Virus record (IMG/VR): IMGVR_UViG_3300035698_000945
Coordinates: 1-24,549 of that record
Strand: one strand, 5' to 3'
From: a virus
Length of the DNA stretch: 24,549 nucleotides
This document shows, piece by piece, positions 1 through 24,549 of this stretch. The position numbers and the translations under genes are program-made. The notes below the pieces were generated by a model. It had not been told where the DNA came from. It worked only from the letters and a program-made list of their open reading frames with translations, and ran no database searches. The first letter of the stretch is position 1. Every line of letters begins with the position of its first letter.

Positions 1-33
1 ATGTCGCAAAGTACTTTGTTATACTTCTTTGAG

Positions 34-183
34 TTACTCATTGTCAATAATCTCCTGTAGCGCATCAATTTGCGCATCTAACAAGTTAGCTTCAACTTGA
101 AGGCTGTCATTGTAGCAGTAGTTTCTAGCCGCGTCTCTTCTTGCCTTCAGGCTTATTAAAAGGGCTTCAACAGGAGTCTTCAT
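34..183 (-). CDS. Small hypothetical protein, 49 aa
   Basis: Last readable gene of the leftward operon. The frame opens with ATG at 183 and stops with TAA at 34-36. It begins MKTPVEALLISLKARRDAA and ends in an acidic helix (LLDAQIDALQEIIDNE), so it is probably a small all-helical protein. Its start overlaps the stop of the Rmf-like gene in an ATGA arrangement (180-183), the usual sign of translational coupling, and this supports it as a real gene despite its size. I see no catalytic motif and recognise no family. Function unknown. Confidence 0.6.
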   Translation of the reverse strand: MKTPVEALLISLKARRDAARNYCYNDSLQVEANLLDAQIDALQEIIDNE

Positions 184-422
184 GTTATAATCTCCCGTTC
201 TACTAAGTACTCTACCAGTGTTTGAATGTCAGTGACTTGGCACAAGACTCGACTTACGAGTTCGTCTTGTTCACAGTGAGCCTCATACTCAGCTTCATGT
301 GAATGCTCAGACTCGTTGTAGCCATCCCACCAGTCACCCGCATCTGATGAGTCTTTAGGGTACGGGCAGTGGTCTGAAGGCCACGCCTGTCTCCCTTGCC
401 GTCTACGTTTACTTGGTGTCAT
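180..422 (-). CDS. Rmf/CrpP-like small protein, 80 aa
   Basis: The N-terminal 40 residues resemble ribosome modulation factor: a basic start, then QGRQAW, a CPY motif at about residues 19-21, and WWDGYNE at about 31-37. Bacterial Rmf has the same order (G-x-QA, CPY, W-x-GW-x-E). Rmf binds 70S ribosomes and promotes their inactive dimer form; small phage proteins with this fold are known, usually of unknown function. The C-terminal half is acidic and helical (QTLVEYLVEREII) and lies outside the motif. A strong Shine-Dalgarno (AAGGAGG) lies 7 bases before the ATG. The gene overlaps its downstream neighbour by ATGA. The fold is inferred from a short motif, and a ribosome-directed role is a guess. 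Confidence 0.6.
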   Translation of the reverse strand: MTPSKRRRQGRQAWPSDHCPYPKDSSDAGDWWDGYNESEHSHEAEYEAHCEQDELVSRVLCQVTDIQTLVEYLVEREIIT

Positions 423-502
423 ATCTTCCTCCTTTTGTGGTTTATAACATCCGGAGTTGGGCCGAGACTATCAGTCAGCCCGCATCCTAATGTCATAAGC
501 AT
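419..502 (-). CDS. Possible 27-aa linker ORF
   Basis: This frame fills the gap between the zinc miniprotein and the Rmf-like gene. It starts at 502 within TGATG, overlapping the upstream stop, and ends at a TGA that overlaps the ATG of the Rmf-like gene. A second ATG two codons in has better spacing from an AGAGG, giving 25 residues (MTLGCGLTDSLGPTPDV then a basic tail). Perfect junctions at both ends are more than expected by chance, but the peptide has no recognisable feature, and its last codons carry the next gene's ribosome-binding site. It may be a translated spacer that couples its neighbours rather than a functional protein. Confidence 0.3.
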   Translation of the reverse strand: MLMTLGCGLTDSLGPTPDVINHKRRKI

Positions 503-717
503 CACCTCTTCTTTATAGGTTGCTCAAAACCGTTGCAGCGCCGATCATGAGTGGCAGTAGCATGCCGCAAGCACTCAGAGCAGAAGTCAGCATCCCGTCT
601 TACGTCTGAATAGTTATTGCCAAGCATCGGCTTCCCACACAGCGTCTTACTGCTCTCTCCCACGAGGTGCCTGTCGCCTAGCCTCTTGGTCCAGCAGAAA
701 TAGTCGAATCTGTACAT
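502..717 (-). CDS. Zinc-binding miniprotein, 71 aa
   Basis: First gene after the internal promoter at 751-779, with a strong GGAAAGGAGAGG ribosome-binding site just before its ATG. A central TLCGKPM and a DADFCSECLRHA block (CxxC followed by H) suggest a small zinc knuckle or ribbon; the ligand set is inferred from spacing only. Small phage proteins of this layout (cysteine-glycine, then CxxC) are common among early genes, and I know no assigned role. The C-terminus is basic (QPIKKR), which would fit nucleic-acid binding. Its stop is shared with the start of the 27-aa ORF. Confidence 0.6.
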   Translation of the reverse strand: MYRFDYFCWTKRLGDRHLVGESSKTLCGKPMLGNNYSDVRRDADFCSECLRHATATHDRRCNGFEQPIKKR

Positions 718-750
718 TTGCCTCTCCTTTCCTGGGTTAGTCTAAAATAT

Positions 751-779
751 ATTATACCATATATAATATTCGTAGTAAA
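751..779 (-). promoter_or_regulatory. Promoter inside leftward operon (extended -10)
   Basis: On the minus strand: -35 TTTACT (779-774), 17-base spacer, -10 TATAAT (756-751) preceded by TGG, an extended -10. It sits in an AT-rich gap, about 35 bases before the 71-aa gene. Two other promoters in the window (3219-3247 and 6594-6622) share the pattern TTAC, N18, TATGGTAT. This would drive the distal genes separately from SprT. Confidence 0.7.
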
Positions 780-782
780 GGA

Positions 783-923
783 CTATTTTCGGGCACACGC
801 TTCAATAATGCGCATCACGATAATGCCCTGAATCACCCACTCGGGTACAGTCTGGATCGTGTGATACTTATACTTCTTCCAAACTCTGTGCGCCATCAGC
901 TGATTCATCTGAAGTCTTATCAT
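783..923 (-). CDS. Small basic/hydrophobic protein, 46 aa
   Basis: ATG at 923 overlaps the upstream stop (TAATG) and follows AAAGGAG; the stop TAG lies at 783-785. The N-terminal half is basic and aromatic (MAHRVWKKYKYH) and the C-terminal half is hydrophobic (WVIQGIIVMRIIEACARK), so it may bind a membrane or form an amphipathic helix. It lies in a tight chain with the 65-aa and 64-aa genes upstream, and transcription restarts just after it at the 751-779 promoter. No family recognised. Confidence 0.55.
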   Translation of the reverse strand: MIRLQMNQLMAHRVWKKYKYHTIQTVPEWVIQGIIVMRIIEACARK

Positions 924-1120
924 TACAGCTCCTTTCTTTGTATTACGCTTGCGAGTTGATTGCGCAAGTATGCCTGACGCATACTCAAGCCTACCCAGTC
1001 TTTGGCTTGGGTAAGGACGCCAAACAGTTTAACTACTTCTTCGTCTTGTAGCTTCGCGATTGCAAAGTCCAAGTCACTTGCCACGTTCGCTTCTAAGAAG
1101 CGTGTTTTAAATGGGTTCAC
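923..1120 (-). CDS. Small hypothetical protein, 65 aa
   Basis: Mostly helical and mixed charge (MNPFKTRFLEANVASDLDFA, ending VIQRKEL). The start overlaps the stop of the 64-aa gene (ATGA, 1117-1120) and the stop overlaps the start of the 46-aa gene (TAATG), so it is locked into the leftward operon on both sides. No cysteine cluster, signal peptide or membrane segment is visible. I recognise no family; it is called as a gene from its coupling and operon position. Confidence 0.6.
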   Translation of the reverse strand: MNPFKTRFLEANVASDLDFAIAKLQDEEVVKLFGVLTQAKDWVGLSMRQAYLRNQLASVIQRKEL

Positions 1121-1311
1121 GATAGTACCTCCGCATCTTCTATATCAGTATCGAGGAGTTCGAACTTGCCCATGCAGTGGGAACCCTCAGTTACGTACGT
1201 GCCCCGGTCTTTAAGTAGTGAGCGTATAACATCTTCTTCGCCCAAGATCTCCGCCGCGGCATCACTCATCTCCACTACAACAATGATTCTTGCTCTTATC
1301 GTGTGCTTCAT
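1117..1311 (-). CDS. Small hypothetical protein, 64 aa
   Basis: The ATG at 1311 has a good AGGAGGAAG ribosome-binding site 7-8 bases upstream. The start looks like a beta strand (TIRARIIVVVEM), followed by an acidic helix (SDAAAEILGEEDVIRSLLKD) and an acidic C-terminus. A short strand-helix-strand protein of this type could be a host-takeover factor, but nothing specific is recognisable. It overlaps the next gene by four bases. Confidence 0.6.
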   Translation of the reverse strand: MKHTIRARIIVVVEMSDAAAEILGEEDVIRSLLKDRGTYVTEGSHCMGKFELLDTDIEDAEVLS

Positions 1312-1346
1312 CTCTTCTTCCTCCTGTTATGGGTATGCTCAAGAAT

Positions 1347-1366
1347 CGGGCCGCTTGCGCAGCCCG
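1347..1366. other. GC-rich hairpin, no U-tract
   Basis: Inverted repeat CGGGC / GCCCG with two more G-C pairs after one mismatch and a four-base TTGC loop. It lies between the 22-aa microprotein stop and the ribosome-binding site of the 64-aa gene. No run of T follows on either strand, so a role in mRNA stability or pausing is more likely than intrinsic termination. Confidence 0.5.
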
Positions 1367-1371
1367 TATCT

Positions 1372-1440
1372 TCAGAACAACCATCCTGAGAGTTCCCACA
1401 AGAACATGATATACGCGCCTACTGCAGCTGAGAGCTTCAT
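1372..1440 (-). CDS. 22-residue hydrophobic microprotein
   Basis: ATG at 1440 preceded by TTAGGAGAATAAC (AGGAG, 6-7 base spacing); stop TGA at 1372-1374. The product starts MKLSAAVGAYIMFLWELSG and ends WLF: one lysine, one glutamate, otherwise hydrophobic, and long enough for one membrane span. It occupies the gap between SprT and the 64-aa gene, flanked by a hairpin on each side. Single-span phage microproteins can act on host membrane proteins or as small holin-like peptides, but nothing here assigns a target. The ribosome-binding site and operon position are the main support. Confidence 0.5.
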   Translation of the reverse strand: MKLSAAVGAYIMFLWELSGWLF

Positions 1441-1452
1441 GTTATTCTCCTA

Positions 1453-1472
1453 ACCCGGGTTTTACCCCGGGT
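1453..1472. other. Seven-base-pair hairpin between SprT and microprotein
   Basis: Perfect arms ACCCGGG (1453-1459) and CCCGGGT (1466-1472) around a six-base loop. On the minus-strand transcript it lies after the SprT stop and directly before the AGGAG of the 22-aa ORF. There is no U-tract. It may protect or process the mRNA end, or modulate translation of the microprotein. Confidence 0.55.
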
Positions 1473-1487
1473 GGCTGAGTGTTTATC

Positions 1488-2087
1488 TCATTTGGCCTCG
1501 TTCGCCGCCTTGGTCAGTTTCAGGGTGAGGCGTTTAACTCTGTAGCATTCTTTACACACGTTATCCCGAGTATACCTGGGAGCTTCATGCCCATGTTCAC
1601 AGGGACCGGGGTAGTAGAGAGTATCGCCATCTTTGAAAGCTTCCTCGCGTGTTTTAACCGGAGGTAACGCGTATTCTATAACGCCGAAGTCATCCAGAGT
1701 GGGGATCAATTTCACTGGCATCTTATAATCATGACATCTCTCAGCGTCCAGCCCGAGATCCTTCATAACTTTCTTCCAAGGCAGCCCGTGATGTGAACCG
1801 CCCGGGGTTAACACGCAGTCTATAACGTGCGCGACTTCATGACCGACGGTTTGTTCGAAATCTTTGTGGTTAAGAACCGCGAGGTCAAGATTATATCTCA
1901 ACTCACCATCCCGGAAACCGGAGTCGGTTGCCACATATCTGAATGAGCCTGCGTTCTTACCGCGGAGGTCAAATGTCACGGGCACCCGTGTAAACTCGCG
2001 CTCATACACTTTCTCACCCTTCACATAATACTTCTCCACTTGTGCAATAATACTTGTCATCATCTCATTCTTGGTTATGGTCTTCAT
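1488..2087 (-). CDS. SprT-like zinc metalloprotease domain protein
   Basis: A 199-residue protein with the SprT/SPRTN arrangement: HEVAH at residues 83-87 (zinc-binding HExxH), then GGSHHGLPW at 96-104 giving the third histidine in an HGxxW context. The C-terminus adds a probable zinc ribbon (C163, H165 and/or H167, C178, C181). SprT-type proteases degrade DNA-protein crosslinks in eukaryotes (Spartan); bacterial and phage forms are mostly uncharacterised. I chose the ATG at 2087 because AAAGAGAG lies just before it; an in-frame ATG at 2117 would add 10 basic residues but has no clear ribosome-binding site. First gene of the leftward operon, facing the AT-rich control region. The family call is firm; the substrate is unknown. 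Confidence 0.85.
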   Translation of the reverse strand: MKTITKNEMMTSIIAQVEKYYVKGEKVYEREFTRVPVTFDLRGKNAGSFRYVATDSGFRDGELRYNLDLAVLNHKDFEQTVGHEVAHVIDCVLTPGGSHHGLPWKKVMKDLGLDAERCHDYKMPVKLIPTLDDFGVIEYALPPVKTREEAFKDGDTLYYPGPCEHGHEAPRYTRDNVCKECYRVKRLTLKLTKAANEAK

Positions 2088-2309
2088 GTTATCTCTCTTT
2101 CGCGTATTTAAACGCACATGTAAAGATAATATATATTTATTATATATTATTTATATTCTTTTTATTTTTCCTCCTTTCAAGTTTTGATTATTTGTGAATT
2201 TGATATTTTGGATATGAAAAAACTGTGCCAAGTTTAACAATGAATGAAAATCATTTTATAAATTACCGGCAAGGTATTGAAATGATACACAATAATAATT
2301 TATCACTTT

Positions 2310-2431
2310 TGTACCTTATATAAGAAAGGGAAAAAACGTGAGACACTTTTTTAAAAATAATACAACTATGTACTAGTACACTGTAAACTGTTGATTTTGT
2401 TCAGGATTTAAGTTTGGGTGTACCTTATATA
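2310..2431 (+). repeat. Direct repeat TGTACCTTATATA, two copies
   Basis: Thirteen identical bases at 2310-2322 and 2419-2431, 109 bases apart. Each is followed by A-rich sequence and a GTGAGAC or GTCTCAAGTG block that look like rough inverses of each other. The first copy contains the palindrome CTTATATAAG (2314-2323). Possibly binding sites for a replication or regulatory protein. Confidence 0.55.
2369..2380. repeat. Perfect 12-bp palindrome TGTACTAGTACA
   Basis: Self-complementary across all 12 bases. A half-site TGTACTAG recurs at 2449-2456. The size and symmetry fit an operator for a homodimeric regulator. Confidence 0.5.
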
Positions 2432-2461
2432 GCAAAAACTGTCTCAAGTGTACTAGCGAGA

Positions 2462-2496
2462 TTACAAATTTGTAACATTTTAATGTTCGAACATTA
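2462..2496. promoter_or_regulatory. Two adjacent perfect palindromes (operator-like)
   Basis: TTACAAATTTGTAA (2462-2475) and TAATGTTCGAACATTA (2481-2496) are perfectly self-complementary over 14 and 16 bases and only five bases apart. A relative of the first, TGCAAATTTGCA, lies at 2769-2780. Their length exceeds chance expectation even in AT-rich DNA and suggests operators for a dimeric repressor controlling one or both divergent operons. No regulator gene is visible in the window. Confidence 0.6.
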
Positions 2497-2596
2497 TAGG
2501 ACTTTGTGTTATCACTTCGATATAACTAATCAACAGTTAAACTTATGTAATCATTTCAAACACTTAGGTTACTCAGGCCCCCACTAATGGTTTACG

Positions 2597-2880
2597 CGTA
2601 TTTATATATTATAAACTTATGTAATAATATCAAGGGTTTATGTTGAAAAATATTAAAAATATAAGAAAATACGGGTCCCTCGTATTTTATAAGCTATTGA
2701 AATGATTAGAAATACGAGCTGTTTTATATATAAAATAAAAAAATAAAAATATTGACCCCTCGTGGCTGTGCAAATTTGCATCATCTAGATCTTATGTTAT
2801 TATTATTTTTTATTATTATATATAACTAACTACCTAAGTGGTTGATATTGTTCACAATACTAAAATACGTATTAAATACG
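2597..2880. repeat. AAATACG/CGTATTT heptamer cluster
   Basis: Forward copies at 2667-2673, 2710-2716, 2863-2869 and 2874-2880 (the last two exactly 11 bases apart, one helical turn); reverse copies at 2597-2603 and 2681-2687, plus one outside at 2103-2109. The 2666-2688 pair forms a perfect 8-bp inverted repeat AAAATACG / CGTATTTT around GGTCCCT. Confidence 0.55.
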
Positions 2881-2961
2881 TATACCTGTATTTTTATTAT
2901 TTTAATATATAGCAGATGACATAAGTGGTTGATTTTGTTCATAAACTTTTGATTTTTAACA

Positions 2962-3310
2962 GGCCCGAGTTCCATACCAAAGGGTTATTTATTAATATTA
3001 TTACAAAATACTGTTTAAGTTCTCTGTTATGACTTCAGCTGTTCAGTTCGCTGAGAGATATATTAAGTAAAAATCTGATCCCAGAACTTTTTCGTTTTTG
3101 ACACAACTCTATCAGGCTCGAGTCGCACCCCCTCTTCATTTTCTAGAAACTTTGCGCAACTTACTTGGCTCGAGTTGCACTCAAAAAAAATTTATTTTAT
3201 AAAACTTGGAAATAAGCGGTTACAAATGCAAATAACTATGGTATGATCAACTTTAGCATTGGATGCGGTTCGAGTTAAATCTTCCCCAAGGGATAAGGCT
3301 TGAGCCGCAT
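2962..3310 (+). repeat. GGCTCGAGTYGCAC repeat family, five copies
   Basis: Related 14-mers at 2962-2975 (GGCCCGAGTTCCAT), 3115-3128 (GGCTCGAGTCGCAC), 3167-3180 (GGCTCGAGTTGCAC), 3267-3280 (GGTTCGAGTTAAAT) and 3297-3310 (GGCTTGAGCCGCAT). These GC-rich islands stand out in the AT-rich surroundings. Three lie upstream of the promoter and two lie inside the replication-gene leader, where they form the arms of its hairpin. The protein or RNA that reads them is unknown. Confidence 0.6.
3219..3247 (+). promoter_or_regulatory. Promoter of the replication gene
   Basis: -35 GTTACA (3219-3224), 17-base spacer, -10 TATGAT (3242-3247) with TGG immediately before it (extended -10). Same TTAC-N18-TATGGTAT layout as the promoters at 751-779 and 6594-6622. 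Transcription would begin near 3254, just before the leader hairpin. Confidence 0.65.
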
Positions 3311-3347
3311 CCTACATACTTGGGGAAAACTTGGGGCGAGGTACTAA
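3254..3347 (+). promoter_or_regulatory. Structured 5' leader with hairpin and predicted pseudoknot
   Basis: Arms GGATGCGGTTCGAG (3261-3274) and CTTGAGCCGCATCC (3299-3312) pair over 14 positions, two of them G-U. The 24-base loop contains TTCCCCAAG (3282-3290), which is complementary over nine bases to CTTGGGGAA (3319-3327) and over seven to a second copy, CTTGGGG (3330-3336), that abuts the GAGG ribosome-binding site of the gene at 3348. The loop can also close on itself (TCCC/GGGA). Alternative pairings could expose or hide the ribosome-binding site, as in leader pseudoknots that control replication proteins of some plasmids. The pairing is visible; the switch is inferred. Confidence 0.65.
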
Positions 3348-5618
3348 ATGCCAAACATCTTCTTGGGCTCTTCATTCAACGACCTTCCAACTGCAAAACT
3401 AGATAAACACGAGATAGACTCATTTGAGGACTTTTGCGAAAAATTTCTACAGACTTGTCGCAAGGGAAAAAAGAACGAACACTACATTACGATAGGAGAT
3501 AGCTATGACCTTACTAAAGGCGACCCAGATGCTCCAAAGCTTTCGTATAAAAGAGCGGATCACTACCATAGAAACAACCGTTCTCAAGTATCTGCCTGGT
3601 TACTCCCGTTTGACGGGGACTCCTCGAAAGATAATAAGGACGGCTGTATCGATCCTGAGCTTGTTCATACTTCTCTAAAGAAGTTAGGATATAATCATGT
3701 CGTCTACACAACTCACTCCCATAAACGAGGAACGAAGAACAGATGGCGTTTGTTCTTGCCCTGCAGGCTGTCTTCTGCTGGACAACTCAGCGCCACTGTT
3801 AAAAAACTCTACAGTGATCTCAATAATAATGGCTGCGGAAATCTTGCGCTGTCAAGTGAATCCAAGACGTGGTCAGTGCCTTGGTTTCTTCCGACAAGAG
3901 ACGATCCAACAGATAGCGAATTTAAATATTTCTTTTTTGGTAGTGGAAGAGACTTTATTGCAGTAGACGCGGAAGAGGGGGAAAGCTATGAAAGAAAAAC
4001 AAAAGGAGAAGATAGAACCGTTACGGGAATGCTCGAAACAATTGCTGCGGGAAAAGCAGACACTGGACTTCATGCTGCAACTAGAGATCTTGCTTACGGC
4101 CTTGTCAAGGACGGTCTCGCTCCCGCTGCCGCTAAAGCAATACTGCACTTTGTCACAAGCTTCTATAAGGGCGGCGATCGACAAAAAGAGAATTTATCTA
4201 AAATCGAGCCTCTCGTCGATTCCGCGGTAAAGAAGCTATTGTTAGAGGCGCCAGTTTCGACCGAGTGGACTGAAGATAGGCTAACGAAGGACAGTAGGGT
4301 TTACACTGACTATCCTGAGCAGGGTACAGTTATGGAGGAGATAGTAGACACATGTCTAAAATGGATGCCCTACCCAAACAGGCAAATTGCGGTGATTGCA
4401 GCGCATACGCTAATAAGCACTTTAGGTGGGAGAGTTTATTCGCTCCCGGGTGGGAGAGGAATCGTTCTTACTGCTTTGGTCACAGGCAGGAGTACTATAG
4501 GAAAATCTTTTATAAAGAAATTCGTCATCTGGTGTCTAAACAACTTCCAGTTAGCGAATGTGAGTCAAGATTTTGTGGGCTCGCATTTCTATACATCCTC
4601 GAAAAACCTGATCACGGAACTCCAAGAAGCTGGGAGCTTATTGTCGGTAAGGACGGAGTCTGGTCAGTCCGATAAATCAACAGCGGGGGATATGACACGT
4701 GTACTCATGTATGAGTTGGAGCTCGCGACAGAGAGCGGAGAGTCTGGGTACGTTTCTAGCGGGGGACAGAACGATAAAATCCCTCCACTCTACTCGCCTG
4801 CCGTTACGACGATTAGAGAAAGCGTGGCTCAGGTACAAAACGAGGCAGATCTTATTAACGCTACAGCCGTCTCTGGCGTGGCGGGACGAAGGTCCCATGT
4901 ACTTATCGATCCTATTAAAGGACAGTATAACGAGTTTCAACTCGAAAAACTTCCCGAGCTTATTAGACAACTCATTATTGCAATTTATAAAAAGGCGGCG
5001 ATCGAGCAGCGTAAGAAGGTTACTGAAGCTCTGCCCGAAAACCTATGGACGAGGATAGAGTATAAGAACCCACAGTACATAAGTATGAAGAGAAAGGTCT
5101 GGATTGCTAGGGAAAATAAAGCAGCTCTAAAGAACGATCATTTCTCCTCTACCTTTTATGGTAGGATAGGAGAGAGGTTACCCAGCTGGGCTGCAAGACT
5201 AGCTATATGCGACAATCCTATCTGTCCCGTGATAACTAATCAGCACATAGATATTGCAGAAGAAAGCTTGAAGGCGGAATTGACAGGGAACATGGCTCAA
5301 CAGGAGAGCGGTGAGCTGGACTCAGATATCAGTCAGGTTGCTAACAGTTTGATAGAGATGTTTAAAGGGGACATGTCTAAGAACAAGTCTCTTAACCAGG
5401 GTAATAATAAGAAGATGTTAAGGGACGGAGCTTGTGAATTACACAGGATAATGGGAAGAGCTAGAACTAAAGCTGCCTATAAAAAAGCGGCGTCCCACGT
5501 ACATAACATAGATCAAATACTTCTGTCTACTCTTAAGACTCGGGGTCTTATTGAGCTAAAGCCAGACGAGAGCATTTCATTATACAAGTATAGAGGGAGG
5601 GTATTAAAACGTGTCTAA
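3348..5618 (+). CDS. Primase-helicase-like replication protein, 756 aa
   Basis: Likely the phage replication initiator/primase. The N-terminal third looks like an archaeo-eukaryotic-type primase domain: FDGD at 88-91 (metal-binding DxD), VVYTTHSH at 118-125 and NRWRLFLPC at 131-139 supply the usual acidic, histidine and basic blocks. The second half carries a P-loop, GRSTIGKS at 380-387, after a stretch typical of primase-associated or DUF3987-type ATPase domains. I could not find a clean Walker B, so helicase activity is less certain. ATG at 3348 follows GAGG at about 8 bases, at the end of the structured leader. It overlaps the next gene by eight bases. It lies next to the repeat field that may be its origin. 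Confidence 0.7.
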   Translation: MPNIFLGSSFNDLPTAKLDKHEIDSFEDFCEKFLQTCRKGKKNEHYITIGDSYDLTKGDPDAPKLSYKRADHYHRNNRSQVSAWLLPFDGDSSKDNKDGCIDPELVHTSLKKLGYNHVVYTTHSHKRGTKNRWRLFLPCRLSSAGQLSATVKKLYSDLNNNGCGNLALSSESKTWSVPWFLPTRDDPTDSEFKYFFFGSGRDFIAVDAEEGESYERKTKGEDRTVTGMLETIAAGKADTGLHAATRDLAYGLVKDGLAPAAAKAILHFVTSFYKGGDRQKENLSKIEPLVDSAVKKLLLEAPVSTEWTEDRLTKDSRVYTDYPEQGTVMEEIVDTCLKWMPYPNRQIAVIAAHTLISTLGGRVYSLPGGRGIVLTALVTGRSTIGKSFIKKFVIWCLNNFQLANVSQDFVGSHFYTSSKNLITELQEAGSLLSVRTESGQSDKSTAGDMTRVLMYELELATESGESGYVSSGGQNDKIPPLYSPAVTTIRESVAQVQNEADLINATAVSGVAGRRSHVLIDPIKGQYNEFQLEKLPELIRQLIIAIYKKAAIEQRKKVTEALPENLWTRIEYKNPQYISMKRKVWIARENKAALKNDHFSSTFYGRIGERLPSWAARLAICDNPICPVITNQHIDIAEESLKAELTGNMAQQESGELDSDISQVANSLIEMFKGDMSKNKSLNQGNNKKMLRDGACELHRIMGRARTKAAYKKAASHVHNIDQILLSTLKTRGLIELKPDESISLYKYRGRVLKRV

Positions 5619-6051
5619 CTTTAACGACCCAATAACAGCAGAAAGCACAGTGACTATTGAGGGAATTGCTCAGAAGCTAATAGCTGCAGCTGATAGGATT
5701 ATCGACTATAGGCTGGGAATTGCTTTTGGTTATGAACCTCCTGAAGGCTTTGAGAATGGCAGCAAGGATGAGCAAACTGCTATCTTGAAGATGATTGATC
5801 CTTATTTGAAAGCGTATCAGGAAGTCAAGGGCATGAACGCTCGTACGTCGGGTAGCGTCATATCTCTTCTCAAGTCTGGAAAGATCTCTTCTGTTGAAGC
5901 TATCTCTCTTTTAAACGTCATAAAGACTAAGTTGGAAGTTGAAGAATCAGAGATGGAAGCTAAGCTGAAGAAAAAACTGTTGAAAGATGTAGACGACGAA
6001 GTTGAAGAACCTGAAAAGGAGGAAGACGATGTCAAAAAGGCAGATAAATAA
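5611..6051 (+). CDS. Hypothetical protein with acidic/basic helical tail, 146 aa
   Basis: Starts at GTG 5611, eight bases inside the end of the primase gene, with GGGAGGG about 10 bases upstream. Residues 1-110 appear helical (IAQKLIAAADRIIDYRLGI). The last 35 are highly charged (EAKLKKKLLKDVDDEVEEPE and onward), probably a coiled coil or disordered tail. No enzyme motif. Its position between the primase and nuclease genes suggests a DNA-metabolism accessory role, but that is context only. Confidence 0.6.
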   Translation: MSNFNDPITAESTVTIEGIAQKLIAAADRIIDYRLGIAFGYEPPEGFENGSKDEQTAILKMIDPYLKAYQEVKGMNARTSGSVISLLKSGKISSVEAISLLNVIKTKLEVEESEMEAKLKKKLLKDVDDEVEEPEKEEDDVKKADK

Positions 6052-6199
6052 AGCTAAGCAGAAAAAGAAAGATTATTTCTGTACCTGCCCTAACTGCGGC
6101 AGCAAAACTAAAGGACACTTCGTGCCTCCCTGCTTTGGTGATAAAGGCTTTTTTATCTGTGAGGAGAAGGGGGTAGAAGACGATGGGAAGGATAAATAG
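6029..6199 (+). CDS. Small zinc-ribbon protein, 56 aa
   Basis: The ATG at 6029 follows AAAGGAGGAAG, a strong ribosome-binding site, and overlaps the end of the preceding gene. The start is very basic (MSKRQINKAKQKKKD). A zinc ribbon follows: CTCPNCGS at about 19-26, then PPC and FFIC further on, giving two cysteine pairs. The C-terminus is acidic. Small zinc ribbons beside replication genes usually bind nucleic acid or a polymerase partner; nothing more can be said. An in-frame ATG at 6002 is less likely because it lacks that ribosome-binding site. Confidence 0.65.
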   Translation: MSKRQINKAKQKKKDYFCTCPNCGSKTKGHFVPPCFGDKGFFICEEKGVEDDGKDK

Positions 6200-6572
6200 T
6201 CGTAGCAAAGGGGCTGGCGGAGAACGGGAATTCGCACGCTGGCTTCAAGACAATTTAAGTCTAAACTTCCTACCGCAGCGTAATTTGGAGCAAGTGCGTT
6301 CTGGAGGGGCGGACATCATTGATGTTCGTCCCTTCAACTTCGAAGTAAAGAGATGCCAGACTCTTAGCAAGCGTAATTGGTGGATTCAGGTTAAGAATTC
6401 ATGTAAGGGGGATGATGTCCCTGTCGTAGCATACCGCAAAAACAACCAACCATGGCGTTTCCTCATTTCTGCTAAACAGATAGGACTAGACAAAGGCTTC
6501 GTTCAATTAGAAGAGTTTGAAGCAAAACAATGGTTAACTATCTATTTAAATAGTAATCACGTAAGTCCTTGA
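6183..6572 (+). CDS. PDDEXK nuclease, Holliday-junction-resolvase-like, 129 aa
   Basis: Shows the PDDEXK core in the expected order and spacing for Hjc-like archaeal/phage resolvases: SRSKGAGGEREFARWL at 6-21 (first glutamate), GGAD at 41-44 (metal-binding aspartate), FEVKRCQ at 53-59 (ExK motif), then a QVKN and PVVAYR strand. Enzymes of this fold cut branched DNA; phages use them to resolve recombination or replication junctions before packaging. It is the last gene before the packaging promoter and overlaps the zinc-ribbon gene by 17 bases, consistent with a replication operon. A non-specific nuclease of the same fold is the alternative. Confidence 0.75.
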   Translation: MGRINSRSKGAGGEREFARWLQDNLSLNFLPQRNLEQVRSGGADIIDVRPFNFEVKRCQTLSKRNWWIQVKNSCKGDDVPVVAYRKNNQPWRFLISAKQIGLDKGFVQLEEFEAKQWLTIYLNSNHVSP

Positions 6573-6593
6573 TATAATTCAACATAATATACC

Positions 6594-6622
6594 TTTACGC
6601 GTAATATATACTATGGTATAGT
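6594..6622 (+). promoter_or_regulatory. Promoter of packaging/structural operon
   Basis: -35 TTTACG (6594-6599), 17-base spacer, extended -10 TGG-TATAGT (6617-6622). It is the only sizeable gap between the replication and packaging modules and lies about 32 bases upstream of the terminase small-subunit ATG. Same layout as the promoters at 751-779 and 3219-3247. Confidence 0.7.
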
Positions 6623-6654
6623 TAATAATAATGTTAGCTAAGACTTGGTGATAT

Positions 6655-6984
6655 ATGAATGTAGACAAAATACGCAGAAAGCTCCTTATTTTACAAGGCG
6701 GAGCTATACGCAAATCTCCAAGTAAAGCAAAAACAAAAGAACAGAGACAGTGTTTCTGGTCTGAAATGATGGACACTGCTGAGCGTGACGGCGACAGGTT
6801 AAAGGCGTCAGAGCTACTCGGTCGATCTGAAGCAGACTTTGTAGAAAAAGTAGAGCATACTGGAGCTAACGGCGGACCGATAGAGGTTGCGCCAATGAAT
6901 ACTACGGGTCTTAAGAATGCTATCGGAAACAAACCGGGATTACGCATTGCAGGCAGTAGACTATCTGCCAACGGCGACGTTTGA
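6655..6984 (+). CDS. Terminase small subunit (putative)
   Basis: Short protein (109 aa) directly before the large terminase. The middle carries a segment typical of small terminases, DRLKASELLGRSEADFVEK at about residues 47-65. The N-terminus is basic. Small terminases recognise the packaging site on concatemeric DNA and load the large subunit. Only a weak ribosome-binding site (TTGGTGAT) precedes the ATG. The gene overlaps the large terminase by 68 bases in another frame, unusually long for this genome. No complete helix-turn-helix is obvious by eye, so identification leans on the central motif and gene order. Confidence 0.7.
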   Translation: MNVDKIRRKLLILQGGAIRKSPSKAKTKEQRQCFWSEMMDTAERDGDRLKASELLGRSEADFVEKVEHTGANGGPIEVAPMNTTGLKNAIGNKPGLRIAGSRLSANGDV

Positions 6985-8572
6985 TCAAGCACTAACTGTT
7001 TATCAGACTATGCTTGATGATCCACACGTTGACACTTCTGTTCTTGCTCATGTTGGTTTGTACGATCGTTATTTCTTTTCCCAAATGATCCTCAAGCTAG
7101 GAGACGTCCTCCCACGCTCCTGGCACCCTTGGTTGTATGAGAGATGCAGAGAAGTTGAAGCTAACTCCGATGGCTACATCGATCTCTGGGCTCGAGAGCA
7201 CTTTAAGAGTACATACATTACGTTTGCAGGGGCCCTCCAAGAAATTGCCAAAGACCCTGAGCTTACGATTGGTATCTTCTCTCATAACGCCAAGCATTCC
7301 CGTGGTAACTTCGTTGTTAGAATAAAAACAGAACTTGAGCTTAACAAACTCTTACCAGCGTACTATCCTGATTCTTTTTATCCAGACCCTAAGAAACAGT
7401 CTCCTGTTTGGTCACGTAATGAGGGTCTAGTTTGTCGCAGGAAATCAAATCCTGCGGAAGCCACAATCTCAGGTCACGGCCTTGTTGATGGCCAGCCTAT
7501 CGGCGCCCACTTCGGTCTTCTTATCTACGACGATGTAGTCACAGATAAGTCCGTCGGTACTCCTGAGATGATTATTAAGACTACTGATATGTGGGATCTT
7601 TCGCAGTTTCTCGGCAAGGAGGCTGAAGATGGCAGTAAGCCTCGCGTCTGGTATATCGGCACTCGGTATAACTTTGCTGATACCTACAAGACGATTCTCG
7701 ATCGCAAGGTCGCAATACCTCGTATCTACCCAGCAACTGACACAGGTACACCGGACGGGACCCCGGTCTACCTCACGGAAGATCAGTGGGCGGAGAAAAA
7801 ACGGCGCTCCTCCACATTCATGGTCGCATGTCAGATGCTTCAGAACCCGCTGGCAGGCAGCGAGGCTGAATTCCAAGTCGAGTGGATTCGTAGGTACGAG
7901 GTGCGGCCCGAGACTCTTAACGTGTATATTCTCTGTGATCCAGCCTCTTCTAAGAAGAAAGGCTCGTCAGACACAGCGTTTATAGTCGTTGGAGTTGACG
8001 CTCAGAGGAATAAGTACCTTATTGATGGTGCTGTTCATAAGATGAATCTTACTGAAAAATGGATTCTTCTTAAGACTTTACGTAACAAATGGTTAAATAG
8101 ACCCGGCGTTCAGGTTGTTAAAATAGGTTATGAAAAGTACGCTCATCAGTCTGACATAGAACATTATGAGACTATGATGAAAATTGAAAAATGCCCCTTC
8201 CCGATAGAGACTGTATCGTGGCCAAGAGACGGCATGTCAGGCGCTAAGAGAGACAGAATTCGTCGACTCGTACCTGACCACCAGAACTGGAGATTTTTCT
8301 ATCCTTATAAAGGTCCTCAGACAGCTGACCAACGAGCTGCAATGGCCGCTAATAAAAGCCATCTTATAGCGAGTCCCATTAAACGTAAGGATCATGATGG
8401 TAAACTCTACGATTTAACTGACTATATCATTAACAACGAAATGATGTTCTTCCCAGCAACTACTAAGTTAGACGCGCTGGATGCAATGTCTCGTATTTAC
8501 GATCTTGACGTGCAACCGCCTATGATTCACCATCAGGAGGACATCTACCCGGAGGTAGTAGGAGATGACTGA
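6917..8572 (+). CDS. Terminase large subunit
   Basis: ATP-driven DNA packaging motor and nuclease, 551 aa. The ATPase shows a deviant Walker A, WAREHFKST at 91-99, and a clear Walker B, FGLLIYDDVV at 199-208, followed by the usual GTRYN coupling segment near 248-252. The nuclease half begins with NVYILCDPASS (aspartate 341) and ends with a DALDAMSRIYD block. The start at 6917 is uncertain because no good ribosome-binding site precedes it and it lies 68 bases inside the small-subunit gene; ATG at 7010 would drop the first 31 residues. Followed by three tiny genes and the portal, a layout seen in podoviruses. Confidence 0.92.
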   Translation: MLSETNRDYALQAVDYLPTATFDQALTVYQTMLDDPHVDTSVLAHVGLYDRYFFSQMILKLGDVLPRSWHPWLYERCREVEANSDGYIDLWAREHFKSTYITFAGALQEIAKDPELTIGIFSHNAKHSRGNFVVRIKTELELNKLLPAYYPDSFYPDPKKQSPVWSRNEGLVCRRKSNPAEATISGHGLVDGQPIGAHFGLLIYDDVVTDKSVGTPEMIIKTTDMWDLSQFLGKEAEDGSKPRVWYIGTRYNFADTYKTILDRKVAIPRIYPATDTGTPDGTPVYLTEDQWAEKKRRSSTFMVACQMLQNPLAGSEAEFQVEWIRRYEVRPETLNVYILCDPASSKKKGSSDTAFIVVGVDAQRNKYLIDGAVHKMNLTEKWILLKTLRNKWLNRPGVQVVKIGYEKYAHQSDIEHYETMMKIEKCPFPIETVSWPRDGMSGAKRDRIRRLVPDHQNWRFFYPYKGPQTADQRAAMAANKSHLIASPIKRKDHDGKLYDLTDYIINNEMMFFPATTKLDALDAMSRIYDLDVQPPMIHHQEDIYPEVVGDD

Positions 8573-8708
8573 GAACGTTACAGAGACAAGTATATTAACT
8601 GAGGTTCTTAAAGCAGACAAAGAGCATTACGAAATTGAAGACGCTTACGAATTCAGTAATGGACGTAAGTTTAAAGATTCTCGCAGTACTCCGGGAGATG
8701 AAGAATAA
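8565..8708 (+). CDS. Small acidic hypothetical protein, 47 aa
   Basis: ATG at 8565 overlaps the end of the large terminase and follows GGAGGTAGTAGGAG, a strong ribosome-binding site. The product (MTENVTETSILTEVLKADKE, ending STPGDEE) is acidic and probably helical at the N-terminus. Its stop overlaps the next ATG (TAATG), so it belongs to a coupled chain between terminase and portal. No family recognised. Confidence 0.6.
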   Translation: MTENVTETSILTEVLKADKEHYEIEDAYEFSNGRKFKDSRSTPGDEE

Positions 8709-8857
8709 TGGCGGGATACCAAGAACATCCTGATTATTATCAGCTTCCTGAATCTATAAAAATGATGTATACCAAAAAAGAATTTGCATGGCTGGGCAAC
8801 GAAGAGCGAGACCGCTTGTTAGAACGTGAAACGTGCCCTGAACCTACGGAGGACTAG
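8708..8857 (+). CDS. Small hypothetical protein, 49 aa
   Basis: Begins MAGYQEHPDYYQLPESIKMM and continues YTKKEFAWLGNEERDRLLER. The WL-x-NEERDRLLER block is an amphipathic helix of a kind often seen in tiny phage genes beside the portal, but I cannot tie it to a named family. It starts within TAATG, sharing bases with the stop of the 47-aa gene, and ends one base before the next start, with GGAGG in its tail serving that gene. Confidence 0.55.
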   Translation: MAGYQEHPDYYQLPESIKMMYTKKEFAWLGNEERDRLLERETCPEPTED

Positions 8858-8858
8858 A

Positions 8859-9242
8859 ATGGACGCAACAATTATAGCTCCGGTCCCGGAGCATGAGCTA
8901 GCAGACGCAAAGCTTGCTGAAAGATGCATCGAAGTACTAAAGAAACATTATCCCGGTTTTACTTGGATCATAGGTCTTAACGAAGATAAGACGGGCGGCG
9001 TAATGTCTATCTTCAATAAGGAAGTAAATGAGCAGATGCTGGGAATTCCTAACTGGGGCTACATTCTTAAAATGACTACTATCTACGCTGACCCTGACCT
9101 TAAGTGTGTTATGAGAGCAGGCGGCGAGATTCTTGAAAGTGCGGGCTTAGACAGAGGCTGGAACAAAGATAGAACAATTTCTCCAATTGATGGAATTAAT
9201 CATAGTTCTTTTCCGATCATTGGCGATATATTTAAGTACTAG
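8859..9242 (+). CDS. Conserved-looking hypothetical protein, 127 aa
   Basis: ATG at 8859 is preceded by ACGGAGGACTAGA. The sequence looks like a compact mixed alpha/beta domain: FTWIIGLNEDKTGGVMSIF resembles two strands with a turn, followed by WGYILKMTTIY and a C-terminal loop-rich region. No catalytic residues are obvious. Its fixed place between terminase and portal suggests a packaging or head-completion helper, or a small morphogenesis factor. I recognise no family. Confidence 0.6.
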   Translation: MDATIIAPVPEHELADAKLAERCIEVLKKHYPGFTWIIGLNEDKTGGVMSIFNKEVNEQMLGIPNWGYILKMTTIYADPDLKCVMRAGGEILESAGLDRGWNKDRTISPIDGINHSSFPIIGDIFKY

Positions 9243-9250
9243 AGGACGCT

Positions 9251-11230
9251 ATGCCAGAAGAAAAAAGTGAGTGGATAAAGAAAACTCAAGAAGCAGTAGA
9301 GAGCTCTACGTCGTTTGTAGATGCTAACTATCGTAAGCAATGGGAAAACAACTTACGAGCGTTTCAATCTCGACACCACTCTTCTTCTAAGTACCTAACA
9401 GGTGCGTATAGATGGCGTTCTAGAGTGTTTAGGCCAAAGACGCGGTCTGCTATAAGAAACAACGAAGCCGCTGCAGCTGCTGCGTTCTTTACAAACGCAG
9501 ACGTTGTATCAACTGAAGCTAAAAATCCCAGCAATGAAATGCAGCAAGCAAGCGCTGAGATCATGAAAGAACTCCTGCAGTATCGTCTTACAGAAACAAT
9601 CCCGTGGTTTTTAACTCTTATTGGTGCATTTCAGGACGCTGAAGTTATAGGCGTTGTAGCATCGTACCAGTCATGGAAGTACAGAGAACGAACTGTTAAG
9701 AAGTACATTCCGACTGAGAATCCGGAAGAGTACGAAGAGCAGGAAGTCACGGAAATCGTTGAAGACAAACCTGATGTAGAACTTATACCGGTTGAGAACC
9801 TGAGAATACACCCTAACGCAGACTGGAGAGATCCTGTAAATACTAGTCCGTATCTTCTAAGATACGTCCCTATGTACTTGATGGACGTAAAAGCTCGGAT
9901 GAGAGAAGACAACGCTAAGCTGGGAATAAAGAAGTGGAAATCGTACGATGATGGTCAGATTCGATCAGCAATGAAGATGAACTTCGATTCTACTCGTCTT
10001 ACTCGTAACGCAAATCGTGAAGATAAGCTGTCTGACAGAACGACTGCTGGAACTGCTCTCAAAGACTTTGATATTATCTGGGTCATAGAGAACTTCGTTA
10101 AAGACGATGAGGGTTTCGACGTAGTTTACTACACTCTGGGTTCTGAGTTTCTGCTGTCAGACCCTGTGCCGATTGAAGAAGAGTATTTCACGGGTAAACG
10201 TCCCATCGCAATGGGCATCGCAATTATCGAAACGCATAAGCTGTATCCCTCGGGTGTTGCTGAGCTTGGTCAGAACATTCAGAGGGAAATCAACGAGGTA
10301 ACCAACACTCGTCTTGATAATGTAAAACTCGTTCTTAACAAACGGTACTTTGTAAAACGAGGATCCCAGGTAGATCTCAAGTCTATTCTGAGGAATGTCG
10401 CTGGATCAATTACCTTTGTTAACGACGTCGATGAAGACGTTAAGGCATTTGATTTTAGCGACGTTACTTCATCTTCATACGAAGAGCATAGCCGTCTGTC
10501 AACTGAGTACGATGAGCTGGTTGGAAACTTCTCTGAATCCTCTGTAGCTAACAACAGAAAATTGAACGAAACTGTTGGCGGCATGCAGATGATGCGGTCA
10601 GGAGCATTCGGCTTAACAGAGTACCTTATTAGAACGTTCTCTGAGACGTGGGTAAAATCTGTGTTAGATCAATTAGTTGATTTAGAGCAGAAGTACGAGA
10701 CTGACTTAGCTGTTATTTCTCTTGCTGCTCAGAAGGCTAAGCTCTTTCAGAAGTATGGCATAGACGAGGTTACTGACGAATTGTTAAGTCAGGATCTTAC
10801 TCTCACAGTTAACGTAGGAATTGGGGCTACGGATCCTCTAATGAAATTAGGCCAATTCTTAAATGCTATGAAGTCCCTGGTAGAGATCTTGAAAGATCCT
10901 CCGCCTAACCTGAACATAGAAGAAGTACAAAAAGAAATCTTCGGTCGTCTTGGCCATAAAGACGGTGAGAGATTCTTTAAAAATCCTGATAATCTCTCAC
11001 AGAACGAAGCTCAGTTGATGGACGCTATCAAGCAGCAGCAGCAGATGATCGAACAGCTCCAGGCGGGCTTGGACGACAAAAACACCGAACAGCAAGTTAA
11101 ACTTGCAGTTGCAGGAATAAAAGAACAGGGTTCCAACCAGAGAGCTACTCTGGCCTCAGAAACAGAGATAACAACTGAAGTGATTAAGCTTCAAAACCCG
11201 GTCCCAGGAGAGAAGATAAATGCCGCATGA
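9251..11230 (+). CDS. Portal protein, 659 aa
   Basis: Forms the dodecameric ring at the capsid vertex through which DNA enters and leaves. The length, a basic N-terminal segment with SKYLTGAYRWRSRVFRPKTR at about 47-66, an alanine-rich block (EAAAAAAFF), long acidic wing region and a C-terminal helical region rich in Q (DAIKQQQQMIEQLQAG) match podovirus portals of P22-like type. It lies between terminase and scaffold/capsid genes, the canonical place. GAGGACGCT precedes the ATG. The C-terminal coiled coil would correspond to the barrel that extends into the capsid. Confidence 0.85.
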   Translation: MPEEKSEWIKKTQEAVESSTSFVDANYRKQWENNLRAFQSRHHSSSKYLTGAYRWRSRVFRPKTRSAIRNNEAAAAAAFFTNADVVSTEAKNPSNEMQQASAEIMKELLQYRLTETIPWFLTLIGAFQDAEVIGVVASYQSWKYRERTVKKYIPTENPEEYEEQEVTEIVEDKPDVELIPVENLRIHPNADWRDPVNTSPYLLRYVPMYLMDVKARMREDNAKLGIKKWKSYDDGQIRSAMKMNFDSTRLTRNANREDKLSDRTTAGTALKDFDIIWVIENFVKDDEGFDVVYYTLGSEFLLSDPVPIEEEYFTGKRPIAMGIAIIETHKLYPSGVAELGQNIQREINEVTNTRLDNVKLVLNKRYFVKRGSQVDLKSILRNVAGSITFVNDVDEDVKAFDFSDVTSSSYEEHSRLSTEYDELVGNFSESSVANNRKLNETVGGMQMMRSGAFGLTEYLIRTFSETWVKSVLDQLVDLEQKYETDLAVISLAAQKAKLFQKYGIDEVTDELLSQDLTLTVNVGIGATDPLMKLGQFLNAMKSLVEILKDPPPNLNIEEVQKEIFGRLGHKDGERFFKNPDNLSQNEAQLMDAIKQQQQMIEQLQAGLDDKNTEQQVKLAVAGIKEQGSNQRATLASETEITTEVIKLQNPVPGEKINAA

Positions 11231-11516
11231 TAACGACACAGCCGTTGCGTTAGCACAAGTGGAGATTGGTCTTGATGCAGAACAGTTTTTAAAATCTAGC
11301 ATAGGGAGGTATGTATCCGCTGTTGCAATTCAAGAGTCTGAAGAAGCTGCAGTGACGTTAAAGTTTGTAGATCCTACTGATATAGCGAAGATAATAAAAG
11401 CCCAGCTACGAGCGCAGACAGCTGAGGCCGCAGTCAGGTGGGTCTCAGAGGCAATCACCGTAGGACAGCAAGCTGAATACGAAATCCACGCAAGAGAGGC
11501 AGAAGAAAATGGCTAA
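11220..11516 (+). CDS. Hypothetical protein between portal and scaffold, 98 aa
   Basis: Overlaps the end of the portal by 11 bases and the scaffold start by 8. AGGAGAGAAG precedes the ATG. The protein is largely helical and alanine/glutamate-rich (AAVTLKFVDPTDIAKIIKAQ, then QTAEAAVRWVSEAITVGQQA). It could assist scaffolding or head assembly, judged only from its position. No family recognised. Confidence 0.6.
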   Translation: MPHDNDTAVALAQVEIGLDAEQFLKSSIGRYVSAVAIQESEEAAVTLKFVDPTDIAKIIKAQLRAQTAEAAVRWVSEAITVGQQAEYEIHAREAEENG

Positions 11517-12591
11517 ACCAGACGCTACCCAAGGCAAGGGCGTGTCGGACGATAGCTCCGATACCAAAGACAAACCCGTAGTTGATACTGCTAATCTTGA
11601 TTATATGGAGCAGATAGCAGCTCAAAACGATGCTGCAGACGCTCAAGACGAGGTTGATCAAGCTAAGGAGGACGGCAGAGATCCCGCTCCTTGGGCTACT
11701 GAAGCGCTTAGCGAAGACGCTGAGGAAGACGCTGCGGAAGAAGAAGACGCAGATGAAGAGGAAGACGATAAAGAAGAAGACGATAAAGAAGACGACTCTG
11801 ACGAGGGCGACGATAAGTCTACCCCCGATCAGGAAGTTGAAATAGTTGTCGATGGAGAGAAGCGAATGGTTCCGCTATCTACTTTAGTAGACGCTGGAAC
11901 TCGCACTCTTCAGAAGGAACAGACAGCTGATAAAAGACTGGAGGAAGCAACAGCTCTTTTAAAAGACGCTAAAGAAACCGTCAAGGTACCCGTAAAGGAT
12001 CCTGACGAAACTGCAGCGGAAACCGCAAAACTACGGAAAGAGTACGTGCACGCCGTACAATACGGTACTGAAGAAGAAGCAGTTGCTGCACTGGAAAAAT
12101 GGGAAACTTCTGTAAAAGTCCCGGCGCCCGCCCAGGCTACTGAGACGTTTACAGAAGAAGACGTCATGCGAGTAATTAAGACTAACGATCTAACGTCTAA
12201 GATTAACGCGTCTCCCGAAGAGGGAGGGTTTTCTGACTTGATGACTAACCCCATTTTAAAGGATCAAACTAGCACCCTGGTCGATACTCTGGTCAAAAAT
12301 GGCAAGGGTTCTTATGACTCCTTCGAAACGTATAAAACAGCAGCGCAATCTGTCAGGCTAATCGGATCTACACTAGACCCTGAGTATACGCCGCCCGAGA
12401 TCAAAGAGGTGGTTGCTGATACACTCGAAGGTAAGCGTAAGAAAAAGAAGAAAATTGTGAATCTCAAGACTGCTACCGGCGCCCATTCTAATAAAGAACC
12501 CGATGACGACACAGGTGAAGAGTCTCCCTCTGCCGTCATTGCGGATATGAAGAAACAGCGGGAGCTGGGTGTGGAGTCTGGAAGGAAATAA
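11509..12591 (+). CDS. Capsid scaffolding protein (putative), 360 aa
   Basis: Strongly acidic N-terminal half with a run of E/D blocks (DAEEDAAEEEDADEEEDD near residues 72-89), a central EIVVDGEKRMVPLSTLVDAG segment, and a basic stretch near the C-terminus (GKRKKKKKIV at about 309-318). Acidic, helical proteins with a basic capsid-binding tail, placed directly before the major capsid gene, are typical scaffolds. They guide procapsid assembly and then exit or are cleaved. No protease domain is visible. The call rests on composition and position. Confidence 0.75.
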   Translation: MAKPDATQGKGVSDDSSDTKDKPVVDTANLDYMEQIAAQNDAADAQDEVDQAKEDGRDPAPWATEALSEDAEEDAAEEEDADEEEDDKEEDDKEDDSDEGDDKSTPDQEVEIVVDGEKRMVPLSTLVDAGTRTLQKEQTADKRLEEATALLKDAKETVKVPVKDPDETAAETAKLRKEYVHAVQYGTEEEAVAALEKWETSVKVPAPAQATETFTEEDVMRVIKTNDLTSKINASPEEGGFSDLMTNPILKDQTSTLVDTLVKNGKGSYDSFETYKTAAQSVRLIGSTLDPEYTPPEIKEVVADTLEGKRKKKKKIVNLKTATGAHSNKEPDDDTGEESPSAVIADMKKQRELGVESGRK

Positions 12592-12596
12592 GTAGT

Positions 12597-13541
12597 ATGT
12601 CAGGACAACTCTGGGCAACCAACTCACTCGGTGGTTACATGAGTGCAAAGAAACTTAGCAAGAAATTGCGGTATTCTTTGTTCAACGTCGTGAAGTTTCG
12701 TCAGTTCTGCGACGTGAAAGACGCGAGCCAGCAGGGTAAAAAGAAAGGTGACTTGTTCACTTGGGACGTTTACTCTACTGTCGCCACCGAGGGCACGACT
12801 GTGGCTGAGACCGCAACCATGCCGGAGACCAATTTTACTATCATTCAGGGGACCTTGACCATCACGGAAGCTGGCAACAGCGTGCCGTACACTGGCAAGT
12901 TGGACAATCTGTCTGAACATCCCTTGACCGAAATCATCGATAAAGTCCTGAAACAGGACGCTAAACAGGCCTTAGACGGCCTTGCATACGCTCAGTTTAA
13001 TGCGACTCCCCTGCGCGTTGCGCCGGCGAGTGGTACGAGCACATCGGCTATCACTATTACCACAGACGGTACCTGCACCCTGACAAACACGCTTGCTTTG
13101 AGCAAGACTCACGTCGGCCTTATCGAAGACGCGATGAAAGAACGGAACATTCCGGGCTACATCGCTGACGATTACTACGGTCTGGCGTGGCCCTCAACTC
13201 TTCGTGCCATGAAAACTGAGCTCGAAGGCGTGTATCAGTACACAGTTGAAGGTCTGCAGATGATTAAAAATGGCGAAATCGGACGGTACAACAACATGCG
13301 TTTCGTCGAGCAGACCAACATTGCAAAAGCATCCTGGGCCCAGGCAGACTCTGACTGGGTGTTCTTCATGGGTGGAGACACTGTTGCTGAGGGTATCGCA
13401 GTACCTGAAGAGATGCGCGGAAAAATTCCGACTGATTATGGCCGGTCTAAGGGCATCGCGTGGTACTACCTGGGAGGCTTCGGCCTCGTTCACACCCTCG
13501 CGGCCAACGCGCGGATCATGAAATGGGACAGCGCCGCCTAA
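12597..13541 (+). CDS. Major capsid protein, 314 aa
   Basis: Main shell subunit, by position after the scaffold and by its length. Features of the HK97-fold/P22-like capsid group: an N-terminal arm (LSKKLRYSLFNVVKFRQFCD), an E-loop-like strand region (TEGTTVAETATMPETNFTII) and a helical spine (HPLTEIIDKVLKQDAKQALD). The gene is richer in G and C, especially at third codon positions, than the glycosyltransferase cassette, consistent with heavy expression. GGAAGGAAATAAG precedes the ATG. The call is firm from context; the fold is inferred. Confidence 0.85.
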   Translation: MSGQLWATNSLGGYMSAKKLSKKLRYSLFNVVKFRQFCDVKDASQQGKKKGDLFTWDVYSTVATEGTTVAETATMPETNFTIIQGTLTITEAGNSVPYTGKLDNLSEHPLTEIIDKVLKQDAKQALDGLAYAQFNATPLRVAPASGTSTSAITITTDGTCTLTNTLALSKTHVGLIEDAMKERNIPGYIADDYYGLAWPSTLRAMKTELEGVYQYTVEGLQMIKNGEIGRYNNMRFVEQTNIAKASWAQADSDWVFFMGGDTVAEGIAVPEEMRGKIPTDYGRSKGIAWYYLGGFGLVHTLAANARIMKWDSAA

Positions 13542-13565
13542 GACGGGAAAGGAAGATTACTTAAC

Positions 13566-14018
13566 ATGTCACGATTCTACGATCATCCTTCGTTTAATGG
13601 CGGGGTTCAGAGTGTTGTCATGGGAAAGGCTGCAGACGCTGCAATTGGTTCAGCAGCAGCTGCCGCAGCAGTTCTCGATTCTGTCGACCTCATGAAGAAC
13701 GTCACCATTAAGGACTTCAACCTCTCATGCCTCGTAGGCGCCACTTGCACTGGCACCGGCGGGGTCCCGGGAGAAACCTATGTTCTTACCGTCGGTAAGA
13801 GCGTAGCGGGAACAGGCGCATTCGTAGCCATTGGCACAGCTGCTGTAGGCACAGCGGGCATCGCTAATATGGGCGTTCAGGATGGGTCTGTTACTGAGAC
13901 AAACCTGGATGAAGGGGACTCTTTGCAGTTCCGCCAGGAAGTCGGAACGGCACTGGGCGACAACAGTCTCGTTGCTCGCGCTAACGTCAGCTACGTCGAA
14001 CGTTACGTCAATCCGTAA
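13566..14018 (+). CDS. Possible head decoration protein, 150 aa
   Basis: Immediately downstream of the capsid gene, sharing its G/C-richer codon use, and ended by a strong hairpin. The sequence is alanine/glycine-rich at the N-terminus (AADAAIGSAAAAAAVLDS) and then strand-rich (ETYVLTVGKSVAGTGAFVAI and LVARANVSYVERY), as in a beta-sandwich. A decoration or cement protein is the simplest reading; a head-fibre base or minor capsid protein is possible. There is a GGAAG before the ATG at 13566. No family confirmed. Confidence 0.6.
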   Translation: MSRFYDHPSFNGGVQSVVMGKAADAAIGSAAAAAAVLDSVDLMKNVTIKDFNLSCLVGATCTGTGGVPGETYVLTVGKSVAGTGAFVAIGTAAVGTAGIANMGVQDGSVTETNLDEGDSLQFRQEVGTALGDNSLVARANVSYVERYVNP

Positions 14019-14027
14019 ACAATCAAC

Positions 14028-14049
14028 AGTGGGGGCTTCGGCCCCCACT
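14028..14049 (+). terminator. UUCG-capped hairpin after capsid genes
   Basis: Nine-base arms AGTGGGGGC and GCCCCCACT around a TTCG loop, an exceptionally stable tetraloop class. It lies 10 bases after the decoration-gene stop and 9 bases before the first glycosyltransferase. A poly-U tract is lacking (AAGGAAAG follows), so it may be a partial terminator or an mRNA 3' stabiliser that makes capsid message more abundant than downstream genes. Confidence 0.65.
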
Positions 14050-14058
14050 AAGGAAAGT

Positions 14059-15147
14059 ATGAAGAGAGTATTTATACATAGAGAAGCTGCATACGGAGAT
14101 CATATTCATATGAGCCCCGTTATACGCGCTTTCTTTGAAGAAGACTGCGAAGTTTCTGTACTGTATAATTTTAAAGGTGCTCAGATACACACTCATAATC
14201 CCATGATTACGAATCATGTATTCTTTGAAAGAGGCGCTAAAGACGTTACTCCTAAAAAAATTAACGAGATGAATGCTCTTTTAAAGAAAGCATACGAAGA
14301 GTACGATGTATTTGTAGAACTTCAGAACACTATAGAAGAAGAGTTAATACCTGGAGAACATAGTCCTGAGTACTTTTGGCCTCTTAGATTAAGGCGTGAA
14401 AAGAATTCAGGAATATGTTTTTACGATCAGTCAATGATTAAAGCAGGTCTTACAGACCAGAAGTACATGGGTAAAACTGGAGATATTTTCTTTACTAAAG
14501 AAGAGCATAACTTTGCTTTAGATTACTTAGAACAATTTAAAGATAAGTACATAATCCTCTGGGCAATGAGAGGGTCTATGTTTCAAAAAGCAATGTACCC
14601 TATAACTGAACAGATCTGTAGAGAATTCGTTAAAAAATATCCTAACACAGTTATTATAACTACTGGAGACGTGTTTTGTCAGCAATGGGAATGGGACCAA
14701 GATGAAGTAATTAACTTATCTGGACGAATTCCGTTTAGACAAGCTCTTAATATAGCTAAATATGTAGACATGGTAGTTACGCCTGAGACGGGCTTGGGCA
14801 TTGGCGCGGGTTCAATGTCAGTTCCAAAGATAATGCTGCTAACTGCAGCTAGTCTTACTAACATAGTGGGAAATGACGAGAACGACTACTCTATCCAGTC
14901 CCCAGCTTATTGCTCTCCCTGCTTTAGAGCTATTTATAATACTCGCAACTGCATGTTAAGCGATTATAAAATATCTGTCAGCAACGTAGACTCAGTAGGA
15001 TTTCCTGAGAGAGGCGTTGAAGAACTTACTCGACTTCCCATATGCGTTAATTTTCCTCCTGAATTAGTTTTAGATCAAATGGACACTGTGCGTAACTGCG
15101 GATACGAACGTAACTGGGATAGACCTACTGAAGAGGTTAGCACATGA
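14059..15147 (+). CDS. GT9-like glycosyltransferase (heptosyltransferase-like), 362 aa
   Basis: Resembles GT-B fold heptosyltransferases, which transfer a sugar from a nucleotide donor. The N-terminus has the family's R-x(5)GD opening (residues 8-14, REAAYGD, then HIHMSPVIR); the C-terminal domain has YVDMVVTPETGLGIGAGSM at 235-253, the nucleotide-sugar site motif D-x-VVTPETG. Near the end is a CSPC-x9-C cluster (285-298), repeated in the second GT9-like protein of this cassette. The ATG at 14059 follows AAGGAAAG; the frame also runs upstream, but that part overlaps the decoration gene and the hairpin. It overlaps the methyltransferase gene by ATGA. Acceptor unknown: host surface glycan, virion protein or DNA are all open. 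Confidence 0.75.
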   Translation: MKRVFIHREAAYGDHIHMSPVIRAFFEEDCEVSVLYNFKGAQIHTHNPMITNHVFFERGAKDVTPKKINEMNALLKKAYEEYDVFVELQNTIEEELIPGEHSPEYFWPLRLRREKNSGICFYDQSMIKAGLTDQKYMGKTGDIFFTKEEHNFALDYLEQFKDKYIILWAMRGSMFQKAMYPITEQICREFVKKYPNTVIITTGDVFCQQWEWDQDEVINLSGRIPFRQALNIAKYVDMVVTPETGLGIGAGSMSVPKIMLLTAASLTNIVGNDENDYSIQSPAYCSPCFRAIYNTRNCMLSDYKISVSNVDSVGFPERGVEELTRLPICVNFPPELVLDQMDTVRNCGYERNWDRPTEEVST

Positions 15148-15803
15148 TTTGTTGTGTATGTCATAATAAAATGGTTCATTTGAAAAAAGATCTTTTTAAG
15201 TGCAAGTCGTGTAGTCTTATTTCAAGTAATTTAAAGCCTGACTTAACTTTATACGATAAGTCTTACTATGTAAAATATCAAAGGTATCAACGCTCCGTAG
15301 TAGGAGATCAAATAAGCAAGTTTAGAGTTAACTTTGTAAAACAACTTTGCGGATCTGATCTTTCTATTTTAGACTTTGGTTGCGGGTCTGGCGCATTTTT
15401 AAATGAATGTCGTAACTCTGGAATAGAAGCTAGAGGCTTTGACGTCAATCCTCATTCTCCTTTCTGTGATATAGTTAACGTATTTAATGGTCACAAAGTA
15501 GTTACATTTTGGGATTCATTAGAGCATTTGTCTGACCCCGCTGTAGTCGTAAAAGGTCTTAAGCCTAAATACTTGTTTGTATGCGCTCCATGTACAGACG
15601 ACTTCTTAGGAGACGATCTTACCAGATGGCATCACTACTACCCGGGAGAGCATCTCCATTACTTCAGCTTTTTTAGTTTATCAAGACTATTCAGGGAATG
15701 TGGTTACTACGTAAGTAAATTTTCTAGTGGAGAGTCAAAATATAGAACGTCTGGAGGAGACAAGAACATTATTACTCTTGGGGGTGTACGTGGGACACAT
15801 TAA
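15144..15803 (+). CDS. SAM-dependent methyltransferase with N-terminal zinc ribbon, 219 aa
   Basis: Class I methyltransferase. The N-terminus has two cysteine pairs, CxxC at 3-6 and CKSC at 20-23, a zinc ribbon. Motif I is ILDFGCGSGAFL at 75-86, the motif II acidic residue lies near 100 (GFDVNPH), and a FWDSLEHLSDP block at 122-132 fits the post-motif region. The ribbon-plus-methyltransferase layout with YDKSYYVKYQRY between them is common in sugar- or small-molecule-modifying enzymes from glycan loci. It overlaps both neighbours (ATGA upstream; its end overlaps the ParB-like frame). With two glycosyltransferases nearby, methylation of a sugar or glycan is plausible. Confidence 0.75.
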   Translation: MICCVCHNKMVHLKKDLFKCKSCSLISSNLKPDLTLYDKSYYVKYQRYQRSVVGDQISKFRVNFVKQLCGSDLSILDFGCGSGAFLNECRNSGIEARGFDVNPHSPFCDIVNVFNGHKVVTFWDSLEHLSDPAVVVKGLKPKYLFVCAPCTDDFLGDDLTRWHHYYPGEHLHYFSFFSLSRLFRECGYYVSKFSSGESKYRTSGGDKNIITLGGVRGTH

Positions 15804-16548
15804 AAGAGTACTCGCACTCGGCGAGGTCGATCCAAGAAGCTTAACTGCTGATCACATTTGGACTGATCTGTGTGAGAACATTCATCTGCATATTAGAAAT
15901 ACTCGTATAGAGTTTTCTGAACTAGAGTTTGCGCATTTCAGAGCAGCAATAAACAGTTGTGGAATGGCAGTAGAAAAGATTGCAGAAGAAAAAGACTATC
16001 GTGAAGGTGATCCTAATTTCTTAATTCAGCAGATATTTGATGTGCCTGTTAGGGCAGACAGTGAGTATTTTACAAATAGAGTCTCTATTGAACTTAATCG
16101 CGATAATACTGTACACTTTCATTATCGTGATATTCGTCTTCATTGGAGTCTTCCTGAGTTTAGGAAAATAGCGAGTATGTTTAAAGATTCTTTACGTAAG
16201 TTTCTTGAATTTAAAAAGTTTCCGTATGAAGGTCAGTTTAAAAGACTGAATGCTACTCTTGACATCGATGATGTCCAGCCGTACGACGAGGGTCACAGAC
16301 CCGGAGTTATTGATGAAGAACACAGAAAAGGAATTGAATACGTAAAACAACTTATTAAAGATGGAGAAACAATTAGACCAATTCTTGTAAATTCAGAGGG
16401 TCAGAGACTCGATGGGTTTAAAAGATATATGGCACTTAAAGAACTGGGGTATGAAAAAGTTGACTGCATCATCGATCCGTGGGGAAAGATGGGTGGACAG
16501 CACAACCAAAGCTTTATAGCGGATAAGGGAGAACATCATGCAGAGTAA
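15727..16548 (+). CDS. ParB-like domain protein with internal duplication
   Basis: The C-terminal part (about 205-253 counted from 15727) resembles a ParB/sulfiredoxin-type domain: ETIRPILVNSEGQRLDGFKR then MALKELGYEKVDCII, the I-x-V-x-(D/E)G-x-R-x-(D)G-x-(R)R pattern. Ahead of it two related units appear, NIHLHIRNTRIEFSELEF (51-68) and TVHFHYRDIRLHWSLPEF (128-145), so the N-terminal half looks duplicated. ParB-like domains may bind nucleotides, cut DNA or phosphorylate. Start uncertain: GTG at 15727 lacks a ribosome-binding site and overlaps the methyltransferase by 77 bases; GTG at 15784 or 15790 is equally possible. No ATG occurs before residue 80. It may act on the modification pathway of this cassette. 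Confidence 0.6.
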   Translation: MESQNIERLEETRTLLLLGVYVGHIKRVLALGEVDPRSLTADHIWTDLCENIHLHIRNTRIEFSELEFAHFRAAINSCGMAVEKIAEEKDYREGDPNFLIQQIFDVPVRADSEYFTNRVSIELNRDNTVHFHYRDIRLHWSLPEFRKIASMFKDSLRKFLEFKKFPYEGQFKRLNATLDIDDVQPYDEGHRPGVIDEEHRKGIEYVKQLIKDGETIRPILVNSEGQRLDGFKRYMALKELGYEKVDCIIDPWGKMGGQHNQSFIADKGEHHAE

Positions 16549-16900
16549 AATGCTCGACGAAACAAAGCCGTATGGAGAAACATTCGGAATCTCACAGTAC
16601 AGATATTCACAAGGTGATCTTAAATTTAACGCCTCGAAGATTTGCATCAACCCGCCTGCTCCCACAGCTGCTGAAAAAGCTGCTGCGAAGAGAGCTGAAG
16701 CTGAAGAAAAGCAATCCCTCAAAGAAGCAGCAGTTGCTGAGCGTGAGAAGTGTATTTCAAGAGTGTCTGCTGCAAAGCAGGTCTTCGAAGATCTCCCGCG
16801 GTCTGCATCAGCAGTTGAAAAATCCATAGCCGAAGAAGCTGTTGTAATTGCCGAAGACAACTTCCTGGCTGCCGACGCTGCGTATAAGGAGCTTAAATAA
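16538..16900 (+). CDS. Alanine-rich coiled-coil protein, 120 aa
   Basis: Starts inside the end of the ParB-like gene, with GGGAG before the ATG. The first 40 residues are mixed, with YGETFGISQYRYSQGDLKF. The rest is an alanine/glutamate/lysine-rich helix (PTAAEKAAAKRAEAEEKQSL and on), probably a long coiled coil. No enzyme motif. Its place within the glycosylation cassette may be incidental; it could be a small structural or scaffold-like protein. Function not recognised. Confidence 0.6.
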   Translation: MQSKMLDETKPYGETFGISQYRYSQGDLKFNASKICINPPAPTAAEKAAAKRAEAEEKQSLKEAAVAEREKCISRVSAAKQVFEDLPRSASAVEKSIAEEAVVIAEDNFLAADAAYKELK

Positions 16901-16901
16901 A

Positions 16902-18272
16902 ATGAATGAGTTCAAATTCGACATGGTCCCGTATACACGCGGTGTCGGAATTGAACTGTCGCCTGATGAAGATAAGCTGTTTCCTCATTTCATTAAGTGG
17001 AGTGAGGAAGCAGTCCCTTTGATCAGGCCGCAGTCTCTCGATTTCGTCTATTATAAGGTAGACAAAGACAGCGATATCGACATTAAGAATCTTTTAAATC
17101 TGATAAAACAGGGCGGACACTTTAACATTGTTCTTCCCCCATCGTATCCTATGTCTCTTATAGGCGCAGCTTTATCTGAGTATCGTATTCAAGAGAGAAC
17201 TCAGTACGATGAAGTTGTTTACTACTCATTTAAGCGCCCGGGCGGCGCAGACTACGGGAGAATTCCATCAGGAGAAAAGACATGTGCAGTTATGCGGTAC
17301 GGGGGCATTGGCGATATGATGATGTCTTCATGTGTCTTCCCTGAGTTAAAGAAGCAGGGATACCACGTTACTTTATTCACGCATGATAACAGCTATGAAA
17401 CTGTAAAGTTAGATCCTAACATAGACAGATTTATACTTCAAACGTCAGGACAAGTTCCTGCTTACGATTTTAGAAATTTCTGTTTTCATACGTCTATGAA
17501 GTACGATAAGTTTATTAACTTGTCAGAATCAATAGAAGGCACTCTTCTAGCTCTCCCTGATAGAGTTAGCTACTACTGGCCAAAAGCAATTCGTCATGAA
17601 CAAATGAATAAGTGCTACTACAGCATGACAGCCAAGATCTCTGAAGTACCCTTAAACTTATGTGGAAAGTTCTACGCGTCTCAAAAAGAAAAAGTGCTAG
17701 CTAAGAAAAGATACGATAAAATGTCGGGTCCAGTTATTTTGTGGGTTATGTCAGGATCCGCATTACATAAAATGTGGCCATGGCAAGATCAAGCAATTGC
17801 TAGAGTTTTACTCCAGCACCCTACTGCGACTATCGTTCTTATGGGAGACGCAGCCTCGTCTCTTTTAGAACAAGGATGGCAAAATGAGCCTAGAGTAAAA
17901 TGCAAGGGCGGAAAGTGGTCAATACGAGATACAATGGCATTTTGCAGCGTTGTAGATCTAATTGTAACTCCTGAAACGGGCGTAGCACTTTCAGTACAGT
18001 TTCAAGATGTTCCTAAAATACTGCTTCATTCTCATTCGTCAGTTGATAACTACGCATACGCCTGGAAAAACTGCATATCGTTAACTCCTGTTGATTGTGA
18101 ATGCTACCCTTGCCATCAAATGCACTACAGCTTTGAGCATTGCTCAATAGTGGAAATTAGTAATGAAGACGGTCCTGAAACTGCAGAGTTTGCTGAATGC
18201 CAGGTTAACATTTCTGCGGACGCTGTATCAGCAGCTATTAACAAGGTACTTAATGAAAAAACTACTACGTGA
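16902..18272 (+). CDS. Degenerate methyltransferase-like domain fused to GT9-like glycosyltransferase
   Basis: Two-part protein of 456 aa. Residues 1-110 look like a decayed class I methyltransferase: YTRGVGIELSPDEDKLFPHF at 11-30 matches the common YTRGxGIDLGxGxxKxFPHF opening but has lost the glycine-rich GCG loop, and LDFVYY plus LIKQGGHFNIVLPP at 46-80 fit the later strands. Residues 127-456 are GT9-like: AVMRYGGIGDMMMSS at 129-143, VVDLIVTPETGVALS at 350-364. A CYPC-x9-C cluster (401-414) matches the one in the first enzyme. ATG at 16902 follows AAGGAG at about 10 bases. It overlaps the next gene by 20 bases. Probable glycosyltransferase; the first part may be structural or binding. Confidence 0.7.
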   Translation: MNEFKFDMVPYTRGVGIELSPDEDKLFPHFIKWSEEAVPLIRPQSLDFVYYKVDKDSDIDIKNLLNLIKQGGHFNIVLPPSYPMSLIGAALSEYRIQERTQYDEVVYYSFKRPGGADYGRIPSGEKTCAVMRYGGIGDMMMSSCVFPELKKQGYHVTLFTHDNSYETVKLDPNIDRFILQTSGQVPAYDFRNFCFHTSMKYDKFINLSESIEGTLLALPDRVSYYWPKAIRHEQMNKCYYSMTAKISEVPLNLCGKFYASQKEKVLAKKRYDKMSGPVILWVMSGSALHKMWPWQDQAIARVLLQHPTATIVLMGDAASSLLEQGWQNEPRVKCKGGKWSIRDTMAFCSVVDLIVTPETGVALSVQFQDVPKILLHSHSSVDNYAYAWKNCISLTPVDCECYPCHQMHYSFEHCSIVEISNEDGPETAEFAECQVNISADAVSAAINKVLNEKTTT

Positions 18273-18582
18273 CAACCCATCGACTGTAATTCAAACTATA
18301 GGAATGCTGCTAGTTCTCGCAATGGGGTACGGAATTTTTACTCAAAGAATCTGTGCTGTTGAAGCGTTGGCTGAAGACAACAAAACAGAAATTCATATAA
18401 ATAAAAATGATAGTATAAGAGTTAGAGAACTTATTATACCCGAATTCAGACAACTTCAAACAAGAACAGACAAGTTAGAAGAAAACTATAAAGATATTAA
18501 AGAGGGTCAAATAGCTTCAATTTTAAAGTTTGACACTAAAACTGATGAACTTAAAGATCTTATAATCAATATGCATAAATAA
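18253..18582 (+). CDS. Membrane-anchored coiled-coil protein, 109 aa
   Basis: A basic N-terminus (MKKLLRDNPSTV) is followed by one hydrophobic segment (IQTIGMLLVLAMGYGIF, about 14-30) and then a long charged helix (EFRQLQTRTDKLEENYKDIK and more). This is the shape of an inner-membrane spanin or a small holin-like/anchor protein, but the position between a glycosyltransferase and a tail gene is not a typical lysis cassette and no endolysin is near. The ATG at 18253, preceded by AAGGT, lies inside the end of the glycosyltransferase gene; an earlier in-frame start would overlap it even more. Confidence 0.6.
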   Translation: MKKLLRDNPSTVIQTIGMLLVLAMGYGIFTQRICAVEALAEDNKTEIHINKNDSIRVRELIIPEFRQLQTRTDKLEENYKDIKEGQIASILKFDTKTDELKDLIINMHK

Positions 18583-18591
18583 GGATAACTC

Positions 18592-19326
18592 ATGTCTACT
18601 TCGGGATCAGTCGACTTTAGCGTATCGGGCGGGGACATAGTAAAAGCTTCGTATAGAATCGTGTACAACGTAGGTTCTGACTACACGCTAGAACCCGCGG
18701 AACTCGTTGATGGTCTTCAGGCTCTCAACATGCTCGTTAAGAACTTGATGGGACCTCCGAACTTTTTAATGAAAGGTGTTAAAACCTGGCAGAAAGAAAG
18801 AATCAGTATTGATCTTAAAGAACAGATAGAACTGTCGCTAAAGCCCTCAGGCGGCGACGAAGACATGACTGTTCCTGTTAAGATATTAGACATCAACTAC
18901 AAGATCACAGAGTCAAGTACTGAAACTCCTCTTGTTGAGATGCTGTATCCTGAGTATAAAGCTATCGCTGATAAGACAGCTACAGGGATTCCCACTAAGT
19001 ATAACTACGAACGACGCCTTGATGAGGGTCTTCTTAGATTTAATGTTGTACCGACAGCTGAAATCGTAGCTGCTGTAGACACAGTTGAACTTACGTACTT
19101 AAAGAAACTTGAGGACTTTGACGCTCAGACAGACGACCCGTACTTCCCTCAAGAATGGTACAGACCTCTGAAGTGGATACTGGCTGTTGAGATGCATCCT
19201 GAAGCGGGTAAGAAGATGCCGGCCTCTGTCGCAGCTCTCGCTAATCAAGCAGTAGAGACTGCTAATAAGTTTGACAATGAAAACGTTGTCATGTGCTTTG
19301 AGCCCAATAACCCGGAGATGCAGTAA
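18592..19326 (+). CDS. Tail adaptor protein, T7 gp11 / P22 gp4-like, 244 aa
   Basis: Placed where podoviruses encode the ring that joins portal to tail tube. Typical features: LVDGLQALNMLVKNLMGP near residues 42-59 (alpha-helical core) and DDPYFPQEWYRPLKWILAVE at 181-200, close to the conserved P-x-EW-x-x-(A/P)L block of these adaptors. AAGGAT precedes the ATG, and its stop overlaps the next gene (TAATG), which looks like P22 gp10. The pair therefore forms the tail-hub module. Remote homology judged from motifs; a plain hypothetical tail protein is the fallback. Confidence 0.7.
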   Translation: MSTSGSVDFSVSGGDIVKASYRIVYNVGSDYTLEPAELVDGLQALNMLVKNLMGPPNFLMKGVKTWQKERISIDLKEQIELSLKPSGGDEDMTVPVKILDINYKITESSTETPLVEMLYPEYKAIADKTATGIPTKYNYERRLDEGLLRFNVVPTAEIVAAVDTVELTYLKKLEDFDAQTDDPYFPQEWYRPLKWILAVEMHPEAGKKMPASVAALANQAVETANKFDNENVVMCFEPNNPEMQ

Positions 19327-20726
19327 TGCCTCAAGTAGAAATACCCTTTATACAGGGAAAAGTTGACGATCCATTCTACCCGGTAAACATGTTTATGCTG
19401 CCTAAGTCTTTTGAGGGCAGAGATGCAATGCATGGGACTCCGGGTTTGACAACGAGAGTTGACTCGGGCATTACGTCTGAGGTTCGAGGACTGATAGTTG
19501 ACAAGAATAAAGAGTATGCGTATGCAGTTGTAGGAAACACTGTGCTCTTAATAGACAGCTCATGGAACAAATACGCTGCTGTAGTTACTCTTGACTCTTC
19601 TTCAGGCGCTGTTCAGATAGCAGTAAACTTAACTCAGGTAATGATAATCGACGGAGTATCTGGGTACATAGTAACTCGATCAGGAGTCACTCCTACAGTA
19701 GAAAAAATTACAGATACAGACTTTGTTGTTCCCTCGTCTATTACCATGCAAGACAACTACTTTATTGTAAGCAGTAAAGGAACGTTTTTCTTTCAACTGT
19801 CAGCTCTGAGTGATGGGCTAGACTGGGACGCGATAGATCTGGGAACAGCTGAGGGTGATCCTGACCCGTTAACAGCTATACTGTCAGATCATAGACAGCT
19901 ATTCCTGTGGGGGCCTAAAGCAGGAGAAGTATTCTACAACTCGGGAGCTACAGCGTTTCCTTTTGAAAGATATCCCGATGTATTTATTGAAAGCGGAATG
20001 GGAGCTACTGGCTCTTTAATTAAAGGAGACAACTCTCTATTCTACTTAGATGAAAACTTCTTAGTAAGACGTATGGAGGGCTTCGTTCCTAAAGTGATTT
20101 CTCCTCCCAACTTGAATCAAATAATAGAAAAGATGTCAGTCAAGTCTGACGCTAAGTGCTTTATGTACACTCTTCAAGGAGTCAAAGTTCTGGTAATTAT
20201 CTTTCCTACTGAAAACAAAACGTACTGTATAAACATGGCTACGGGTCTAACTCACCAGTGGTCCAGTAACAGACCGGGAGAGCGTCACAGATCTAACTGC
20301 CACGTAACGTTTAACGGTAAAGAATTAGTAGGCGACTACGAAAACGGAAAGATATACTCTCTTGAGCCCGAAGTCTACACTGACGCGGGCACAGCGATTA
20401 AGTGGAAATACACTTCTCCTACGTATCGATACAACAATAGACGACTGTTTCATAAAGAAATTGAAATTGAGTTTGAATCAGGCGTAGGACTCGTAGATGG
20501 ACAGGGAGACGATCCTCAAGTTATGTTAAGGTACTCTAGCAATGGAGGAAAAACGTGGTCTCCTGAGTATTGGAGAAGCATAGGTAAAATGGGTAAGTAT
20601 AATAAAAGAGTAAGATGGGCCCGTATGGGCGCAGACTTTAATAGAATATACGAAGTGTCTGGATCTGACCCAGTACCCAGATCATTCGTAGAAGCTCACA
20701 TGGATATAGAGGAGAGTCGTGGCTAA
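19326..20726 (+). CDS. Tail hub / DNA stabilisation protein, P22 gp10-like, 466 aa
   Basis: Resembles the P22 gp10 stabilisation protein, which seals the portal vertex after packaging. It opens with PFIQGKVDDPFYPVNMFMLP then GTPGLTTRVDSG, the same N-terminal layout (PVNM, then PGIT-like) as gp10. Repeating strand pairs such as DHRQLFLWGPKAGEVFYNSG (210-229) and IDKN... turns suggest the beta-propeller body, and the end has VMLRYSSNGGKTWSPEYWRS and a KRVRWARMG strand, like gp10's KRVLWKRVG. It is coupled to the adaptor gene by TAATG and overlaps the fibre gene by eight bases. Good confidence in family, moderate in exact role. Confidence 0.75.
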   Translation: MPQVEIPFIQGKVDDPFYPVNMFMLPKSFEGRDAMHGTPGLTTRVDSGITSEVRGLIVDKNKEYAYAVVGNTVLLIDSSWNKYAAVVTLDSSSGAVQIAVNLTQVMIIDGVSGYIVTRSGVTPTVEKITDTDFVVPSSITMQDNYFIVSSKGTFFFQLSALSDGLDWDAIDLGTAEGDPDPLTAILSDHRQLFLWGPKAGEVFYNSGATAFPFERYPDVFIESGMGATGSLIKGDNSLFYLDENFLVRRMEGFVPKVISPPNLNQIIEKMSVKSDAKCFMYTLQGVKVLVIIFPTENKTYCINMATGLTHQWSSNRPGERHRSNCHVTFNGKELVGDYENGKIYSLEPEVYTDAGTAIKWKYTSPTYRYNNRRLFHKEIEIEFESGVGLVDGQGDDPQVMLRYSSNGGKTWSPEYWRSIGKMGKYNKRVRWARMGADFNRIYEVSGSDPVPRSFVEAHMDIEESRG

Positions 20727-22494
20727 GCTTCAACCACCGCCCGATATAGCTTCACCCAGATTTCACGGATGGCTAAGAGATGTTTGGTACAAGTTAACTA
20801 AAGTTCTTGTCCAAGGAGACGCTGATCACCTCGTTAAGATCGACGATGAGGGAGAAGTCTCAGCATCTACTTTAGTTGAAAGTAAAGTTCTTGAAGATAC
20901 TGATATCAATGGTACTGCTGAAGAAATTGAAACTACAGTAGATCCTACAGGCACTGTTACTTTAAACTTAGCTGATGAAATTACAGGATTAGTAATTGCA
21001 CCTCCCGCTCATGTAGACTCTCATCTACCCGCGGGTTCTGACGGACTTCCTGTAGAAGCTCCCGCGGGCATTACTGGAATACAGTCTTCTTCAGAAGGCA
21101 ATAATGAAACGTTTGCAAGATCAGATCATCGTCATCAGATTTCACATAACATTACTAATAACTCTTTAGTAACTGTAGACGGTGAGCCTAACGACGATGA
21201 GTACGCAAAATTTACTGCAAACGGTTTAGAAGGCAGAACGTATGCAGAAGTTATAGAAGATCTTGCAGTAGTCCTTAGATCTGAATGGGATCAAAACGGT
21301 TTTCCAACTCCAGCAGAGGTGTCTCTTGCCTGGGACGATGGAACCTATACTCTAACAGTAAGTGGAGCATTTGACTATTACATTGCAGGCGTTAAGTACG
21401 CTAACGTAGACCCGATAGCAAAACAACTCACTGATGATGAAACGGGTCTTTGGGTATTTTATTTCTCTGCAGAGGGCGTTGTAACAGTAGTTAAGAATCC
21501 TTCACACGCACAGATTGATGACGTTATAAAAACTGCTTGTATCATAGCATACGTATATTGGAACACTGATTTAGATGACGGGCGTCTTATGCCAGAACTA
21601 CATGGTATGAGTATGTCGCCAGCCACGCATGAGTGGCTCCACGATAATATGCACGCGCAATACAAGAATGGTATGTCTCTTGCTGACTTTGTTATTAACG
21701 ACTCAGGAAATGATGCTGTTGATGCTCAATTCAGTGTATCTGCAGGTGAGGGATACGATGAAGATATCGAACTTGAACTGGATGAAGTAATATCTACAAC
21801 TGGTCTAGAAATATGGTTTTTAAACGGAGTTGTTTGGGAATGGGCTACAGATGCCGGATTCTCTGTAGTATCAGATGGAAGTGATCTTTTTTATAACGAT
21901 GCCGGAGGCCAAACTGCAGTAGGAAACAACGACTTTGTTTTATGCCACGTATTTGCTACTAATATATCGGGGGATGCGGGCGGTGATAGTAAGTTTATCG
22001 CTATCCAAGGTCAAAACACTTACACAACAATTAGGCGAGCTAGAGCAGGCGCAGATACAGAAATTAATTCTCTCGTATACGGGGACCTCCCGCTAGAAGA
22101 AGTTATAGCTGTGGCAACTGTTATCTTCCAAAATAAAGGTAGCACAGGGTATGGTGCTACAAGAACAACAGATTCTGGCGATGATTTTGTAGATTGGAGA
22201 ACGTCAGCGCCTACGGGTAGTAGCGGTTCTACGAATGATCACGAATCACTTTCAGGTCTTTTAGGTGGCGATCCGGGTGAACACTATCACATGGATTTAG
22301 CTGAGTATACAGAAATAATTGAATGGTTAGATTCTGTTACTTTAAGTTCTGATGGAACACTTGTTACTGCAGCAAACGCAACATTCGCTCAGTTAACTCT
22401 TACGCCCAGAGCAGATGCTCTTGAAGTAGCCGAGGGTGGAATTTTTTACGATAGTGATGATAAAAGTGTTTATTTATGCACATCTGCAGTATAA
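20719..22494 (+). CDS. Tail fibre / spike-like protein, 591 aa
   Basis: Starts at GTG 20719 inside the end of the gp10-like gene. The N-terminus is helical (RFHGWLRDVWYKLTKVLVQG), suitable for attachment to the tail hub; the rest is rich in beta strands and small residues. Fibre-type motifs: GLPVEAPAGITGIQSSSEGN with ETFARSDHRHQISH (about 104-142), LVTVDGEPNDDEYAKFTANG (about 151-170) and, near 505-535, NDHESLSGLLGGDPGEHYHM, a pattern common in phage fibres. No hydrolase active site was found, so it probably binds rather than degrades its receptor. It shares its 151-170 module with the next gene. Confidence 0.7.
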   Translation: MAKLQPPPDIASPRFHGWLRDVWYKLTKVLVQGDADHLVKIDDEGEVSASTLVESKVLEDTDINGTAEEIETTVDPTGTVTLNLADEITGLVIAPPAHVDSHLPAGSDGLPVEAPAGITGIQSSSEGNNETFARSDHRHQISHNITNNSLVTVDGEPNDDEYAKFTANGLEGRTYAEVIEDLAVVLRSEWDQNGFPTPAEVSLAWDDGTYTLTVSGAFDYYIAGVKYANVDPIAKQLTDDETGLWVFYFSAEGVVTVVKNPSHAQIDDVIKTACIIAYVYWNTDLDDGRLMPELHGMSMSPATHEWLHDNMHAQYKNGMSLADFVINDSGNDAVDAQFSVSAGEGYDEDIELELDEVISTTGLEIWFLNGVVWEWATDAGFSVVSDGSDLFYNDAGGQTAVGNNDFVLCHVFATNISGDAGGDSKFIAIQGQNTYTTIRRARAGADTEINSLVYGDLPLEEVIAVATVIFQNKGSTGYGATRTTDSGDDFVDWRTSAPTGSSGSTNDHESLSGLLGGDPGEHYHMDLAEYTEIIEWLDSVTLSSDGTLVTAANATFAQLTLTPRADALEVAEGGIFYDSDDKSVYLCTSAV

Positions 22495-22506
22495 GGAGAA
22501 AACACA

Positions 22507-22965
22507 ATGGCAGTTACATGGATTAAATTCGCTAAGGAAGATGAAGTAGTTCTTAAAACGTTATTCAATGCGCACACAGTGCTGGCAGCTACTGCAGATA
22601 ACACTCCTGCAGCGCTAACAGTAGGTGAACAAGAACTCGTAGGTCGCCTCACGGGAGGAAGCATCGATGGTATTGCTATTGGCATTGCTGATAACAACAT
22701 ACTGCAAGTAGACGGCTCGCCTAATAACACTGAGCATGCTATTTTTACTGCTTCGGGTATTGACGGCAAAACAGACGCTGAATTACTCGCTCTGTTAAGC
22801 GGTGACGCTGCCGCAGCTTTTGATTGGAATGATCAGGAACTGGAAAACGTGGTAATACACAACGTTGCAGATGCTGCAGCGCTGGCTGCGCTAGATCCAG
22901 TTATCGGTAAGCTGGCTTTTCAGGTCGATGAACTGTCATGGTACGGCTGTACGGTGGCGGCGTAA
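22507..22965 (+). CDS. Fibre-like paralogue A, 152 aa
   Basis: AAGGAG before the ATG. It begins MAVTWIKFAKEDEVVLKTLF, almost the same as the 87-aa gene at 23231 (MAVTWVKFAKDNE). Residues 66-90 (ILQVDGSPNNTEHAIFTASG and on) repeat the VDGxPNxxE-x-A-x-FTAxG module of the 591-aa fibre. The C-terminus ends with a short strand-rich tip (VIGKLAFQVDELSWYGC). Likely a small fibre or collar-tip subunit made from shared modules. The 88-aa gene downstream overlaps its stop. Confidence 0.6.
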   Translation: MAVTWIKFAKEDEVVLKTLFNAHTVLAATADNTPAALTVGEQELVGRLTGGSIDGIAIGIADNNILQVDGSPNNTEHAIFTASGIDGKTDAELLALLSGDAAAAFDWNDQELENVVIHNVADAAALAALDPVIGKLAFQVDELSWYGCTVAA

Positions 22966-23231
22966 TGGACGAGTTAGACAAAGCGAGAGTAAGAACTCGT
23001 CAAGAAACTGCAAAAAAGTTAGAAGCTATTGCTAAGGTGTACGAAGATAGTCTTGAACCAAAAGTAGTTTTATTATACCGTGCTCTTGAAGTAATAATCT
23101 CTCGCAGCGGTTTACCTCTGATCCACGTTAACTTAGTTCTTGATATGATGAAAGCTAAATGTATAGAATTGGCCACAGCAGGCTACGTTACAGACGGCGA
23201 TAGCAAGATTCCTTATAAGGAAAAAGATTAA
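22965..23231 (+). CDS. Helical hypothetical protein, 88 aa
   Basis: The ATG at 22965 overlaps the stop of the preceding gene (TAATG) and its own stop overlaps the next ATG. The protein is charged and helical (MDELDKARVRTRQETAKKLE, then VVLLYRALEVIISRSGLPL). It could be a chaperone or adaptor for the flanking fibre-like proteins, as short helical genes often sit beside fibre genes. No family recognised. An upstream in-frame start at 22938 is less likely. Confidence 0.6.
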   Translation: MDELDKARVRTRQETAKKLEAIAKVYEDSLEPKVVLLYRALEVIISRSGLPLIHVNLVLDMMKAKCIELATAGYVTDGDSKIPYKEKD

Positions 23232-23494
23232 TGGCTGTAACATGGGTAAAATTTGCTAAAGACAATGAAATCATAAAACTATCTGATCTAGTTGCTGAAG
23301 GCGATCTTCTTTACGCGTCAGCTGCCGGAACTCTTGCTATTTTATCAGCAGAGGATGATTCAGATGTGCTAACTTTAGCAGCAGGCATTCCTTCTTGGGC
23401 AGCGCAAGGCGCACCCGGCGCACATGGAGAAACACATCTATACGGTGAATCAGATCCGGTAGACGCTTTAATACAAATACAAGTTTTTTCATAG
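23231..23494 (+). CDS. Fibre-like paralogue B, 87 aa
   Basis: Shares the N-terminal MAVTW-x-KFAK with paralogue A, then has a short acidic strand region and ends with QGAPGAHGETHLYGESDPVD, a turn-rich segment of the kind found in phage fibre tips (GxHxxTHxxGxSDP). Start in TAATG with the upstream gene. A compact version of A lacking the VDG module, so it looks like a truncated or rearranged paralogue still under coding constraint. Confidence 0.6.
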   Translation: MAVTWVKFAKDNEIIKLSDLVAEGDLLYASAAGTLAILSAEDDSDVLTLAAGIPSWAAQGAPGAHGETHLYGESDPVDALIQIQVFS

Positions 23495-23502
23495 GAGAAA
23501 CT

Positions 23503-23856
23503 ATGGCAACGTTTTCAAAACAGTTTCTAAGTGGCAGTACTCAGGGTAAAGGAATTAAAGTTGCGGCTACAGCGACAGCCGGAACTACGATTCATACAGC
23601 CGTTGCCGGAACTTCCGATATGGATGAGATATGGGTCTATGCGGTCAATTCAAGCGCTACAGCGTGTAAGCTGACACTTGAATGGGGGGAGGCAACTGCT
23701 CCAGACGGTAATATTGAAATTACTATTCCGCCCGAAAGTGGTCTTATTTTGGTTACTCCCGGCTTACTTCTCCAAAATTCATTAGTGGTTAAAGCATTTG
23801 CGGCGGTTGCAGACGTTATAGTACTGCATGGTTATGCGAATAGGATCGCAGCATGA
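23503..23856 (+). CDS. Beta-sandwich-like virion protein, 117 aa
   Basis: AGGAGAAACT precedes the ATG. Alternating strands: KGIKVAATATAGTTIHTAVA, then CKLTLEWGEATAPDGNIEIT, IPPESGLILVTPGLLLQNSL and VVKAFAAVADVIVLHGYANR. Phage proteins with the same EWG...TIPP...G-L-L-V-x-PG layout occur beside fibre and adhesin genes; their role is unknown to me, though a structural or adhesin-support role is likely. Its stop overlaps the next start (ATGA). Confidence 0.6.
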   Translation: MATFSKQFLSGSTQGKGIKVAATATAGTTIHTAVAGTSDMDEIWVYAVNSSATACKLTLEWGEATAPDGNIEITIPPESGLILVTPGLLLQNSLVVKAFAAVADVIVLHGYANRIAA

Positions 23857-24549
23857 TGAGAGGAAGAGAAAGAGTATCAACGCTAGCAAGAACATGGCTT
23901 AACTGGCCTCCTTATGGAGCGCTAGCAGCGGGCGGAGTAATCACAACTGATGGTGATTACAAAATCCATACGTTTCTTTCAAGCGGAACTTTTGAGCCAT
24001 TCACTGATCTACTTGCTGAGTATCTAATCATTGCGGGCGGTGGGGGTGGAGGGCAGTATGGCGGGGGTGGCGGTGGCGGCGGGTACTTAACCGATAAGGG
24101 CCTTTTTATTCCTGTTGGTCTTCATACTGTTACTATAGGAGCGGGCGGGGCAGCCGCTGTAGGGGCTGGACTACATGGTTCTGATGGAACAGATTCGGTG
24201 CTCTATTCGCTTACTGCTCTTGGGGGCGGCGGTGGCGGCGGGCAGATTAATTACTTAGTTGCTACGCAAGCTAACGGTAATCCGGGAGGCTGTGGGGGCG
24301 GGGGAGGCTTTGGAAATGGCGCTCAATACGCTGCGGGTGCTGGAAGCCAAGGTGGCAACGGTGGGTCAGGATATTCCGTCGTCACTGTTGTTCGTGGGGG
24401 AGGTGGCGGGGGTGGCGCTAACGCGGTAGGTTTCTATGGGCATTCAAGTGGTGGTTATGGTGGCGCTGGTATAGCAACTTCGATTACCGGACATCCTATA
24501 CAGGTAAGCTGTGACGGCGGCGGTGGTGTTGATGGTCGAGGTGCAGGTA
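23853..24549 (+). CDS. Glycine-rich adhesin-like protein (runs off the window)
   Basis: Frame opens with ATGATG at 23853/23856, after GGATC; no stop before the window edge, at least 232 codons. The start is basic (MMRGRERVSTLARTW), then GVITTDGDYKIHTFLSSG and a strand LLAEYLIIAGGGGGG, after which long glycine runs alternate with short strands and turns (GGYLTDKGLFIPVGLHTVTI, then GGAAAVGAGLHGSDG). This matches the glycine-rich domains of phage tail-tip adhesins, where polyglycine II helices pack into a sandwich and the loops between them bind receptors. A variable receptor-binding tip is expected. C-terminus unseen. Confidence 0.7.
   Translation, partial: MMRGRERVSTLARTWLNWPPYGALAAGGVITTDGDYKIHTFLSSGTFEPFTDLLAEYLIIAGGGGGGQYGGGGGGGGYLTDKGLFIPVGLHTVTIGAGGAAAVGAGLHGSDGTDSVLYSLTALGGGGGGGQINYLVATQANGNPGGCGGGGGFGNGAQYAAGAGSQGGNGGSGYSVVTVVRGGGGGGGANAVGFYGHSSGGYGGAGIATSITGHPIQVSCDGGGGVDGRGAG

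Follow-up and report, generated by a model that had tools for sequence, protein, structure and literature searches.

The window, a linear fragment of 24,549 bases that is an entire IMG/VR record, has a set of putative glycan-enzyme genes between the gene for the major capsid protein (MCP) and that for the tail adaptor, a place referred to below as the slot. We regard this slot, with moderate confidence, as a virion-glycosylation locus that would add a methylated heptose-like sugar to a virion protein, and the position and the conservation of the genes favor the virion over DNA or the host surface as the target. More tentatively, we suggest that a very large group of uncultured podoviruses and prophages has a dedicated, exchangeable glycan locus at a fixed place in the head module, a phage counterpart of the bacterial O-antigen locus. 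It would be anchored by an undescribed methyltransferase-heptosyltransferase fusion and would serve to diversify the sugars that coat the virion.

The head module of the window

The window has the head module of a P22-like podovirus, with genes for a large terminase, a portal protein, a protein at the scaffold position, the MCP, a 150-aa protein, the block of genes at positions 14059 to 18272, the tail adaptor and the head-closure protein Hc3. The MCP (12597 to 13541, plus strand), which matches phrog_1357 with an E value of 7.6e-14, is the upstream border of the slot. It is about 50% identical to the MCPs of the cultured Vibrio phage 219E41 and of E. coli Pondi and HelliStehle; the cultured phages have a similar gene order and no annotated glycosyltransferase genes after the MCP. 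The downstream border is an SU10-like tail adaptor (18592 to 19326, plus strand), which matches phrog_12985 and, under the cut-off, the Pfam family SU10_adaptor (E = 6e-4), and whose place in the gene order is kept in relatives.

The gene for the 150-aa head-associated protein (13566 to 14018, plus strand), which has a YD-P motif at its N-terminus, adjoins the MCP gene in the window and directly follows it in relatives. The protein has weak profile similarity to the equivalent proteins of other members, and a small protein is encoded at a similar place in the cultured relatives that infect Vibrio and E. coli. We infer a decoration role for it, and it is a candidate acceptor for the sugar.

A preliminary description of the block had named two GT9-like enzymes (here GTA and GTB), a zinc-ribbon methyltransferase (MT) and a ParB-like protein (PARB) in one overlapping unit. 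All five of the ORFs that it flagged exist and are conserved in relatives, and the genes do overlap or abut. Identities between the window and the relative L001 are 72% for GTA, 53% for MT, 61% for PARB and 60% for GTB, and, for the structural proteins, 80% for the MCP, 67% for the portal and 62% for Hc3. The A/T-rich codon use reported for the whole block is seen in GTA, MT and PARB (GC 0.37-0.39, GC3 0.30-0.33). GTB (0.41/0.39) does not stand out in this respect, being close to Hc3 (0.43/0.39), and it is the genes for the capsid and decoration proteins that have an unusually high GC content.

The block also contains a small protein (16538 to 16900, plus strand) with the motif LDxTKxYG...RYxQDG. 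We assign it to the core of the morphogenesis module because similar proteins occur at the same place in relatives, including the cultured Vibrio phage 219E41 (L053, 13855-14298) and both of the empty-slot relatives described below, and it is probably outside the sugar pathway. This core gene within the block goes beyond the preliminary description, as do the decayed methyltransferase domain of GTB and a strong hairpin at 14027 to 14050 ahead of the block.

The two GT9-type glycosyltransferases

GTB has two parts. Its C-terminal GT9 domain (17253 to 18272, plus strand) is intact in its catalytic residues and its four-Cys finger, as judged from an alignment and a predicted structure. The residues G20 and D21, S169, K173, E241 and T242, and C284, C287, C297 and C316 are invariant in an alignment of 65 sequences. 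The structure prediction that had been proposed as a check gives a heptosyltransferase-like GT-B fold with a pLDDT of 95; among PDB entries, the model is closest to the GT9 protein 3tov (E = 1e-15) and WaaF (1psw, 1.3e-14), followed by WaaC and then TibC. All 20 of the records counted have a single GTB. PHROGs match only the methyltransferase part of the protein, and the glycosyltransferase part has no PHROG.

The N-terminal region of GTB (16902 to 17252, plus strand) is a decayed SAM methyltransferase in which, by alignment with homologues, the motif LDLGCG has become IELSPD. Most GTB proteins have an N-terminal SAM methyltransferase, for which a profile comparison matches a methyltransferase of solved structure (E = 6e-6). 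The motif is intact in 99 of 120 homologues and degenerate in the window, L001 and L163. The GTBs of these three group together with full support, inside a part of the tree made up of intact members, with one loss on the tree. A stand-alone MT is present in these same three, as well as in the partial L011; L009 and L012 have an intact GTB methyltransferase domain and no stand-alone MT, and L158 has both. This pattern is only suggestive of a link between the decay of the domain and the presence of the stand-alone enzyme.

GTA (14059 to 15147, plus strand) also has a C-terminal four-Cys finger and is homologous to GTB along its length (profile against profile, E = 2.5e-63). Residues D14, K177, E243/T244, C285, C288, C298 and C329 are invariant in 11 GTA homologues. 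An Asp in a GD motif, a donor-site Lys and Glu-Thr pair and four Cys are invariant across the 65 GTB and 11 GTA sequences; the Asp is presumably the catalytic one, judging by the motif and by analogy with WaaC. The Pfam matches to GT9 (PF01075) are weak (E = 0.005 for GTA and 0.0012 for GTB), with scores of 16.6 and 18.6 bits against a gathering cut-off of 22, and for this reason we call both proteins GT9-type. The identity is nevertheless secure, by structure for GTB and by the profile match to GTB for GTA. A sequence search of solved structures with GTA gave chance matches only, and searches for GTA and GTB relatives in cultured phages found none.

Relatives of each protein are fused to methyltransferases; in L009 a TylF-like region is fused to the C-terminus of GTA, and in L001 a TylF gene adjoins GTA. 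These fusions, together with the wealth of glycan enzymes in the slot, support the earlier suggestion that the block transfers a methylated sugar.

The methyltransferase and the ParB-fold protein

MT (15144 to 15803, plus strand) combines a zinc ribbon, in which the four Cys (C3, C6, C20 and C23) are invariant, with a SAM methyltransferase domain of the Methyltransf_23 family (Pfam E = 1.4e-16; phrog_6564, E = 1.8e-22). A search for defence systems gave weak methyltransferase matches only.

PARB (15790 to 16548, plus strand) most likely starts at the GTG codon at 15790, judging from its homologues. Its C-terminal part has a ParB/sulfiredoxin-like fold, as indicated by PHROG (E = 4e-6) and by a Foldseek match to pNOB8 ParB-N (E = 7e-4), and the GxxR motif reads GFKR in all eight full-length members. 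The N-terminal half is a family-less domain of two repeats (IHLHIRNTRIEFS and VHFHYRDIRLHWS), and the structural model is confident in the ParB part only. A source for the N-terminal domain was sought in bacterial genome contigs and nothing was found, and a search of cultured phages with PARB gave one marginal match. We reject the identification of PARB as a partition protein. The ParB fold and GxxR are present, but Pfam finds neither an HTH nor a C-terminal dimerisation domain, and little sequence follows the fold. There is also no ParA partner among the window proteins scanned.

A 2025 survey describes fusions of ParB folds with Methyltransf_23 in phages, as well as ParB folds that bind ATP, CTP or GTP (PMC12704722). 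PARB resembles orphan ParB-fold proteins of phages in its ParB/Srx-like fold and GxxR motif, and its methyltransferase neighbor fits a known association; it differs from them in its two-repeat N-terminal domain, in having no HTH and in its glycosyltransferase neighbors. PARB is probably a nucleotide-dependent partner or a kinase-like enzyme of the block, although no other element of our model is as weak. In a T4-like contig (L013), the N-terminal repeat domain is a gene of its own, and the gene next to it (the pair is at 5499-5993 and 5983-6396) includes a stretch resembling a ParB box, for which BLAST gave no significant similarity.

The slot in related phages

A single MCP alignment was used to fetch its 80 best-matching loci. 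Of these, 42 show the whole slot, and GTB is between the MCP and the adaptor in 40 of these and never beyond the adaptor; the corresponding 95% applies to this sample and not to the family. In the two exceptions, L246 and L255, the MCP and small proteins, including the small core protein, are followed directly by an adaptor-type gene, i.e., the slot is empty. These two and the cultured relatives show that particles can form without the slot genes, which are not universally needed for assembly. Most of the relatives fetched with the portal also have a GTB homologue between the MCP and the adaptor, and all 107 mapped slots contain GTB, in a set that is biased because it was fetched largely with GTB itself. 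A search with a GTB profile finds the gene in at least 581 stretches of IMG/VR and in 19 contigs of bacteria from several phyla. Several of these contigs are plainly prophages, and GTB-bearing prophages occur in Paraburkholderia sp. C35 (L138/L089) and P. rhynchosiae WSM 3937 (L139).

GTB distances track MCP distances (rho 0.45, Mantel p 0.001), with a tighter relation between MCP and portal (0.60). GTB thus travels mostly with the capsid, and it is an old, near-core gene. GTA, MT and PARB are specific to a small subclade, where they or variants of this layer lie between the 150-aa protein and the small core protein (the window, L001, L009, L011, L012, L157, L158, L159, L160 and L163). The single inserted cassette of the preliminary description is therefore not sustained: the gene orders of relatives, the GTB tree and the MCP-fetched loci all led us to reject one recent acquisition, and a core structural gene sits inside the block.

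The other contents of the slot vary widely. By Pfam, the 109 non-core slot ORFs include TylF (12), GT2 (7), group-1 glycosyltransferases (6) and Methyltransf_23 (6), as well as hexapeptide transferases (3), FkbM (3), sulfotransferases (2), Gfo/Idh (2) and PIG-L (1). An equal number of ORFs from outside the slot, each of at least 150 aa, includes two TylF, one FkbM and one epimerase, with no GT2 or group-1 glycosyltransferase among the 25 families listed. Thus, glycan enzymes are concentrated at the slot in a way that is not seen outside it. Even L018 and L020, which have no GTB within the stretch covered, have slots with genes for GT4, a methyltransferase, a deacetylase, an acetyltransferase, an oxidoreductase and a sulfotransferase. 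In L033, an FkbM methyltransferase and an epimerase-like gene (14325-15508) come just after GTB. Two ORFs of the control set are homologues of aspartyl/asparaginyl hydroxylases (PF05118), another possible type of protein-modifying enzyme.

A hairpin between the capsid and enzyme genes

An RNA hairpin with a 10-bp stem and a TTCG loop is predicted at 14027 to 14050 (plus strand), between the capsid genes and the enzymes. We examined this junction in the ten loci of the subclade (the window, L001, L009, L011, L012, L157-L160 and L163), and all nine of the other full-cassette loci have strong predicted hairpins of about 8-13 bp that are unrelated in sequence. Perfect stems of at least 8 bp follow 20% of the decoration genes and 14% of the MCP genes, as compared with 1.1% of random stretches, and some of them have T-rich tails. 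The hairpin is likely to be a leaky terminator or an RNA-processing stem, which would fit with the capsid proteins being made in excess over the enzymes. Phage T7 has a comparable arrangement after gene 10. There is no moron-like excess of promoters at the block.

Proposed function and alternatives

We propose that GTB, with GTA in the subclade of the window, would transfer an activated sugar onto a virion protein. The donor would most likely be ADP-heptose from the host pool of LPS precursors, which would account for the absence of sugar-precursor genes, and the likeliest acceptor would be the head surface or the 150-aa decoration protein. The sugar would be O-methylated by the stand-alone MT in the window and by the N-terminal domain of GTB or by TylF/FkbM enzymes in relatives, and PARB would probably be a nucleotide-binding partner or kinase-like enzyme. 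We infer both the order of these steps and a benefit to the phage in shielding, adsorption or stability. Several points count against the proposal: gene position is an indirect guide to the acceptor, the nearest solved relatives are LPS heptosyltransferases, the empty-slot and cultured relatives do without these genes, the methyltransferase domain of GTB is decayed in the window, and the GTB-MCP correlation is below that of MCP and portal.

The main alternative, which has perhaps one chance in a handful, is that the enzymes modify host LPS or another surface glycan during infection or lysogeny, as in serotype conversion or superinfection exclusion. The closest solved structures, WaaF, WaaC and a bacterial GT9, are LPS heptosyltransferases, so an LPS acceptor is possible; at least one carrier (the L089 record) is a temperate prophage with an integrase; and a four-Cys finger like that of the window proteins is found in WaaF from the hosts Paraburkholderia and Aromatoleum. 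Because an ordinary host WaaF has this finger, it does not establish a protein acceptor, and we rejected it as evidence for membership in the TibC-type protein heptosyltransferases. However, the genes are within the head morphogenesis module and not placed separately as a lysogenic gene, the promoter excess is missing, and the position is fixed across the family while the slot partners differ.

It is improbable, though less so than the two readings below, that a tail fibre or other tail protein is decorated instead of the head. The slot does border the tail adaptor too, other podoviruses have tail-fibre genes in this region, and Pseudomonas phage D3 encodes relatives of MT in its head-tail region. 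Nonetheless, the glycan genes come between the capsid and the adaptor and adjoin the head-associated protein, and the window shows no linkage of a fibre gene to them.

Hypermodification of DNA, with a glycosylated and methylated base and with PARB as a DNA-related partner, is very improbable. The known linkage of ParB-fold and Methyltransf_23 domains in phages (PMC12704722) would speak for it, as would the weak matches of MT to DNA methyltransferase families. But a thymidylate-synthase homologue is present in only three of 20 GTB-bearing records and none is seen in the window fragment, which agrees with the doubt that the preliminary description had raised; in addition, the fold is that of GT9 and not of the known base glucosyltransferases, and the genes are in the head module and not with replication genes. 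Least probable of all is a structural or assembly role for a GTB without enzyme activity, as its near-core place in the morphogenesis module and its decayed methyltransferase domain might suggest, since none of 65 homologues departs from the GT9 residues of the catalytic and donor sites and the empty-slot relatives keep the head order without it.

Relation to known systems

The virion-glycosylation locus that we favor has several partial parallels. The window proteins have the GT-B fold and the GD and donor-site motifs in common with the LPS heptosyltransferases WaaF, WaaC and the Veillonella GT9 3tov, and a four-Cys finger in common with host WaaF; they differ in being only 11-17% identical to them, in falling under the Pfam cut-off, in being fused to or next to methyltransferases and in their place in a phage head module. 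The TibC/Aah (BAHT) autotransporter heptosyltransferases modify proteins and have a GT9-like fold with a four-Cys iron finger near the C-terminus (PMC4358343). The window GT9s share this fold; their four invariant Cys recall the finger, which is not diagnostic because ordinary WaaF has one. They have no N-terminal beta-barrel: GTA is without such a domain and the N-terminus of GTB is a methyltransferase. TibC also ranks under WaaF and WaaC in the Foldseek matches of the GTB model.

Glycosylation of phage virions is itself known. Glycans on the major capsid proteins of mycobacteriophages Che8 and Rita are reported in PMC11256854, and PMC12619734 also deals with mycobacteriophage capsid glycans, both with citation of Freeman et al. 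2023. These phages and Maravista resemble the window in encoding glycosyltransferases. The glycosylation genes of Maravista are near the 3' end of the genome; the putative ones of the window belong to the head module, encode GT9-type enzymes and are accompanied by methyltransferases. The orf13 region of phage D3 likewise has an MT-related methyltransferase between head and tail genes, but in a siphovirus head module with no annotated GT9 genes. A literature search found no description of a glycan arrangement between capsid and adaptor, and as far as the literature and collections searched extend, there is no earlier account of a fixed slot in the head module, of the fusion of a methyltransferase to GT9 or of its breadth in uncultured phages.

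If the proposal is true, virion glycosylation would extend beyond a few mycobacteriophages to a widespread group of phages, in which it would be a near-core trait and in which sugar-modifying enzymes would be exchanged at one locus under an unchanged capsid. It would also account for a glycosyltransferase family whose glycosyltransferase part has no PHROG and which is not represented among the cultured phages of the collection searched, and prophage-carrying soil bacteria would offer a directly testable system.

A search of the window for RNA genes and tRNAs found none. On the strand opposite to the block (1488-2117, minus strand), the window encodes a SprT-like metalloprotease-type protein (Pfam E = 1.3e-6). 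Downstream of head closure, L001 encodes a SET-domain protein (14624-15463; Pfam E = 8e-7) with an N-terminus that looks cupin-like by eye.
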